Positions 1-64,000 of a stretch of 64,000 nt of DNA are shown here, one piece after another; within the stretch, counting starts at the first letter, position 1, and each line of letters begins with the position of its first letter. The notes under the pieces were generated by a model. The model saw only the letters and a program-made list of their open reading frames with translations, was not told the origin of the DNA and searched no databases. Source of the stretch: Lachnospiraceae bacterium (GTDB taxonomy: Bacteria; Bacillota; Clostridia; Lachnospirales; Lachnospiraceae); NCBI GenBank assembly GCA_015058015.1, contig SVDM01000015.1, positions 1-64,000 of the forward strand. The letters are read 5' to 3'. Made by a program: the position numbers and the translations under genes.

Positions 1-90
1 AAGATGCATCTCAATCTTACCTTGAGGTTCTTTTTTATTCAATTGGCGCTATTTATGAATTACAGGAATGCTCCTTATTGCATATTTAGT

Positions 91-119
91 AAAAGGGATG
101 TCCGGTATAGACATCCCTT
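91..119 (-). terminator. Intrinsic terminator after the Asp23 gene
   Basis: A 10-bp perfect stem (AAGGGATGTC / GACATCCCTT, 7-nt loop) is followed on the minus strand by a short T run. It lies just past the stop codon of the Asp23-family gene. Positions 1-90 hold no gene that I can support; a weak CTCAA/TTGAG hairpin followed by T6 near 10-36 could end a plus-strand gene lying outside the window. Confidence 0.75.
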
Positions 120-128
120 AACAACCGA

Positions 129-509
129 TTATTTAGACTGGCCTACACCTGCTATCTTAACATTTACATCAGAAACCTTAAGACCTGTCATATTCTCCAA
201 AGCCGTCTTAACCTTTTCCTGAACTTCCTTGGATACCTTGGGGATACTGCAATCATAAGTGAGTACCAATACCAGGTCAATGCTCATGACCCCGTCAAGG
301 ACTTCAACTCTTACACCCCTTGAAAGGCTTGTCTTGCTAAGCTTGCCAATCATATCTGTTGTGCTGTTACCTGCCATAGCCTTGACACCGTCAACTTCCA
401 GTGCCGCCATACCTGCTATCTTGGCAACAACCTCTTCGGCGATAACCACCTGTCCCAGATTGTCTTTCTTTATAATATAATTGTTGTTCTTGTTATCTTC
501 TTTAGCCAT
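129..509 (-). CDS. Asp23/Gls24 family envelope stress protein
   Basis: A 126-residue protein of the Asp23/Gls24 family. It has the family features in order: a charged N terminus, a GQVVIAEEVVAKIAGMAALE segment, a central DGVMSIDLVLVLTYD strand region, and a final VKTALENMTGLKVSDVNV motif. Members are cytoplasmic, membrane-associated proteins linked to envelope or alkaline stress in Gram-positive bacteria; the biochemical role is poorly known. The ATG at 509 is chosen because GGAGGA lies 6 nt upstream; the in-frame GTG at 524 would place that site inside the gene. It appears to be a single-gene unit with its own extended -10 promoter and a terminator directly after it. Confidence 0.9.
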   Translation of the reverse strand: MAKEDNKNNNYIIKKDNLGQVVIAEEVVAKIAGMAALEVDGVKAMAGNSTTDMIGKLSKTSLSRGVRVEVLDGVMSIDLVLVLTYDCSIPKVSKEVQEKVKTALENMTGLKVSDVNVKIAGVGQSK

Positions 510-586
510 TAAGATTCCTCCCACGTTTCCATAGAAACATTACGTATTTCTTAATTAGCCGGATATTAAGTTCTACCGACTGAATA

Positions 587-595
587 ATTATACCA
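587..595 (-). promoter_or_regulatory. Extended -10 promoter of the Asp23 gene
   Basis: On the minus strand this reads TGG-TATAAT, an extended -10 element (TGn before a perfect -10). No good -35 is visible. It lies about 80 nt upstream of the chosen start codon and gives the Asp23 gene a promoter separate from the upstream glycerophosphodiesterase gene. Confidence 0.5.
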
Positions 596-621
596 CAAAA
601 ATTCAAATAATATACATGTTT

Positions 622-1497
622 TTAATTCATAACCCTTGGTTCTTTCTCAAAGATTATAGTGTCAAATTCCTTCTTCGCCTCTTCAATCTCCTCAGGGCCT
701 CTGGGGGTCCATGCGATACGGAAGGGATTAAACACCCTCTTAATCAAGCGATAACCCCAGGTATCTATGGACTTAAAATCGTATGAGATAAAGTCCGGAC
801 GGGATACGCAGTTAAAAAGCATGTTGGTAAGCAGGCATCTGGCAAAGGGATTCTTCATGTCCTCTGCAGCCATCCTGCAGGACAACTGACCTCTTATTAT
901 CTCCGGATGATGCTTCTTAAACCAGCCTGTGATGTAAGGTGAAAAACTCTCCATACAGTAATTGCCCTTGTAATTACACAGTTCCTCGTAAACCTTGTTG
1001 CAGAAATAATAGTTCATGGCTCCGTTGTCGGGCTTAAGTTCACATACAAGGGTAGTGTTGCCTAAAACCTCTAACACCTCGGAAAAAAGAGGAATCCGTT
1101 CTTCCGTCCCCTTAAGCCTTAAGGTCTGTAACTCATCATATGTATAATCACGCAGGTAGCCCGTAACGCCACACATTCTGGTTAATGTAGCATCGTGAAA
1201 TACCACCAGCTTTTCATCTTTTGTCATCTGAACGTCAAGTTCCACACCGTATCCTGCTTCCACCGCCAGGCGAAAGGCCGTAAGGGAATTCTCGGGAACC
1301 TCGCTTCCATGAAGGCCTCTGTGGGCATATTCCTTACCATAGAATAAACCGACCTCACGTTTTTTGCCGGGCTTTATCAGAATTAGAATCACTCCGAATA
1401 AAACCAGACATAGTATAGCCAGGACTACAAGGACATTTATCAAAATGAAGAATACCCTTAAGCCCGGATCAGCTTCTAATAATATACCGGAACGCAT
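622..1497 (-). CDS. Membrane-anchored glycerophosphodiester phosphodiesterase
   Basis: A 291-residue GDPD-family enzyme, expected to hydrolyse glycerophosphodiesters to sn-glycerol 3-phosphate and an alcohol. One transmembrane helix (about residues 14-42) precedes the TIM-barrel domain. The catalytic signature is present: His59-Arg60 (HRG), Glu70, the ELD pair Glu86/Asp88 and His101 (VFHDATL). Whether the catalytic domain faces inside or outside the cell cannot be read from sequence. The start codon lies 3 nt after the stop of the MFS gene, with GAGGA embedded in the end of that gene, so the two are translationally coupled. The context suggests the pair handles one substrate class, perhaps a glycerophosphodiester taken up by the carrier; that link is inference. 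Confidence 0.9.
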   Translation of the reverse strand: MRSGILLEADPGLRVFFILINVLVVLAILCLVLFGVILILIKPGKKREVGLFYGKEYAHRGLHGSEVPENSLTAFRLAVEAGYGVELDVQMTKDEKLVVFHDATLTRMCGVTGYLRDYTYDELQTLRLKGTEERIPLFSEVLEVLGNTTLVCELKPDNGAMNYYFCNKVYEELCNYKGNYCMESFSPYITGWFKKHHPEIIRGQLSCRMAAEDMKNPFARCLLTNMLFNCVSRPDFISYDFKSIDTWGYRLIKRVFNPFRIAWTPRGPEEIEEAKKEFDTIIFEKEPRVMN

Positions 1498-1500
1498 CTG

Positions 1501-2835
1501 TTAATCCTCCACATCGTACATTTCGAGTTTGCTCTTCGGCTTCCTCGGCTTATTGTCACCATGCTTAACCTGAGTCATGGTTACCACCGAGAGAGCAACA
1601 AAGATTGCGCCGTAGGGGAACAAAGTCCAATATCCCACGTACTGTAAAAGAGCGCCTGAAAGAATAGGTGTCACAATCTGCGCCGCCATGGAGAATGTAT
1701 AATACATTCCTGTATATTTACCGATCTCGCCGCCCTTACACATCTCAACAACCATGGGAAGTGAGTTAACGTTAATGGCAGCCCACGCTATTCCCACGAA
1801 ATCAAATATTACGTAAAGAACAGGTGTAAATGAATGTACTGTAAATGTAATAATTGCTCCTCCCGCAAAGCAGGCTGAAAGCAAGATACATCCGGCGATA
1901 ATAGTCTTCTTACGTCCGATTCTTGAAGCCAGCTCACCTATAGGGATGTATGAGACAATGGCAACTGCCGTTGCAATCATAACGCAGGTAGAGGCTGAAC
2001 CAAGGGACATATTCCAAACAACCTGAGCATACTTGGAAAAGGCTGTGGTTACGGCATTATATCCAGCGAACCAAAGGGCTATGGACATAAGGATAAATGC
2101 CAGGCTTCTCTTAACAGGCTTGGGAGTAAAGGCCTTACCTTCATCGTCCACCTCTTCAAGATTGTCCTCCGGATGAGCCTTCTCATACTCCATACACTCT
2201 GCGGTAAGCTTGGGCTCCTTAATGGTTAAATATAAAACCACGATGGATACAATCATTACTACCTGGACGATTACAAAGATAATCTGATAGTTCACATGGG
2301 CAAGCCCTGCTGTTCTTGCTGTAGAATAAAGAATGCTGGTTACTATTAAGTACAGGATTCCTCCTACAGCTCCCATAAGGTTAATGATTGCATTGGCCTT
2401 AGATCTAAGGGGCTTAGGTGTAATATCCGGCATCAATGCCACCGCCGGAGATCTGTAGGTTCCCATGGAAATAAGTAAAACCGCCAGTACTACGATAAAC
2501 ATAATAAGTATAAGCTGATTATTGTTCTCGAAATACATATTGTCGAATAGAGGTAAGAAAGTCATAAGCACAACAGACACTGCGGTTCCCCCGATAATAA
2601 AGGGCATACGCTTCCCTATCTTTGAATTGCACTTATCCGAGATATTACCGAACATAGGTAATAAGAATAAAGCTATAACATTATCAAGGGCCATAATTAC
2701 ACCGGATAATGTATCGTTTAACTGAAATGTATTCTTCAAAATAAGGGGAATAATACTGTCGTATAACTGCCAGAACATGCATATGGACATGAAGGCAAGT
2801 CCCACAAGAAAAGTTCTCTTATAATTCAGTTTCAT
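1501..2835 (-). CDS. MFS/GPH-type 12-helix transporter
   Basis: A 444-residue major-facilitator protein with about 12 hydrophobic helices. After helix 2 it has the diagnostic loop GNISDKCNSKIGKRMPF, a variant of the MFS A motif that resembles the SLC45/GPH sugar:cation symporter branch. A charged cytoplasmic loop (about residues 205-240) separates the two six-helix halves. The substrate cannot be assigned. AGGAGGAG lies upstream of the ATG. A minus-strand promoter (TTGCTT-18-TAAAAT) may lie near 2890. It is first in a two-gene operon with the glycerophosphodiesterase, which makes a glycerol- or sugar-linked substrate plausible. Confidence 0.85.
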   Translation of the reverse strand: MKLNYKRTFLVGLAFMSICMFWQLYDSIIPLILKNTFQLNDTLSGVIMALDNVIALFLLPMFGNISDKCNSKIGKRMPFIIGGTAVSVVLMTFLPLFDNMYFENNNQLILIMFIVVLAVLLISMGTYRSPAVALMPDITPKPLRSKANAIINLMGAVGGILYLIVTSILYSTARTAGLAHVNYQIIFVIVQVVMIVSIVVLYLTIKEPKLTAECMEYEKAHPEDNLEEVDDEGKAFTPKPVKRSLAFILMSIALWFAGYNAVTTAFSKYAQVVWNMSLGSASTCVMIATAVAIVSYIPIGELASRIGRKKTIIAGCILLSACFAGGAIITFTVHSFTPVLYVIFDFVGIAWAAINVNSLPMVVEMCKGGEIGKYTGMYYTFSMAAQIVTPILSGALLQYVGYWTLFPYGAIFVALSVVTMTQVKHGDNKPRKPKSKLEMYDVED

Positions 2836-2912
2836 GTTTTCTCCTCCTACTACTCGAGTCTACCTCGAATACTCAATGGATATTTTACCATATATTCCCC
2901 TTGTAAAGCAAA

Positions 2913-2940
2913 CGAGAGAACCTAATTTTAGGTTCTCTCG
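2913..2940 (-). terminator. Terminator after the chemotaxis receptor gene
   Basis: A near-perfect inverted repeat (CGAGAGAACCT / AGGTTCTCTCG with an AATTTT loop) followed on the minus strand by a T-rich run. It separates the chemoreceptor gene from the MFS operon. Confidence 0.75.
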
Positions 2941-2958
2941 AAAAAGTCTGATATGTTC

Positions 2959-5007
2959 TTATTTGGAGAATCTCTCGATAATCTCCTGAATCTGACCTGC
3001 CTCCGCTCTGTTGGTCTCGGCAGCTCTTGTGATATCGTCTGCTGTCTTGGTTGTAAGATTGTTCTTATCAACGATATTCTCAACACCGATTTCGTTGTTG
3101 GAGGAAGCCTCGCTTACGATATTTACATGACCGCTGATGGAGTCGACGGACTCAACGAATTTGCCTGCAGTATCACCGATAAATCCGATAGCCTCTTCAA
3201 TCTCGGCAACAGCCTTCTCGTAATCCTGAGCCACAACAGCAAAGTCTTCAAACTTGCCGGATACATCGCCCTCAAGGAAGTGAATAATCTCCTCGAAGCA
3301 TTTCTTAACGTGGTCGATACTTGAGTTAGCCTCTGTACAAATTGCCTGAATCTCGGCAACAGTGTTGGCTGAACCTTCTGCCAACTTACCAATCTCACCG
3401 GCAACAACTGCGAATCCTTTTCCTGCTTCTCCTGCTCTTGCAGCCTCGATGGAAGCGTTAAGGGAAAGAAGGTTGGTCTGGCTTGTGATGTCAAGAATCT
3501 GGTTAGCCATTTCGTTAATCTTCTCAAGAGCTGAAAGGTTCTCAATTGCCTCGTTAATCTCGGTCTTGGTCATATCAATCTTGCGAGCATTAGCCTCTAA
3601 TGTCTCGTCAACCATATGGCTCATGTCTTCCGCAGTCTTAATAAGATGAGCGCTCTTTTCCTTGCCTGCCTTAACGGACTGGTCAATCTCTCCAACCATA
3701 TCCGTAATCTTCTTAATCTCGTCAGTCATAACACTGATGGATTCATTTGTATTAATAATACTTGCTGAAAGCTCTTCGGTTGTAGCAGCTGAATCCTCGA
3801 TACTCTCTAACAATTCTTTGGATGTAACCGCCATGTTCTCGGAACTTCCCGATAAAGAATCGGAACATGTTACAAGGGTATTGATAATATTGTTAAATGT
3901 CTCCGTCAAAGAAACAAGGGCGGATGATATAAGTCCGATTTCGTCTCTTCTGCGAGAGTATCCTTCTACAGCCTGATCTGTTGAAAGGTTAAGCTGCTGT
4001 AATCTCTCAATTGCACTCGCACATACTGTAAGGGGCTTTGTCTTAACTCTGATAACAACAAGTGATACAATTACGATTACTAATAATGCTACGAGACAGA
4101 TGATAAGAAGGGTAATCATTGTTGACTGACTTACCGCATAAATCTCTTCTGTATTGTCTCTGATTACAAGAAGCCATCCACGGTCTGATAAAGTCTTGTA
4201 AACAGCAAACTGCTGTACCCCTTTGCCGTCTTTGTACTCTAACTGTCCCTCAGCACTTGTTCCCTGAGCCTTCTTCATAAGGTCAAGGTAAGTAGCATCT
4301 GTTACTTCCTGTCCCATAAGCGATTCATCTGAATCGAAGATATATACTCCGGTATTCAGGTTGATAAGGCTGTACTCTGCGCTCTCAAATCCCTTAATCT
4401 TGTTCTCATCAAGTTTTTCTTTAAGAAGTGTAGCCGGAAGTCCCGCACCTGCAAAACCGATAGGAGTCTTTCCATCTTCACCGTAGATTGCACAGTAAAG
4501 TGAGTTAACAAGGCTTCCGTCTGCCGGAGAAGTTGTGATTCCGATATTGTAGATACCGCCGGTTCCTGCCTTAATTGCATCCTGCAATTCCTTGGCCTTA
4601 TCACCTGTACGCATCTGTAATCCTACAGTCTTGGGATTATTATGTGTCAAAACAAGACAATCCCATGTATCCAGATATCCCTGCCATTTATCCATGGAGT
4701 TGAAATAGGCTTCTGTGTAAGATTGCGCTGCCTTGAATGTCTCACCCTTGTCGGTGGGGTTCTTTAAAAGCGCCGCAAGTTCCGGGCTGTGAGTGAAATT
4801 CTTGAGAATAGTCTCAAGATTAGACATATACGTCTCGATTGTTGAATTCTTTTCATCTATGGATGTTTCCATAGCATTTACTGCCGCATCGTTTAAGTTC
4901 TTACGAACTCTCATGTTGGATACTACGAACAATACAGCGAGGCTTATTAATACAACCACACCAATCCAAACAGTAATGGATGCCGACATTCTCTTGTTCT
5001 TTTTCAT
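2959..5007 (-). CDS. Methyl-accepting chemotaxis protein with dCache sensor
   Basis: A 682-residue transmembrane chemoreceptor. A signal-anchor helix (about 11-30) is followed by an extracytoplasmic double-Cache-type ligand domain (about 35-290), a second transmembrane helix (about 291-316), a HAMP-like linker and a long cytoplasmic coiled coil. The conserved hairpin tip that contacts CheA/CheW is unmistakable ([20 protein letters not shown] then [18 protein letters not shown]). AAGGAGG precedes the ATG. The ligand is unknown. No chemotaxis kinase or flagellar genes are in the window, so it must work with components encoded elsewhere. It forms its own unit, ending in a strong terminator. Confidence 0.93.
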
Positions 5008-5050
5008 AAGTCATCCTCCTTAGTCGCTCATGCTATTATGTATAATTTTA

Positions 5051-6112
5051 TCATTTCTTTAAATATTCGTCTATGCCGTTAGCTATGCCTTGCGCCAGTT
5101 TTTCCTGGTAAGCTTCACTGGCCATATTACGGTCTTCCGTGGGGTTGGTCATATATCCCATCTCGACTATGGTAACAGGAACCTTGGCCCAGTTTATGCC
5201 GCTCATATTATTAACGGTGCTTACTCCGCTCTTTTTTGCTCCCGTAGCCTGGCACAAACCGTTTAATACAGCCTTTGAAAGGGCAAAACTTTGGGCATAC
5301 AGGTTGCCGTTAAAGGGATTATCCGCTCTCTGGCACATGGTCAGGGCTCCGCTTACGTTTTGGTTAGTGGAACCGTTGGCATGAAGTCTTATAAATGCCG
5401 CCGCATTGGCATTGTTGGCGATAGCCGCCCTCTGGCTGTTGCTTATATTTACATCATGTGAGGTTCGGCACATTACAACGGTATAACCCCTTCTCGAAAG
5501 CTCTGCCTGCAGCTTCTGCGCCACTTGGAGGGTAAGCTCATATTCATGAAGACCTGTAACCACACCTGTGGTTCCGCCTGATACCTTGGCTTTTACCTGG
5601 GAAGCACCGGGACCTATGGGTTCAGTGGAACTATCTCCTTTTCTTTGATGTCCCGCGTCAATGCAGATTACCTTACCGCTTCCGTTAAAGGTTGTTCCCG
5701 ATGGAGCAGCCTGGGAAGACTGTTTCGTTGCCGCAGATGACTCTTCTTCCTTGGCATTCGGATCCTTTAGAAACTGGCTTGATACGTACACTTCCTTGCC
5801 GTCTAAATAGATCTTGGTCCACTCTCCGTCTTTAGATATAACCTTAACTTCGGTATCCTTTGGAAGAAGTGTAACCTTTACACCGTCTTTGGAGGGTGTC
5901 TCTCTGACATTTACCGCATCGGCAGTTTTCATAACCGTAAGCTTGGATTCATCAATGGCGCCTGAGGATTGCTCAGTGGATGTTCCTTCCGTGCTTTCCT
6001 CCACCGAAGAAGATGCCGCACTTGATGAAGTACTGTTTTTTGCACTTCCGCATCCGCTTGCCACCAGGGCCATAATCATCAGAGTTGCAAATAAAACTTT
6101 AAATCTTTTCAT
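5051..6112 (-). CDS. Lipoprotein N-acetylmuramoyl-L-alanine amidase with SH3 domain
   Basis: A secreted, lipid-anchored cell-wall hydrolase of about 353 residues. A lipoprotein signal peptide ends in LVASGC. A Ser/Thr-rich linker follows, then a bacterial SH3 domain (about 60-115, TADAVNVRETPSKDG), then an Amidase_3 catalytic domain (about 148-353). Zinc ligands and catalytic residues are recognisable: His in CIDAGHQRKG, Glu in LHEYELTL, His in RLHANGS and the late Glu in VTIVEMGYMTNP. It cleaves the bond between MurNAc and L-alanine in peptidoglycan. The ATG at 6112 is favoured, with AGGAT about 9 nt upstream. It begins as the zinc-ribbon gene ends, so the two are probably co-transcribed. 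Confidence 0.92.
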   Translation of the reverse strand: MKRFKVLFATLMIMALVASGCGSAKNSTSSSAASSSVEESTEGTSTEQSSGAIDESKLTVMKTADAVNVRETPSKDGVKVTLLPKDTEVKVISKDGEWTKIYLDGKEVYVSSQFLKDPNAKEEESSAATKQSSQAAPSGTTFNGSGKVICIDAGHQRKGDSSTEPIGPGASQVKAKVSGGTTGVVTGLHEYELTLQVAQKLQAELSRRGYTVVMCRTSHDVNISNSQRAAIANNANAAAFIRLHANGSTNQNVSGALTMCQRADNPFNGNLYAQSFALSKAVLNGLCQATGAKKSGVSTVNNMSGINWAKVPVTIVEMGYMTNPTEDRNMASEAYQEKLAQGIANGIDEYLKK

Positions 6113-6118
6113 CTTCAA

Positions 6119-7573
6119 TTATCCTAACTTTTTCTCATATTCCTGAATCAGGTCTCTGTTCTTCTTCTCAATATCCGTCAAAGAATTATCATCGAAATCC
6201 TTGGCTTCGATTGTACCCTTATACCAACTCTTTGACTCAAAATATTTTTGAAGATCAGCATCCTGGAACTTTCTTCCGTGACGGGCATAAATCTCATTTC
6301 TTGCAATACGAAGCTCATTTACATTGAGTTTCTCCACATCTGCAGTTGTAAGAAGTCTGGTGCTGCTGTCCGGAATTATGTAGTCACCGCTTGCAACAGG
6401 AGTAGTTCCGGTAACAGGTGTAGCCACCAGTCTCTCAAGCCCGTTGTACATCGCGGATGTATTCTTTCCGGTAAATGTCTCCCAATATCCGTAGAATACG
6501 CCGCTTGCAGTTCCCATTCCCGCTCCTGCCTCACGACTTCTCATGAAGTAATTAATGGCAAGCATCTTTATATTGGGCTCGAACTTATCCAGTTGGGCAA
6601 ACATGGGAACCTGATCTTTCTGTTCTCTGGTCCATCCGCTTACCTGAGTGTAGTTGTCTTTATTGATAGCACTTGCAAAACGGTTATATACATTGGGCAA
6701 GTACTCCTTGGCATTGGCAAACTCGTCAATTAATTCGGAAGAAGTGCTGCCGCTTGAAAATTTGTCTCTTGTGTTGTATATCTTGGTAGTGTTGCCTGAA
6801 GAATAATCATATACCGTAACCATGGGCTCACAGAATCCGCCTTCATGAGGTGTTACGGTGCATATGGTGGTAAAGTAAAAACGTAACTTTCCGTCCTTCT
6901 TTTCGTAGGCTACCTGGGCAGTGTAGTCACATCCGCCGTATCTGTCTGACTCAATCTTTCCATCGTCAACCCTTTTTACGGTACCATTATCCACGTCATA
7001 CAAAGTCACCCGATTTATGCCTGTTCCCTCGCTTTGATTGAAATCCCACATCACAACAATCATTTCAATCTCGCCATCACCGTCTATATCATCGAAGGTT
7101 GCGCATACAGCTCCTCCCACGGCCTGAGCCGACCTGAAAGTATCATAGTCCCCGCCGTAATCCATGGTGTAATCCTTAGACGCTTCCTTGTTCTGGGTAA
7201 CAATATTGTTCCTATAATAGTCGGAAAGTGTAGGAATGGTATTCTGCTTAGAGCCTTGTGATGAAGGCGTGGTGGCAGGTTCCCCTGTAGGAGTAGGAGT
7301 GTTTCCTCCTCCTCTAAAGAAGAAAAACCACACACAAAATCCTATAATGGCCAAAGCCAAAACTATGGCTCCTATTATAATTCCAATCTTAGCCCCGTTA
7401 TTCTTACCCGGTTGCTTCACCGGTTGGGGTGTAGGCCTTGGCTTGGGTTGTGGCGCAGGTTGTGGCGCCGGCTGTGGCGCCGGTTGTGGTGCCGGCTGTG
7501 GCGCAGGCGCACCGCACTTTGTGCAAAATTTTGCGTTGTCAGGTAACTGACTTCCGCATTTGGTACAAAACAT
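6119..7573 (-). CDS. Zinc-ribbon, single-pass membrane protein with YARHG domain
   Basis: A 484-residue protein. Its N terminus is a zinc ribbon with two CTKCG knuckles (Cys3, Cys6, Cys17, Cys20). A Pro/Ala/Gln repeat region (PAPQ units) follows, then one transmembrane helix (about 64-86) and a large extracytoplasmic region. The C terminus holds a YARHG domain (LRIARNEIYARHGRKF), a module often found in extracellular proteins of Firmicutes. The middle has an acidic FDDIDGDGEIEMIVV stretch resembling Ca-binding or VCBS-like repeats. The topology suggests a cytoplasmic metal-binding head and an outer sensing or wall-binding part. The function is unknown. GGGAGG precedes the start; the amidase gene follows immediately. 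Confidence 0.8.
   Translation of the reverse strand: MFCTKCGSQLPDNAKFCTKCGAPAPQPAPQPAPQPAPQPAPQPKPRPTPQPVKQPGKNNGAKIGIIIGAIVLALAIIGFCVWFFFFRGGGNTPTPTGEPATTPSSQGSKQNTIPTLSDYYRNNIVTQNKEASKDYTMDYGGDYDTFRSAQAVGGAVCATFDDIDGDGEIEMIVVMWDFNQSEGTGINRVTLYDVDNGTVKRVDDGKIESDRYGGCDYTAQVAYEKKDGKLRFYFTTICTVTPHEGGFCEPMVTVYDYSSGNTTKIYNTRDKFSSGSTSSELIDEFANAKEYLPNVYNRFASAINKDNYTQVSGWTREQKDQVPMFAQLDKFEPNIKMLAINYFMRSREAGAGMGTASGVFYGYWETFTGKNTSAMYNGLERLVATPVTGTTPVASGDYIIPDSSTRLLTTADVEKLNVNELRIARNEIYARHGRKFQDADLQKYFESKSWYKGTIEAKDFDDNSLTDIEKKNRDLIQEYEKKLG
7443..7510. repeat. 12-bp tandem repeat encoding PAPQ units
   Basis: About five degenerate copies of a 12-bp unit (TGTGGCGCCGGT type) in phase with the reading frame. 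They encode the Pro-Ala-Pro-Gln linker between zinc ribbon and membrane helix. Copy number could vary between strains. Confidence 0.8.
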
Positions 7574-7612
7574 GCTTTTTCCTCCCTGTAGTAGTATTTA
7601 GTCCCTTTATCC

Positions 7613-10057
7613 TTATTTAATCTCTTCTTTTCCTTCTTTATCTGCCTTATATTTTATTACCATCATGGTAATATCATCAAACTGAGGTGCATCTCCCGCA
7701 AAATCTTCAACGCTTCTTTTAACTATACGTCCTATATCCTCCACCGGCTCATCATATAAAGCGTTTAGAACATCCAGGAGCCTTTCTTCACCAAAAAGTT
7801 CTTCCTTGTCGTTGGTAGCTTCAGTTACGCCGTCAGTATACAGGAAGAACACATCTCCCTTTTCTAACTGGAACTCACCCTGTTTGTATCTGACTCCTTC
7901 CATTCCCGCAAGGACCAGCCCCGGTCTTGTTCTGAAGTAGTCATACTCTCCGCCGTGTTTAAGTACCGGCGGATTGTGTCCGGCATTAACATATTGCACT
8001 ACGCCGGTGGTTATATCCAATATTCCAAGCCAAACGGTAACGAACATTCCCGCCTCGTTGGTCTCGCAGAGTCTGTTGTTGGCTTCAGTCATTATCTCAG
8101 CCGCCGAGAGTCCCTGCTCTGCCAAGGCCTTAATCTGGGTCTTGGCGGTCATCATAAACATAGCCGCAGGAATTCCTTTTCCGGAGACATCCGCCACCAG
8201 AAAGACGAAATGACTGCGGTCCGTCATGAAGAAGTCATAGAAGTCTCCGCCAACTACCTTGGCCGGATCCATGCTTGTAAATATATCAAACACCTTTCCT
8301 CTTACATAGTGAGGAAATACGGAAGGAAGCATGGAAGTCTGAATGTTTCTGGCATATTCCAGATCCTGATTAATCTTTGCTCTGATTTCTTCCGCATTCT
8401 CTTTCAGTTTGTTAACAGTGATATTTATACCTTCGGAAAGGGCCGAGAATTCCTTGCTGTCGTGAACATCCACCACAACATCCAAATCTCCCGCCGTAAT
8501 CCTTGATAAGTCTTTGTTAATGGTTCTTACATTGGTGACGATTCTCTTATTAATAAGCCAGTAAATGCCTATAAACAGTGTGGCAAAGAGGATAATCTCC
8601 ATAAACACCGTTACATAAACAGACATATCTCTTTCAATTATTACTTCATCTGAAAAATACACTGCAAGGATATCATAACCTTCGCTGCTGCCTGTCATAA
8701 CATAGGCGGGTTCTCCATTAATTCCCGTCAGCACCACCTGTCCGTTCTTAAACTCTTCCTTCGTAAGAGTTATTCCGATATCCGCCAGGTTCTTTCCTTC
8801 ATTATTATTGGCATCGGACACGATTACGCCCTGCTCGTTACATACAAGAACGAAACCATTTTGCCCTATATGCCTGTTCTTGGTGATTCCTTTGACCTGC
8901 TCCATTATATCCTTTTGGAAGGATTCAGCGTCATGACCTACCTGGATAAACCGTCCATCCCTTATTACAACACCTGCGTACTTTCTATACATAGAACTGT
9001 CATATGAGATAGCCCGGTAGCTCTGAACATACTCATTGCCACCCTTTAGCATGTTCATAAACTCCCTGGACTGGTCCCCACTGTACATATCATATCCCAT
9101 GAAAGCATCATTACTTGAAGATATAATGATTCCGTCAGGTCTTATTATATTAATCTCCGCAACACCGTGAAGAGCGCAATAGTTTCTAAGCTCCTCATTG
9201 CTTACGTCTTTTTTCTCATTAACTGTGTTAGCCACCTTCTTAGTCAGGGATAAGAGATTGGTATCCGAGGCCTTGGAGATGTCATTCACCACATCATTGA
9301 TATTTAATTTCATTACCCCTTCGGTGGAAGTCTCCGCCATCTGGGTCTGAAGCATCCATATAAATCCGGTTATAGCCGCAAAAGCCACAACCATACAAAG
9401 AAGCAGCCACCGCTGGAATATCCGTGAGATATTCCTTCCGGTCTCCTTCTTCTCCTCCTCCACAGGTTCTCCTATGATAGTGAGGATAACCGCTGTAACA
9501 AAAACCGCAAGACCGTTTAACGCCACCATAGGCAGAGAACAGATCTTTACGAAAGTAAATGCCGTGGATATATCATCCATATTAGTGATGAAAATCATAA
9601 GCATATGGAAAATCTCCACCACGGTTCCTATAATATAGGCCCAAAGCCAATTAGGCCTTCTTTCTCTTAAAATAGTCTTTTTTACTATGGCCCCAACCAT
9701 ACCGGCCATAATAGTGGAAATTGAACAAGCAAGTCTCGTGTAAGTACCTGCTCCCCACATTACGGCAAACCATCGTTCGATTCCACCTATTAATCCGGCG
9801 ATGATTCCCGCAGGTCCGCCAAAGAACAATCCGGCACACAAAGGAGCTGCATCTCTTACATTAACAGTCGCGCCCCCCGCGTCAATACCAAACTCCGTGG
9901 CAAGACAGGCGCATATACCAAAGATGATTCCGATAATTACCTGCTTAGCAATTAAGGGTAAGTTCTTTAGCCTTGTCCTTCTATCAACAATATCAACTAC
10001 TATGGATATGATAATAGGCAAGGTTGCCATTATTATCAGTCTTGGATAATCAACCAT
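7613..10057 (-). CDS. LytS-type 5TM receptor / Cache / HAMP / SpoIIE phosphatase
   Basis: An 814-residue membrane signalling protein. The N-terminal 200 residues match a LytS/YhcK-type five-helix receptor, with RDAAPLCAGLFFGGPAG and IGGIERW. Then come a transmembrane helix (about 212-233), an extracytoplasmic Cache-like region (about 240-475), another helix, a HAMP domain (about 505-555) and a PP2C-type SpoIIE phosphatase domain (about 575-805). Metal-binding Asp motifs are visible (VVGGDFYDFF, LVADVSGKGIPAA, LYTDGVTEA, FDDITMMV). Such RsbU-like enzymes dephosphorylate anti-sigma antagonists. The combination of a 5TM receptor with a Cache domain gives it two potential inputs. No STAS-domain substrate protein is encoded nearby. 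Confidence 0.88.
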   Translation of the reverse strand: MVDYPRLIIMATLPIIISIVVDIVDRRTRLKNLPLIAKQVIIGIIFGICACLATEFGIDAGGATVNVRDAAPLCAGLFFGGPAGIIAGLIGGIERWFAVMWGAGTYTRLACSISTIMAGMVGAIVKKTILRERRPNWLWAYIIGTVVEIFHMLMIFITNMDDISTAFTFVKICSLPMVALNGLAVFVTAVILTIIGEPVEEEKKETGRNISRIFQRWLLLCMVVAFAAITGFIWMLQTQMAETSTEGVMKLNINDVVNDISKASDTNLLSLTKKVANTVNEKKDVSNEELRNYCALHGVAEINIIRPDGIIISSSNDAFMGYDMYSGDQSREFMNMLKGGNEYVQSYRAISYDSSMYRKYAGVVIRDGRFIQVGHDAESFQKDIMEQVKGITKNRHIGQNGFVLVCNEQGVIVSDANNNEGKNLADIGITLTKEEFKNGQVVLTGINGEPAYVMTGSSEGYDILAVYFSDEVIIERDMSVYVTVFMEIILFATLFIGIYWLINKRIVTNVRTINKDLSRITAGDLDVVVDVHDSKEFSALSEGINITVNKLKENAEEIRAKINQDLEYARNIQTSMLPSVFPHYVRGKVFDIFTSMDPAKVVGGDFYDFFMTDRSHFVFLVADVSGKGIPAAMFMMTAKTQIKALAEQGLSAAEIMTEANNRLCETNEAGMFVTVWLGILDITTGVVQYVNAGHNPPVLKHGGEYDYFRTRPGLVLAGMEGVRYKQGEFQLEKGDVFFLYTDGVTEATNDKEELFGEERLLDVLNALYDEPVEDIGRIVKRSVEDFAGDAPQFDDITMMVIKYKADKEGKEEIK

Positions 10058-10201
10058 ATATGCACCCCGAATTGAGCCTTATTGTTGTTAAATACCACTA
10101 GTACCCCCATTTTTAGAGTACTTAATAATTATCTTACAATTAAGAATAACTGTCAATGTATTGCGATAATAAAATAAGGCGAAAAAAAATTAGAAAAGGG
10201 G

Positions 10202-10230
10202 TTGACAGGTTAGCCATCGCTAACTATAAT
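10202..10230 (+). promoter_or_regulatory. Perfect sigma-A promoter with an internal palindrome, no downstream gene
   Basis: TTGACA (10202-10207), exactly 17 bp, TATAAT (10225-10230). The spacer holds the perfect inverted repeat GTTAGC-CATC-GCTAAC (10209-10224), which fits a repressor operator placed between -35 and -10. A further GCTAAC copy occurs at about 10251. No plus-strand protein gene follows before the hairpin at 10372. Confidence 0.7.
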
Positions 10231-10236
10231 AATCTT

Positions 10237-10401
10237 GTAAGTTACTTATTGCTAACTCGCGGTTCGTTATTTTCCAGCATTCTTTAACGACCTCCTAGTC
10301 AAACATGATCCCGTAAGTTAGTTAGATATATACAAACAGTAACGATACATATAATTCCTTAAGTTATACCAAATGAGTCACGGGATATCCCGTGACTCAT
10401 T
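10237..10401 (+). ncRNA. Candidate small RNA of about 165 nt
   Basis: Predicted from a consensus promoter upstream and a perfect 30-nt palindrome at the end. Within it the only plus-strand ATG frames are very short (3 codons, or a frame starting inside the terminator). It lies between a SpoIIE phosphatase gene and a flavoprotein gene, both on the minus strand. Conservation and transcription are unknown, so this is a prediction. On the opposite strand a 12-codon frame (10242-10280) has a strong AGGAGGT site. Confidence 0.4.
10372..10401. terminator. Palindromic terminator between convergent transcripts
   Basis: A perfect 15+15 bp inverted repeat (AATGAGTCACGGGAT and its complement) with no formal loop. 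It is followed by ATTCTTTGTATT on the plus strand and by a weak T run on the minus strand. It probably ends both the candidate small RNA and the flavin-binding gene. Confidence 0.7.
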
Positions 10402-10417
10402 ATTCTTTGTATTAATA

Positions 10418-10810
10418 TTATAATTTGATTGTCTTAGGTTCGCCGGTAAATGATGCGAAAGTAGCTGTTGCATCTTCAAATGCGTATACAGCTGTGTTAT
10501 CATCATCCTCCGAATACATAGCTCTTAAATTCGGATGCTTATCAAGCATATCCTTCTTGGCCTCTTTTCTCTCATCAAGCACAAGCTTTCCGCTTACACG
10601 AAGCCATTTCTCTCCATCAAAGCAGCAGATCTCAGCCTTGGGATTGGCCTGAAGTTGCTTGGAGCAATCCTTTACCTTACCTGTCTGAATCTCCAACTTA
10701 CCGTCAAAAATATTGATGGTTCCGAAGGGACGCACCCTTGGCTGGTCTCCGTCTACGGTGGCCAGATAATAAGTCTTGCATTTCTTGATGAATTCAAATA
10801 CCTCTTGCAT
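10418..10810 (-). CDS. Pyridoxamine 5'-phosphate oxidase family protein
   Basis: A 130-residue split-barrel flavin-binding protein of the PNPOx-like superfamily (MQEVFEFIKKCKTYYLATVD, then QPRVRPFGTINIFDGKLEI, then FTGEPKTIKL at the end). Short clostridial members of this group bind FMN or related cofactors and often act as NADH-dependent flavin or nitro-compound reductases, or are of unknown use. It is too short and too diverged to be called a true pyridoxine oxidase. AAGGAGGAG precedes the ATG. It is monocistronic and ends at the palindromic terminator. Confidence 0.85.
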   Translation of the reverse strand: MQEVFEFIKKCKTYYLATVDGDQPRVRPFGTINIFDGKLEIQTGKVKDCSKQLQANPKAEICCFDGEKWLRVSGKLVLDERKEAKKDMLDKHPNLRAMYSEDDDNTAVYAFEDATATFASFTGEPKTIKL

Positions 10811-10952
10811 AACTACTCCTCCTTAAATAATTTATTGTATGGAATACCCGCAAAATCCTTCCACCTCTGCCGGCCTTGTCAAAAGCACCGACAACAAGGT
10901 TATTATAACACACTCATCGTATAATTTGAATAATTTTACAAATATCAGATGA

Positions 10953-12239
10953 TTATTTTTTTGAATCCGCGTATGATTGCATTGCAGAATTATAAGCTGC
11001 CTTTAATGATATTCCGGCTTCTTTGGCCAGCCTCACCATACTGTCGTATTCGGGATAAATTCTTCTTTCTCCCTCTACGTCAACCACCTTTACAATGGCT
11101 TCTCCATATCGAGTCTCCACAGTTTCGGTTCTTCTTGGAAGAACCCTTCGCTCCATGAGGCATCTCCTGATGCCAATGGTGGTGGTCTCCCTAAAGATTA
11201 TATCTTCCAATGTCCCTATCTTATCCTCCGTGGTAAGAACAGAGAGCATATAGGCCGGTCGATTCTTCTTCATATGAATGGGCGTAAAATATACATCTCT
11301 TGCCCCTGCTGCCAGGAGAAGATCCATAGTATATCCCAGAATCTCTCCCGTGGTGTCATCTATGTTGGTCTCAAGCTTCCAGATTACTTCTTCTTCCGCC
11401 TTCTCTACCGGTTCGATAATGGTAGCCCTTAAGATACTGGGGGGATCATATTCCCTCTTTCCGCTTCCATAACCTGTTGCCTTTGGTATAAAGGTTAAAT
11501 CCGTCTTGGACGAGGTCATAATTGCTGCCGCAATGGCTGCTCCCGTAGGAGTAATAAACTCTCCTTCTCTTTCAGTAATTCTTATGGGAAGGGAGTACTT
11601 TTCCGCTATGGCCAGCACTGCAGGAACAGGAATCGGCAATATACCATGTTGGGTTCTTACGGTTCCCTTTCCCTCACAAATCTTAGGGATAATGACTTCC
11701 TCTATTCCCAGATTATCAAAGCATACTGCCGCAGCTACCACATCAGCTATGGAATCCAATGCCCCTACTTCATGAAAATGCACCTCTTCCACTGACTTGC
11801 CGTGGGCTTTTGCCTCACCTTCCGCCAGTATTTCAAAAATCCGATAGGCAAGTTCTCTTGCCCCGGTGGTCATATCAAGGCCTGCAATTATGTCCTTTAC
11901 TTCCCCGAGCTTTCTGTGTCCATGTCCACTGTGTTCATGTCCACTGTGTTCATGCTCACTGTGATGAGCATCCTCGCTATGATGGTGTTGATGGTGGTGT
12001 CCGTATAGGTATTCCATATCATGGTCCTTGTTTTCAAAGCCCTCATGCATAACAACATCAAAGTCCAGGCAATCTATTCCATTACGCAACTTTCGTCCGA
12101 TAACAATATGGAATCCGTCTCCGGAAATCTTGCTAAGCGCCTTATCTACTGCCTGTTCATCTGCCCCCAGATCAAGCAAAGCTGCCACAAACATATCCCC
12201 GCTTATCCCGGAAGTACAGTCCAAATACAAAGTCTTCAT
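10953..12239 (-). CDS. larC: Nickel pincer cofactor synthesis protein LarC
   Basis: A 428-residue LarC (formerly DUF111) protein. The N terminus MKTLYLDCTSGISGDMFVAA is the family hallmark. LarC is a CTP-dependent nickel insertase that completes the nickel-pincer nucleotide of lactate racemase and related enzymes. Residues about 80-108 form a His-rich loop (HHHQHHHSEDAHHSEHE type, encoded by 15-bp repeats), which suits nickel binding or storage. In some lactobacilli larC is read through a programmed frameshift; here it is one continuous frame. It lies 8 nt after larB. No larA or larE gene is in the window. Confidence 0.93.
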   Translation of the reverse strand: MKTLYLDCTSGISGDMFVAALLDLGADEQAVDKALSKISGDGFHIVIGRKLRNGIDCLDFDVVMHEGFENKDHDMEYLYGHHHQHHHSEDAHHSEHEHSGHEHSGHGHRKLGEVKDIIAGLDMTTGARELAYRIFEILAEGEAKAHGKSVEEVHFHEVGALDSIADVVAAAVCFDNLGIEEVIIPKICEGKGTVRTQHGILPIPVPAVLAIAEKYSLPIRITEREGEFITPTGAAIAAAIMTSSKTDLTFIPKATGYGSGKREYDPPSILRATIIEPVEKAEEEVIWKLETNIDDTTGEILGYTMDLLLAAGARDVYFTPIHMKKNRPAYMLSVLTTEDKIGTLEDIIFRETTTIGIRRCLMERRVLPRRTETVETRYGEAIVKVVDVEGERRIYPEYDSMVRLAKEAGISLKAAYNSAMQSYADSKK

Positions 12240-12247
12240 TACTTCAC

Positions 12248-13006
12248 CTATCCTTCATTGGCATTAACTGCCAAACGATTAATCTGTGTCGCCATATATC
12301 CTGCCCCATAACCGTTATCAATATTTACAACAGCCACTCCGTTAGCGCAGGAATTAATCATGGTCAAAAGAGCCGACAAGCCTCCAAAGCTTGCTCCGTA
12401 TCCCACGGAAGTGGGAACTGCAATAACAGGATTGGATACCAGGCCTCCTATCACGCTGGCAAGGGCTCCTTCCATTCCTGCTATGGCTATGACGCAATTG
12501 GCACTTTGAATGGTGTCGGTTTTGGCAAGCAGTCTGTGAATACCGCTTACTCCCACATCAAACACGCGATTGACATAAGCCCCGAAATACTCTGCGGTCT
12601 GAGCAGCTTCTTCAGCCACGGAGATGTCAGCCGTTCCGGCGCAGCATACCGCAATGCTCCCCTTAAGCTCTAGGGGGTTCCTGTCTGCTTTTAATATCCT
12701 TGATACCGGGTCATATACAACGTCCGGAATAGTCTTTTTTATAAGCTCATACTGGTGGGCAGAGGCCCTGGTTCCAAAGACCCTTCCGTCTTCTTCAAGG
12801 AGTCTTTCATATATCTTAACCAGAAAATCATCAGCTTTTCCCTGGCAGAATACAACCTCGGGAAAACCGCTTCTTATCTTTCTGTGAGAGTCCAATTTTG
12901 CAAATCCCATCTCATGAAAAGGCTCTGCTTTTATATGGCTCATGCCCTCTTCTACAGAAAGCTCCCCCGTCTTTATTTGTTCTAAAATCTTCCTTAATTC
13001 TTCCAT
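12248..13006 (-). CDS. larB: Nickel pincer cofactor synthesis protein LarB
   Basis: A 252-residue LarB protein, related in its C-terminal half to the PurE fold (CAGTADISVAEEAAQTAEYFG, GVSGIHRLL, GMEGALASVIGGLVSNPVIA). LarB carboxylates the pyridinium ring of nicotinic acid adenine dinucleotide and hydrolyses the phosphoanhydride, the first step of nickel-pincer cofactor synthesis. Length and motifs are typical. It is first in the larB-larC operon; the ribosome site is weak (GTGGTAG). Upstream, a GGTAATA...ACTACC motif shared with the ECF transporter gene may be a control site. Confidence 0.93.
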   Translation of the reverse strand: MEELRKILEQIKTGELSVEEGMSHIKAEPFHEMGFAKLDSHRKIRSGFPEVVFCQGKADDFLVKIYERLLEEDGRVFGTRASAHQYELIKKTIPDVVYDPVSRILKADRNPLELKGSIAVCCAGTADISVAEEAAQTAEYFGAYVNRVFDVGVSGIHRLLAKTDTIQSANCVIAIAGMEGALASVIGGLVSNPVIAVPTSVGYGASFGGLSALLTMINSCANGVAVVNIDNGYGAGYMATQINRLAVNANEG

Positions 13007-13058
13007 ATATATCTACCACACTTTCATTAAATATTTTACCACATGCCGCCACATAATT

Positions 13059-13074
13059 GGTAATAAAAACTACC
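13059..13074. promoter_or_regulatory. GGTA...TACC motif upstream of larB
   Basis: GGTAATAAAAACTACC, about 55 nt upstream of larB. A nearly identical motif with two extra bases lies about 57 nt upstream of the ECF transporter gene (33180-33197). It is a candidate shared operator; the binding protein is unknown. Confidence 0.35.
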
Positions 13075-13171
13075 TATTTAGATATTGAATATTACCCCTA
13101 ATCCTACTACGATATAGTTGTTCTTTAATAGGTATATAGTACTTGTAACCGGGTACTTTTGTGTTTGATTT

Positions 13172-14575
13172 TTGAGTGTGAGTTCTATGTTAGAAATAAT
13201 CAGAGCTTCACAAGTTAATATTATGATTTTCCTGAGCGGATGCTGCGGGCTGTTAGTAATTCTGCTTCGTTATACCAGTACCATGTCCAAGAGACGTAAG
13301 CACGCTCTTGTCTTCATGGAAGGTTCTTCCATGCTGTTGCTGATAAGTGATTGTTTAGCCTACGCATATAGGGGCGATGTATCTCCCCTTGGTTACTGGG
13401 TTACTCGTATCAGTAATTTCCTCGTATTCTTTTTAACCCTGTTTATTATCCATACTTTTACCCTTTATATGATGGATCTCTATAGAACAGAGGCCGATAT
13501 AGCGTTACCAAAGCGACTGATTTTTTGCGAAGTGGCTTTCCTTTTAGGTGAGTTATACGTAATTATCTCGCCCTTTGCGGACCTTATCTACACCTTTGAT
13601 GAGAACAATCAATACCACAGGATGCCGGGCTTTGTCGTATTCGCCGTTGTGGCCCTGGGCATAACCGTGTTGCATTTATCCTGTATCATCCAGTATCGCA
13701 AATATTTAAAGCGAAGAATCACTTTTTCCTTAATACTCTTTACCCTGGTTCCCATTATATCCTCCATGCTGCAAGTGGCATTGTACGGAGTCTCCCTTAC
13801 CAACATCTCTATAGTTGGTGTGGTTGTCTTGTTATACATATTCGAGGTCATCAATATGAATGAAACCATAGAAAGAGCCAACAGACTTGAGATTCAGATG
13901 CTTCGTAAGGAGCAAAAAAAGATTCAGTCTCTGTTTGCTCAGACGGCCCAGGCTCTTGCCTCATCCATCGATGCCAAGGACGAATACACCCACGGTCATT
14001 CCGACAGGGTTGCGGAATACTCCATGATTATAGCCAAGAAATCCGGTATGACCATGGAAGAATGCAACAACATATACTTTTCCGCCCTTCTTCATGATGT
14101 TGGTAAAATCGGTGTTCCCGATGAGATTATTAATAAAAAAGGCAGACTTACGGATGAGGAATATGCGGCCATTAAGCTTCATCCCACCATTGGAGCCAGA
14201 ATTCTCGACAATATCAGCGAGATGCCCTATTTAAGCCTTGGTGCCAAATACCACCATGAGCGATACGATGGAAAGGGCTATCCGGAAGGTCTATCCGGTG
14301 AAGATATTCCAACTGTTGCCCGAATTATTGCCGTAGCGGATTCCTACGACGCTATGACCAGTAACAGAAGCTACCGTGCTCCTCTTACCCAGGCCGAAGT
14401 AAGAGACGAGATAATGAAGGGTGTCGGCAAACAATTTGACCCTATGTACGCCATGATAATGATCAGGCTTATTGATTCCGATACCGACTATCAGATGAGG
14501 GAACCGGAAGATGAAAAGAAAACAGGCTTTATTCTGATTCACAATAATAATAAACCCATGGACAAAGCCTTATAA
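13172..14575 (+). CDS. Seven-helix membrane HD-GYP domain protein
   Basis: A 467-residue protein with seven N-terminal transmembrane helices (about 14-230), a short coiled-coil linker (about 230-255) and a complete HD-GYP domain (about 258-445). Key residues are present: HD in LLHDVGKIGVP, HH in YHHERYDGKGYPEG, and the ADSYDAMTSNRSYR signature. HD-GYP proteins hydrolyse cyclic di-GMP or related cyclic dinucleotides; the intact GYP motif supports activity. The start is unsettled: TTG at 13172, GTG at 13178 and ATG at 13187 are all possible and none has a good ribosome site. It is divergent from larB. A promoter for the following leader RNA lies inside its last codons. Confidence 0.88.
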   Translation: MSVSSMLEIIRASQVNIMIFLSGCCGLLVILLRYTSTMSKRRKHALVFMEGSSMLLLISDCLAYAYRGDVSPLGYWVTRISNFLVFFLTLFIIHTFTLYMMDLYRTEADIALPKRLIFCEVAFLLGELYVIISPFADLIYTFDENNQYHRMPGFVVFAVVALGITVLHLSCIIQYRKYLKRRITFSLILFTLVPIISSMLQVALYGVSLTNISIVGVVVLLYIFEVINMNETIERANRLEIQMLRKEQKKIQSLFAQTAQALASSIDAKDEYTHGHSDRVAEYSMIIAKKSGMTMEECNNIYFSALLHDVGKIGVPDEIINKKGRLTDEEYAAIKLHPTIGARILDNISEMPYLSLGAKYHHERYDGKGYPEGLSGEDIPTVARIIAVADSYDAMTSNRSYRAPLTQAEVRDEIMKGVGKQFDPMYAMIMIRLIDSDTDYQMREPEDEKKTGFILIHNNNKPMDKAL

Positions 14576-14587
14576 TCTTGTTATAAT
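14559..14587 (+). promoter_or_regulatory. Promoter of the hydrogenase-maturation leader
   Basis: TGGACA (14559-14564), 17 bp, TATAAT (14582-14587). It overlaps the end of the HD-GYP gene and points at the leader and the hyd genes. Confidence 0.55.
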
Positions 14588-14593
14588 GAACCT

Positions 14594-14769
14594 TGCAAGC
14601 GGAAAGAAGCCTCTGACCGCAAGCTACACAACACAAAATCGCATTCTAAGTTGAAAGAATATCTGACGGCGAAGAAGAAGTTAATGTATGAACTTTCTAT
14701 GGCATGCCGTATTTGGCATGCCTTTTTTGTTTATCAGTGACATTACAAAGAATGCAGAAAGGAGAAGAA
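14594..14769 (+). ncRNA. Structured 5' leader of the hyd operon (candidate attenuator)
   Basis: A leader of about 175 nt between a promoter and the first hyd gene, containing an intrinsic terminator (14701-14728). It has two copies of one motif: GAAAGAAGCCTCTGACCGCAAG (14602-14623, written here without claim of pairing) and a similar GAAAGAATATCTGACGGC form at 14653-14674. The arrangement suggests conditional termination by a ligand or protein. It matches no riboswitch class that I recognise. The alternative is that the hairpin simply ends the HD-GYP transcript. Confidence 0.4.
14701..14728 (+). terminator. Intrinsic terminator upstream of the hyd genes
   Basis: GGCATGCC-GTATTT-GGCATGCC followed by six T. 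It sits 41 nt upstream of the first hyd-operon start codon, so it either ends the upstream transcript or attenuates the operon. Confidence 0.8.
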
Positions 14770-15018
14770 ATGGACGAAAAACGCATCGCTATTCTTGCCA
14801 TTGCCGTAAAAGACAGCGACAAAGCCATGCAGGTTAATGAGATATTACATGCCTTCGGCAAGTATATTATCTCAAGGAACGGGCTTCCTTATCGTGAACG
14901 CGGGATTAACATTATAACCCTCATTACCGACGCCCCCCAGGATATTGTCAGCAACTTGTCAGGTAAGATTGGTAAGCTTAGCGAGGTAGAGATTAAGACA
15001 TCCTACTTAAAAGTCTAG
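14770..15018 (+). CDS. TM1266-family putative iron-only hydrogenase regulator
   Basis: An 82-residue protein with an ACT/NikR-C-like ferredoxin fold, matching the TM1266 family of putative iron-only hydrogenase system regulators (RIAILAIAVKDSDKAMQVNE, ISRNGLPYRERGINIITLIT). Members sit next to H-cluster maturation genes, as here. A regulatory role is inferred from this neighbourhood and from the ACT-like fold. The ATG at 14770 is chosen because AAGGAG lies 6 nt upstream; the longer frame from 14704 would overlap the terminator hairpin. It is first in the hyd operon, 9 nt before hydE. Confidence 0.85.
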   Translation: MDEKRIAILAIAVKDSDKAMQVNEILHAFGKYIISRNGLPYRERGINIITLITDAPQDIVSNLSGKIGKLSEVEIKTSYLKV

Positions 15019-15027
15019 AATAACTTA

Positions 15028-16098
15028 ATGAAGAGACTAATTGACAAATTAGCCACTACGCATCGGCTTACAAAAGATGAATGGGTGGAATTAATAACCG
15101 GTCAGGACAAGGACAGTACCGCCTACGCGGCCACGAAAGCCGTAGAAACCAGAGACAGTATCTATGGCAAGTCAGTCTATACAAGAGGCCTTATTGAGTT
15201 CTCCAATTATTGCAGAAATGACTGCTACTACTGCGGTATCAGAAGAAGCAATAAGTGTGCAGACCGATATAGGCTAACTCTTGATGAGATCTTAGAGTGC
15301 TGCGCCGAGGGTTATGATCTGGGCTTTAGAACCTTCGTATTGCAAAGCGGAGAAGACCCCCACTTCACAGACGACCTCCTGGTGGAGATTATTCGTCGGA
15401 TTAAGACGGATTACCCCGACTGCGCCCTTACCCTATCCATCGGCGAGAAATCTTATGATAGCTACAAGCGTTTCTTTGATGCCGGAGCAGACAGATTCCT
15501 GCTTCGTCATGAGACAGCCAACAAGGCCCATTATGAGTCATTACATCCAAAGGTTATGTCCTATGACCATAGAATGCAAAGCCTTATGGCCTTAAAAGAG
15601 ATAGGCTATCAGGTAGGTTGCGGCTTTATGGTGGGTTCACCGGGACAGACCCCTGATACCCTTGCATCGGATATGTTATTCATAGGGGAATTGCAACCGG
15701 ATATGGTGGGTATAGGACCCTTTATCCCCCATCACGATACTCCCTTGGCGGGGGAACCTGCGGGAACTGTGGAACAAACCCTGTATCTGCTATCCCTCCT
15801 TAGACTCTTAAAGCCAAACCTTTTGCTTCCTGCCACCACAGCCCTTGGAACCCTTGACCCCAGAGGCCGTGAGAAGGGCATAGAGCACGGTGCCAATGTA
15901 GTGATGCCCAATCTCTCTCCTGTGAGAGTGCGGAAGAAATATGAACTCTACGATAACAAGATATGTACCGGAGATGAGGCTGCCGAGTGCAGATACTGTC
16001 TTGAGAATCGTATGAAGTCTATCGGGCATACCCTGGCAATAGACCGAGGCGACCCCGCGCAAACTGACTGCAACAACGCTAAAGCATTGTCGCATTAA
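15028..16098 (+). CDS. hydE: [FeFe] hydrogenase H-cluster radical SAM maturase HydE
   Basis: A 356-residue radical SAM enzyme, typical in length. The cluster motif CRNDCYYC gives Cys62, Cys66 and Cys69; GEDPHF and the later CGFMVGSPGQTPD segments match the HydE/BioB-like barrel. HydE acts on an iron-cysteine precursor delivered by HydG in building the diiron subcluster of [FeFe] hydrogenase. No clear ribosome site precedes the ATG, so translation is probably coupled to the small regulator gene ending 9 nt upstream. The cluster carries maturation genes only; no hydrogenase structural gene is in the window. Confidence 0.95.
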   Translation: MKRLIDKLATTHRLTKDEWVELITGQDKDSTAYAATKAVETRDSIYGKSVYTRGLIEFSNYCRNDCYYCGIRRSNKCADRYRLTLDEILECCAEGYDLGFRTFVLQSGEDPHFTDDLLVEIIRRIKTDYPDCALTLSIGEKSYDSYKRFFDAGADRFLLRHETANKAHYESLHPKVMSYDHRMQSLMALKEIGYQVGCGFMVGSPGQTPDTLASDMLFIGELQPDMVGIGPFIPHHDTPLAGEPAGTVEQTLYLLSLLRLLKPNLLLPATTALGTLDPRGREKGIEHGANVVMPNLSPVRVRKKYELYDNKICTGDEAAECRYCLENRMKSIGHTLAIDRGDPAQTDCNNAKALSH

Positions 16099-16144
16099 CT
16101 AAATATGGAACTAAATAATTATTAAAACGAAAAGAGGAAACAAC

Positions 16145-17563
16145 ATGTATTCTGTAATGTCATCAAAAGCCGAGGAATTTATCAATCACGAAGAGATCCT
16201 CGAGACTTTAAAATATGCTGAAGAAAACAAGCACAATGAGAAACTTATAACAGAGATTATTGAGAAGGCTAAACTCCGCAAAGGACTTACCCACAGAGAG
16301 GCTATGGTGCTTCTTGATTGCGATATTGAGGAGAAGAATCAGGAAATCTACGCTCTTGCCAAGCAGATTAAGCTGGATTTCTACGGTAACCGTATCGTTA
16401 TGTTCGCACCCCTATACCTCTCCAACTACTGTATCAACGGTTGTGAGTACTGTCCTTACCATAGAAAGAATAAACATATCACAAGAAAGAAATTAACCCA
16501 GGAGGAAATAAAGAAGGAAGTTATTGCCCTCCAGGATATGGGACATAAACGTCTTGCCATTGAAGCAGGCGAAGACCCGGTTAACAACCCCATTGAATAC
16601 ATACTTGAGAGTATAAAGACTATCTATAGTATTAAACATAAAAACGGCGCCATAAGACGTGTTAACGTAAATATCGCCGCTACTACGGTTGAAAACTATC
16701 AGAAGCTCAAGGAAGCAGGTATCGGAACCTATATTCTCTTCCAGGAGACCTACAACAAAGAGCAGTATGAGAAGCTTCATCCGTCAGGACCCAAGTCTGA
16801 CTATGCATACCATACAGAGGCCATGGACCGTGCCATGGATGGCGGTATCGATGACGTAGGACTTGGAGTACTCTTTGGTCTTAACCTCTACCGTTACGAC
16901 TTCGTAGGACTTCTTATGCATGCAGAGCATTTAGAGGCTGCCAAGGGGTGCGGACCTCATACCATCTCCGTTCCCAGACTACGTACCGCAGACGACATTA
17001 ATCCTGAGGAATTCAACAACGGAATCACTGATGAGCAGTTTGCCAAAATCGTAGCTTGTATCCGTGTTGCCGTACCTTACACCGGAATGATTATCTCCAC
17101 AAGAGAGAGCAAGGCTACCCGTGAGAAGGTTCTTGAGCTTGGTGTATCCCAAATAAGCGGTGGTTCCAGAACCAGCGTTGGCGGCTACGTTGAGGAAGAG
17201 CCGGAAGAAGAAAACTCTGCACAGTTTGACGTAAACGACAACAGACCACTTGATGAGGTTATCGGTTGGCTTATTGATATGGGTTATGTACCTTCATTCT
17301 GTACCGCATGCTACCGTGAGGGAAGAACCGGCGACCGTTTCATGTCTCTTCTTAAGGGCGGTCAGATTCAAAACTGCTGCCATCCCAATGCCCTTATGAC
17401 CTTGAATGAGTATTTGGATGACTATGCTTCTCCTTCCGTAAGAGCCGCAGGTAAGAAGATGATTGACGATGAACTGGTTAAGATTCCTAATCCCAAGGTT
17501 CGTGAGCGTGCAACCAATTATATTCACAGCATTGACGAGGGAGAAAGAGACTTCCGTTTCTAG
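16145..17563 (+). CDS. hydG: [FeFe] hydrogenase H-cluster radical SAM maturase HydG
   Basis: A 472-residue HydG. The N-terminal radical SAM motif CINGCEYC (Cys96, Cys100, Cys103) and the C-terminal cluster-binding cysteines (CTACYREGRTGDRFM, then NCCHP) are both present, as expected for an enzyme with an auxiliary cluster. HydG cleaves tyrosine to p-cresol, CO and cyanide, and builds the Fe(CO)2CN synthon for the H-cluster. AGAGGAA lies upstream of the ATG at 16145; an alternative ATG is at 16157. It sits between hydE and hydF in one operon. Confidence 0.96.
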   Translation: MYSVMSSKAEEFINHEEILETLKYAEENKHNEKLITEIIEKAKLRKGLTHREAMVLLDCDIEEKNQEIYALAKQIKLDFYGNRIVMFAPLYLSNYCINGCEYCPYHRKNKHITRKKLTQEEIKKEVIALQDMGHKRLAIEAGEDPVNNPIEYILESIKTIYSIKHKNGAIRRVNVNIAATTVENYQKLKEAGIGTYILFQETYNKEQYEKLHPSGPKSDYAYHTEAMDRAMDGGIDDVGLGVLFGLNLYRYDFVGLLMHAEHLEAAKGCGPHTISVPRLRTADDINPEEFNNGITDEQFAKIVACIRVAVPYTGMIISTRESKATREKVLELGVSQISGGSRTSVGGYVEEEPEEENSAQFDVNDNRPLDEVIGWLIDMGYVPSFCTACYREGRTGDRFMSLLKGGQIQNCCHPNALMTLNEYLDDYASPSVRAAGKKMIDDELVKIPNPKVRERATNYIHSIDEGERDFRF

Positions 17564-17581
17564 CAGTTTAGGAGGAATTAT

Positions 17582-18823
17582 ATGAGTTTAAATGATACAC
17601 CATCCGCTGATCGGATTCACATAGGCATCTTCGGCAACCGTAACGCAGGCAAATCAAGCCTTCTTAATGCCATTACAGGCCAGGATTTGGCCGTGGTATC
17701 AGACGTACTTGGTACCACCACAGACCCTGTTACCAAGGCTATGGAGCTGCTCCCCCTTGGACCGGTTATGCTAATCGACACTCCGGGACTTGACGATGAA
17801 GGCGAGTTAGGTGCCAAGCGTATAGAGAAGAGCTTTCAGGTTCTTAGAAAGATTGATTTCGGTGTACTTGTTCTTGATGGAAGCCGCACCACTCTTTCTT
17901 CTACAGAAGATGAACTTTTAGAGGTTCTAAACAAAAAGGAATTGCCCTTTGTTATTGTAATTAATAAATCTGATACTTTGTCCGAGAAAGAGGAAGCGGA
18001 TATTCTCTCCACCGAATGGGCCAAGACCTATCCTCATCTCTTTGTTTCCGCCACTACCAAAGAAGGTGTGAACAGACTTAAAGAGTATATGGCTCACGGT
18101 ATTAAGATTCGTGAAGAACGTAATCTTATTAAGGATATGTTAGACCCGGATGATATGGTGGTACTCGTCACTCCTATTGATGAGTCTGCTCCCAAAGGCC
18201 GTATGATTCTGCCTCAGGTTCAGGCTATTCGTGACGTACTTGACGGTGACGCTATGTGTATCGTCACCAAAGAAACCAATTTGACTGCAAGCCTAGAGTG
18301 CTTAAAGAAGCCGCCTAAGATGGTGGTTACGGATTCTCAGGCCTTTAAGATTGTAGATGAACTTACTCCTAAGGAGATTCCCTTAACCTCCTTTTCGATT
18401 CTTCTCTCAAGACTAAAGGGAGGTCTTACACAACAGATTAAGGGCATTGCTGCCATTAAGGGCTTAAAAGACGGTGCCAAAATCCTCATCTCCGAGGGTT
18501 GTACCCACCACCGCCAGTGTGAAGATATCGGAACGGTTAAGCTTCCCCGGATGCTGCAGAAATTCACAGGCAAGACCTTTGAATTCTCCTTTACCAGCGG
18601 CACCGGGTACGAGAAGGATCTTTCGAAGTACGACCTTATTATCCACTGCGGTGGATGCATGCTTAATGACAAGGAGATGCAGTATCGCTTATCGGAAGCT
18701 ATGCTTGCAGGGGTCCCCATGACCAATTACGGTATACTTTTAGCATACTTAAACGGAATCTTAGAGCGAAGCCTTGAGTTATTCCCTGAGAGAGCTTTAC
18801 TTGATTCCGAAAAGATTAGTTAA
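17582..18823 (+). CDS. hydF: [FeFe] hydrogenase H-cluster maturation GTPase HydF
   Basis: A 413-residue HydF, the scaffold on which the diiron subcluster is assembled and handed to the hydrogenase. The N-terminal GTPase domain has the P-loop GNRNAGKSS (18-26), switch DTPGLDDEGE and NKSD. The C-terminal iron-sulfur domain has the conserved CTHHRQC and CGGC residues. AGGAGG lies 5 nt upstream of the ATG. It is the last gene of the hyd operon and is followed at once by a 216-bp inverted-repeat element. Confidence 0.96.
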   Translation: MSLNDTPSADRIHIGIFGNRNAGKSSLLNAITGQDLAVVSDVLGTTTDPVTKAMELLPLGPVMLIDTPGLDDEGELGAKRIEKSFQVLRKIDFGVLVLDGSRTTLSSTEDELLEVLNKKELPFVIVINKSDTLSEKEEADILSTEWAKTYPHLFVSATTKEGVNRLKEYMAHGIKIREERNLIKDMLDPDDMVVLVTPIDESAPKGRMILPQVQAIRDVLDGDAMCIVTKETNLTASLECLKKPPKMVVTDSQAFKIVDELTPKEIPLTSFSILLSRLKGGLTQQIKGIAAIKGLKDGAKILISEGCTHHRQCEDIGTVKLPRMLQKFTGKTFEFSFTSGTGYEKDLSKYDLIIHCGGCMLNDKEMQYRLSEAMLAGVPMTNYGILLAYLNGILERSLELFPERALLDSEKIS

Positions 18824-18859
18824 TTAAAACCTAGTAAATATTCAAAGCGTATAAGTTAC

Positions 18860-19075
18860 GGAGACGCCGACAAAACAGTATTATATATACATCGTCATCC
18901 TGAACTACCCGCGCCGGCAAACTACTAATAAACTGAGAGTAAGTATTCGTAAATGTTCGTCCATTAACTAAAGACTCTCATTTCGAATACTAACTCTCAG
19001 TAAATTATTGATTTTGGCTTGGTTCGTTCAAAGGATTGACGATTGTACATATAATACCGCTTTGTCGGCGTCTCC
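18860..19075. repeat. 216-bp long inverted repeat (MITE-like or structured element)
   Basis: The ends are a perfect 15-bp inverted repeat (GGAGACGCCGACAAA). The pairing continues with small gaps through nearly the whole element: GTATTATATATACA against GTATTATATGTACA, and ACTGAGAGTAAGTATTCG against ACTGAGAGTTAGTATTCG. Folded, it would be one hairpin about 100 bp long. GTTAC flanks both ends (18855-18859 and, after one T, 19077-19081), which may be a target-site duplication. No reading frame is evident. It lies between the convergent hydF and kinase-like genes and may also end both transcripts. This covers essentially all of the non-coding gap 18824-19096. Confidence 0.75.
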
Positions 19076-19096
19076 TGTTACCACGCAATGTTTTAT

Positions 19097-19720
19097 TTAA
19101 TTCTCGAATTTTATTTTTATATAGTTCTTTATAATCTCGACACATTTTGGGCGGCCGATTCGGTCACTGTTTAAGACCATATCGTAGTTGGTGGGGTTAG
19201 TCCACTTCTTTCCTCCGGTGTAGTAGCTGTAATAGTTGGCACGGTATTTGTCTGTGCTTACGATTAGCTTTGCCGCCCTCTCGGGGGATACGTGCATCTT
19301 CTCTGTAATAGACTGAATGCAGGCCTGGCGGGGAGCTTCCACGTAGATGCTTATTACGTTCTTTCTGTCCTTAAGGATATCATCGGCACATTTTCCGATG
19401 ATTATACAGCTTTCCGTGGAAGCAAGGGACCTGATTATCTCTGCTTGAAGGTTAAAGACATTCACATCTGATACAAAATCCCTGTCCCAGGGTTCAAGGA
19501 CTCCCGTTACCGGAACCTTCCTTAGAAACTTTGCTATATTTCTGCCTCTTAGTTTCTCATCATTTTCTACAAATATGCTTTCATCAATTCCGCTATGGTC
19601 GGATGCCATGGTCAGAATCTGACGGTCATAACAGGGAATGCCCAATTCCTTAGATAATCTCATTCCAATATCTTTTCCGCCACTTCCGAAACCTCTGGCA
19701 ATGGTAATTACATAATTCAT
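19097..19720 (-). CDS. Cytidylate kinase-like family protein
   Basis: About 207 residues, of the cytidylate-kinase-like P-loop family (MNYVITIARGFGSGGKDIGM, GIPCYDRQILTMASD, and IIIGKCADDILKDRKNVISI). It is a predicted nucleotide kinase, but the substrate is not established for this family and it is not the housekeeping Cmk. The ATG at 19720 has AGGAGG upstream; the TTG at 19738 would overlap that site. It is the last gene of the pyrimidine-degradation operon, 21 nt after the amidohydrolase stop. That suggests nucleotide or nucleoside salvage coupled to degradation, which is inference. Confidence 0.85.
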   Translation of the reverse strand: MNYVITIARGFGSGGKDIGMRLSKELGIPCYDRQILTMASDHSGIDESIFVENDEKLRGRNIAKFLRKVPVTGVLEPWDRDFVSDVNVFNLQAEIIRSLASTESCIIIGKCADDILKDRKNVISIYVEAPRQACIQSITEKMHVSPERAAKLIVSTDKYRANYYSYYTGGKKWTNPTNYDMVLNSDRIGRPKCVEIIKNYIKIKFEN

Positions 19721-19741
19721 AGGCCCTCCTCTTTTCAATGA

Positions 19742-21004
19742 CTACTCGGCGTCTGCCTTTAATACTGCATTAAGCATTACTGTTGCACCTTCTGTGCAGT
19801 GTTCCGGTGAAGAATACTCCGGCTCACAATGGCTAAGTCCGTCTTTGGACTGTACAAAGATCATTGTGGTGGGAAGCATATATGCCGCAAACTGGGCATC
19901 ATGTCCCGCACCGGAGTGGATGTACTGGTGTGACACTCCAGTTTCCTCTGCTGCCTCTTTTACATAGCCTACTAACTTTTTGTCCCAATATACAGTGTCA
20001 CGGTTCCATGCTTTTTCAACCTCGCAGGTACAACCTGCCCATGTCTTGTCGGCACAGCTTTTAACGATGGCTAATACCTTCTCTAATACCTTGGGATCCT
20101 CATGACGAGCATCAAAGGAAAAGTCAAAGAAGTCCGGGACACAGGTATGAACGCATGGATGACATACAACCTCACCGGTTGTGTATACCAAATCGGAGTA
20201 TCCCAGCTTGTCAATCTCCTCGTGGAGATAGTTCAGCGCCATTGCTGCAGCAAAGAATGCATCCTTCCTCTTAGGCATTGGAAATGTTCCCGCATGGGTT
20301 GTCTGACCGTAGAAACGTAAGCGATAGTTAAACATACCAAGTACACAGTCAACAACACCTATATCATTTCCCGCATCTTCCAGGATAGGGCCCTGTTCAA
20401 TGTGGGTTTCAAACATGTAGAGGTATCTCTCAGGAGAAAGACGATACTTCTTATCTCCCATGTATCCGGAAGCTTTAAGAGCCTCACCGAAGGTACTCTT
20501 ATTATCAAGAATACTTGTGGAAGCCATCATGTCTTCGTATTTGAATTTGGCCCTGATATCCTCCGGCAGGTAGTCGTAACATACGATTCCCGAACACATC
20601 ATAGCAGGGGGATATAAAGATCCTTCCTCATTTGTCCAGATCATGGCTGTTAAGGGATGTTTGTGGGGAATCTTGTTCTCCGCAACGGTTTCAAGAACCT
20701 CCATGGCTGACATTACCCCAAGGATGCCGTCGTAGTTTCCGCCGTTCTTAACTGAGTCGCAGTGGGAAGCCATTACGATTCTTTTTGCATCGGGGTCAGT
20801 TCCCGGAAGTGTGGCATAGATATTGGCCACATCATCGATTTCAATGGTTGCCCCGATAGCTTCCATTCTTTTAACGAATTCACCCCTTGCCTGAAGGGCT
20901 GCGGGAGATAAGGAATATCTGGTGATTCCGCCGTGTCCCGCATCTCCGAAGGTTGAAAATGTCTTAATCTTATCTGTCATTCTTTCTAAACTGCATGTAT
21001 ACAT
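19742..21004 (-). CDS. M20-family N-carbamoyl-amino-acid amidohydrolase (beta-ureidopropionase-like)
   Basis: A 420-residue zinc hydrolase of the M20/HyuC-AllC group. Metal-binding motifs are in order: ASHCDSV, NYDGILGV, WTNEEGS, FETHIEQGP and HSGAGHDAQF. Enzymes of this group hydrolyse N-carbamoyl-beta-alanine, N-carbamoyl amino acids or allantoate, releasing CO2 and ammonia. Next to PreA and dihydropyrimidinase, the best assignment is N-carbamoyl-beta-alanine to beta-alanine; no other allantoin genes are present. AAGGAA precedes the ATG at 21004. It follows preA by 25 nt in the same operon. Confidence 0.85.
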   Translation of the reverse strand: MYTCSLERMTDKIKTFSTFGDAGHGGITRYSLSPAALQARGEFVKRMEAIGATIEIDDVANIYATLPGTDPDAKRIVMASHCDSVKNGGNYDGILGVMSAMEVLETVAENKIPHKHPLTAMIWTNEEGSLYPPAMMCSGIVCYDYLPEDIRAKFKYEDMMASTSILDNKSTFGEALKASGYMGDKKYRLSPERYLYMFETHIEQGPILEDAGNDIGVVDCVLGMFNYRLRFYGQTTHAGTFPMPKRKDAFFAAAMALNYLHEEIDKLGYSDLVYTTGEVVCHPCVHTCVPDFFDFSFDARHEDPKVLEKVLAIVKSCADKTWAGCTCEVEKAWNRDTVYWDKKLVGYVKEAAEETGVSHQYIHSGAGHDAQFAAYMLPTTMIFVQSKDGLSHCEPEYSSPEHCTEGATVMLNAVLKADAE

Positions 21005-21029
21005 AATAGATTCCTTCTTTCTGGTATTA

Positions 21030-22526
21030 TTATTTCTTTGGAGTTCTTACTCCGGAAGCTGTTATTGAGTCTGTGGGGCACACCAGTATACATAACTGAC
21101 ATCCCACACATTTATTCGGGTTCATCTTTGGCTTACCTGACCGGGGGTCCATGGTAACTGCCTGGTGGCCTCCATCAAAGCATGAGATATAGCATCTTCC
21201 GCATCCCACGCAGGAGTCTCTGTGGAATCTGGGATACTCAATAGTGTCTCTATCAAGATTCTCCGCATCTATAATGTTGTCTATAGCATCTCCCACAAGT
21301 TCCCTAATACTTGTCATTCCAGCTGTTCTAAGGTAGTCTGACAGACCATCAAGCATATCCTCGATAATCCTGTAGCCGTACTGCATAACCGCCGTTGTAA
21401 CCTGAATAGTCTCACAACCCATGGCAATAAACTCTGCCGCATCTCTCCAGGTCTCTATTCCTCCCATTCCCGAAATGGGGGCGTCCTTTGTTCTCGGGTC
21501 TTTTTTCAGGTCACTGATAAAGCGTAGAGCTATAGGCTTAACTGCCTTACCGGAGTAACCGCCTATAGAGCATTTGCCCTCCACATTCGGCGCGGTACCG
21601 AAATTGTGGAGATCGACATTCATAATGCTCTTTATGGTGTTGATTGCGGCAAGCCCGTCTGCTCCGTTTGCCAGAGCCACCGCTGCAGGTCCTTCCATCT
21701 TGGTGATATTGGGCGTCATTTTTGCCAGAATAGGGAGGTCTGTTCCTCTTCTTGTCGCGGCAGTGTATTTTGCTACAAGCAAAGGATTCGTACCAACATC
21801 ACTGCCCAAGCCCTCTCCCACCATCTGGGGGCATGAAAAGTTACATTCAATTATATCTGCACCTGCTTCTTCCATCAGGCTTGCCAACTTAGTCCATTCT
21901 TCTTCGTTTTGTCCCATTATGGAGGCAATGACTACCTTGTTTGGGTAATCTTTTTTAAGCCTTTTAATAAACTCTATATTTTCCTCTAAAGTATGGTCTG
22001 ATATCTGCTCAATGTTTTTTAAGCCGATGAAGGGGTTGTCCTCTTTTCTAAGGGCTCCGAAACGGGGTGAAACCTCATTTGGAACAAAGAAGCCGACTGT
22101 CTTAAAGGCAACTCCTGCCCAACCCATATCAAATGCCTTGGCAACCATCTCATAATTGCTTCCCACTACTGAGGAAGAAAGCAAACAGGGATTCTCAAAG
22201 TGCACTCCCAAAAAATCTATGGAAAGATCTACTTTCTCATCTGAATAGTTATAATCTCTGGAGATTACTTCCGTCACAACCTCCGGGATATCAATGGCTT
22301 TGTCCATCAATCCTCTTTTGCAATTATCCATACAAGGAGCCGAACATCCGACACATATATTTTCCGTTCCAATCTTTCTTGCAGCACCATAGAAATGGTC
22401 AAAGCGAAGGGCCATCATTATATCTCCCACCGGGAGTCCCTTGCTGCAGGCCTTGGAACAAGGAGCGTCATGACACATAAGACAACGGCTGGTCTCTGTC
22501 TTTAAAAACATTGTTTCATATGCCAT
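21030..22526 (-). CDS. preA: Dihydropyrimidine dehydrogenase PreA-type subunit with extra N-terminal Fe-S domain
   Basis: A 498-residue FMN/iron-sulfur protein that reduces uracil or thymine to the dihydro form. The central TIM barrel is PreA/DHODH-like ([37 protein letters not shown]). The C terminus has two 4Fe-4S ferredoxin motifs ([11 protein letters not shown] and [11 protein letters not shown]). An N-terminal extension of about 75 residues carries eight cysteines (15, 18, 23, 27, 58, 61, 65, 69) and resembles the Fe-S domain at the start of PreT/GltD-type flavoproteins. No NADH-oxidising PreT partner gene is in the window. AAGGAGGAG precedes the ATG. Confidence 0.9.
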
Positions 22527-22553
22527 TTTCCTCTCCTCCTTTTCTTAACACTA

Positions 22554-23921
22554 TTATTTTCTTGGAGTTCTCTTTACGTAGTTTCCTTCTCCGGGGTTAC
22601 CTACATACTCTCCGTTGTCATATACAAGGGTTCCTCTAAGGTAGGTCTGTACCGGATATCCGTGAAGTGTCTTACCCTCCCAGATTGTGTGATCGTAATC
22701 GGAATGCATGTTGTCTACACTAATGGTAAAGTCCTTATCCTTGTCGTAGATAACAATGTCTGCATCTTTACCAACTGCAATCTCGCCCTTGTTGTCACAA
22801 CCGAAGATCTTGGCAACATTTGTCGCGCATACCTCAACTACCTTCTCAAAGGTGATTTTACCTGCATTGGCTGCATCAAGCATGTAGGGGTAGAGGTTTT
22901 CCACACCGGCGCAACCGTTTGGAATCTTGGTAAAGTCATCCTTGCCCCAATCCTTTTCATAGGACTGGAAGGGGCAATGGTCAGTTGCTACGGTATCGAT
23001 AAAACCTGCTTTTAAGGCAGTCCATAAAGCATCCTGACTCTCTTTGCCCTTCATTGGTGGTGAGCATACGAAGTTTCTTCCGTCCTCTCTCTTATAAACA
23101 TCGCAAGTGAATTCAAGGTACTGGGGACAGGTCTCAACATATAATTCATGGCCCTCTTCTTTAGCCTTGATACAGGCCTCTAAGCCTTCCTTGTCCGCCA
23201 TGTGAACTATATATACAGGGGCATCAAGGTGGGTTGACCAGTGAACTACTCTCTTATCTGCCTCAGCCTCAACGAATTCCGGACGACTCATGTAGTGATA
23301 CCAGGCATTTGTCTTACCCTCTTTTAAGTACTGCTCCGTTCTGATATCAATAAGGTCCGGGTTCTCGGCATGAACGTTAATCATGGCTCCAAGCTCTTTG
23401 GCCCGAAGAAGTAATGTAGCCAGCATTCCGTCATCAACCATCATGCCTTCTTTCTTATATACGAGGAAACATTTAAAACTTGTGATTCCTTCATCTACTG
23501 CCTGCTCCATCTCATCGATGATTTCACCGTCATTTAAGTTGGTGATGCAGCAATGGAAGGCATAGTCACAACATGCTTCCTCTTCAAGTACAGCCTTTTT
23601 GGAATTAACGAGACCAAGAATTGTCTCTCCCTTATGCTGTACGGGGTAATCGAATATTGTGGTGACACCGCCGCATACAGCAGCTCTGGTGCCCGATAAA
23701 TAACTGTCTGCAGATACCGTTCCTCCAAAGGGCATTGCCATATGGGTATGAGCATCCAAAGCTCCCGGTAATACCAGCTTTCCGGTGGCATCTACGCATT
23801 CTTTTGCTTCATAATCCAAGTCTTTTCCGATGGCAACAATAATGCCGTCTTTAACCGCTACGTCCGCAAGATAGCTTCCAACCGCCGTTACAACGGTTCC
23901 GTTCTTAATTAATAAATCCAT
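22554..23921 (-). CDS. hydA: Dihydropyrimidinase
   Basis: About 455 residues, of the cyclic amidohydrolase family. It opens the ring of 5,6-dihydrouracil to N-carbamoyl-beta-alanine. The binuclear metal site is visible: DAHTHMAMPFGG (two His), the lysine expected to be carbamylated in SFKCFLVYKKEG, His in NVHAEN and Asp in TVATDHCPF. Length is typical. The ATG at 23921 is favoured, with AGAGGTG upstream; the TTG at 23930 would crowd that site. It lies between the binding-protein gene and preA, in pathway order. Confidence 0.92.
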   Translation of the reverse strand: MDLLIKNGTVVTAVGSYLADVAVKDGIIVAIGKDLDYEAKECVDATGKLVLPGALDAHTHMAMPFGGTVSADSYLSGTRAAVCGGVTTIFDYPVQHKGETILGLVNSKKAVLEEEACCDYAFHCCITNLNDGEIIDEMEQAVDEGITSFKCFLVYKKEGMMVDDGMLATLLLRAKELGAMINVHAENPDLIDIRTEQYLKEGKTNAWYHYMSRPEFVEAEADKRVVHWSTHLDAPVYIVHMADKEGLEACIKAKEEGHELYVETCPQYLEFTCDVYKREDGRNFVCSPPMKGKESQDALWTALKAGFIDTVATDHCPFQSYEKDWGKDDFTKIPNGCAGVENLYPYMLDAANAGKITFEKVVEVCATNVAKIFGCDNKGEIAVGKDADIVIYDKDKDFTISVDNMHSDYDHTIWEGKTLHGYPVQTYLRGTLVYDNGEYVGNPGEGNYVKRTPRK

Positions 23922-23949
23922 AATCAACACCTCTTTTACTCTTTGGAAA

Positions 23950-23985
23950 TTTGGCGGCGACAGCCCTTAATCTGCCGCCACCAAA
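23950..23985 (-). terminator. Intercistronic hairpin after the binding-protein gene
   Basis: An imperfect stem (TTTGG and GGCG paired with CGCC and CCAAA) between the binding-protein and dihydropyrimidinase genes. Only a short T run follows, so it is more likely a partial terminator or mRNA-stabilising hairpin, which would leave the binding protein in excess over downstream enzymes. Confidence 0.5.
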
Positions 23986-23992
23986 GATATTT

Positions 23993-25114
23993 TTATGAGA
24001 ATTTCTCAGGTTTATATACAAGTACCAGTCCTGATCTCTGGTAAATCTGTGCAATCTCCACTAAGTCCATTCCGCTTGCGTCTGCTGATGCAAGGTTGGT
24101 CTCCCATGTTACTCCGAAATCAACGGTTCCGTTGTTAACAGCTGTTGTCTCGGCGATGTCTCCGCCACCGGATACAATTTCCACGTTATCGAAACCGACT
24201 TCCTTGTAGTAGCCCTTTTCAACAGCCACGAAGTAGCCCATGAACTGTGCCTGAGGCAACCATTTAAGCTGAATCTTTACTGACTTCTTCTCAATGTTAA
24301 ACTTGCCGTCTGATGCCTTGGCCTTTGTGATAAATGTCTTATCTCTGATATCATCAAGAGTAAGGGCTTTAAACTTGGTGTTTGCTGTTGCATCATCAAG
24401 GGTTACGTACTTTTTGGCAATATCAAGAGTCTGCTGCATTGCTGAATCATCCATGTTGCCGATATCAGTTACCTTCTCTCCCTTGGTGTTGGTTGATACA
24501 AGCTTAGCGACCTCGCTTGCCATGTATTTCTGATGGTCCGGAGATACGGATGAGCCTGCTTTGTATACAATCTCAGCTGCTTCATCCGGGTGTGCAACCG
24601 CATATTCCCAACCCTTTAATGATGCATAAAGGAAGGCTGCTGTTGTTTCGGGATTCTCTTTTGCGAACTTCTTGGTGGTAAAGATGTTATCCTCCATCAT
24701 TGCCACTCCTTCATCGTTCATGTCGATGTATTTTACTTTGTCGCCGTATTTGTAACCACCGTCATAATCATTCTTTACAAGGCCAAGTTCGTTGTATGTC
24801 ATGGCTGATGCAAGAAGGATAGAATCGTCATCAAATCCGTCCATGGTGAAGTCCTGGCTTAAGTACTTGGTTGGAAGGTTATACTTGGCAAGTAAGGCAA
24901 GTACCTCGTATTCATTTCCAAGTCCCCAGTTACCTACCTTGCCCTGTTCAGCTGCCTTCTTGATAATGTCCTCTGCCTTAAGGTCTGCTGCCTGAGTCGT
25001 TTGGGCTGTTGATGACTGACTTGTTCCTCCGCCGCCACCACAGGCTGTTAACATGCTCATTGCAAGTGATGCCACTGTCACCGCACATACCAATCTTTTT
25101 AATCTCTTCTTCAT
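23993..25114 (-). CDS. NMT1/THI5-type ABC substrate-binding lipoprotein, circularly permuted
   Basis: About 373 residues. A lipoprotein signal peptide (MLTACGGGGG) is followed by what is normally the middle of an NMT1/THI5 binding protein: VGNWGLGNEYEVLALLAKYN, then AMTYNELGLV, EDNIFTTKKF and a LKGWEYAVAHPDEAAE helix. The usual N-terminal segment (KIQLKWLPQAQFMGYFVAVE, GYYKEVGF, VDFGVTW, AQIYQRSG) comes last, at about residues 283-373. The order of the two halves is thus exchanged while both are complete. The frame is intact. Being in this operon, it probably binds a pyrimidine or related compound. Confidence 0.88.
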   Translation of the reverse strand: MKKRLKRLVCAVTVASLAMSMLTACGGGGGTSQSSTAQTTQAADLKAEDIIKKAAEQGKVGNWGLGNEYEVLALLAKYNLPTKYLSQDFTMDGFDDDSILLASAMTYNELGLVKNDYDGGYKYGDKVKYIDMNDEGVAMMEDNIFTTKKFAKENPETTAAFLYASLKGWEYAVAHPDEAAEIVYKAGSSVSPDHQKYMASEVAKLVSTNTKGEKVTDIGNMDDSAMQQTLDIAKKYVTLDDATANTKFKALTLDDIRDKTFITKAKASDGKFNIEKKSVKIQLKWLPQAQFMGYFVAVEKGYYKEVGFDNVEIVSGGGDIAETTAVNNGTVDFGVTWETNLASADASGMDLVEIAQIYQRSGLVLVYKPEKFS

Positions 25115-25153
25115 AATCATTTCTCCTTTCGGTTCATCTTCTATCCCATCTGA

Positions 25154-26008
25154 TCAGTGATATCTTCTCAGTAGAATACTCTGTAGTGCCATAAGGATTA
25201 CATAGGATATGACACCTATTAAACAGGCGGTTGCTATGTAAGCCCAGGCTGTAGAATACTGCGCCAGCACAATATTCTCTCGTATCTGTCTTCCTACTCC
25301 CGTAATGTATTCGGCAAAGTACTCGCTTACGATTGCCGTCATGATGCTGGCGGGAACCGATACCTTTAATGCCGTGAACACATAAGGCAGTGAGTTGGGA
25401 AGTCTCAGTTTCCAAAGAACTGTTCTCTTTGGTGCTGCATATATTGCCATGAGATCCTCAGAAAAAGGTTTAATCTCTGTAAGGCCTCTGTAAGCATTCA
25501 GCCCCATATCTGCCGCACAGATAAGGGTTACAACTATAATCTTTGACACCATACTTCTAATGCTTGCTTGAGATGAAACATCCTTAGTCCAGTTGTTTAA
25601 AACCGGTGCCAAAGCTACCACCGGGATAGAAGCAAAGGCTCCTATCACGGATAAACCCCCCATTCCGATTTTGGGGAACATGGCTGCAAGTACAGCCACC
25701 AGATATCCAAGTAAGCTTCCCACCAACAGGCCTATAAAGGCCACACTTACGGTGGATAGTGTATTAATCAGAATCTTGTCTTTTATGTCAAACATGATTC
25801 CACCTATCTTATCTAAGAGAGGCAAGGTAAATGTATCCGTATGAAACCATCCGTGAAGCACTTGTCCCTGCCACAACCCTACCAGGATTACTCCGAGAAT
25901 CACCGGAAGTACTATAGTGGAGGCTTTCTGCCATTTCCTGTTTTCTTTTGCTCTTTGACGTAGTGTTTTCCTACGCCCTATCTTTTGTAATCTTACTTCT
26001 CTCTCCAT
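25154..26008 (-). CDS. ABC transporter permease (SsuC/ThiX-like)
   Basis: A 284-residue integral membrane protein with about six helices. Its cytoplasmic EAA-type loop (FSEDLMAIYAAPKRTVLWKLRLPNSLPYVFTALK) contacts the ATPase. The group is the taurine/nitrate/thiamine-precursor permease family. The N terminus is Arg/Lys-rich and cytoplasmic. AAGGAGG precedes the ATG. It pairs with the permease gene ending 2 nt upstream, so the importer is likely a heterodimer. The substrate is probably a pyrimidine or hydropyrimidine, judged only from the operon. Confidence 0.9.
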   Translation of the reverse strand: MEREVRLQKIGRRKTLRQRAKENRKWQKASTIVLPVILGVILVGLWQGQVLHGWFHTDTFTLPLLDKIGGIMFDIKDKILINTLSTVSVAFIGLLVGSLLGYLVAVLAAMFPKIGMGGLSVIGAFASIPVVALAPVLNNWTKDVSSQASIRSMVSKIIVVTLICAADMGLNAYRGLTEIKPFSEDLMAIYAAPKRTVLWKLRLPNSLPYVFTALKVSVPASIMTAIVSEYFAEYITGVGRQIRENIVLAQYSTAWAYIATACLIGVISYVILMALQSILLRRYH

Positions 26009-26010
26009 AC

Positions 26011-26820
26011 TCAGACCCTCCTTCTCCAGGGTGCTATACCCACCTCAATCAGGCCGATGACCTTGCTTATAACAATTCCCAAAAATGCACTGAAGAATAC
26101 GATCAACCAGAATACGTGAATGCTCATTGCATGCTTGAGGGATTGTGATAACAGACATCCAAGACCTCCGTCTCCCTGCAAAGTGTCCACAAGGATTGAT
26201 GCTGTTACAGCCATAGGTGCCGCGATTTTAAACCCTGTAAACAAATAGGGCAGGCTGGCCGGAATAAGCACCTTGGTGTATAAGGACCTGCGCTTTGCCG
26301 CGTATATAAACATCAGATCGTATTTTTCCTGCTCTACGGATTTGAATCCGGCAAGTGTATTGGCTGCAACCGGATAAAAGCTTAGGATTGCCGCTATTAT
26401 TACCCTGCTTATGTTAATATCACCGGTTATGGCCAGTATAATCGGTGCTATACCAAGAACCGGAATAAGCTGAATCAGCATCAGGTAAGGGAAGAGTATT
26501 TTTTCAACCATCCCTGACATTTTCATAAGAAGGGCAAATAAGAATCCTATTACCGCTCCAATTATGAAACCAAGAAGGGCTCTAATAAGGGTCAGACCTG
26601 CACTTGATAGTACAGCCTGCACTGCTGTCATATCTCCTGTTACCTTCTTTCCGGAAAATGCCGCCGCTATTATCTGATAAAGATGGGGCAAGATGTTCTC
26701 CGGTGTCCTCTTGGTGGCTGCCACCACCATTGCTCCAACCTCCCAGGCAATGATTAAAAGCACTATCCAAAGGAAGGATGAGAACCATTTTGTGCCTGTA
26801 ATTGCTTTTATCTTCTTCAT
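26011..26820 (-). CDS. ABC transporter permease (SsuC/ThiX-like), second subunit
   Basis: A 269-residue permease paralogous to its neighbour, with about six helices and an EAA loop (KSVEQEKYDLMFIYAAKRRSLYTKVLIPASLPYLFTGFK). The start codon overlaps the stop of the ATPase gene (TGATG), so translation is coupled. The order ATPase, permease, permease, binding protein fits a complete importer of the NMT1/THI5 class. Confidence 0.9.
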   Translation of the reverse strand: MKKIKAITGTKWFSSFLWIVLLIIAWEVGAMVVAATKRTPENILPHLYQIIAAAFSGKKVTGDMTAVQAVLSSAGLTLIRALLGFIIGAVIGFLFALLMKMSGMVEKILFPYLMLIQLIPVLGIAPIILAITGDINISRVIIAAILSFYPVAANTLAGFKSVEQEKYDLMFIYAAKRRSLYTKVLIPASLPYLFTGFKIAAPMAVTASILVDTLQGDGGLGCLLSQSLKHAMSIHVFWLIVFFSAFLGIVISKVIGLIEVGIAPWRRRV

Positions 26821-27605
26821 CAGACGCTACCCCCTTCAAAACTGTTTCTAACCTTAGCCACCAGTTCATTAAAATGGGCTGACTCCTTGACTTCCAGGGC
26901 TCTTGGTCTATCCAGGTCCACATCAACAATTGCTGAAAGCCTGCCAGGATGGGGTGACAAGACGCATATCCTGTCTGACAGGAACACTCCTTCCTGAATG
27001 TTATGGGTTACAAAAAGGATGGTTTTGTTGGTAGCTCTCCAGATTCGAAGTAAATCTTCATGGAGCTTCTCCTTTGTAAACTCATCAAGAGCTGAGAAAG
27101 GTTCATCCATAAGAAGGATATCCGGGTCAAGTCCGAAGGCTCTTGCTATGTTGGCTCTTTGCTGCATTCCTCCTGATAACTGCTTTGGATAGTGGTTTGC
27201 AAAGTCTTTAAGTCCCACCATCTCAAGCATCTCATCTGCTCTATCAGACCGCTCCCCTTTGGAATAACCCATAATTTCCATTGGAAGCTCTACATTCTTC
27301 TTAACTGTTCTCCAGTCAAAGAGCACCGGTTGCTGAAACACAAAACCGAACTTTTGCTGGAGCCTTACCTCCTTGGGAGTCATGCCCTGAATATGTACAT
27401 CTCCCTCTGTGGGTTTTTGCAAATCTGCCACACACCGAAGGAGTGTGGTCTTACCACATCCGGAGGGTCCAAGGAGTGCAATGAACTCTCCCTTGTAAAT
27501 CTCCAGATTCACATTAGTTAAAGCCTGTACGTCATTATCCTCATTATCTTTAAAGGTTACCCCCATGTTTCTTGTTTTAATCTCAATTTCTCTCTCAACA
27601 CCCAT
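26820..27605 (-). CDS. ABC transporter ATP-binding protein (SsuB/ThiZ-like)
   Basis: A 261-residue ABC ATPase: Walker A GPSGCGKT (46-53), Q-loop VFQQPVLFDW, signature LSGGMQQR, Walker B ILLMDEPFSALDEFT and the switch His in FVTHNIQEGVFLSDR. This is the nitrate/sulfonate/taurine group. AGAGGAA precedes the ATG at 27605. It is the first gene of the long pyrimidine operon (27605 to 19097). Its leader starts near 27684, directly after a promoter that carries the proposed PucR box. Confidence 0.92.
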   Translation of the reverse strand: MGVEREIEIKTRNMGVTFKDNEDNDVQALTNVNLEIYKGEFIALLGPSGCGKTTLLRCVADLQKPTEGDVHIQGMTPKEVRLQQKFGFVFQQPVLFDWRTVKKNVELPMEIMGYSKGERSDRADEMLEMVGLKDFANHYPKQLSGGMQQRANIARAFGLDPDILLMDEPFSALDEFTKEKLHEDLLRIWRATNKTILFVTHNIQEGVFLSDRICVLSPHPGRLSAIVDVDLDRPRALEVKESAHFNELVAKVRNSFEGGSV

Positions 27606-27635
27606 AGCCGGTTCCTCTTTTCTTCAGTAATAAAA

Positions 27636-27682
27636 CAAAACACAGCCCCGGCCTTTGCTTTCAGCGCCGTTGCTGTGTTTTG
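27636..27682 (-). terminator. Leader hairpin with T run upstream of the pyrimidine operon
   Basis: CAAAACACAGC (27636-27646) pairs with GCTGTGTTTTG (27672-27682), with further GC pairing inside, and TTTTATT follows on the minus strand. It may end the alcohol-dehydrogenase transcript. Because the predicted start site (about 27684) lies right at its edge, it would also form the very 5' end of the importer mRNA. Confidence 0.65.
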
Positions 27683-27690
27683 ATATCTAA

Positions 27691-27719
27691 AGTATATTTA
27701 TAGTTCCCGATATGTTCAA
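27691..27719 (-). promoter_or_regulatory. Promoter of the importer/pyrimidine operon
   Basis: On the minus strand: TTGAAC (27719-27714), 17 bp, TATACT (27696-27691). The proposed PucR palindrome lies immediately upstream of the -35. Confidence 0.6.
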
Positions 27720-27729
27720 TTTGCCCCGG

Positions 27730-27745
27730 CACAAAAGTCTTTGTG
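27730..27745. promoter_or_regulatory. Proposed PucR box 1
   Basis: CACAAA-AGTC-TTTGTG, extended by a further G/C pair on each side. The centre is 41-42 bp from the near edge of the -10 box, an activator-like position. The same palindrome occurs at 30358 in the same geometry. Confidence 0.55.
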
Positions 27746-27756
27746 CTTTAGCACAT

Positions 27757-28914
27757 TCAGGAAATCAGCTTGTGATATATTCTTTCACAATCTTCTTTTG
27801 CCACTGTTTTCCTTGTATTACCCGGGCTTCCTGAGGCTATGGCATCCTCTGCCATCTTGGGGATATTTCTTATAAAGTCCTCTTCCTTTATTCCGTACCC
27901 CGTAATTGTGGGAATCTCACATATACCCACAAGTTCTTTTACTGCCTCAATAAATATCCCTGCCGCTACACTGTCTTTTTCACCATGGCCCACCAGACCA
28001 CATGCTCTTCCAAGATCTGCAAAACGTTCTACAGCTCCGTCCACCGCAAATCCAAGGCATTCGGGAAGAAGCATGGCGTTGCTGACACCATGGGATACAT
28101 GGAAGAGGGCGCCAATGGGTCTGCTCATTCCGTGTACTATGGTTACGCTGGCATTGTTTATACATACCCCGGCCTCGAAGGCTGCAAGTGCCATCTGTTC
28201 TCTCGCCTTCCCGTCATTCCCGTTTTTATAACTGATGGGAAGGTACTTCATAATACGCTTTACCGCTGAGATGGCATATACATCCGTAAGGGGCGTAGCC
28301 TTCTTGGATGTATAGCTTTCAACCGCATGAGTTAAAGCATCAAGACCTGTAGCTGCCGTTACGCTCTTTGGCATATCCAAAGTGTACTCATAATTAATTA
28401 TTGCCAGATCGGGAATAAGGCAATCTCCCTTAAGAAGCATCTTGATATCTCTTACAGTATCCGTAATTACCGTAAATTTTGTGGCCTCGGACCCTGTTCC
28501 GGAGGTAGTGGGAATTGCCACAATCTTTGGCATAGCGCATACAATCTCTTTGCCGAGAAAGTCAGCTATATTCACGTCCTCCTTTTGCCCTGCCATAAGA
28601 GCTATGGCCTTGGCTGAATCAAGGGGGCTTCCTCCGCCTATTCCTATTACAAAATTGCTTCGACTCTTTTTATATGCAAGGACGCCCTCTGCAATCATCT
28701 CATCTGTAGGTTCGCCGCATATTCCGTCGAATACCATATAAGCAATCTCCAGTTTTTCCAATACTCTTTTAAGCTCTCCTACCATTGGAGACTTTGATAC
28801 GTGGGGTCCGGTTACTATTAAAGCCCGGTTGCCGTATCCCTTTAAATAGGGAGCTGCCTCATTTAAAGCATCGCTTCCCACCAGCACATGGGTAGGAATT
28901 GCAAAATGTGCCAT
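27757..28914 (-). CDS. Iron-containing alcohol dehydrogenase (candidate malonate-semialdehyde reductase)
   Basis: A 385-residue group III, iron-dependent alcohol dehydrogenase. The NAD(P)-binding GIGGGSPLDSAKAIALM motif, PTTSGTGSEAT, and metal-binding His residues in LTHAVESYTS, VHGMSRPIG and VSHGVSNAML are all present. The family reduces aldehydes such as succinic or malonic semialdehyde. Encoded just after a beta-alanine-type aminotransferase within a uracil-degradation locus, it most likely reduces malonate semialdehyde to 3-hydroxypropionate; this is inference from context. AAAGGAG precedes the ATG. It shares an operon with the aminotransferase (18-nt gap). Confidence 0.88.
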   Translation of the reverse strand: MAHFAIPTHVLVGSDALNEAAPYLKGYGNRALIVTGPHVSKSPMVGELKRVLEKLEIAYMVFDGICGEPTDEMIAEGVLAYKKSRSNFVIGIGGGSPLDSAKAIALMAGQKEDVNIADFLGKEIVCAMPKIVAIPTTSGTGSEATKFTVITDTVRDIKMLLKGDCLIPDLAIINYEYTLDMPKSVTAATGLDALTHAVESYTSKKATPLTDVYAISAVKRIMKYLPISYKNGNDGKAREQMALAAFEAGVCINNASVTIVHGMSRPIGALFHVSHGVSNAMLLPECLGFAVDGAVERFADLGRACGLVGHGEKDSVAAGIFIEAVKELVGICEIPTITGYGIKEEDFIRNIPKMAEDAIASGSPGNTRKTVAKEDCERIYHKLIS

Positions 28915-28932
28915 ACTTATCCACTCCTTTTT

Positions 28933-30264
28933 CTAGATAAAGGTGGTATCCACAATTGTAAGGACTTCATCCAACTTAGCCAGTTCTTCCTTTACCTGCT
29001 CTTTAGTAATAATAAGAGGCGGGCAGACAAATACCATGTTCTCGTGGGAATAAGTCATAAATCGCCTTTCCTTTAAGAGTCCTATTACCTTGCCCATTAC
29101 TCCCTCCGGATCTTTGCCGTAAGCTACAAGGGGCTCCTTGGTGGCCTTGTCCTTTACAAGCTCCACGCAGGAGAAGAGACCGATGTGTCTTACGTCGCCC
29201 ACGCAAGGGTGCTTTTCTTTAAGTTCATCCAGAATATCTGCTAAAACCGCGCCCACTTTTGTAACATTCTCGGGGATATTGGCCTTGGTGTAGTAGTTTA
29301 CACAGGCAACTCCCGCCGCACATGCCAAGGGGTGTCCGCTGTAGGTGAGCCCGCAGGATAAAAGGTTGTCATCAAAGTATGCTGCAATCTTCTTAGATAC
29401 CGCAACTCCACCAAGCTGAATATATCCGCAGGTTACACCCTTTGCAAATGTCACGATATCCGGTACTACATCAAAATTCTCGAAGGCAAACATCTTGCCG
29501 GTTCTGCACCATCCCGCCATAACTTCGTCACATATCATTATGATTCCAAATTCATCGCAGATCTCTCTTACACCCGGAAGGTAGCCTTTTGGCGGAATTA
29601 TGATTCCGTTAGAACCTGTAATGGTCTCCATTACGATAGCTGCCACGTTGTCCGGACCCTCGTAGATTATCTGTTCCCGTAGCTTAGTCAGATAGAACTT
29701 AGTCGCCTCTTCTTCTGATTTAAACTCGATGGGTTCTCTGTATATGTATGGATCGAAGAATTTAACGAATCCCGGAATTCCCGGCTCTAAGGGGTATCTT
29801 CTGGGCTCACCCGTTAAGTTACCGGCTCCGAAGGAAGAACCGTGGTAGCTTCTGTAACGGCTAAAGACCTTCTTTCTTCCCGTAAACATTCTTGCAATCT
29901 TTATAGCATTCTCATTGGCGTCAGCACCGGCATTGGTAAAGAATACTTTACCAAAGGTGTCCGGAAGAAGGTCAATTATCATCTTGGCCAGCTTTGCTCT
30001 CGGCTCTGATGCAATAGAGGGTCCGATGTAGCAATACTTGTCTACCTGCTCTTTGATGGCATCTGCTATGTCTGTGTTGCCGTAACCAAGGTTTAGGTTA
30101 ACAAGCTGTGATGCCATATCCGAATAACGATTTCCGTCAAAATCGTAGTAGTATATCCCTTCTGCTTTTTCCACCGGAATGGGGTTTAGGTTGCCCTGTT
30201 TGCTCCATGACTGTAATACATATTGTTTTTGTGTCTCTGTTATTTCTTTTCCCGTCATTCCCAT
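28933..30264 (-). CDS. Class III PLP aminotransferase (candidate beta-alanine aminotransferase)
   Basis: A 443-residue PLP-dependent omega-aminotransferase. It shows YHGSSFGAGNLTGEPRR, the PLP-ring Asp in MICDEVMAGWCRTG and the Schiff-base Lys in VTFAKGVTCGYIQLGG. Family members act on beta-alanine, GABA, taurine and similar omega-amines. With N-carbamoyl-beta-alanine hydrolysis encoded next door, beta-alanine is the best guess, giving malonate semialdehyde. GGAAGGAAG precedes the ATG. It has its own promoter with the second proposed PucR box and is followed by the alcohol dehydrogenase. Confidence 0.88.
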   Translation of the reverse strand: MGMTGKEITETQKQYVLQSWSKQGNLNPIPVEKAEGIYYYDFDGNRYSDMASQLVNLNLGYGNTDIADAIKEQVDKYCYIGPSIASEPRAKLAKMIIDLLPDTFGKVFFTNAGADANENAIKIARMFTGRKKVFSRYRSYHGSSFGAGNLTGEPRRYPLEPGIPGFVKFFDPYIYREPIEFKSEEEATKFYLTKLREQIIYEGPDNVAAIVMETITGSNGIIIPPKGYLPGVREICDEFGIIMICDEVMAGWCRTGKMFAFENFDVVPDIVTFAKGVTCGYIQLGGVAVSKKIAAYFDDNLLSCGLTYSGHPLACAAGVACVNYYTKANIPENVTKVGAVLADILDELKEKHPCVGDVRHIGLFSCVELVKDKATKEPLVAYGKDPEGVMGKVIGLLKERRFMTYSHENMVFVCPPLIITKEQVKEELAKLDEVLTIVDTTFI

Positions 30265-30319
30265 ATATATCTTCCTTCCTGTGCTCTTTACGCACCTTTT
30301 TTGTTATCTGATATCTGTC

Positions 30320-30347
30320 ATTATAGGATTCTTGCTTTCGGATACAA
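30320..30347 (-). promoter_or_regulatory. Promoter of the aminotransferase operon
   Basis: On the minus strand: weak -35 TTGTAT (30347-30342), 16 bp, perfect -10 TATAAT (30325-30320). A poor -35 beside an upstream palindrome fits activator dependence. Confidence 0.55.
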
Positions 30348-30357
30348 TAAATCAAAA

Positions 30358-30373
30358 CACAAATCGGTTTGTG
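30358..30373. promoter_or_regulatory. Proposed PucR box 2
   Basis: CACAAA-TCGG-TTTGTG. The centre is 40-41 bp upstream of the near edge of the -10 box of the aminotransferase promoter, within 1 bp of the spacing at box 1 (27730-27745). Confidence 0.55.
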
Positions 30374-30389
30374 CTGTGGCATAAGAAAA

Positions 30390-30411
30390 AAGTGCCGCTT
30401 TCGCGACACTT
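30390..30411 (-). terminator. Terminator after pucR
   Basis: A nine-position stem with one mismatch (AAGTGTCGC / GCGGCACTT on the minus strand, GAAA loop) followed by TTTTTTCTT. It lies 9 nt after the pucR stop codon and isolates pucR from the aminotransferase operon. Confidence 0.75.
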
Positions 30412-30419
30412 CTTTCTTC

Positions 30420-31583
30420 CTACATGATATCCGAGAGATTAAAAGCTATCATTAGTTCCGTTCTGGCACTTAATGATGACATCTCAACTCCCAATAATTC
30501 TTCAATTTTATTCAACTTGTAGTTTATGGTGTTTCGGTGGACGAAGAGTTCATCTGCCGCATCCTTTACACTTCCGTTATGAGAGAGGTAACAGCGCAGA
30601 GTTGTGCATAGATCTGTTCCGTTTACATTATCATAATCCTTCAGGGCCTTAAGGGTATGATTGTAGTATTCTTTTATTAAATCCCTGTCCTCGATTCCCA
30701 TAAGAAGCCTGTATATCCCCAGATTATTATAGAAGATCTTGTCCTCTCCTATCTTACCTCTTGATTGAAGCCTTCTTATTGCTTTTGCCTGGTTATAACT
30801 TTTATATACGCAGCGAACGCTTTTGGTAAGCCTGCCTACGCCCATATACAGATTCTCTCCCTCCTTTAGAATTCTTTTAACATTTGCCTGCACATCCCTT
30901 ACCTTGCTTATCAACCGGTCCTCAGTGATATTTGCCAGGATAAGAATGATATCGCTGTCATTTACAAAAACAGCAAAATTGTCTGTAGTTCGACGAAGAT
31001 TATTATCTATACTCCAACATAGGGTTTCAAGACGTTCCTCCGTAACCTTTTCCTTAGATTTTACCTTCATTACCGTTACGCTGTAATTCCATTTCACCCG
31101 GAAGGAACGCTGAGATAAAGGCACAACATAGAGTTCCTCCTGTTTGGGAAAAAATATGGCATTCTTAAACGCTGCCGAAGTCTCCATCATTCTCTGCTCT
31201 TCTTTTGTTATTGCAAAGCAGAATATGTGCATAATCTCCGCCAAGTGAGCCTTCCAGGGTACAACAAACAAAGGAAAATCCATGTCATTGCAATAGAAGA
31301 ATGCTTCCTCCGGAATAGTTTCTATAAAGGGTCCGATGTTAATTATAAGACCGGCTGCTTTTCTTTCATGGAATGCCTTAATAAGATTTAATATATCTTC
31401 CTTTGATGTAAGACCAATCCCCGTTGTGATAACCAAATGTCCCGCATCAAGAAAGTCCGTTGCTTCCATTGTCTCCGCCATATGAACCCAGGTTACAAGG
31501 TTTGTCATTCCACCTTCTCCTGCCACCAGGGTCAAATCCATGTCCTTTGCCTTCTCCGTAAGTCTTCTAAGTTCAATTGCCAT
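30420..31583 (-). CDS. PucR-family transcriptional regulator
   Basis: A 387-residue PucR-type regulator. The N-terminal PucR sensory domain (about 8-120, LTLVAGEGGMTNLVTWVHMAE) is followed by a GGDEF-like central segment and a C-terminal helix-turn-helix (about 325-380, LSHNGSVKDAADELFVHRNTI). Relatives activate purine- or pyrimidine-degradation genes in response to pathway metabolites. Its place beside the pyrimidine locus makes it the likely activator, acting at the two CACAAA-N4-TTTGTG boxes. A terminator-like hairpin lies in its own leader (31612-31645). Confidence 0.9.
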   Translation of the reverse strand: MAIELRRLTEKAKDMDLTLVAGEGGMTNLVTWVHMAETMEATDFLDAGHLVITTGIGLTSKEDILNLIKAFHERKAAGLIINIGPFIETIPEEAFFYCNDMDFPLFVVPWKAHLAEIMHIFCFAITKEEQRMMETSAAFKNAIFFPKQEELYVVPLSQRSFRVKWNYSVTVMKVKSKEKVTEERLETLCWSIDNNLRRTTDNFAVFVNDSDIILILANITEDRLISKVRDVQANVKRILKEGENLYMGVGRLTKSVRCVYKSYNQAKAIRRLQSRGKIGEDKIFYNNLGIYRLLMGIEDRDLIKEYYNHTLKALKDYDNVNGTDLCTTLRCYLSHNGSVKDAADELFVHRNTINYKLNKIEELLGVEMSSLSARTELMIAFNLSDIM

Positions 31584-31611
31584 ATTTATTACCTATCCCT
31601 TTAACATGCAA

Positions 31612-31645
31612 AAAGGCGCCTTGTACATATGTACAAAACGCCTTT
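31612..31645 (-). terminator. Hairpin in the pucR leader
   Basis: AAAGGCG pairs with CGCCTTT, and inside it TTGTACAT pairs with ATGTACAA; T residues follow on the minus strand. It lies 28 nt upstream of the pucR start, so it would be read before the gene if transcription starts near the 31787-31792 TATAAT. It may be an attenuator or the end of an upstream transcript. Confidence 0.5.
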
Positions 31646-31808
31646 GTTCTTCCATCTAATTCAAAAAGATACATAAGATTTTGAATTATGTCAAGAAGAA
31701 TTTTCAGCCTTTGCCGAGCCTGTGTAAAATAGACTACTTCTGTTGCATTGCTGTCTGCCGGAATTGCGGTAAGACTACCAATCCATATTATATCAGACAA
31801 TTCATGAA

Positions 31809-31844
31809 GCAATATTAACATGTGAATTTACATGTTAATATTGC
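31809..31844. promoter_or_regulatory. 15-bp perfect palindrome, toxin-antitoxin operator
   Basis: GCAATATTAACATGT (31809-31823), 6-nt spacer GAATTT, then the exact complement (31830-31844). The right arm overlaps the -35 of the antitoxin promoter; the left arm overlaps the region upstream of the minus-strand -10 (TATAAT at 31792-31787) facing pucR. It is best read as the autoregulatory site of the toxin-antitoxin pair. Confidence 0.65.
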
Positions 31845-31869
31845 ATGTCACTATTTCGTCGTGTATAAT
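31841..31869 (+). promoter_or_regulatory. Promoter of the toxin-antitoxin operon
   Basis: TTGCAT (31841-31846), 17 bp, TATAAT (31864-31869), 20 nt before the antitoxin start codon. The -35 overlaps the palindrome at 31809-31844. Confidence 0.7.
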
Positions 31870-31889
31870 AAAACCATGAGGTGATTACA

Positions 31890-32153
31890 ATGCCAAACAT
31901 TAAACCAATATCAGATTTGAGAAACTATACAGAAGTCCTGAAAGAAGTTGATTCTTCTAATAGGGTATACCTTACTCGTAACGGTCACGGAGAATATGCA
32001 ATTCTCAGCATGGCTGAAATCGACAAACTGGATCGTTACAAAGCTGCGTATAAGCTGTTTGCCAAGTTGAAGAATGCCGAGAGACGTGCTGAAGTCGAAG
32101 GCTGGGTTGACGCCGAAGAATTAGAGAAAGAGCTGGGACTTACCGAAGATTGA
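31890..32153 (+). CDS. Phd/YefM-type antitoxin
   Basis: An 87-residue antitoxin with the Phd/YefM N-terminal DNA-binding fold (IKPISDLRNYTEVLKEVDS, VYLTRNGHGEYAILSMAEID) and a variable, acidic C terminus (EELEKELGLTED) that would wrap the toxin. The ATG at 31890 has GAGGTG 6 nt upstream. Its last codon and stop overlap the toxin start. It should neutralise the toxin and repress the operon at the palindrome just upstream. Confidence 0.88.
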   Translation: MPNIKPISDLRNYTEVLKEVDSSNRVYLTRNGHGEYAILSMAEIDKLDRYKAAYKLFAKLKNAERRAEVEGWVDAEELEKELGLTED

Positions 32154-32500
32154 TTTACAAAGTAAAATACTCACCTGATGCATCAGATAAACTAAAAGAA
32201 CTAAAGCGCACCATCACCGCTTCTCGTGGCAGTAATGATGCGCTAAAATATGTCTCGTCTATAACTAATTCGGTAAAGAATCTTGGTGTAAGCCCTCTAA
32301 AAGGACCATCTGTTGCAGCCTTTCTCGGAATTGAGACCTCGTATAGATTTCTTCATATTTATCACTATTACATATTCTACAGAGTAGATACGCCTATCAT
32401 TTATATCACTGATATTTTTCACGAACGAGAGGATTTCATGCGTGAATTATTTGGAATCAGTAGTCGAACAGAAGAAAGTATAGACTATTGGGGTGAATAA
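32150..32500 (+). CDS. RelE/ParE-family toxin
   Basis: A 116-residue toxin of the RelE/ParE superfamily (YKVKYSPDASDKLKELKRTI, ETSYRFLHIYHYYIFYRVD, YITDIFHEREDFMRELFG). It starts at TTG (32150), overlapping the antitoxin stop (ATTGA), so translation is coupled. RelE toxins are ribosome-dependent mRNA nucleases and ParE toxins poison gyrase; sequence alone does not decide between them. The gene ends 1 nt before the convergent ECF transporter gene. Confidence 0.86.
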   Translation: MIYKVKYSPDASDKLKELKRTITASRGSNDALKYVSSITNSVKNLGVSPLKGPSVAAFLGIETSYRFLHIYHYYIFYRVDTPIIYITDIFHEREDFMRELFGISSRTEESIDYWGE

Positions 32501-32501
32501 A

Positions 32502-33125
32502 CTATGCTTTTACTGCAGATGTCTTCTTTTTTACTTCCACATCCCCTAAGAGGCCGGCTCTGAAAAGAACTGCTCGAAGAGCAAGATATGCAACCACGGC
32601 TATGGCAGAATTAATTACCGCGTTTATTATTGTGGCATAGGTTGTAACCGCTACCAGGGCTTTGATTGCTGATGCTGCCTTGTCTGCATTGGGGATAAGC
32701 AGTGTATACCATACATATTTTAAGGCCGGCTCAAAGATGCAGTTAAATCCCAAGCCTGCAACGGCTGATATAACTGTCCATCTTGCTATATATGCCTTGT
32801 TATGCTCCTTGGAAAGCTTGGCAATCTTATGGGCAACAAGGCCTACAATAAGACCTATAACCAGCTTGGTGATAAATGTTCTTGGTGCCGACTCGGCGTA
32901 TCCGCCTAAAAGGTCTGCCAGGGTAAGTCCCACAGCACCTGCCGCTCCTCCGTAAGGTCCGCCAAGGAGCAGGGAGCCTAGTACTACAAAGGCATTTCCT
33001 ATATGAATCTTGGTTCCCATGGCATTGATTGCGGGGAATATGGCATATCCTACATAGCACAGGGCTGCCATAAGTCCAGCATATGTTACTTTTAACAGTG
33101 TCTTGTTGTTTTCGAAAGTATTCAT
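32502..33125 (-). CDS. ECF transporter S component (vitamin-type)
   Basis: A 207-residue protein with about six helices and the usual S-component pattern: LLKVTYAGLMAALCYVGY near the N terminus, then IHIGNAFVVLGSLLLGGPYG and AGAVGLTLADLLGGY. It would bind a vitamin or related micronutrient and use a shared ECF energising module encoded elsewhere. The substrate is not certain. A divergent MocR-type PLP regulator suggests vitamin B6 (PdxU-like), but thiamine, queuosine precursor or niacin cannot be excluded. GGAGAG precedes the ATG. Confidence 0.85.
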   Translation of the reverse strand: MNTFENNKTLLKVTYAGLMAALCYVGYAIFPAINAMGTKIHIGNAFVVLGSLLLGGPYGGAAGAVGLTLADLLGGYAESAPRTFITKLVIGLIVGLVAHKIAKLSKEHNKAYIARWTVISAVAGLGFNCIFEPALKYVWYTLLIPNADKAASAIKALVAVTTYATIINAVINSAIAVVAYLALRAVLFRAGLLGDVEVKKKTSAVKA

Positions 33126-33178
33126 TTTCCTCTCTCCTCTTTTGTTTCTATTTATTGTTGATTAATATAGCATCAAAG

Positions 33179-33198
33179 TGGTAATATAAAAACTACCA
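33179..33198. promoter_or_regulatory. TGGTA...TACCA motif between the ECF and MocR genes
   Basis: TGGTA and TACCA flank an A/T-rich centre (GGTAATATAAAAACTACC). It overlaps the likely -35 of the ECF gene and lies 18 nt upstream of the MocR start codon. A near copy lies upstream of larB (13059-13074). Confidence 0.4.
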
Positions 33199-33215
33199 AA
33201 AGGAGAATTTTTTAT

Positions 33216-34286
33216 ATGACCAGATATATAGAGATATATGAGGACGTGAAAAAAAAGATTATAGAGGGCGTCTATGAATACAATTCCAAGCTGCCTTCAA
33301 AGCGAGTGTCTGCCGACAATTACGGGGTCAGCGTTATCACAGTAGAGCACGCCTACGAGCTTCTTATGGAGGAAGGCTATGTGGTGGCCAGAGAAAAAAG
33401 TGGCTACTTCGTAAGTTATAAGGAAAGTGACTATTTTACCGGAGGATCCTCCGAGAAAATGTATTCGCCTCCCGTCAGGACCGGCCATGACCTTCATTCC
33501 TTATCCCGGGAAAGTGAGGAAATATCCTTCAACACATACGCCAAAACCGTGCGACGGGTTCTTACGGAATACGGCGAAGAGATTAAAGAAAAGCCCGACT
33601 CCTTCGGTTGCGAATGCCTTAGACTGGCTATCGCCAACTACCTATTGAAGAATCGGGGAATTAAAACGGACTATCGTCGGATTATTATCGGATCGGGTGC
33701 CGAATACCTCTATGGGCTGATTGTAAGAACCTTCGGCAGAGATATCATTTACGCCATAGAAGATCCCTCTTATCGTAAAATTGCTCTTGTTTACGAGGCA
33801 GAGGGGATAAAAACAGATAAACTGCCCCTTGGAAGTAACGGAATAGACAGTGAGGCCTTGTGGAATACGGGAGCCCGCATTCTCCATGTAACCCCCTATC
33901 GAAGCTTCCCCACCGGCGTCACGGCTTCCGCCGCCAAGAAGGCTGAGTATATTAAGTGGAGCGTAAAAAAGGACGGGATAATAATTGAGGATGATTTTGA
34001 ATCGGAATTCTCAAGCAGCCGAAAGCCTGAAGAAACACTGTTTTCCAGAGATAAGGACGGACGGGTAATATATGTTAACACCTTCAGCAAAACAATAGGT
34101 TCCTTCATGCGTACCGCCTACATGGTAATCCCGGAAAACCTTGAACATCTCTTTCGTGAAAAGACAGGGTTTGCATCCTGCACCGTCCCTGCCTTGGAGC
34201 AATATGTTCTTGCTGAACTGCTTGATAGGGGAGACTTCGTCCGCCACATAAACAAAGTTCGCAGAAAACGCAGAAGTGAGGGGTAA
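33216..34286 (+). CDS. MocR/GntR-type regulator with truncated aminotransferase domain
   Basis: A 356-residue protein. A GntR winged helix (about 1-70, SKRVSADNYGVSVITVEHAYE) is joined to a class I aminotransferase-like domain (about 105-356). The PLP-lysine region is present (IEDDFESEF, YVNTFSKTIGSFMR). Typical MocR proteins have about 460-480 residues; this one stops just after GDFVRHINKVRRKRR, so the small C-terminal domain of about 100 residues is missing. The last codons lie inside a terminator hairpin. It may be a functional short form or a decayed gene. AAGGAG precedes the ATG. It is divergent from the ECF gene, which it may control. Confidence 0.85.
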   Translation: MTRYIEIYEDVKKKIIEGVYEYNSKLPSKRVSADNYGVSVITVEHAYELLMEEGYVVAREKSGYFVSYKESDYFTGGSSEKMYSPPVRTGHDLHSLSRESEEISFNTYAKTVRRVLTEYGEEIKEKPDSFGCECLRLAIANYLLKNRGIKTDYRRIIIGSGAEYLYGLIVRTFGRDIIYAIEDPSYRKIALVYEAEGIKTDKLPLGSNGIDSEALWNTGARILHVTPYRSFPTGVTASAAKKAEYIKWSVKKDGIIIEDDFESEFSSSRKPEETLFSRDKDGRVIYVNTFSKTIGSFMRTAYMVIPENLEHLFREKTGFASCTVPALEQYVLAELLDRGDFVRHINKVRRKRRSEG

Positions 34287-34300
34287 TCCGCCCCTCACTT
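34274..34300. terminator. Terminator overlapping the MocR stop codon
   Basis: A perfect 10-bp stem (AAGTGAGGGG / CCCCTCACTT, 7-nt loop). The loop holds the MocR stop codon, so the hairpin reads into the end of the gene. It lies between convergent genes and may act in both directions; T runs are weak on either side. Confidence 0.6.
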
Positions 34301-34316
34301 AATTATTCTATAGACC

Positions 34317-36908
34317 TTAATACTTCTTCAGTATCTTTCTTATGCTAAGGTGATTCTTACCATCTTCATACTTGTAGATAACATCATCCATGGTTTTCTT
34401 AACCAGATATATACCTAAACCACCCCTTACCCGCTGACTGGCAGAAAGCGTTACATCAGGCTTTTGGGCATTCAGCGGATTAAAAGGTTTTCCGCTGTCT
34501 ATAAGAGTAATTGTAATCTCTGTTCGATCCGGAATAGTCTCAACCCTTACGGTAGCATCCCCTGTCTCACCATCATATGCGTAATGGGCAATATTGCCGA
34601 AGAGCTCATCTATCGCTACATTTATCTGTCCCTTTATGTTTTTAGGACAATTCATAATCACAAGTTCCTCATTCACAAAATCCTGTACCATATCCAAGTT
34701 CTCTACTATGGCATCAACCGTAATCTCTTTTGACAGCGGTTTGGGACCCTTATATTCTATGCAAAGCATGGTCAAATCGTCGAACTGCTCTGCAGATTCT
34801 ACAAATTTCTTTACTTCACTGTCTACCGTGGCAAGAATATCCTCCGGAGCAGATTCAGCTGCCAGATTAACCGCCGCAAGGGTTCTCTCCATTCCAAAGA
34901 GTTCACCGGCTTCATTCATGGCCTCCGGTACACCGTCAGTATAAACAAAAAGCTTGGCTCCCGGCTCCATTAACATCTCATAATTGGTGTGTTTCATGTT
35001 TTTCTTGCCACCGATTACAAAGCCGTGTTTATCCTTTATAATTCTGAAATTGCCATCGACATCCTTCAAAATCGGATACTCATGTCCGGCATTGGCTGCA
35101 GTTACTATTCCTGTGTTTATATCAAGAATTCCTACCCATACCGTTACAAACATCTTCTCTTTATTATTCTCACAGATAAGATTATTTACTTCTTCAAGTA
35201 CGCTTTTCGGATCTCGTTTTGCTATAATACGGCTCTGAATCATACTTTTCGCCATCATCATAAACATGGCTGCCGGTACGCCCTTACCTGATACGTCTGC
35301 CATAACCATGGCAAGATGAGTATCTCCCGCAAAAAAGAAATCATAAAAATCTCCACCTACCTCTTTTGCAGGTGTCATGGAAGCATAGATGGTAAACTCC
35401 GGCCTCTCCGGAAATGCAGGGAAGATATTGGGCAACATGTCTGCCTGTATCTTGGTAGCCAGAGAAAGCTCCGTTCTAACCCTCTCTTTTTCAGACATCT
35501 CATCAACTATCTTGTCAACATAGTCTCTCATTTTGCCCGCAAGAGATTCGAAGTTTTCCGCAAGAACCTGAACTTCATCTCCGGTTTTATACTCGTCCTC
35601 CATCTCGAAGAACATATTAATACCGCTGAATTCCTTCAGGCTGTCTGTCATCTGTACAATGGGCGCAATCTTTTTCTTTATCCTCCTGCTGACATAGACA
35701 TTGGAAACAATCATTATTAATACAATAGCCAACGCCACTATGATAACAGATATATTGAATGTTACTTTTTCTTTATTGATTAGACTATCCGAATACTCCT
35801 CCATCTCGGATATGAGACCTTCCGCCGGTACCATAACTTCATCAACAGACTCAAATAATATCTGGGTCCATCCGGGTACCGGAATATAGCCGTAAGCGGC
35901 ATAGTATTCCCCACCGTCAACATGGACTCTTTCTACACCGGTCTGACCGGAGAGCCCTTTATTAATAAGGGCTTTAAGTTCAGGATTAACCGTGTTTCTC
36001 ACATCTTCCGTAACGTCATCACCAAGTTTTAACTCTCCATCTTCTCTGGGTGATGCTGCCAACTGTCCGTCCTTACCAATTAAAACTGCAAAACCGGATT
36101 TACCTATGGCCCTGTCTTCCATGAATTTTGTCATGCCTTGCATACGAAGACAACCCTCTACCACAGCCACCGGCTTGCCGTGGGCATATACCGGGGCGCT
36201 GTATAACAACTCATGAAAACCGTACAAAGCACCCTTTGTGGTGGATGAGAAGCAGACATCCCCTGCCTTCAAAGCATCATCGAACCATCCGCGTTTTCTG
36301 GCATCGAAATCCTTAATATTACCGTTTTCATCAAATTTCCCTTCAGATAATCTGTCATAGTCTAAGGTTACCCCATCGAGGGTACAGATATAACAGTCAA
36401 TGGTGTAATCATCTGAGCATACTATCTCTTTCATCATCGGCTCGAGGTTTGCCAAACGTTCCATCATCCCGTATGTTTCGGCACTGATATTCTCATAGCC
36501 GTTTGGTGCAAGAAGCTGCAATGCCGGCTCTGAACCCGTCTCCTTCTTGGGCGGACTTATCTTCCTGGGCTTATAATTCTCAGGATGACGAAATACATCT
36601 TCCACCTGACTTCTAAGAGAGATAAGATCCTGCTTTACAATCCTGAATTCGTCGTCCGCTCTTTCCGAAGCCGACAATACCAGGGACTTTAAGTTCTCTT
36701 CTGTTATATATGTCACAGATTTGCCCGAGCGTTCCGTCAAAAGCTGTAATTGTTCTTCTTCCTCGGATATAGTCATATTGTGAAGTCCGGATAAATGGTA
36801 ACCGAAGATAGCCGAAAAGATTACCCCCATGGCAAGCACAAAGGTAACCATCGCCCGCATCATTTTTCCCACTAATCCACTAGAAAAAAGAGAAGAATTC
36901 TTAATCAT
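34317..36908 (-). CDS. Cache-HAMP-SpoIIE phosphatase with RsbW-like ATPase domain
   Basis: About 863 residues. A signal-anchor helix (about 14-38) is followed by an extracytoplasmic dCache-like domain (to about 380), a second helix (about 385-408), HAMP (about 410-465) and a PP2C/SpoIIE phosphatase (about 485-712; VGGDFYDFFFAGD, VMADVSGKGVPAA, VYTDGVPEAMNE, FDDLTMLCIEY). The C terminus is an intact HATPase anti-sigma-kinase domain (about 725-863), with N-box AIDELFGNIAHYAY, G1 DSGKPFNPL and G2 GGLGIYLVKKTMD. Opposing phosphatase and kinase-type modules thus sit in one chain. The ATG at 36908 is favoured (AAGGAG 7 nt upstream). It is last in the operon. Confidence 0.9.
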   Translation of the reverse strand: MIKNSSLFSSGLVGKMMRAMVTFVLAMGVIFSAIFGYHLSGLHNMTISEEEEQLQLLTERSGKSVTYITEENLKSLVLSASERADDEFRIVKQDLISLRSQVEDVFRHPENYKPRKISPPKKETGSEPALQLLAPNGYENISAETYGMMERLANLEPMMKEIVCSDDYTIDCYICTLDGVTLDYDRLSEGKFDENGNIKDFDARKRGWFDDALKAGDVCFSSTTKGALYGFHELLYSAPVYAHGKPVAVVEGCLRMQGMTKFMEDRAIGKSGFAVLIGKDGQLAASPREDGELKLGDDVTEDVRNTVNPELKALINKGLSGQTGVERVHVDGGEYYAAYGYIPVPGWTQILFESVDEVMVPAEGLISEMEEYSDSLINKEKVTFNISVIIVALAIVLIMIVSNVYVSRRIKKKIAPIVQMTDSLKEFSGINMFFEMEDEYKTGDEVQVLAENFESLAGKMRDYVDKIVDEMSEKERVRTELSLATKIQADMLPNIFPAFPERPEFTIYASMTPAKEVGGDFYDFFFAGDTHLAMVMADVSGKGVPAAMFMMMAKSMIQSRIIAKRDPKSVLEEVNNLICENNKEKMFVTVWVGILDINTGIVTAANAGHEYPILKDVDGNFRIIKDKHGFVIGGKKNMKHTNYEMLMEPGAKLFVYTDGVPEAMNEAGELFGMERTLAAVNLAAESAPEDILATVDSEVKKFVESAEQFDDLTMLCIEYKGPKPLSKEITVDAIVENLDMVQDFVNEELVIMNCPKNIKGQINVAIDELFGNIAHYAYDGETGDATVRVETIPDRTEITITLIDSGKPFNPLNAQKPDVTLSASQRVRGGLGIYLVKKTMDDVIYKYEDGKNHLSIRKILKKY

Positions 36909-36919
36909 ACCCATACTCC

Positions 36920-39097
36920 TTATGATTTGCTGTCACTGCCGAGGTATTCAATACACAACATTGTCAAATCATCGAACTGCTCTGCGTCACCCACATGCTT
37001 TCTGACCTCTCTTGCTACATTTGCCAGAATAGCTTCCGGCGAAAAGTCGGCCACTGCATTTACTGCCCCTAAGGCACGTTCCATTCCAAAGAGCACTCCC
37101 GCTTCATTCATAGCCTCCGGGACACCGTCAGTGTACACAAAAAGCTTAGACCCGGGTTTCATGGCTATTTCATAATTGGTGTATTTCATATTTCTCTTGC
37201 CACCGATAACAAAACCGTGCTTATCTTTTATAATCTCAAAGGGTTTGTCCGGCTCCTTGTAGATAGGATATTCGTGACCGGCGTTGGCTGCTGTCAACAC
37301 ACCTGTTTCCAGATCAAGTATTCCAACCCAAACCGTAACGAACATTTTCTCTCTGTTGTTGGCGCAGATAATATTGTTAACATCCTCAAGGGCCTTAGCT
37401 ACATCCTGGTGTGAACTAAGCTGGGTCTGAATCATGGTCTTGGCCATCATCATAAACATGGCCGCCGGCACACCCTTACCCGATACATCCGCCATAACCA
37501 TGGCCAGCTTGTTCTCTGCCGCAAAGAAGAAGTCGTAAAAGTCACCGCCTACTTCCTTTGCCGGTGTCATGGATGCATATATATCAAAATCTGTTCTTTC
37601 GGGAAATGCCGGGAAATTGCTGGGCAGCATATCTGCCTGTATTCGGGTGGCCAGAGACAACTCCGCATTGACCCTCTCCTTCTCAGACATGATGGCCACT
37701 ATCTCTTTAATGTATCTGTTCATCTTCTCCGAGAGGTCTCTAAAGCTCTCCGCCAAAACCTGAATCTCATCCCCGGTCATATAAGATTTGTCCATTTCAA
37801 AGGACATGTTATCTCCTGTCAGTCCGGATACACGTTTAGCCATAAGCGCCAAGGGTTTAGACCGTCTTTTAGCGATTAAGCTGACTGTCACAATACCTAC
37901 AAGCAGGATAACCAGCAACATTTGAATTGCAATAACAGCAGCTTTTCTAAATCCTTCCCGTTTAATTACAAGGTCTTGTGCCGAGACTTCCTTCATATCT
38001 GACAGCAACTCATTGGTGGGCTTCATAACTTCATCCACCGATACAAAAATAATCTGTGTCCATTTATTAGAACTCATATATCCATATGCCGCATAATACT
38101 CCTGCCCGTCAACCTTAAGCTTTGTGACACCCGTTTCTCCCGATAGTCCGAGATTAATGGTTTCCTTTAATCCTGAATTCACACTGTCTCTTACATCAAG
38201 GGTAAGATCCTCATTTATCTTTAATTCACCTGAAGTACGGGGAGAACACACTAATTGACCACGATCACTGATAAGTACGGTAAAACCCGATTCTCCAATA
38301 TCTCGACCTTCAAGAAAGCTCTTTAGCATATCGGTTCTTATAGACCCCTGTAAGACTGCAACAATCTTATCATCTACGTATACCGGGGCAGCATAGGCTA
38401 CCTCGTCGAAATCATATATCATACTGTGTATGGGATAAAAGAAGATATCTCCCCGCTCTATAGCCCCTTTATACCAATCCTGTCCGGTAAAATCTACGGT
38501 GATTACATCACCATCATCCTTTATCTTCTTGTCGGCTAATCTGTCCATAAAAAGGGCCAACCCATCGGTGGTGGCCACTACGATATCTACATTAAACTCA
38601 TTCTGTATCAGGAATTCTTTAAGCATGGGCTCCAGATTAGCCAGACGCTGGGCTGTTTCCATAGACTTGGCAGGTATATTCTCATAACCCATTGAACACA
38701 GCAGCTGCATAGAGGGTACTCCTGCATTATCTTTACTTGGCGGCAAAACGGTTCTTCTTCCGTATTTATTGGGATTCTTGTAGATATCAGCCACCTGATT
38801 CTGGAGCATTCTCAGGTTGTGTGCGGCAATCCAGAATTCATCATCTGCTCTGTCTGCAGCCCATTTTATTCTGGCTCTTAAGTTCTCTTCTATAATGGAT
38901 GTCATAGATTCCGTAGACTTGCCTGCCACAACAGCCTGTTGCCTTTCTTCATCTGCCCGAATCATTCCGTGCATGGAAATCAACTGCACTGCGAAGACAA
39001 CCAAATAAGTCACTCCCATTGCAAGAGCGAATAAAGCAAAAAACTTTATTATGGTTCCGGCTAAACCCCCTTGTTTTGGCTTGTCTTTTTTGTTCAT
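36920..39097 (-). CDS. Cache-HAMP-SpoIIE phosphatase
   Basis: A 725-residue paralogue of the next gene, without the C-terminal ATPase domain. It has an N-terminal helix (about 13-36), an extracytoplasmic Cache region with the same landmarks (QLLCSMGYENIPAKSMETAQ; GESGFTVLISDRGQLVCSPR), a second helix (about 385-408), HAMP and a PP2C/SpoIIE phosphatase ending at about 720 (VGGDFYDFFFAAENK, FDDLTMLCIEYLG). It probably dephosphorylates a STAS-type antagonist that is not encoded here. GGGGGAG precedes the ATG. The gap to the following gene is only 11 nt, so the two are co-translated. Confidence 0.9.
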   Translation of the reverse strand: MNKKDKPKQGGLAGTIIKFFALFALAMGVTYLVVFAVQLISMHGMIRADEERQQAVVAGKSTESMTSIIEENLRARIKWAADRADDEFWIAAHNLRMLQNQVADIYKNPNKYGRRTVLPPSKDNAGVPSMQLLCSMGYENIPAKSMETAQRLANLEPMLKEFLIQNEFNVDIVVATTDGLALFMDRLADKKIKDDGDVITVDFTGQDWYKGAIERGDIFFYPIHSMIYDFDEVAYAAPVYVDDKIVAVLQGSIRTDMLKSFLEGRDIGESGFTVLISDRGQLVCSPRTSGELKINEDLTLDVRDSVNSGLKETINLGLSGETGVTKLKVDGQEYYAAYGYMSSNKWTQIIFVSVDEVMKPTNELLSDMKEVSAQDLVIKREGFRKAAVIAIQMLLVILLVGIVTVSLIAKRRSKPLALMAKRVSGLTGDNMSFEMDKSYMTGDEIQVLAESFRDLSEKMNRYIKEIVAIMSEKERVNAELSLATRIQADMLPSNFPAFPERTDFDIYASMTPAKEVGGDFYDFFFAAENKLAMVMADVSGKGVPAAMFMMMAKTMIQTQLSSHQDVAKALEDVNNIICANNREKMFVTVWVGILDLETGVLTAANAGHEYPIYKEPDKPFEIIKDKHGFVIGGKRNMKYTNYEIAMKPGSKLFVYTDGVPEAMNEAGVLFGMERALGAVNAVADFSPEAILANVAREVRKHVGDAEQFDDLTMLCIEYLGSDSKS

Positions 39098-39123
39098 AGT
39101 TACTCCCCCGATATTTTAAGAAT

Positions 39124-41484
39124 CTATGATTCGATTTTAGCCAAATGCTCCATTATGGTATCCGTTGCCACAAGACACTTTAAGGATGCTGCCTGAAGTT
39201 CTGCATAGAACCCTTCAGCCCCATCTGCAAGACCATCCGATACCGCTTTCATAAGCAGGCATCTTACCCCATTAGCCTCACAGGTTAATACGATACCCGC
39301 CGATTCCATATCACAGATATCTCCACCAAAGGTTTCATGCAGGTAGCTCTTTTCTTCCGCTGTGCCGATGAACTTATCCCCTGAACAGCAAGTTACAAGA
39401 GAAAGCCCTTCCATGGCAGACATAGCAGTTTTAACCAGACTCTCACTGGTGCGAAGATAGATGGAATCATGACCATCAACCTGCCCTATGGCCAGATCCA
39501 TGAACTCAGAACAGTCGTATTTGTAATGAACTACACGCTCAACCAGACAGACCTTCCTAGTCTTCATATCAGTAGTTAAACCACCCACTACCCCAAAGTT
39601 TACTATGTAGCTTACGGAGTATTTCGCAATTAAATACTGTACGCCGGAGGAAGCAGCGATTTCGCCCATTCCGGCCTGCAGAATGTATATATCATATGTA
39701 TCACGCTCTACCAAAAACAGGTTAAACCCGGGAGGTGCCTCAAGCTCCTTCCAGGCCTTGTAATGCTCAAATATAGCGTCCATCTCTATGGCAACAATAA
39801 GTCCTATTCGCTTCTTACCGGAAGGCTTAGAGGATAGTTTTTCCCGAATATTTGGCAAAAGCAAATGACCGGATGTAAAGCCCTCATCATCATAATCTTT
39901 TGAATTGGGGCAGACCGTAACCTCCCAACCAAGTTCAGTAAATTCCTGCCTAATGATTTCCAATTCATCTATTGGTCCGTAACCGCAATCTACGGCATTA
40001 AAGGTCTGATAAATAGTAGTTATCTCAATGATGAACTTACTCTTGTCAAAGAGCCTGTCTATTTCGTAAGCATCTATTATCGAATCCTCGCATACGGCAA
40101 ATGTCAGAGCGTACTTTTTTCCTTTTGGCGCCGGGAGTGTCTCTGCGATGGCAGCTATCTCCTCAATAGTCAGAGATCTGTTACCATACATCTTCCTTCG
40201 AATGCTCTCATCCGTAGAATCAATGCTAATGTGAAGCACCGCATTGCCATCATATACATTGTTTTTGATGCGGCAATACTCCAACAGAAAGTCCTTTGTA
40301 TTGCCACTTTTTGGCATCATGGTTGAAAGAGAAGGAGTGATAACCTTGGCATCCGCTTTCTTTCTTACGCACTGACACAGGCCTGACTCAATGAATTCCA
40401 ATACTTTGTCATTGAATACCGGCTCACCCATTCTGGAGAAATCCACTACCATAAGCTCTGTGGCAGCACTTCCGGTATTGCTTGTAATTGTGTCAATCTG
40501 ATACTCCAAATCCTCTATTGATGCATTCCCATGGAAGCCGAAAGCCGGGCAGTCGCAAAAAGCGCACTTACCTAAACATCCCCTTTGGCATGATAGGTTA
40601 ATTCGCCACACCTTGTCATAAGCTTTGTCAGGAAAGGATAGGAATTCAAGATTACGCTTTTCATCAACGTAGATGGTTCCAAGGGCACGTTCAAATATCC
40701 TTAAGCCTTCATATTTCTTCTTCAAAAAGGCTACATAACACATGATAACCAGGGCAATGCCCATAACAGCAAGAATGGTATAACCAATGTAGGCGAATAT
40801 CTCTCCCCATACTGCAGGTACCCCGCGTTTTTTGCTGCTAATAAGCAAGGCTATAATTATGCCTGCTGTTATTACGAGCTGTACTAAGGCAGACCAGGCT
40901 ATAATGACCTCGTTAACGGATAGCCGGCGTCTTCCGTCGTGGTAATACTCAGAATATACCCAATCCAACAGCACCATAGCCGGCAAGCCGAATATCAGGC
41001 ACATACAAAGGTTATTCTGGAATACAAAAAAGGCACTTTCTAAGAAACTGCTGCCGGATACAAAAAACTGAATTGCACCTACAGAAAGACCGATAACGGC
41101 GGCATTTACCGCCATAAGGAACGCAAAACAGACAGTCACTTTCGGACTGTCAAGTCGCATCTTGCGAGATGTGCACCCCACGTAACGTGTCCACGCATAG
41201 AAGGGTAACGCTCCATATATAATCTGGGGAATAAAGCCTAAACATGCAACAGCAATACCATAACCCGACAGTAAGTCCGATGCAAAATTCGCCACTGCGC
41301 AAGCAAGGATGGCAGGCCATCCATATGCTATTCCAAGTATCGGATTCATAGCCGCCGATGGTCTGACACCCGTTACATCATAAGCCGCTAAGACAGTATT
41401 AGAGAAAAAGGTTAGTATTAAAAACAAAACAGCGGTAAAAAAGAAAACCTCCCATTTCCGCCTTCCGGAATTCTTGTTAATCAC
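39124..41484 (-). CDS. Membrane protein fused to RlmN-like radical SAM and MTA/SAH nucleosidase domains
   Basis: About 786 residues in three parts. Residues about 10-255 form 6-8 membrane helices, vaguely like ECF S components or small receptors (GVRPSAAMNPILGIAYGWPA). Residues about 290-545 are a radical SAM domain that aligns with RlmN/Cfr: LSCQRGCLGKCAFC (Cys303, 307, 310) and SRMGEPVFN. The two cysteines that RlmN uses for methyl transfer are replaced (Asn296 and Ser538 by my alignment). Residues 558-786 are an MTA/SAH nucleosidase with intact acid residues (Glu567 in VAIEMD, Glu727 in CDMESA, Asp750 in VSDGLAD). GTG at 41484 is chosen, with GGAGG 5 nt upstream. No known family member comes to mind. 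Confidence 0.85.
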   Translation of the reverse strand: MINKNSGRRKWEVFFFTAVLFLILTFFSNTVLAAYDVTGVRPSAAMNPILGIAYGWPAILACAVANFASDLLSGYGIAVACLGFIPQIIYGALPFYAWTRYVGCTSRKMRLDSPKVTVCFAFLMAVNAAVIGLSVGAIQFFVSGSSFLESAFFVFQNNLCMCLIFGLPAMVLLDWVYSEYYHDGRRRLSVNEVIIAWSALVQLVITAGIIIALLISSKKRGVPAVWGEIFAYIGYTILAVMGIALVIMCYVAFLKKKYEGLRIFERALGTIYVDEKRNLEFLSFPDKAYDKVWRINLSCQRGCLGKCAFCDCPAFGFHGNASIEDLEYQIDTITSNTGSAATELMVVDFSRMGEPVFNDKVLEFIESGLCQCVRKKADAKVITPSLSTMMPKSGNTKDFLLEYCRIKNNVYDGNAVLHISIDSTDESIRRKMYGNRSLTIEEIAAIAETLPAPKGKKYALTFAVCEDSIIDAYEIDRLFDKSKFIIEITTIYQTFNAVDCGYGPIDELEIIRQEFTELGWEVTVCPNSKDYDDEGFTSGHLLLPNIREKLSSKPSGKKRIGLIVAIEMDAIFEHYKAWKELEAPPGFNLFLVERDTYDIYILQAGMGEIAASSGVQYLIAKYSVSYIVNFGVVGGLTTDMKTRKVCLVERVVHYKYDCSEFMDLAIGQVDGHDSIYLRTSESLVKTAMSAMEGLSLVTCCSGDKFIGTAEEKSYLHETFGGDICDMESAGIVLTCEANGVRCLLMKAVSDGLADGAEGFYAELQAASLKCLVATDTIMEHLAKIES

Positions 41485-41564
41485 ATTTGCCTCCATAGCG
41501 CATATTTTACTGTCAACATCATAACATATTATGAAGTTGTCTTGCAATTATACGCGCAAAAAAG

Positions 41565-43451
41565 TTATATGACGGCAAGATCTCGCTTTTTCCATTTAAG
41601 AAGCAATGCAGAGTTAATTATAACCGCAACGCTACCTGCATTGTGTACAAGAGCCCCCACAACAGGCCCCAATAGTCCTGTTATAGCCAGTGTAATGGCA
41701 AGAAAGTTAAGAGCCATGGAAAATGACATGTTAACTTTAATGGTTCTCATCATTTTCTTGGATAATTCCAGTAGATGGGGAAGTTCTTTAATCTCATCAT
41801 CCACAAGGGCAATATCCGCCACATCTATGGCTATATCGCTTCCCACACCTCCCATAGCTATACCGACGTTGGCTTTTTTAAGGGCCGGTGCGTCATTTAT
41901 TCCGTCGCCAATCATGCAGACTTCATCACCTGCTGTCTGCATATCCGCAATAATCCCCAGCTTATCCTCAGGCAGGCAGCCTGACTTGAAGTTAGTGATT
42001 CCCACCTTTCCCGCTATGGAGCCGGCGGCATTGGGATTATCTCCTGTCAGCAAAACGGGAGTGATATTAAGAGATTTCACCTTCTCAATCATAACCGGAG
42101 AGTCTTCTCTTAAAGTATCGGAAAGTGCCACATATCCCGCGAATTTTCCGTCGATAGCCACATATACCACAGTGGAACCTTCATCCGGGTAGTCTTTAAT
42201 CTCATTGATTCCGGAGATATCAGCGCCAACCCGCTTCATAAGCTTCTCATTACCTACTGCCACCCTTCTTCCATGGGCCTTTGCAATAATGCCCTCACCG
42301 GGCACCATGGAAAAGTCAGAGACCTCATCTACCGGTTGTCCGAAGCAAGCCACAATAGCCTTGCCTAAAGGGTGCTCAGACATTTTCTCAACTGTGGCTG
42401 TAAGACGATATATTTCTTCTTCAGAGTAGTCGCTTACTGTTCTTACTGCCGTAACTTGCGGCTTTCCTAAGGTAAGGGTTCCGGTTTTATCAATGGTAAT
42501 CTTATTAACCCCGGCCAGTCTCTCTAATGCATCTCCTTCTCGCACCAGGAAGCCGTGCTTGGTAGCATTGCCAATGGCAGCCATAATAGCAGTAGGTGTG
42601 GCAAGTACCAAAGCGCAGGGGCAAAACACTACGAGAATTGTTACGGCACGGATGATTTCTCCCGTAAATATCCATGTAAATACCGCCGCGGTAAGGGCAA
42701 TTACCACAATCCAGGTTGCCCATCTATCCGCAATACCAACTATCTTGGCTTTACCCGCATCAGCAGATTCTACAAGACCAATCATTCTCTGAAGGGAAGA
42801 GTCTGCTCCCACCCGGGATGCCCTCATCTCGAAGGCCCCGAACTGATTGGTGGTACCGCTTAGCACCTCATCTCCCACTTCCTTATCCACAGGAAGGGAC
42901 TCTCCTGTCATAACAGCCTGATTAACAGAAGTCTGACCAGAGGTAATTACTCCGTCAACAGGAATGGTCTCCCCGGGGAGAACCCTTAAGATATCTCCCA
43001 CATCCACTTCCTCAGCCGGCACTATGCGTTCTCCCTCTTCTGTAATAATTCTGGCGGTTCTGGGAGTTAGAGAAACCAGCTTTTCTATTCCTGCTCTGGC
43101 CCTGGCAACAGTCAAATCTTCCAGTAAGGATCCCAGCTGCATAATAAATGCCACTTCTCCCGCAGCAAAAAACTCGCCGATACACACCGATGCAATAAGG
43201 GCAAGAGATACCAGTACATCCGCCTTTATATCAAACTCGGTTATAAGTCCGACTATAGATTCTATAATTATAGGAGTCCCGCATAATATGATGGCAACCC
43301 ATGCAACATCAAAGGGCAAGTTATAGCTATACAGTCTGCCGTTTAAAAAGCTTGCTGCCAATGATAATCCTCCAAGGACAAGTAATACTATATCCTTCTT
43401 AGTTCCACCGATTTCCATAAATTCTTCTATTTTTAAAACAAATTCTTTCAT
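41565..43451 (-). CDS. P1B-type heavy-metal-translocating ATPase
   Basis: About 628 residues from the ATG at 43451 (AAAGGAGG 5 nt upstream). Core motifs: CPC in the membrane metal site (about 277-279), phosphorylation site DKTGTLT (about 321-327), actuator TGES, SEHPLG and hinge GDGINDAPAL. There is no N-terminal HMA metal-binding domain. The last membrane segments read HNAGSVAVIINS rather than the usual copper or zinc signatures, so the metal (Cu, Zn, Cd, Ni or Mn) cannot be assigned. The promoter holds a CsoR-like palindrome, so metal-induced expression is likely. It may be co-transcribed with the downstream radical SAM fusion gene (80-nt gap, no terminator seen). Confidence 0.9.
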   Translation of the reverse strand: MKEFVLKIEEFMEIGGTKKDIVLLVLGGLSLAASFLNGRLYSYNLPFDVAWVAIILCGTPIIIESIVGLITEFDIKADVLVSLALIASVCIGEFFAAGEVAFIMQLGSLLEDLTVARARAGIEKLVSLTPRTARIITEEGERIVPAEEVDVGDILRVLPGETIPVDGVITSGQTSVNQAVMTGESLPVDKEVGDEVLSGTTNQFGAFEMRASRVGADSSLQRMIGLVESADAGKAKIVGIADRWATWIVVIALTAAVFTWIFTGEIIRAVTILVVFCPCALVLATPTAIMAAIGNATKHGFLVREGDALERLAGVNKITIDKTGTLTLGKPQVTAVRTVSDYSEEEIYRLTATVEKMSEHPLGKAIVACFGQPVDEVSDFSMVPGEGIIAKAHGRRVAVGNEKLMKRVGADISGINEIKDYPDEGSTVVYVAIDGKFAGYVALSDTLREDSPVMIEKVKSLNITPVLLTGDNPNAAGSIAGKVGITNFKSGCLPEDKLGIIADMQTAGDEVCMIGDGINDAPALKKANVGIAMGGVGSDIAIDVADIALVDDEIKELPHLLELSKKMMRTIKVNMSFSMALNFLAITLAITGLLGPVVGALVHNAGSVAVIINSALLLKWKKRDLAVI

Positions 43452-43463
43452 GAGAGCCTCCTT

Positions 43464-43480
43464 TATACCCATAGGGGTAT
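43464..43480. promoter_or_regulatory. Second CsoR-like half palindrome
   Basis: TATACCC-ATA-GGGGTAT, 13 nt upstream of the chosen ATPase start codon and downstream of the main palindrome. A tandem site would strengthen repression. Confidence 0.45.
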
Positions 43481-43490
43481 CCCTATACTT

Positions 43491-43519
43491 ACAATATACC
43501 CCTGGGGGTATATTGTCAA
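43491..43519 (-). promoter_or_regulatory. Promoter and CsoR-like operator of the metal ATPase gene
   Basis: On the minus strand: TTGACA (43519-43514), 17 bp, TATTGT (43496-43491). The spacer and both boxes are filled by a perfect palindrome, ACAATATACCCC-TG-GGGGTATATTGT in two 12-bp arms (43491-43516). Pseudo-palindromes of the TACCCC...GGGGTA kind are bound by CsoR/RcnR-type metal-sensing repressors. No such repressor gene is in the window. Confidence 0.65.
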
Positions 43520-43551
43520 CTGTCAATTCTTTAAATTTATCTAAACTAAAA

Positions 43552-43590
43552 GAAGCCCAAAAGCCGAGGTTATCTCAGCTTTTGGGCTTC
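43552..43590 (-). terminator. Terminator after the ABC fusion gene
   Basis: A long stem (GAAGCCCAAAAGC / GCTTTTGGGCTTC plus GAG/CTC) followed by TTTTAG on the minus strand. It separates the transporter gene from the metal-ATPase promoter. Confidence 0.85.
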
Positions 43591-43607
43591 TAATACTTTT
43601 AATAGTT

Positions 43608-46349
43608 TTAAATAATCTTTGCAGTGATTACATTTCTGCCATCTTCATAGCCATAGGCAATCTCCCTGCATTCATTGGTGATAATCGCACGGGACAGTTC
43701 GTCTGCTTCTTCTAAGGGATTCTGCTCCCTGCCGTCATAATATATCTTCATATCCACCAGTCCATCGCCTGTCTCGTTATATTCAAAGGTGAGGGTCAGC
43801 TCCTCATCCCCGGATAATTTCTGAAGTAATGTATTATAACATAATTCTTCTGCTATCCTCTGCATCCTGTGAACAAGCATCCGGTCTATCAGGTTATTAA
43901 CCCCGAACTGTTCCAAGCCGGCGACAAATTCAACATAATTAAATCGTCCTGCCTGCATGGTTGTCTCGAATACCTTAATCTTTCGAATAAACCGTCTTGT
44001 AAGCTCGCCTGTGGGTGCTTCGAATATCTCTTTGGGAGTACCCTCTTCGTATATCAGGCCCTGATCCATGTAAAACACCCTGGTTGATACATCTCTGGCA
44101 AAGCTCATCTCATGGGTAACCACAAGCATGGTACATCCTTCCCCTGCAAGGCCTTTAAGTACCGCCAAAACTTCCCCTACCATAGTGGGGTCAAGGGCGG
44201 AAGTGGGTTCATCAAACATAATCACATGGGGATCCATTGCAAGGGCTCTAACAATAGCAACTCTTTGCTGCTGTCCACCGGACAACTCTGACGGAAGACT
44301 TAATGCCTTATCGGCAAGCCCCACTCTGCCAAGAAGGTCCATGCCTCTCCGGGCCGCTTCTTCCTTGCTTCTACCGAGAATCTCCGTCTGAGCCAGGGTA
44401 ATATTCTCGATAACCGTCAGATGGCTAAAGAGATTAAATGTCTGGAATACCAGTCCCAGCCTCTTTCTAAGACTGCTTAAGTCATAGCCTTTCTGAGTGG
44501 TATCCTCCCCTTCAAATAAAATGCTGCCTTCATCCGGCGTAAGTATCTGATTAAGGAGGTACAAAAGGGTGCTCTTACCGGTTCCCGACGGCCCGATGAT
44601 TGATATTACATCACCCTTATTAATAGTACAGTTAATATCTTTAAGGGGGGTAATCTCCCCAAAACTTTTTCTTAAATGAGCCACTTCTATAAGGGGCCCT
44701 GCCTCATTTTCCAAAGAATTGGGTTCCCTGGGGGCCAGTGAATTATTACCCGTAGCGGAATATCCCTTTACAGCCCTTGTAATATCTCCCGGTACAGAGT
44801 GCCTCTTTGGTTCAATCCTTTTTTCAGCAATGCGAAGAAGCTTCACAATAACTGTCGAAAGAAGGAAGTATACCAGGGCTGTGAAAAACAGTGGGAAGAA
44901 AGCGTCAAAGGTTCTGCTTCTGATGATATCCGATACCTTGGTAAGTTCCTCCACCGATACATATCCCGCAATAGATGTCATCTTAATAGTTGAAATCAAT
45001 TGGCCGCTATACACCGGAATAATATGAACCATCGCCTGGGGTAGTACCACCTTAAAGAATGCATGTGCCCGCTCAAAGCCTAAGGCTTCTGCAGCCAGGT
45101 ACTGCCCATCCGGAACCGCTTCTATTCCGGTTCTGAATATCTCTGCCGAATAAGCGGAGAAATCCAATGAGAAAGCAATAGCTGAAACCCAGAAGGGCGA
45201 GAGTCCGCTTTCCTTGAATATGATGTAGCATAAAACCATAAGCCATACCAGCAAGGGTATGCCTCTGAATATCCTGATATATATTCTGGCAAATGCCGAT
45301 AGGGGGCCATCCTTTCTCATTCTCATAAAACATATGAGAGCGCCAAGTATGGTTCCGCATATACCTGCCATAGCTGATAATGCCAGGGTCAGGCCTAGGC
45401 CTGATAGCATCATCTTATAGCGGCCTTCCCTAATAAAATTACGTTCGATACTCTCTTTTATGTTATCAACAAAGGCTTGAGCCTTAGGTACTTCTATCTG
45501 AGCTCTGTTAGTTCTTACTGCAAGGTATATGGGGTCATCTAAAAGGGGGCTTGAGACATTGATGGTTTCCGCTCTCTCGGATGTATGTTCAACCGCATCT
45601 GCCAGAATATCATAGGTACCTGCGGTAAGACCTGTTATACCTGACGAATAAGGAACAGCCTCTATCTGGGGAGTATAGCCGTAAGCTTCACAGAATCCGT
45701 ATATCAATTCCATAAATGCTCCCGTCAGCTTACTTCCCGAGTAAAATGTCATAGGCTCCCACAACCCGGAGGTTGTAACACGAATCTTTCCCTTCTCCCC
45801 TGTAAAATGATATTCTTTAAGGACATCCCCCTGCCGGTTCTTATCCGTCCATTTCTCAAATATCTTATCATACTCCCCACTGGTTCTGATATTATGAAGA
45901 TACTGATCGAATTCATCTCTAAGAGCATCTCCTTCCGGAGTCTTCTGCATCCCGAAACAGGTCTGATACATCTTAAAGTAGCCATCTATAAAGGCAATCT
46001 CCGGATGGCTAACCAGTAATTCCGGTTTGGCACTGACGTATCCCACCACCGCATCTATGGAACCTGCGGCAAGGGCATTGTATGCATCGGCAAATGACTC
46101 GTATTGTAAGACTGTGGCCTCAGGATATCTCTCCTTAACATCCAGAACCCAATCCTTGCCGGTTAGACATCCGAACTTCGTCCCGGGTTTACTCAAATCC
46201 TCGTATGTAATATCCGTAGTAGGATATCCATCCTCCCCCAAAGTGGTACTCTCATCTGTCACATAGGTGGTCCCCACCAGCTGTGGCAGAAGGATAGCAA
46301 GCACTATGACAAACAGGATTATAATCTCCCATTTCTTATTCTTCTTCAA
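43608..46349 (-). CDS. Single-chain amino-acid-type ABC importer with RsbW-like C-terminal domain
   Basis: About 913 residues (positions below count from the GTG at 46358). A signal anchor (10-28) is followed by two periplasmic-binding-protein type 3 segments, one partial (about 48-175) and one fuller (about 190-285). Next come a HisM-type permease (about 312-512; [19 protein letters not shown]) and an ABC ATPase (Walker A GPSGTGKS 589-596, LSGGQ 692-696, Walker B MFDEP). Residues 805-916 resemble an anti-sigma HATPase domain, with N-box-like [16 protein letters not shown] and a [12 protein letters not shown] end; the glycine-rich G2 box is lost. TTG at 46349 is favoured, with GGGGGTG 5-6 nt upstream. 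Confidence 0.85.
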
Positions 46350-46372
46350 AAGAAGCACCCCCTGATATTCTA

Positions 46373-46401
46373 ATTATATCAGAAGGTGCCGTTAGTAACA
46401 A
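46373..46401 (-). promoter_or_regulatory. Promoter of the ABC fusion gene
   Basis: On the minus strand: TTGTTA (46401-46396), 17 bp, TATAAT (46378-46373). The -10 sits within the small inverted repeat TGATAT...ATATCA. Confidence 0.6.
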
Positions 46402-46429
46402 AGTAAAGTGCTTTTTTTGCACATTCCAT

Positions 46430-46960
46430 TTATTGTGCAACTACAATCACGGGCTCGTAAAATACGATGCTTCCGTCAGCTTTTTTTACACCAATGTACC
46501 TGTCCTTTTCAGGAAGTGTATCATAGTCTGTAATCATGGTGCTTTTTACATTTGCCCCGGGATTAATTGTGAAAACAAGCTTGTCAAAAGAGATGGGCCC
46601 ATCGTACAGTGACTGGTCATTGCCCACATATTTCACATACTTGCCGTCTAAGACAGAATCTGAGCTCTTTGCAAGCAATAACTTAACTTTAAATTCAGCC
46701 GGAACGCCTATATTTATTCTCGCGCCTATCTTGGTAATAGGCACACCGTCATCTGTAGTGTCCGGAATATCCACGGTCAGACCTTCCTTTGTTCCGTCCC
46801 AGGAATACTCTTCTACCACTGCTTCTTTGCCGAACTGTTCAATATATACCTGAAGTTTACCCATGTCTATGGTTTTGCCGCCTGTTAAAGTGTCCGTACA
46901 ACCTGTAAGTATAACGGCAAGTACTGCTACAATTAATAGTTTCCTTATATGCCTAGCCAC
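46430..46960 (-). CDS. Small lipoprotein of unknown function
   Basis: A 176-residue secreted lipoprotein: lysine/arginine start, hydrophobic core and lipobox LTGC, cysteine at about 21. The mature part begins TDTLTGGKTIDMGKLQVYIE and is rich in beta strands; no enzyme motif is visible. It starts at GTG (46960) with GGGGG 7 nt upstream. It follows the histidine phosphatase gene after 139 nt that contain A-rich 29-bp repeats. I do not recognise the family. Binding or surface display are possible roles, but nothing in the sequence decides. Confidence 0.75.
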   Translation of the reverse strand: MARHIRKLLIVAVLAVILTGCTDTLTGGKTIDMGKLQVYIEQFGKEAVVEEYSWDGTKEGLTVDIPDTTDDGVPITKIGARINIGVPAEFKVKLLLAKSSDSVLDGKYVKYVGNDQSLYDGPISFDKLVFTINPGANVKSTMITDYDTLPEKDRYIGVKKADGSIVFYEPVIVVAQ

Positions 46961-47021
46961 TTCATTTCCCCCACGTATAATATCTCCTTTAAAAGAAACT
47001 AATACTTTTTATAGGTTTTTA

Positions 47022-47079
47022 TACTTTTTATTTTCTTTTATACCTTTTTATACTTTTTATTTTCTTTTATACCTTTTTA
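47022..47079. repeat. Two tandem 29-bp A/T-rich repeats
   Basis: Two exact 29-bp copies (TACTTTTTATTTTCTTTTA plus TACCTTTTTA) and a partial third, in the gap between the phosphatase and lipoprotein genes. The minus-strand RNA would be an A-rich tract of GUAUAAAAA and GGUAUAAAA units just upstream of the lipoprotein ribosome site. Confidence 0.8.
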
Positions 47080-47099
47080 TACTTTTTGTCAAAGCTAAT

Positions 47100-48422
47100 C
47101 TATCCAAGGCGGCCTAAAACAACGCTTTCTTCATATAAACCGTCTTTGTTGGCATCCAAGTCTTTAAGTCTAAGAGTGTAAATGGCCGGTGGATTATCCA
47201 GGCCCAGCAGGGTCATTTCCTGTAGCTGCTCGGTCTTTTGATAAACAATATCCAGGCTTACGAAGCTTTTACCTGAAGCGTCCTTCCACTTGCAAAGAAC
47301 CAGCTTCACACCAATGGGGGTCTTCTTCTCTATGGTTCCGGGAAGACTGTAATCCTCCACACCCATAGCCGCCAATACGCTTGCTATGTTGGAATCATGG
47401 CCGCAAAGGAAGGTAAACTGTCTTCCGCTTGTGGTCATTTCCTTCTTCATTTCCTCAAGAAGATTTTTGGCTACATTTTTGGCAACGGAAGGCGCGGTAA
47501 AGAGAACATCCCCGTAGACGTCCTTAATCTCTGATATGGCTTCCCATTCCTTCTCGGAAATGTCGTGGCCGAAGGCAGCCTTCTTCTTATCGGCCTCCTC
47601 ATAGTACTGCAATACAAGGGCATCGCTGATTTGGCAGGCTGTCTTTAATGAGCCCTTAACTGCCGGTTCTTTCCCCAGTGCCAGGGAAAACTCAGAATCC
47701 TCTGTGGAAAAGCCGGTGAATTTGCCGGTCTTATAAGCCTCGGACTGATTAACGTCTATTACTTTCTCAAGAAGGGCGTAGTTGTCGCTTAAACTTTTAA
47801 TGGTATCAGTGAACTTCTCAATAATCTCCTGCTTAGCGGACTTTTCATATTCCTCCGACATAGATGTGAATACCGGGTTAAATGTGGGATCCATGGAATC
47901 ATATTCCCCGTGGGTCTCTATTTCCGTGCTGTTTACAGGCAGAAGCCCCGCCGTGAAAAACCTTGCGGTTGCTATGGTTCTTTGTTTGGAATTGGCATAG
48001 ATTCGGACTGCACCCTCTGCAGGCCGGTAGTTTTCTTCAAAGATACCTTCCTTCTCCAGCCACTTTCTAAAGTACTGTCCCATCTCGGTTTCAAGGGTTC
48101 CACCTCGTACCGATAACTGGCTGGCCGGTGCTGACCAGTCAAACCACTTGTGGGGTGTCATGGTATCAAGCTCCGAGCCTTCTCCTGAAAGAGGTGCTCG
48201 GATATTATGCCTGCTTAGAATTACCACCTGGTCTAAGGTATACCCTTCCCTGGACAGGGTGGTTCGCTCCCGGGCCTTAATATCAATGCCCGTAGGATTA
48301 GCCCGGCTTTTGGCCTGTTCTGAAGCGAAGAATATTCCACCCAGTAGTAAAGCGTAGACTAAAAGAAGTGAAATGATGGCAAATATGTTGCCGCGTGAGC
48401 TTCTTTCATTGTTATTGTTCAT
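47100..48422 (-). CDS. Membrane-anchored histidine acid phosphatase
   Basis: A 440-residue branch-2 histidine phosphatase. A signal-anchor helix (about 13-33) precedes the catalytic domain. The nucleophile motif SRHNIRAP (His72) and the C-terminal proton-donor motif CGHDSN are both present. Relatives include phytases, glucose-1-phosphatase and multiple inositol polyphosphate phosphatases. The enzyme probably acts outside the membrane on phosphate esters; the substrate is not determined. It follows the transglutaminase gene by 22 nt and probably shares its transcript. Confidence 0.88.
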   Translation of the reverse strand: MNNNNERSSRGNIFAIISLLLVYALLLGGIFFASEQAKSRANPTGIDIKARERTTLSREGYTLDQVVILSRHNIRAPLSGEGSELDTMTPHKWFDWSAPASQLSVRGGTLETEMGQYFRKWLEKEGIFEENYRPAEGAVRIYANSKQRTIATARFFTAGLLPVNSTEIETHGEYDSMDPTFNPVFTSMSEEYEKSAKQEIIEKFTDTIKSLSDNYALLEKVIDVNQSEAYKTGKFTGFSTEDSEFSLALGKEPAVKGSLKTACQISDALVLQYYEEADKKKAAFGHDISEKEWEAISEIKDVYGDVLFTAPSVAKNVAKNLLEEMKKEMTTSGRQFTFLCGHDSNIASVLAAMGVEDYSLPGTIEKKTPIGVKLVLCKWKDASGKSFVSLDIVYQKTEQLQEMTLLGLDNPPAIYTLRLKDLDANKDGLYEESVVLGRLG

Positions 48423-48444
48423 ACTGTTTCCCCCATTACAACAA

Positions 48445-50316
48445 TCACGAAAACACCTTTTGCATCAAAAAGGCTCCCCCAAGAACCATGATGCACGCAA
48501 AGAGTAACAATGGTGCATTGTCTCCTGTGGGCGGGCTTTTAACTGTGGTTACCTCCACTTCCACTTGCTCTATTGCATATTTGGAGAAGTGTTCAACTTC
48601 GAAGGTAACGGTTTTTGCATCCGAATCATAGACTGCATCAATCTCAGATTTGGTACCCGCGTCGTTAATAAAGAAGACTTTCACGGTCATTCCCTCAGGA
48701 ACCTCTTTGTTGTAGGGAACGGTAATCTTAGCCTTGCCGTATGTACCCTCCGGGAAAAGAGGTCTGCCTTCCGAATCAACAACTAAACACTCAATTACCA
48801 CATCATATGAAGAATACTCAGGTCTGGTGTCAGTTACATCCTTCATCACAAAGGTTATTTCATCGGCTCTTTCAAAGATGGACTTAACAGCGTCTGTATC
48901 AAATAGGATAATGCCGTCCCTGCCTTTAATCTCAAGGGGTTTACCGTCTTTTCTTATTGTCTCTGCCACGTCCTCATCTATTGTAACATCCGTTTCATCA
49001 GAAACATCTATCTCCAGCTGTTCTGACGGTGTGCAGGGAATGTCCTGTACCTTCTTCGTCTGAGTCTCAAATCCTTTATTCATAAAATTGGCCGTATACT
49101 CCCTCGTTCCCATAACTTGCGTAGTTGGTACTTCTACAATCTTGGAAGTTACGGTGGCTTCTTCCTTTTCAATATGACTCTTATCACCGATACAGACCCT
49201 TTGGGCTGTGCAGGTCTTATTATCTTCTGACCAGAAATATTCAGGTTCATCCCAATCATGGTTCTCGATATCCGGATAATCGTAGCAACATGCCGGGCGG
49301 CCTACATAATTCCAGGGGCTCTCCTCTATAGTATGCACTTCCTTTGAATAGTCACTGAAGGATTTTATGGTCTTATCGCTAATATTAAAAAAATCAAATC
49401 TATAATCCGGGTCTTCTGCATCGTCCCATGTAACATCAACGGCATACCAGCGGCCATCAAGCATAACCTGACTCCACTCATGAGCATCACTTGTAACAGG
49501 TATAGCAGGTATTCCCTCGGCATTGCAGAGAAGATTGAAGGCTTCAGCGTATCCGGCACATACAGACTTTTTTTCAAAAAAAACAGACGCACAGCTTTGA
49601 GAATACTTTCCATATTCATACTCTACGTTTTCAACTATAAGATCTTGTATACTTTCCTCTTTTTCTAAAAGAGTGTCTCCGGTAATCTGCTCCCTATAGC
49701 TTTCAATTATGGTTTTCAGCTCTGCTGCTTTTTCAGTCCTGACCTCACCTTGGCCAAATTCTTTATATGCGCAAAGTCGTAGTGTCTGTTCACCTGTTTC
49801 CTCCACTGTTACCACTCTAAACCCGGCATCAAGAAAATAAAGCTCGGGATGATTATAAATCAAAAGATAAGCAACATCCACGGCTTCATCCCACGACATG
49901 GGACCGGTTGATTTTACAATGGGTGTTAAGTACGATTCCTCATCTGCCTCTTCGCTTAAGTCGGGGCCACCATCTATCATACCGTACAGGGTAGCATACA
50001 TCCTGTCATACAAATCAATCTGTGCCTCGCTTAGTCCGTTTGCGAAATTATAATATGGCTGTGAAAACTTCTTCCAGTAATCATTTGTGGACCTAAGACT
50101 TCTTTTTCTTGTACTGACACTGTACCTTTGTTCTATCTCTTCATATTCTTCCAGGGTTATCTTCCCGGAGACAATTACAGGTCGTTTAAGTCCTAGACGG
50201 TACTTAGGTGCTTTTTTCTCCGCAGCAAATACACCTGTCCCGGCAACCGGGCCAAGGGCCAGCAATACAGCTATTATCAAGGATATTATTCTTTTGGATA
50301 TAGACTTATTCTTCAT
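48445..50316 (-). CDS. Secreted transglutaminase-like surface protein with PPTGD anchor
   Basis: A 623-residue exported protein. It has a signal peptide (about 1-31), a transglutaminase-like domain with the Cys/His/Asp triad (Cys in KSVCAGYAEAFNLLCNAEG, His in SDAHEWSQVML, Asp in WYAVDVTWDD), then beta-rich repeats including a C-terminal ADEITFVMKD region. It ends in PPTGDN, a hydrophobic helix and a short tail, resembling sortase-type sorting signals or a simple membrane anchor. The function may be protein cross-linking or proteolysis at the cell surface. No sortase gene is nearby. Confidence 0.85.
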   Translation of the reverse strand: MKNKSISKRIISLIIAVLLALGPVAGTGVFAAEKKAPKYRLGLKRPVIVSGKITLEEYEEIEQRYSVSTRKRSLRSTNDYWKKFSQPYYNFANGLSEAQIDLYDRMYATLYGMIDGGPDLSEEADEESYLTPIVKSTGPMSWDEAVDVAYLLIYNHPELYFLDAGFRVVTVEETGEQTLRLCAYKEFGQGEVRTEKAAELKTIIESYREQITGDTLLEKEESIQDLIVENVEYEYGKYSQSCASVFFEKKSVCAGYAEAFNLLCNAEGIPAIPVTSDAHEWSQVMLDGRWYAVDVTWDDAEDPDYRFDFFNISDKTIKSFSDYSKEVHTIEESPWNYVGRPACCYDYPDIENHDWDEPEYFWSEDNKTCTAQRVCIGDKSHIEKEEATVTSKIVEVPTTQVMGTREYTANFMNKGFETQTKKVQDIPCTPSEQLEIDVSDETDVTIDEDVAETIRKDGKPLEIKGRDGIILFDTDAVKSIFERADEITFVMKDVTDTRPEYSSYDVVIECLVVDSEGRPLFPEGTYGKAKITVPYNKEVPEGMTVKVFFINDAGTKSEIDAVYDSDAKTVTFEVEHFSKYAIEQVEVEVTTVKSPPTGDNAPLLLFACIMVLGGAFLMQKVFS

Positions 50317-50331
50317 TGCTTCCCTCCCGAT

Positions 50332-51324
50332 CTACTTTTTTATGCCAAATATATACTTCGTCTCAGCCCGGTATTCTGCGCCCTTTCGAAGTATGACGCA
50401 CTCCGGGTCCTTTGAATTAATGGCATTTGGCATAAGCTGGGTCTCTATGGCTACTCCGGTTTGGTTATCATAAGGGGCGTTCGTCTTGCCCTTACAGCCT
50501 TCTGATAAGTAGTTGCCGGTGTAGATCTGGGCTCCGGGAGCGGTGGTTTTAACCAAAACCCTTATGCCTGATTCTTCGCTCATAAGTTCTACCTGCGGGG
50601 TTCCTGCAGGCAGGTCATCAAATATAAAATGATGGTCCAGTCCGCCTCCCGCATTCTGTATCTGAAGGTCTCCGGCATCTATTCCATCACCTATTTTCTT
50701 TCCTTTTCTGAAATCAAATATACTTCCATCCACCTCTGTTATCTCGCCGGTGGCCATAATATTCTCATCTACGCAACACACCTTGCCGGCATTTATTAAA
50801 AGGGAATGGTCTAAGACGCTCCTATTCTGCCCCGCCAGATTAAAGTACATATGATTGGTAAGGCTTACAGGTGTATCCTTATCCGTGGTGGCAAGGAACT
50901 TAATGGTAAGGGTATTGCCATCTAATATGTAATCCACGGTAAGGTCTAAGTTGCCGGGATAGCCCTCTTCTCCATCAGGGGAAACGCGGTGAAAGGAGAT
51001 ACAATTATCCCCCATCGTAGCCTCAAATTCCTGCTTATCGAAGCCTTTGATGCCCCCGTGCAGGTGATTAGGGCCATTGTTAGCCGCCAGCTTGTAGGTC
51101 ACCCCGTTAAGGGTAAACTGCGCATTCTTTGTTCTGTTACATACCCGTCCCATAAGGGCTCCAAAGTAAGCCGTATCATCAGGAATATCCGATAGCTCTG
51201 CAAGACCTAGGATAATATCTCTTCTTTGGCCCCTTTTATCCGGAACGAAAAGCTCCAATATACGGCAGCCAATATTCGTAACCTTCATGCATATGTATTC
51301 ATTTTCAAGTGTAAAAACCTTCAT
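50332..51324 (-). CDS. galM: Aldose 1-epimerase
   Basis: A 330-residue mutarotase that interconverts the alpha and beta anomers of galactose and other hexoses. Conserved segments are NGPNHLHGGIKGFDKQ, the catalytic His in VSLTNHMYFNLAG and the catalytic Glu near the end in TGVAIETQ. Length is typical. GGGAG lies 9 nt upstream of the ATG. It sits between genes unrelated to sugars, so it may serve general carbohydrate use, and the 15-nt gap to the next gene suggests one long transcript. Confidence 0.92.
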   Translation of the reverse strand: MKVFTLENEYICMKVTNIGCRILELFVPDKRGQRRDIILGLAELSDIPDDTAYFGALMGRVCNRTKNAQFTLNGVTYKLAANNGPNHLHGGIKGFDKQEFEATMGDNCISFHRVSPDGEEGYPGNLDLTVDYILDGNTLTIKFLATTDKDTPVSLTNHMYFNLAGQNRSVLDHSLLINAGKVCCVDENIMATGEITEVDGSIFDFRKGKKIGDGIDAGDLQIQNAGGGLDHHFIFDDLPAGTPQVELMSEESGIRVLVKTTAPGAQIYTGNYLSEGCKGKTNAPYDNQTGVAIETQLMPNAINSKDPECVILRKGAEYRAETKYIFGIKK

Positions 51325-51362
51325 CCCCGGTTATCTCCCGTCTTAGTTTAGAAGTAAGCAGG

Positions 51363-53957
51363 CTATTTTTTGCTCACCACATAAGTAGGCTGGGTGCGCT
51401 CATTCCTGTGGGATGCAATTATCCCGCTGCCTTCCGCCGCTCTGGCAAAGACTCCGGCGAAATTGCCGTTGTAGACGTATAGCCCTGCCATGTTTATATA
51501 AGAGTACCACTCTCCGTCCCCAAAGGCAAAGTCTATGTTCTCTGTAGAATACTGGGGAGCATATTCCTGGCAAATGTAGCCGCTGCCATAGACTGCGATG
51601 GCTTTTTTGCTCCACTCCGCTTCAGTAAACTCCACTCCGGCAAATACCCCGTTGGATGCATAAGAATCGTCGGGCTTTAGGATATACCTATCCTTATGGG
51701 ATAAGACTTCTTCTAAAGCAATCTTCCCTTCCTTAAAGGGCAGAGTCTTTGGAATATGCCTATCTATGAAGTCTATCTCTTCCTCTGTCAGAAAGCTTCT
51801 TGTTCTATCAAGCCCCAGAACATAGAAGAGCCACTTATGGTGAATTATCTGGGTGGCAAATGACCCTGCCACGAAGCAGGCATTTTCCCTAACCGCCCTG
51901 ATAAAGGGTTCCAATTCACCTATATGGTCCATAATATCCGTGGTTACAGCCCTGCGGTATATTGCATCAATGACATTTCCCGCCTTGGAATAAAGCTTAC
52001 CATCCCTAAAGGTTAAGTCCCTTATATCACAGACTTCGCAGTCTATGCCGGCCTTCTGGAAATGCCTTGCGAATTCCTGAAACTCCCTTACGGTTCCCAT
52101 ATCAAGGAAGTCCACTATGGCTACACTCGGCTTGTCCACCTTCTTGTCATAAGTACCGTAAATGTCCATAAATGCCTTCACCCAGGAGTCAAAGAGCTCG
52201 TAACTTCTAAAGTTGTAGCGGCGTCTCATGGCCTGGTGGGCGGGATTATCTATTATAAGCTCGTCATGAATCCTGTCTTCATTCATGGCGCTTGTTCCGT
52301 CGGTATTAATCTCGCAGAAGTAGAAGTCCCCGGTATCTTCGTGGTAGAAGATGTCAAAGCGGGCAATGGGAAGGGTTACGTCATAGCCCCTATCAAGGAG
52401 AATCAGTTCTTCTAACTCCTTGGAGAAGGGGAAAAGCTTTCGGTAGTCCGGGGCAGTTATATATTCCCTTATTACCTTGTCAAATATCCCGTAGGTGACC
52501 TTAACAATCTCCTTAAAACGCCTGTCATCTCTATCCGTGTAAACCCTTGGAATCTGCAGGGTCTTAGAGGTAAAACGGTCACGGAAATAAAGGGGAGACC
52601 GCTCCATATTGGCCATTAGCTTTACGGCTCCTTCTCTGTTTGCCTCTGTGTTTTCCTCAATCAAGCTTCTATACTCATCCCGCAGTAAGGCAGATGTTAA
52701 AGGTTTTTCATCCTCATCATCTTTTATGCTTCTTAAGTAATTCGGAATTCCTCCCATATCTATCACGGGATAAAAGGCTTCTAAGTATTCTCTTTCCCTA
52801 TCCGTCAATGCCTTTGCTGCAAGACGAAGAAGGGCTCTTGCCATGGTGCGAACAGGAGCGCCATACACCCTGCCTCTCCAACCGGAAGTCATAAGACTAT
52901 CAATAGCAGCTTCTAAGTCAGCCTTACTTAAACCTTCTTCTTTAATCCTTGATTCTGCATAATCCAGGGCATCCTTGCTGTAAAGAAGCCCCTTTATCAG
53001 GGCCACGTAAGCCCAGGTGTACTTGGCAGGCATGGAGTCTGCAAAGCGGATTTCTATATAGTGCTTCAATCTTACTTCCGGGAAGGCCATGGACAGGATG
53101 TGTCGCACTTCTGCTTCTCCGGGTTCCCTATCAGCGTAAATCTCGGACACCTTCTTAAATCCGGTGTAGGTGTCTCCTTCTTCTCCCTCCGTAAATATCA
53201 GGGGCATCTCCCCTAAGAAGGATGAATAATCGTTAAAGCTATACTCCGGGGAAAACACACCGGGAAGGATTCCGCAACGGGAAGGATCGGTGCGCTTCCA
53301 GATGTCGGTGCGCTTAAGGTATCCTTCTATCTTCTTGCCTTCAAAGTCCTTAGCATTGTCCGTAAGAAGCTTTAAAATAGGCATAAAAAGGTGAGCCGCC
53401 TGCATCTTGCGGCGAAAGTCTTCTTCCGAATAATAATCAACGGAAACCTGGACAGAACTGGTTCCCCGCATCATCTGCTTACCGCCGGTTCCTGTCTGCT
53501 CAAAATGACGGTTCATAAGGCGGTAGCGTTCCTTAGGGATGAGGGGCAAATCCTCTACCCGGCTAACCGGCTGGGTTCCAACTGTCAGGGCCTCATATCC
53601 GTAGTCTTCCAGAATCTCGTCTAAGTTTCTCCGAAATTCCTCGTATATCTTTTCTAATTGTTCTATGGATGCGTTCTTTGCGATGCTTATCTCAAGCTGG
53701 GCTGCCGGTTCAAGGGAAATAGCAAAGTCCGGCACTTCAAAGCCCAAGAAATCATCTTTTCCAAGAGCCTCGTATCCCGGATACTTTTCTGCCAGACGGC
53801 AGATTATCTCCCTTACGCCGCCTTTCCCTGCATAGGGCACAGCCGCATAAGTATCTTTCTCAACTATAAAATGTTCTATCTCAACGCCCAGTTCATGGTT
53901 ACAAACGGGCTTAATTCCTGCTTCATAATGGGCATTCAATGCCTCTCTCCAACTCAT
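51363..53957 (-). CDS. Glutamate-cysteine ligase fused to a C-terminal ATP-grasp-type domain
   Basis: An 864-residue two-domain protein. The N-terminal half (about 1-430) is a GCS2/plant-type glutamate-cysteine ligase (NHELGVEIEHFIV, ISLEPAAQLEIS, MRGTSSVQVSVDYY, HYIEIRFADSMP). The C-terminal half (about 470-864) resembles circularly permuted ATP-grasp proteins (YFCEINTDGTSAMNE, YILKPDDSYASNGVFAG). That combination would make gamma-glutamylcysteine and then add a second amino acid or amine. It differs from GshF, which uses a D-Ala-D-Ala-ligase-type second domain. The product could be glutathione or another gamma-glutamyl thiol. AAGGAGG precedes the ATG. The ABC exporter gene lies 14 nt upstream. 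Confidence 0.8.
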   Translation of the reverse strand: MSWREALNAHYEAGIKPVCNHELGVEIEHFIVEKDTYAAVPYAGKGGVREIICRLAEKYPGYEALGKDDFLGFEVPDFAISLEPAAQLEISIAKNASIEQLEKIYEEFRRNLDEILEDYGYEALTVGTQPVSRVEDLPLIPKERYRLMNRHFEQTGTGGKQMMRGTSSVQVSVDYYSEEDFRRKMQAAHLFMPILKLLTDNAKDFEGKKIEGYLKRTDIWKRTDPSRCGILPGVFSPEYSFNDYSSFLGEMPLIFTEGEEGDTYTGFKKVSEIYADREPGEAEVRHILSMAFPEVRLKHYIEIRFADSMPAKYTWAYVALIKGLLYSKDALDYAESRIKEEGLSKADLEAAIDSLMTSGWRGRVYGAPVRTMARALLRLAAKALTDREREYLEAFYPVIDMGGIPNYLRSIKDDEDEKPLTSALLRDEYRSLIEENTEANREGAVKLMANMERSPLYFRDRFTSKTLQIPRVYTDRDDRRFKEIVKVTYGIFDKVIREYITAPDYRKLFPFSKELEELILLDRGYDVTLPIARFDIFYHEDTGDFYFCEINTDGTSAMNEDRIHDELIIDNPAHQAMRRRYNFRSYELFDSWVKAFMDIYGTYDKKVDKPSVAIVDFLDMGTVREFQEFARHFQKAGIDCEVCDIRDLTFRDGKLYSKAGNVIDAIYRRAVTTDIMDHIGELEPFIRAVRENACFVAGSFATQIIHHKWLFYVLGLDRTRSFLTEEEIDFIDRHIPKTLPFKEGKIALEEVLSHKDRYILKPDDSYASNGVFAGVEFTEAEWSKKAIAVYGSGYICQEYAPQYSTENIDFAFGDGEWYSYINMAGLYVYNGNFAGVFARAAEGSGIIASHRNERTQPTYVVSKK

Positions 53958-53971
53958 TTTAAGCCTCCTTT

Positions 53972-55750
53972 TTACGGCCTTCTCGTCTGTCTGGACCAGA
54001 GGTCCGCATACTCTCCGTTTTTCTCAATAAGTTCCCTATGTACACCGTCTTCTGTAATCTCACCGTTTTTAAGCACCACAATTCTATCTAAGCTTGCCAC
54101 GGTGGAAAGACGGTGGGCAATTACTATGGCGGTTCGATCCTTCATAAGGTTTTGCAGGGCGGATTGTATCAGCTGCTCACTCTCTGAATCCAGAGCACTG
54201 GTTGCTTCGTCAAGAACCAGGATTGGCGCTCCGGTTAGGATAGCTCTGGCAATGGCGATACGCTGTCGCTGTCCTCCGGATAGTTTTACTCCCCGCTCAC
54301 CGGTTATGGTCTCGAACCCGTCGGGTAATTGTTCTATGAATTCCATGGCATTTGCATCAATAGCCGCCTGTTTTATCTCTTCAAAGGTGGCATCCGGCCT
54401 GCCGTAGGCGATATTCTCGGCTATGGTCCGATGAAAAAGCAAAGGCTCCTGGGGTACGTAGGCGATTTGGCGGCGAAGACTGGTCTGGGTCACATCTGAT
54501 ATCTCCTGGCCATCCACTAATATTCGCCCTTCCTGGATATCCACCAGTCTTAGAAGAAGTCTGGTAAGGGTAGTCTTGCCTGAACCAGACTTGCCCACAA
54601 GACCAATTCGCTGCCCTGCAGGAATAGTCAGGTTAAAGTCCTTAAACACTGTGGTGGGAGCCTGAGCATCGGTATACCAAAAGCTTAGGTTCTCAAAGCT
54701 AATCTCACCCTTAGAAACCACCAGTTCAGCCGCGTCTTCCTTATCATCCACCAGCCTCGGCTCGTCTAATATCACGGTCATATCGTGGGCGTCACCAAAG
54801 GCGCGGTTAATGGTTTGCATAATGGAAGTCAGCATGTTAAACCGCATAGTCAGGTTGTTGGTGTAGGAAAACATCATTACCAGAGTACCGGGTGTGATGC
54901 CAAACCAGGCATTTCCCCCTACCAAAAAGAAGGTAAGAATAGCCATTATGGCAACTATCATGGAAGAAGCCACTGCCCCTGAAAACAGGGACCCCCGCAT
55001 TCTCTTGGAATCGGTTTCGTATACTTCCTTGTTGATTTTCTCGAACAGGTCTCTTTCGTACTGCTCCCGTCCCGAAGTCTTAACTGCCAGGATGTTGGTG
55101 ATACTGTCGGATATCTCTCCCGATAAACGGTTCTGGGCTCCGGCCGTCTTGGCATTTAGTTTCTGAAGCCGTTTAAAGATTCGGTATACAACGAATACGT
55201 AAACCAGAAGGAATATAGCCAGAATTAGCACGTAGAGAGGTACTACCGGCAATAGAATTGCTATTATAAAACAAACCGCAGCTACGGTGGGTATCACGGA
55301 ATAAGTCAGGCTGTTTAGGAGCTGGTTATAAGCATCCGTAAACTTCCCGGTTTGACTAACCAGTGACCCGCCAAAGCGGTTATTGTGAAATGTCATGGAT
55401 TGATTGGATAAGGTGTCAAAGCAGAGGGTGGACAGGTCATAGTAGGCCAGAATCTGCAGTTTCCAGAGGCTGTAGTCCTGAAGCTTACTGCATATCTGTC
55501 CCAATACGTTACATAGTATAAGCAAGAGAATATCCACTCCGAAGACAGAGAGTACCTGATCCGCAGGAACGTATCCTTCCCCTATTCGATCTACGATACG
55601 GGCGATAATCCAGGGATTGCCGAAAGCCAAAAAGAAGGCAAAACCCGTGGATGTAATTACATCAAGGAGAAAGTAGGGCCAGTGCTTTAAAGTCACCTTT
55701 CCGTAGTAATATATAGTTCTTTTTGTAACCGATCCGGCGGTTTTTTTCAT
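53972..55750 (-). CDS. ABC exporter, fused membrane and ATPase domains
   Basis: About 592 residues, MsbA/LmrA type. Six helices (about 15-320) are joined to an ABC ATPase (VGKSGSGKTTLTRL, QIAYVPQEPLLFHRT, LSGGQRQRIAIARA, ILVLDEATSALDSESE, IAHRLSTV). It should act as a homodimer, or pair with a partner encoded elsewhere, and export a lipid, peptide or thiol. The ATG at 55750 is favoured, with GGGAG 8 nt upstream. It lies directly before the glutamate-cysteine-ligase fusion gene, so export of the thiol made by that enzyme is a possibility. Confidence 0.88.
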   Translation of the reverse strand: MKKTAGSVTKRTIYYYGKVTLKHWPYFLLDVITSTGFAFFLAFGNPWIIARIVDRIGEGYVPADQVLSVFGVDILLLILCNVLGQICSKLQDYSLWKLQILAYYDLSTLCFDTLSNQSMTFHNNRFGGSLVSQTGKFTDAYNQLLNSLTYSVIPTVAAVCFIIAILLPVVPLYVLILAIFLLVYVFVVYRIFKRLQKLNAKTAGAQNRLSGEISDSITNILAVKTSGREQYERDLFEKINKEVYETDSKRMRGSLFSGAVASSMIVAIMAILTFFLVGGNAWFGITPGTLVMMFSYTNNLTMRFNMLTSIMQTINRAFGDAHDMTVILDEPRLVDDKEDAAELVVSKGEISFENLSFWYTDAQAPTTVFKDFNLTIPAGQRIGLVGKSGSGKTTLTRLLLRLVDIQEGRILVDGQEISDVTQTSLRRQIAYVPQEPLLFHRTIAENIAYGRPDATFEEIKQAAIDANAMEFIEQLPDGFETITGERGVKLSGGQRQRIAIARAILTGAPILVLDEATSALDSESEQLIQSALQNLMKDRTAIVIAHRLSTVASLDRIVVLKNGEITEDGVHRELIEKNGEYADLWSRQTRRP

Positions 55751-55798
55751 AACCATCACTCCCGGTGAATCTTACAATTGCAAGCAAATATCCTTGTA

Positions 55799-57442
55799 CT
55801 ATGAATTAACTGCCCTGTCTATAAGCTTAACAAGGTCAAGGTAGAAGGGCTTAACGTCATGCCTTTTGGTAAGGCCTCCCTGAAAGGCTGTATGGTCGCC
55901 CCTTGTGGTGGGCATAACGTACCAGCGTCCGGGAAGGAGGGCAGAGTCCTTATCATATTCGGCCTTGGGAGCCCCTATGGGAGCGCCTGCGGATATCTCG
56001 TTAACCAGTCCGTCATTGGACTGCCAGGACTCATCTATTTCAAAACCGCCTTTCGTACGGCCTGTGTACTTGCTCATGTAGGTACCGCCCCTCATAAACA
56101 TGGATTCCGTAACTTCCGGGTCCGGAGAAAGGCTTCCGTCCGGATTCTTCATGGTAGAAGAAGCCGGGTATGCGAAATAGTACACATCCGAAAATGTGGT
56201 AATCGTCTTGTTTAAGGCAAGAGCATTGTCAATATGCATATCGAAGGACGCATAATCCCAATCCGCTCTGCCGTCTTTTTTTACCCTGGTCCAGTTTGAC
56301 ATAAAGTTGCCGTTCTTCTCGTATTCTTCGGGAATCTCGATGGATTTTATGTCAAAATTTTCGTCCTCGTAGAGGTCGTAAGCTGTGGTTCCGTTGGTGG
56401 GTGCGGCAAGGGTAACCAAAGCGGTCATGTTCTTGCCGTTTCCTCCCTTAAAGAAGGGGGATAAATCTTCTTCTTTAGTGGCAGCTCTTTCTTTCTCGCT
56501 ACCGTTTCTTAATAATTCAGAAAAGAGTCTTATGGTTGCTCCTCCGAAGGAATGTCCTATTATGGCAGTCTTAGAACCTTTAAAGTCTGCTAAGAGTGCT
56601 CTTCCGGTAAAGTCCGCACCGAAACGTTCGTGTCCGGCTTCCTTACTGTGGGCCTCGCCGTAGTCAACTCTTGTTCCCGTAAGCTGGGCATAGAGTTCGC
56701 AGGCGCGGTCCCAGGCAGAACCGCTGGGGTTTACGGAAGCGCTATAGCTTTCGTATCCCTCTTTGTTAAGGTAGTTAATGACATTTCCCCCGGCAAAACC
56801 CCAATAAGGGAAAAACTCATCCACAATATCATAGCTTCCCCAACCGGAGAGGCCATGAACAAATATATATTTTACGTCGCTTGCGGCCGGCTTTCTAAAG
56901 CCTAAGCCTGCTGAAAAAATAGTCGATGCAATCATAAGTGCTACCATCCAAAGGGCCGTCTTCGGGCCGCCTAAATGTCTAACTCTAAAAAAGGGATAAG
57001 GGCCATCTACTTTTCCTTGGGCATTCAGATACACCATCACTAGTCCGTAAATGAGGGTTACTACTGCCGGCAGACATATCCATATCATCGGGGGGGTGGG
57101 TTCAAATAACAGATATGACAATACAGACAGTATTGGGACAATGGTATGGTGGTAAAGGCCGTTTCCGGAGAACAGAAAGCCCTTGATATTATGAGTCATA
57201 GGAACCAGAATAAAGGCAGTAACGAAAAATGTCATGGCAAGCATGCTTACTGTGAGTAGTCGAAACACCTCAACAGCAGGCTTTGGCCCGAAGATAACCA
57301 GTAAAACAGATGATCCTAAGGTAAGCATGTTAGAAAGGTGGGTGTAATAGATCAAAATGCCCTTAAATTCTCTGTTTTTTCTTACTTTTCTGTAAGCTAT
57401 CAATTCAAGGATAACTATAATAAGATTAATTACTCGTGCCAT
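55799..57442 (-). CDS. Membrane-domain/lipase fusion protein
   Basis: A 547-residue protein in two parts. Residues about 1-185 hold about six membrane helices resembling the Pr6Pr/FAR-17a (AIG1-like) family (YYTHLSNMLTLGSSVL, NGLYHHTIVPILSVLSYLLF). Residues about 190-547 form an alpha/beta-hydrolase of the staphylococcal/Geobacillus lipase family: oxyanion start YIFVHGLSGWG, nucleophile GHSFGG, acid in SNDGLVNE and His in RGDHTAFQGG. AIG1-type proteins themselves have lipid-hydrolase activity in animals. The fused enzyme probably acts on lipids at the outer membrane face. AAGGAG precedes the ATG. A consensus promoter lies 78 nt upstream. Confidence 0.85.
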   Translation of the reverse strand: MARVINLIIVILELIAYRKVRKNREFKGILIYYTHLSNMLTLGSSVLLVIFGPKPAVEVFRLLTVSMLAMTFFVTAFILVPMTHNIKGFLFSGNGLYHHTIVPILSVLSYLLFEPTPPMIWICLPAVVTLIYGLVMVYLNAQGKVDGPYPFFRVRHLGGPKTALWMVALMIASTIFSAGLGFRKPAASDVKYIFVHGLSGWGSYDIVDEFFPYWGFAGGNVINYLNKEGYESYSASVNPSGSAWDRACELYAQLTGTRVDYGEAHSKEAGHERFGADFTGRALLADFKGSKTAIIGHSFGGATIRLFSELLRNGSEKERAATKEEDLSPFFKGGNGKNMTALVTLAAPTNGTTAYDLYEDENFDIKSIEIPEEYEKNGNFMSNWTRVKKDGRADWDYASFDMHIDNALALNKTITTFSDVYYFAYPASSTMKNPDGSLSPDPEVTESMFMRGGTYMSKYTGRTKGGFEIDESWQSNDGLVNEISAGAPIGAPKAEYDKDSALLPGRWYVMPTTRGDHTAFQGGLTKRHDVKPFYLDLVKLIDRAVNS

Positions 57443-57519
57443 AATGCTTCTCCTTTTGCTCCGCTATGCCTTGTACTCTGCGATTTTGCGGGTATGCTCA
57501 TTAATTTCCCTTTTGTCCT

Positions 57520-57548
57520 ATTATATTGTGCTCAATCTAATTTGTCAA
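57520..57548 (-). promoter_or_regulatory. Consensus promoter of the lipase-fusion operon
   Basis: On the minus strand: TTGACA (57548-57543), 17 bp, TATAAT (57525-57520), a perfect match at both boxes. It probably drives the run of genes from the lipase fusion down to the phosphatase. The rest of the gap 57549-57794 holds a possible gene remnant (57650-57790) and no other clear signal. Confidence 0.75.
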
Positions 57549-57649
57549 TCACTACTTTTGAAAGTTTATATCCTCATAACTTTTTCTTCACAACTCGTCC
57601 TTCCGATTATGGAGGATTTCCACAGCCATCATCAGTTTAACTGACAGCC

Positions 57650-57790
57650 GTCCGTCACTTTTTATAAGGAATCTGTGGTAACCGTCCCTGTAAAAAAGTG
57701 ATTGCCCTTGCCGGGTATCAGGGGTATACTGGGAATTTCCTTTTTAAGGCGCATCATGGTTCTTACTGTGTTTAGATCAGGAATATAGAG
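57650..57790 (-). pseudogene. Possible remnant of an unidentified gene
   Basis: Just after the nitroreductase stop, another minus-strand frame reads YKPLYIPDLNTVRTMMRLKK and continues to GNHFFTGTVTTDSL before a stop. It has no start codon with a ribosome site and overlaps the end of the nitroreductase frame. It looks protein-like but I cannot identify a family; it could also be chance. Confidence 0.25.
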
Positions 57791-57794
57791 AGGC

Positions 57795-58448
57795 TTATAC
57801 TTGTCTGCCGGCTCCGATTTCGAAGTGGCATCTTACAATTCCAATATCTACCTGACTTAAGACTCCGCCTTTATCAATGAATTCAACGGAATCATCATCA
57901 TTTAACTTGATGGCAAATTTCTGCTGATTAATAGCAGTAGGAGCCAGAAGTGCCATATCAACACCTTCCTTAAACCAGTCCGGGATGTCGCTTCTTCCTT
58001 CTATTATCTGGTCAGCAGTCTTTGATTTACGCTGCTTTCCCTGGGTCTCGCCGTATCCCACTGCAATGGATATTACCAGTCTTTCATCCTCTGCCACACT
58101 GGCATTAATGGTCTTGCGGTTAAATGTCCCTGCCCAGCAGGTGTTAAGTCCCAGCTGCTGCAAAAACAGCACCAGCTTTTCTCCGTAGTATCCTACTCTC
58201 CTGTCAAGATCTTCAGCATCCTTACCTACACAGGCAATAACACTGGGGGCAGAGCCAAGGCCCATAGCCCTATTCATCAGCTTATTGTATGTCTTGCCGG
58301 CGTCTTCGATGAACTGAAGGTGAAGTCCTCCGGCGGCATTTAACTCGTCTATCTTTTCTATTATTTGGCTAACCTTATCCGGTTCAATAGCCTTCTTAGT
58401 GTAATTTCTAACTGAATGTCTCTGTAATATAGCTTCTTTCTCTGTCAT
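57795..58448 (-). CDS. Nitroreductase-family flavoprotein
   Basis: A 217-residue nitroreductase-type flavin enzyme (EAILQRHSVRNYTKKAI, QLGLNTCWAG, ISIAVGYGETQGKQ, DIGIVRCHFEIGAG). These use NAD(P)H to reduce nitro groups, quinones or flavins. It is the third gene of an operon (MarR regulator, radical SAM protein, nitroreductase). That context suggests an induced response to an oxidant or an aromatic compound. AGGAGGAAA precedes the ATG. The substrate cannot be read from sequence. Confidence 0.88.
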   Translation of the reverse strand: MTEKEAILQRHSVRNYTKKAIEPDKVSQIIEKIDELNAAGGLHLQFIEDAGKTYNKLMNRAMGLGSAPSVIACVGKDAEDLDRRVGYYGEKLVLFLQQLGLNTCWAGTFNRKTINASVAEDERLVISIAVGYGETQGKQRKSKTADQIIEGRSDIPDWFKEGVDMALLAPTAINQQKFAIKLNDDDSVEFIDKGGVLSQVDIGIVRCHFEIGAGRQV

Positions 58449-58468
58449 AATTGTTTCCTCCTTCTATT

Positions 58469-59563
58469 CTAATTCAAAGCGAGTTGTGCTTCAACCTGTT
58501 CTCTCTTTTCGAACAGAACGCAACCGCCCTTATGGTCATCAACTAAGATATCGTTTTCCTGTAAAGCCCTAAACAGCTTGGATTGCAGGGCTTCTCTAAG
58601 GGATGTATCCCTGACATTTATATCTGAATAAGGCGAGAAAGGACAGGGCTCAGCTCCACCGTGGGAGTTGATATGGAAAAATCCCCTTCCTGCGGCGATA
58701 CATCCGCCGGAGCTCTTCTCATCTCCCGGAAATGAGACAAATACCATCTCTTCATGGCTGCCTCTTACACGGTCAACCTCTGAAAGAAGATAATCTCTTT
58801 CCTCGTCGGATAAGGCAAGCTCGGTGCTCTCTTCCGTTACGGGAACGTATTCCACGTAGATTACCAGCTTGCAGCCTCTATCTGACAGGGTTTTTAAGAA
58901 ATCCTTAGATGTAACCTCTTTTAAGTTCTCAGTGGTTACCGTTACGGAAGCTCCGAATATGATGCCCTTATCTTGAAGACCATCCATTACTTCTACCAGT
59001 GTATCATATACTCCCTCTCCACGTCTTGAGTCGGTTTTTTCCTTGTTACCCTCAATACTGATAACGGGAACCAGGTTGCGGTGAGTATCGAAAAGCTTCA
59101 TATATTTCTTGCCGATAAATGTTCCGTTGGTGAATACAGGAAAGAGTATGTTTGGCTTCTTTGATGCCGCTTCAATAACATCGGTTCTTATTAAGGGTTC
59201 GCCACCTGCAAGGAGGATAAAGCTTACTCCCAGGCTCTCAGCCTCTTCGAATATGTCATTCCACTCCTCGGCGCTTAGCTGGTCAGTGGGGCCTTGATCC
59301 GTGGTAGCTCCGTTACATCTTGAGTAGCAACCGGCACAATGCAGGTTACAGCTTGATGTGATGCTGGCAATAAGAAATGGTGGGATATGCTCACCGGCTT
59401 TTTCCGCTTCAGCTCGCTTCTTAGATGCCTTCTTACTGGCAGAAGCGAACTTAATCATATAAGCGCTCTCTCGAGGATTATGTAAGGTTGCGCGAAGGGC
59501 ATCGGATACAACCCGCTCAACGCCCTTGGTCATATAGTCTTGAATGTCGAATTTTCCTTCCAT
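58469..59563 (-). CDS. Radical SAM protein with C-terminal iron-sulfur region
   Basis: A 364-residue radical SAM enzyme. The cluster motif CNLHCAGC is followed by GGEPLIRTDV (SAM-binding GGE) and VPVISIEGNKE. The C terminus has further cysteines (SGGCIAAGRGFFHIN, EPCPFSPYSD, GGCVLFEKR) like a SPASM or twitch auxiliary-cluster region. Such proteins modify peptides, cofactors or heme intermediates. No precursor peptide or cofactor gene is adjacent, so the substrate is unknown. AAGGAGG precedes the ATG. It is the middle gene of the MarR-nitroreductase operon. Confidence 0.85.
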   Translation of the reverse strand: MEGKFDIQDYMTKGVERVVSDALRATLHNPRESAYMIKFASASKKASKKRAEAEKAGEHIPPFLIASITSSCNLHCAGCYSRCNGATTDQGPTDQLSAEEWNDIFEEAESLGVSFILLAGGEPLIRTDVIEAASKKPNILFPVFTNGTFIGKKYMKLFDTHRNLVPVISIEGNKEKTDSRRGEGVYDTLVEVMDGLQDKGIIFGASVTVTTENLKEVTSKDFLKTLSDRGCKLVIYVEYVPVTEESTELALSDEERDYLLSEVDRVRGSHEEMVFVSFPGDEKSSGGCIAAGRGFFHINSHGGAEPCPFSPYSDINVRDTSLREALQSKLFRALQENDILVDDHKGGCVLFEKREQVEAQLALN

Positions 59564-59598
59564 AGGGTTTGGCCTCCTTATTAAATCTCTATATATCT

Positions 59599-60030
59599 CT
59601 AGTTATCCAGGAATTTGTACAGTAGTCGATACATTTCCCGTGCTTCTTCCATGGTTAATCCATTCCCCTGTTTTGCAAGTTGTAAGGGAATATCCTTACA
59701 CTTTTCCTTCAGAGCAGCTCCGTCAGGGGTTATTCCTACCATGGTGATACGCTCGTCCTCCTTTGAACGCTTCCTTGTAACATAACCCGCTTTCTCCAAT
59801 CTCTTTAGAAGTGGGGTCAGGGTTCCTGCATCAAGGTGAAGGATCTCCCCCAACTGTCCTACGTTGACGCACTCTTTTTCCCAGAGCACCATCAAAACAA
59901 TGTACTGGGTATAAGTAAGTCCTAAGGGCTTTAAATAGGGAGTGTATCTTCCCACAATCTTTCTTCCGCATGCATAAAGCGGAAAGCATAACTGATTCTT
60001 TAATAGAAGCTGTTCATATTCCTGTGCCAT
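59599..60030 (-). CDS. MarR-family regulator (OhrR-like)
   Basis: About 143 residues of the MarR winged-helix family (GLTYTQYIVLMVLWEKE, GQLGEILHLDAGTLTPLLKRLE, wing RSKEDERIT). An N-terminal cysteine in NQLCFPLYACGRK lies where OhrR has its peroxide-sensing Cys, so organic-peroxide or oxidant sensing is plausible. The ATG at 60030 is preferred, with AGAGGA upstream, over one 18 nt earlier. It is first in its operon, and its consensus promoter contains the palindrome TTGCGCAA, a likely autoregulation site. Confidence 0.88.
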   Translation of the reverse strand: MAQEYEQLLLKNQLCFPLYACGRKIVGRYTPYLKPLGLTYTQYIVLMVLWEKECVNVGQLGEILHLDAGTLTPLLKRLEKAGYVTRKRSKEDERITMVGITPDGAALKEKCKDIPLQLAKQGNGLTMEEAREMYRLLYKFLDN

Positions 60031-60080
60031 AATATCGTCCTCTTTCATATTAATAATGCATTGTTTTTGCCTTTTGCAAT

Positions 60081-60109
60081 ATTATATTTTGCGCAATATA
60101 TTTTGTCAA
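60081..60109 (-). promoter_or_regulatory. Consensus promoter with operator, MarR/radical SAM/nitroreductase operon
   Basis: On the minus strand: TTGACA (60109-60104), 17 bp, TATAAT (60086-60081). The spacer carries the palindrome ATATTGCGCAA, with related TTGCAATA sequence just downstream. This is the expected position for a MarR repressor. Confidence 0.7.
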
Positions 60110-60126
60110 GACTTCCTATCCAAAAA

Positions 60127-60146
60127 GGAGCACCCTCGGGCGCTCC
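60127..60146 (-). terminator. Terminator after the second MarR gene
   Basis: GGAGCGCCCGAGGGTGCTCC hairpin followed by TTTTT on the minus strand. It separates the DegV-MarR operon from the downstream MarR promoter. Confidence 0.85.
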
Positions 60147-60179
60147 TTTCTCCTATGGGATTCTTATACTAATTGATGC

Positions 60180-60626
60180 CTACTTGGGCAGTCCGCCCTC
60201 TGCCAAATGCTTCATGTTTAGAGCTATGGTATCAAGCCCTTCGTACATGTGGGCTCTGACTTCATCAGATATTCCCATGCCGACTACATCAAGGACCTTG
60301 ACAGCCTGGACATTGATCTGTCCCGCGAGCTTTCTTCCCTCCTCGGTCAGCCTCAAGGGTGCACGATAGCGGCTGTTTCCGTAGGGCTCTAGGATACCCT
60401 TTTCCTGAAATACGGATATGGCCCTGGATACGTCAGCCTTATCCCTGTGGCAAAGCTCCGCTACCTTAGCGGCCGTCAATTCTTCCTCGCTGTTATATAG
60501 GATAATAAGATACAGGGCATAGCCTCCACGAAGGCCATGCTTTTTCATCTCCTCTGAAGCAAGGATATTCCAGTAATGTACAATATTGAAGATATTAACG
60601 GAAAAATGTTCAAATCGGTTATTCAT
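60180..60626 (-). CDS. MarR-family regulator linked to DegV
   Basis: A 148-residue MarR-type winged-helix protein (YALYLIILYNSEEELTAAKV, ELCHRDKADVSRAISVFQEKG, YRAPLRLTEEG). It starts 3 nt after the DegV gene stop, with GAGGGA inside the end of that gene, so the two are coupled. DegV proteins bind fatty acids, and MarR proteins of the FabT type control fatty-acid genes, so a lipid-sensing regulator is a fair inference. It probably binds the twin GTTGA...TCAAC palindromes upstream of its operon. Confidence 0.88.
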   Translation of the reverse strand: MNNRFEHFSVNIFNIVHYWNILASEEMKKHGLRGGYALYLIILYNSEEELTAAKVAELCHRDKADVSRAISVFQEKGILEPYGNSRYRAPLRLTEEGRKLAGQINVQAVKVLDVVGMGISDEVRAHMYEGLDTIALNMKHLAEGGLPK

Positions 60627-60629
60627 TTC

Positions 60630-61478
60630 TTATTCTTTTCCCTCTGTCACGAAAAATGCCACGGCTACGGCCCCGGGTCCGGCGTGTGTTCCGATAACAC
60701 TGCAGACACAGGTCTTGTCGAGTTCGGTTACATTTCCTTCCCAGATTGACTGGCTTGCATCGATATATTCGGTCAAAAGCCGGTCTGATGTGCCGGTGTA
60801 GCCTAGGAGTATGGGCATGGAAAAATCCACTCCCTTTTTATTAACCATCTCCACAAGGAGATTGTTTGCTTTTTTACTGCCCCGGGCTTTGCCAATAACA
60901 ATGACTTCGCCCTCTGTAATGGTGATAACCGGCTTAATATCTAAGAGTCCTCCGGCAATTGCGGCAGTCTTGGATATTCTTCCTCCCATCTCTAAATATT
61001 TTAATGTATCAAGTCTTGCAAGTAAACAGATGCCGCTTCGTTTTTCTTTCAAATGCGCGGTTAGCTGGTCAAGGCTGTATCCGGCCTCAGTACAGGAAAG
61101 GGCGTACTGTGCCAGAATTCCTGTTCCCAAAGCCGCATTCTTGCTGTCTATAACGCGGATGTTGGGATACTCTTCCGCTGCGATACAGGCACTCTGGTAG
61201 GTTCCTGAGAGTTTGGATGCTACAGTAAGTACTATGCCCTCGTCTCCCGATTCTTTCAGTTCTTTGAAAACCTTCTCGAACCTGTCGGGAGATGGCTGGC
61301 TGGTCTTAGGCAGAACATTGCTGCCTTCAAGTCTCTCATAAAATGTCTGCCTGTCGATGGTTACCTCATCGATGAATTCTTCTTCCCCAAAAGCCACTGT
61401 AAGGGGAATGCGGATAAGCTTCTCTTTGCAGGAATCCGCCACGTCTGCTGTTGAATCTGTGATAATTCTTATACTCAT
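60630..61478 (-). CDS. DegV family fatty-acid-binding protein
   Basis: A 282-residue DegV protein (SIRIITDSTADVADSCKEKL, TSQPSPDRFEKVFKELKES, LTVASKLSGTYQSA, LARLDTLKYLEMGGRISKTAA, GTHAGPGAVAVAFF). DegV/FakB proteins bind a fatty acid and present it to the kinase FakA, which phosphorylates it for phospholipid synthesis. The kinase gene is not in the window. It starts the DegV-MarR operon, downstream of a promoter overlaid by two palindromic operators. The ribosome site GAAGGG is somewhat distant. Confidence 0.92.
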   Translation of the reverse strand: MSIRIITDSTADVADSCKEKLIRIPLTVAFGEEEFIDEVTIDRQTFYERLEGSNVLPKTSQPSPDRFEKVFKELKESGDEGIVLTVASKLSGTYQSACIAAEEYPNIRVIDSKNAALGTGILAQYALSCTEAGYSLDQLTAHLKEKRSGICLLARLDTLKYLEMGGRISKTAAIAGGLLDIKPVITITEGEVIVIGKARGSKKANNLLVEMVNKKGVDFSMPILLGYTGTSDRLLTEYIDASQSIWEGNVTELDKTCVCSVIGTHAGPGAVAVAFFVTEGKE

Positions 61479-61508
61479 TTTTATATACCCTTCTATCCAA
61501 ATAAAGAT

Positions 61509-61522
61509 GTTGACTTGTCAAC
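61509..61522. promoter_or_regulatory. MarR-type operator 1 of the DegV operon
   Basis: GTTGACTTGTCAAC, an inverted repeat just downstream of the predicted start site (about 61524). Binding here would block early elongation. Confidence 0.6.
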
Positions 61523-61530
61523 TTCTTCGA

Positions 61531-61559
61531 ATTCTAATACACGAAAGTTGATTTGTCAA
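61531..61559 (-). promoter_or_regulatory. Promoter of the DegV-MarR operon
   Basis: On the minus strand: TTGACA (61559-61554), 17 bp, TAGAAT (61536-61531). The -35 lies inside operator 2. Confidence 0.7.
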
Positions 61560-61560
61560 C
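61547..61560. promoter_or_regulatory. MarR-type operator 2 of the DegV operon
   Basis: GTTGATTTGTCAAC, overlapping the -35 box. It is a near copy of operator 1 with its centre 38 bp away, so two dimers could bind in register. Confidence 0.6.
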
Positions 61561-61650
61561 ATCTTTGTTGGGTTAAGGTGAAACAGGTTTTCCACCACCT
61601 CTTTGTCAGTGTTCAAAATGGGTGTTGAACCTTTAGAACTCTTGGTATTT

Positions 61651-62763
61651 CTATCTGCGACCTGTTACAGTACAATAATATCTGTTAATCATTACATGAC
61701 CTTCCGCAGTGTGGTCATCATTAAAATAACTATTAACCCTTTCCGGAAGCCATTCTCTTACAACGCCGGGGTCCGGATTAGTCGTATAAAGATTTCCGGG
61801 GTTGGCCCAAATTTCAATAGAATAGAAATGATCTGCATCAATCCACTCAACATTATTTACGTTCCACCCCAGTACATTCTGGCAATATGCTTTGGCCTCA
61901 TTCATATTGTGCGGCACACCACTATTTGTTTTCTGTTGCTGAGAACTGCTGTTTGAAGCTGCTGCCTCTTGTTTTTCTTTCGGCTTTTCAGTGGACATGT
62001 AACTATTGCTTACATAACCGACTTTGTCGTTTGCATATTCGACCCTGTACCAACCGGTTTCATTACATTTACCGAATACAATAAGATTCGTTCCGCCACT
62101 GACAGTTGTCAGCTTTTTACCGGATGTATCCGGAAGGTCACGTACACTAACTGCCTTGGTTGTGTACATTATAACCGGCTCCATATCCGTATAAGTATAG
62201 CCTGTAGCATGGGCCGCTTCCTCTTCTTTCTTTGTTTCAGAAGCCACTTCTGCCGTGGCGGCATCCGAATTCTTTGCGAAATCATCATCCTTACGTACTG
62301 TTTTGTCATACGCCAAAACAACATATACGCTAAAATGTGTTGTTTCAAATGTAACGGACTTGTCAGAAGACGCAGTCTTCTCCATCTTTTCGAATTTTCC
62401 ATCGTCTGCAACATGGTAAACAACATAATCGCTGTTCTTATCTGAAATACTTTCTGTGTTTACTGTTACTTTAACCTTTCCCTCCGGTTGAACAGCTTTA
62501 CCGTCATTGTCCTTCAACGTAATATCATACACAACACTTCCTGTCGTCTTGTCCTTGACATAGTCAGCCAATTTGCTATAACTATCAATCTTTAGAGGTT
62601 CGGTTGAAACCTTAGTTGCTTTACCGTAGTTTCCGTCAATAGTAACTGCTTCCGACGACAAGGTCGTCTTTTGCACTGATTCAGTATCTGCTTTCTTGCC
62701 GCCGCAAGCCACCAGTGATAATGCCAAAATTGCTACCAAAACAATTGAAGTGATTTTCTTCAT
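61651..62763 (-). CDS. SH3-domain lipoprotein of unknown function
   Basis: A 370-residue lipoprotein (lipobox LSLVACGG). The mature protein begins with a beta-rich domain (about 50-155, SYSKLADYVKDKTTGSVVYD). A linker follows, then a bacterial SH3 domain (about 195-262, YTTKAVSVRDLPDTSGKKLT) and a Gln/Ser-rich stretch. A C-terminal region of about 85 residues (EAKAYCQNVLGWNVNNVEW ... YYCTVTGRR) contains two cysteines that could pair. It is probably a cell-wall-associated protein. AGGAGG precedes the ATG. It follows a strong terminator and is monocistronic. I do not recognise a family for the terminal domains. Confidence 0.8.
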   Translation of the reverse strand: MKKITSIVLVAILALSLVACGGKKADTESVQKTTLSSEAVTIDGNYGKATKVSTEPLKIDSYSKLADYVKDKTTGSVVYDITLKDNDGKAVQPEGKVKVTVNTESISDKNSDYVVYHVADDGKFEKMEKTASSDKSVTFETTHFSVYVVLAYDKTVRKDDDFAKNSDAATAEVASETKKEEEAAHATGYTYTDMEPVIMYTTKAVSVRDLPDTSGKKLTTVSGGTNLIVFGKCNETGWYRVEYANDKVGYVSNSYMSTEKPKEKQEAAASNSSSQQQKTNSGVPHNMNEAKAYCQNVLGWNVNNVEWIDADHFYSIEIWANPGNLYTTNPDPGVVREWLPERVNSYFNDDHTAEGHVMINRYYCTVTGRR

Positions 62764-62841
62764 AACTTTTGCCTCCTAAATTTTCTTTACACCTATTAAG
62801 ACGAAGGATAATTAGTTTTGGTTTTACTTTTTTAAAAAAAA

Positions 62842-62870
62842 TGGGAACCCACTGCCTGCGCGGATTCCCA
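62842..62870 (-). terminator. Terminator after the dinD remnant
   Basis: TGGGAA-CC paired with GG-TTCCCA around a GC-rich loop, followed by TTTTTTT on the minus strand. It lies in the 62764-62999 gap; the rest of that gap holds only A/T-rich sequence and the lipoprotein ribosome site. Confidence 0.8.
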
Positions 62871-62999
62871 CAATTTATCGTCTATTCCATCTATTTTACA
62901 CGGAAATTTCAAACCGTTTTTCCTGTTCTTTTCATACGAAATTCTCCCTTTTTTATACTTTATCTGAAATTGCATCAAGGCAAACGCTTCTTTGCACTA

Positions 63000-63627
63000 T
63001 CACTCATCCAACATTATTTTTCCCTTTTTTGCCTTTGCTTTAAGCCTTGCCATCTGTTCCTGCTCAATCTGTTGAATGCTTTTCTCAGGTGTAGGTAAAT
63101 CTTCCGGCATAGTGCCACCGATTTTCTTTATGGCTGTTCTTACTTCCTTTCCAACATTATAATGAACGCTTGTAGCTTTCTCAGCTTCCTTAACACTATC
63201 CTTGCGGAGTTTTTCTTCCGTTTGAGATATTCTGAATAAATTGGCAATCAATTCGGTACTGCCCATATAATCAAGAATCTTCTGTCCTACTTCCAAGTTC
63301 TTTCGCGAATGAATATCATCAACATCAAGTCCACCATACAATCCCATATAGCCAACATCAGGCATATCGGGATAATTCATAATCCTTTTTAGGCTTTGAG
63401 GTTGCTCCTGCATCGACGATTTTGCTGACCTCAGCAAAATCGTCTAAAACACTGTGTCCACTGTTCTCACAGGCAATCATGGCTCGTCCTATTACTTTAG
63501 AAAAATTTCTCCATTGGGTATACTCCAATGCCGGTGTAAGCTCTCTGGCGCTCCAATACTCTGTACCATCCTCTCTTATATGCTTAATGTCCTCAAATCT
63601 CCTATACTCGTTTGCTTTCAGTCCCAT
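63000..63627 (-). pseudogene. dinD: dinD, broken by an internal deletion and frameshift
   Basis: Two frames together match DNA-damage-inducible protein D, which has an N-terminal Bro-N-like part. The first (63627-63358) reads EYRRFEDIKHIREDGTEYWS up to KKDYELSRYA and stops. The second frame supplies the C-terminal half (VGYMGLYGGLDVDDIHSRKN to KGKIMLDE at 63000). An intact DinD has about 60 more residues between ELSRYA and GYMGLYGG, so roughly 190 nt are missing and the frame has shifted at about 63370. The start ATG lies just after a CCCCTCGAATTCGAGGGG palindrome that contains its ribosome site. Confidence 0.75.
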
Positions 63628-63632
63628 TATTA

Positions 63633-63650
63633 CCCCTCGAATTCGAGGGG
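63633..63650. promoter_or_regulatory. Palindrome enclosing the dinD ribosome site
   Basis: CCCCTCGAATTCGAGGGG. On the minus strand the second arm (GAGGGG) is the only ribosome site for dinD, 5 nt before its ATG, so folding of the mRNA would hide it. Confidence 0.45.
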
Positions 63651-63656
63651 GTTAAC

Positions 63657-64000
63657 CTAATCATTTTTTTCAATTCTGTTACTAATATGCTGAGCCTCTT
63701 TTAGAATTCGAAGCTGATATTCTGCAATCTCTTTTAAAGCAGTAAATCTTTCTTCTTTTGTTTTTCCTTCTCGAATCATATGTGCATTATGAGTTTCAAG
63801 ATTCGAAAGAACCGTAAGTTCATTAATTGTCGCATAATCTCGAACATTACTATTCTTTGCCAAATCCGGATTTGCGTTTCTCCAATCCTTCGCTGTAAAA
63901 CCGAATAATGCTACATTGAGAAGATCGCCTTCTTCTGCATATGGTAACCATCTTAAGTCATCTCGATAATTGCAAGACGGAATAATATAGTTCTTTACTG
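63657..64000 (-). CDS. KilA-N domain protein, C-terminal part (runs off the window)
   Basis: The frame is open from the window edge at 64000 to the stop at 63657, giving about 113 residues. It reads IIPSCNYRDDLRWLPYAEEG, DLLNVALFGFTAKDWRNANP, then VRDYATINELTVLSNLETHN and KEIAEYQLRILKE, matching the KilA-N type of DNA-associated domain common in phage anti-repressors and mobile islands. The start lies outside the window. It is immediately upstream of the dinD remnant and both are typical of accessory or phage-derived DNA. An internal ATG-like start at 63863 is not credible because the homology extends further upstream. Confidence 0.75.
   Translation of the reverse strand, partial: VKNYIIPSCNYRDDLRWLPYAEEGDLLNVALFGFTAKDWRNANPDLAKNSNVRDYATINELTVLSNLETHNAHMIREGKTKEERFTALKEIAEYQLRILKEAQHISNRIEKND

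Follow-up and report, generated by a model that had tools for sequence, protein, structure and literature searches.

A three-domain gene and its surroundings

The window, by which we mean the whole 64,000-nucleotide stretch analysed here (positions 1 to 64,000 of contig SVDM01000015.1, from a Lachnospiraceae bacterium), carries on its minus strand a coding sequence of 786 aa (39124..41484) in which an S-component-like membrane domain, an RlmN-like radical SAM domain, and an MTAN-like nucleosidase domain are fused. The reading frame is open from a TTG at 41547 to the stop at 39124. Its start codon is likely the GTG at 41484, which is preceded by a GGAGG (41494-41490) 5 bases upstream and agrees with the start of a homologue, L031, so the gene spans exactly the positions assigned to it in an earlier note made from the sequence. 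The four motifs that the note had read in this frame (LSCQRGCLGKCAFC, SRMGEPVFN, SIDSTDESIRRKMYG, and TSGHLL) are all present.

Full-length homologues occur in three other Clostridia MAGs (rumen, horse faeces, and other), with 60% identity for L031 and 53% for both L032 and L033. The architecture is present in at least four genomes, including that of the window, and the three-part fusion proposed in the earlier note is both real and conserved. Because three other Clostridia genomes share the domain order, we excluded an assembly error, and we regard the three-domain architecture as near certain; the profile and fold matches of its domains (below), together with this shared order, are well outside what chance would give. 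All three domains are under purifying selection, as differences are far fewer at codon position 2 than at position 3; for the radical SAM domain of the window and L031, the values are 0.25 and 0.66, respectively. A further locus, L034, holds a decayed fusion with an intact nucleosidase and a radical SAM domain that has lost one half and has a stop within the remnant. No fusion copies were found on plasmids, where the only matches were to distant nucleosidases. In the searches run here, the domain combination, the proposed phage origin (below), and the attachment to an S-component are new, and each piece has a known fold. A literature search, with most subscription journals outside its reach, found no description of a radical SAM-MTAN fusion.

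The first downstream gene, also on the minus strand (36920..39097), lies 26 bases from the fusion and encodes a dCache domain with a SpoIIE-type phosphatase (Pfam dCache_1 and SpoIIE); the two genes are probably in the same operon. It is followed on the same strand by a gene (34317..36914) for a protein with dCache, SpoIIE phosphatase, and HATPase_c_2 (anti-sigma-like kinase) domains in Pfam. A SpoIIE phosphatase is also located directly downstream of the fusion in L031, and such neighbours are absent at the L032 and L033 loci. No riboswitch or other RNA was detected upstream at the Rfam gathering threshold in the window, and no meaningful match was seen in L031-L033. Elsewhere in the window, positions 43608-46358 encode two solute-binding domains, an ABC permease, and an ABC ATPase in one chain, a single-polypeptide importer of the amino-acid type with a C-terminal tail. 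A separate riboflavin-type ECF S-component (Pfam ECF-ribofla_trS, 80.7 bits) is encoded at 32502-33125, ~6 kb from the fusion.

The radical SAM domain and its phage relatives

Profile, structure match, and tree all place residues 259-557 (39814..40710, minus strand) in the phrog_24834 family with an RlmN fold. In an AlphaFold2 model (pLDDT 82.8, pTM 0.61) compared by VIA-align, residues 260-544 matched E. coli RlmN (5hr6, C118A) with a Z of 23.5 and an rmsd of 2.8 over 257 residues, and residues 555-781 matched MTAN structures with a Z of 24.5; both folds predicted by the earlier note were thus recovered. The general Pfam Radical_SAM model gave a weak match (19 bits), and the score with the curated NCBIfam RlmN model, 25.1 bits, fell far short of its cut-off of 290. 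Among PHROGs, the domain matches phrog_24834 (E=3.6e-37, profile positions 62-322 of 336), a member of which is encoded by Bacteroides phage Versailles (WAK79139.1). When viral contigs were scanned, one pass confirmed 286 relatives, and a second, with a different query, gave 66 loci. When sampled genomes were searched with a profile of the fusion domain, there were three strong stand-alone relatives: two (G302 and G494) on contigs that are phage-like by their neighbour genes, and one (G528) in a mobile-element-like region.

In a quickly built tree rooted on distant sequences, the four fusions form one group (SH-aLRT 100) on a long stem within a set of gut and rumen phage proteins (98). The simplest reading would be that gut Clostridia captured a phage gene once. 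An altered host RlmN was excluded as the source of the domain, since a canonical RlmN (398 bits) is encoded in the genome as well and the domain falls among phage proteins in the tree. A second weak match of the RlmN model in the genome proved by sequence to be an unrelated SPASM-type radical SAM protein.

The phrog_24834 phage proteins are homologous to the fusion domain over its whole length and have in common with it the surroundings of the cluster (GCxxxCxFCD and RMGEP). They differ in being stand-alone proteins with an invariant Thr at the position of RlmN Cys118 and a Cys in the sequence TCGN, whereas the fusions have altered these and other substrate-side residues. With RlmN and Cfr, the window domain shares the fold, the cluster motif, and the GEP motif, but it lacks both catalytic cysteines and the RNA-binding N-terminal domain.

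Class A methylases depend on two Cys: in RlmN, Cys355 carries the methyl group, and without Cys118 the RNA adduct is not resolved (PMC9692996). The cluster motif itself, CxxxCxxC (Cys303, Cys307, and Cys310; 40555..40578, minus strand), is invariant in the fusions, the phage relatives, and RlmN. In the alignment, the Cys118 position, which lies 7 residues ahead of the cluster, is occupied by Asn296 (40597..40599, minus strand), and the Cys355 position, in the segment corresponding to 'ACGQ', by Ser538 (39871..39873, minus strand), in agreement with the earlier note that both cysteines are missing from the window copy. Whether homologues always lose both was a separate matter, and here the two positions part. 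That of Cys118 is never Cys, either in the four fusions (Asn, Ser, Met, and Ser) or in the phage relatives (Thr in 143 of 143). At the Cys355 position, the four fusions have Ser, Cys, Cys, and Asn; the Cys is present in L031, L032, the decayed L034, and all 141 of the complete phage copies, where it lies in TCGN. From the tree, two separate losses of this Cys are probable, one in the window lineage and the other in L033. Homologues that keep the RlmN cysteines, which the earlier note had named as grounds for refuting it, therefore exist for one of the two positions.

Around the cluster and SAM, the fusions keep CxxxCxxC, GEP, TMMP, and Arg450. Motifs that are changed in the fusions though invariant in the phage proteins are NxHxA before RMGEP, LQxSxN, LNF, and KxTPxH. 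This pattern suggests that the fusions can still cleave SAM and that their substrate side has changed. Judged from its sequence, the window protein cannot perform RlmN-type methyl transfer as now understood, because the resolving Cys is always missing and the methyl-carrying Cys is missing in two of the four fusions.

Several features of the phage genes were also observed. An RlmN-like radical SAM gene is split in Moorella phage MTATph1 (L103:4833-5795), Kehishuvirus 'tikkala' (L106:4968-5890), and Vibrio phage D479 (L100:4824-5904) into a core ORF and a tiny ORF with the ACGQ(L/M) cysteine segment, which in D479 is repeated in tandem so that it occurs twice. Selenocysteine at the in-frame stop of the Moorella phage relative was excluded; the stop is TAA, and the ACGQL cysteine is in a separate small ORF. 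Genes for NAD salvage or synthesis (nicotinamidase, NAPRT, NadE, and NAMPT) lie no more than 8 genes from a phrog_24834 radical SAM gene in 17 of 144 viral loci, a raw count that includes some near-identical loci; among them are L112, L160, L200-L203, L208, L227, L236, and L245. An NMNAT-like gene adjoins a mobile-element copy, L098, and a SAM synthetase is found near the radical SAM gene in 7 viral loci. Such a sizeable group of phage enzymes that resemble RlmN but have no resolving Cys suggests that uncharacterised radical chemistry is common in gut and rumen phages, for which the fusion offers a cellular handle.

The membrane and nucleosidase domains

The earlier note had treated the N-terminal part as a membrane tether. 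It is probably more than that: residues 1-182 (40939..41484, minus strand), with six predicted helices, appear related to QueT-type ECF S-components through the Pfam QueT matches of homologous domains. Relative to the QueT cut-off of 33.7 bits, the domain of L033 scored above (40.3) and those of L031 and L032 just below (33.3 and 32.0); the window copy has no Pfam match and is 44-54% identical to these three. The domain modelled alone, with poor confidence (pLDDT 60.7), gave no significant match in a structure search. Residues 183-258 (40711..40938, minus strand) form an extra helical hairpin, defined by helices 190-216 and 222-257 of the model and by alignment with L259 and L260. Ahead of it stands a conserved S[VL]NE motif, which SpoIIE-fused copies also have; related membrane domains are N-terminal on SpoIIE phosphatases in G094 and G074.

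S-component folds are known from receptors, some of them fused to SpoIIE-type phosphatases (PMC11109136). Both these receptors and QueT-type S-components have in common with our domain the six-helix region with Pfam QueT similarity, and fusion to SpoIIE phosphatases is shared as well. Unlike QueT-type S-components, the fusion has the extra hairpin and attached enzymes, and no ECF partner genes were seen adjacent to it. The domain may sense, bind, or transport a ligand. With the fusion, an enzyme would join the short list of attachments to S-component folds, which have so far been described as transporters and receptors. At another locus (L260:4398-9444), a QueT-like/SpoIIE/HATPase gene adjoins genes for an adenine deaminase and a PNP_UDP_1 nucleosidase, which hints at a purine ligand.

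Pfam, structure, and alignment identify residues 558-786 (39127..39813, minus strand) as an MTAN-fold nucleosidase (PNP_UDP_1, E=1.3e-23). The catalytic residues Glu567, Glu727, and Asp750 are the equivalents of Glu12, Glu174, and Asp197, which are present in the fused and the free-standing forms. Thus, the assignment to the MTA/SAH nucleosidases (MtnN/Pfs) in the earlier note stands for fold and catalytic acids but not for the curated NCBIfam cut-offs, which were missed (86.8 versus 169 and 44.6 versus 73.8 bits); free-standing orthologues also score below them. The domain differs from MtnN/Pfs in belonging to a subclade of its own, in having Lys-Ala-Val-Ser-Asp in place of Arg-Ala-Ile-Ser-Asp, and in being joined to two other domains. 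The VHYKYDCSEF segment, in the 5'-pocket, departs from canonical MTAN; it is common to the free-standing subclade, so a shift in specificity, if there is one, would not be linked to the fusion.

The domain is the sole MTAN-like enzyme in the genome, since the other PNP_UDP_1 proteins look by sequence like DeoD and uridine phosphorylase. Because SahH is present, with neither LuxS nor another MTAN found in the host genome, the non-redundant, expected substrates would be MTA and 5'-deoxyadenosine. In many related genomes, among them one of the same genus (G261), an orthologue of the nucleosidase stands alone (64-82% identity). Fused and free-standing nucleosidases are intermixed in a tree of this domain, and a single origin of the fusion was not rejected (p-AU 0.28). 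A possible role in anti-phage defence was also considered; here the nucleosidase matched a PADLOC effector model over no more than a short stretch, at 23.7 bits.

Possible functions of the fused protein

5'-Deoxyadenosine inhibits radical SAM enzymes (PMC8102628). We tentatively favour a membrane-anchored radical SAM enzyme that clears its own 5'-deoxyadenosine, at a probability somewhat short of even. The S-component-like module would bind a small molecule or anchor the enzyme near it, the phage-derived radical SAM domain would split SAM reductively and act on a substrate different from that of its phage relatives, and the fused nucleosidase would remove 5'-deoxyadenosine, together with MTA made elsewhere, thereby relieving product inhibition. 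In favour of this, the cluster, the SAM-binding motifs, and the catalytic acids of the nucleosidase are intact, and the architecture recurs in the window, L031, L032, and L033. The fold matches, the purifying selection on all three domains, the altered substrate-side residues, and the substrates expected for the nucleosidase in a host with SahH speak for it as well, and clearing by the fused nucleosidase is plausible. Against it, because the nucleosidase is the only MTAN-like enzyme of the genome, it must serve all the other radical SAM enzymes, and the fusion need not concern the attached domain. Furthermore, free-standing close orthologues (65-82% identical) exist, L034 keeps its nucleosidase though its radical SAM domain has decayed, and the nucleosidase has a non-canonical 5'-pocket segment and scores below the MTAN cut-offs. 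A more elaborate version, which we find doubtful, is that uptake, radical conversion, and by-product removal occur in one chain: the S-component module would deliver a small molecule directly to the captured phage active site, which would work without the two cysteines of RlmN, and the built-in nucleosidase would clear the co-product.

As the main alternative, it is unlikely, but conceivable, that the protein serves the salvage of nucleosides or deazapurines. The QueT-like domain would import a purine-like compound (a queuosine precursor or a 5'-modified nucleoside), the nucleosidase would free the base, and the radical SAM domain would convert it, as a one-chain counterpart of the steps of QueT, QueK, and QueL, which are described salvage proteins (PMC11130926). 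The two systems are alike in theme only: the kinds of function are uptake, nucleoside cleavage, and radical SAM chemistry in both, and the fusion has them in a single chain. The QueT similarity, above the Pfam cut-off in L033, agrees with salvage, as does the adenine deaminase and PNP_UDP_1 nucleosidase pair adjoining the QueT-like/SpoIIE gene of G094. In addition, the host has Tgt without a QueC over the cut-off, so queuosine precursors are probably needed from outside. However, the PDB matches of the radical SAM domain, by structure and by sequence, are RlmN and Cfr; a PDB sequence search with its profile gave no queuine lyase, nor was one among the best 50 matches listed for the whole chain by VIA-align, a list that leaves room for one further down. 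The characterised QueK is a member of a different family (IPR023186; PMC11130926) from that of the fusion nucleosidase, which keeps the adenosine-type catalytic set, and no que genes or Rfam riboswitches are near any fusion, except for queA/tgt-like genes ~4 kb away in L032.

We also hold it improbable, to the same degree as salvage, that the protein is a sensor, in which the S-component-like domain receives a ligand and signals to the SpoIIE phosphatases encoded next to it, with the radical SAM domain reduced to a switch module and the nucleosidase a housekeeping passenger. The direct fusions of the same membrane domain with SpoIIE phosphatases (G094 and G074), the phosphatase genes directly downstream in the window and L031, and the known receptor role of S-component folds, SpoIIE-type fusions included (PMC11109136), all fit such a sensor. 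Yet the cluster and SAM motifs are all intact and under purifying selection, L032 and L033 lack the phosphatase neighbours, and the phosphatases of the window and L031 have sensor domains of their own. Far less probable again is that the protein methylates RNA as a class A (RlmN/Cfr-type) enzyme that has gained a membrane anchor. The RlmN fold, and the Cys at the Cys355 position in two fusions and the L034 remnant, would be expected of such an enzyme, but the Cys118 position is never Cys, the window copy lacks Cys355 as well, the RNA-binding N-terminal domain of RlmN is missing, and a canonical RlmN is already present in the genome.

Radical SAM enzymes in general face inhibition by their product 5'-deoxyadenosine. 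If our favoured reading of a self-clearing enzyme is right, an attached nucleosidase would be a natural solution, which could be copied in enzyme engineering.

Within the nucleosidase subclade, one further locus (L037:5992-7574) has a canonical-looking MTAN-type nucleosidase beside a variant of the fusion subclade, which suggests that the two have different substrates.
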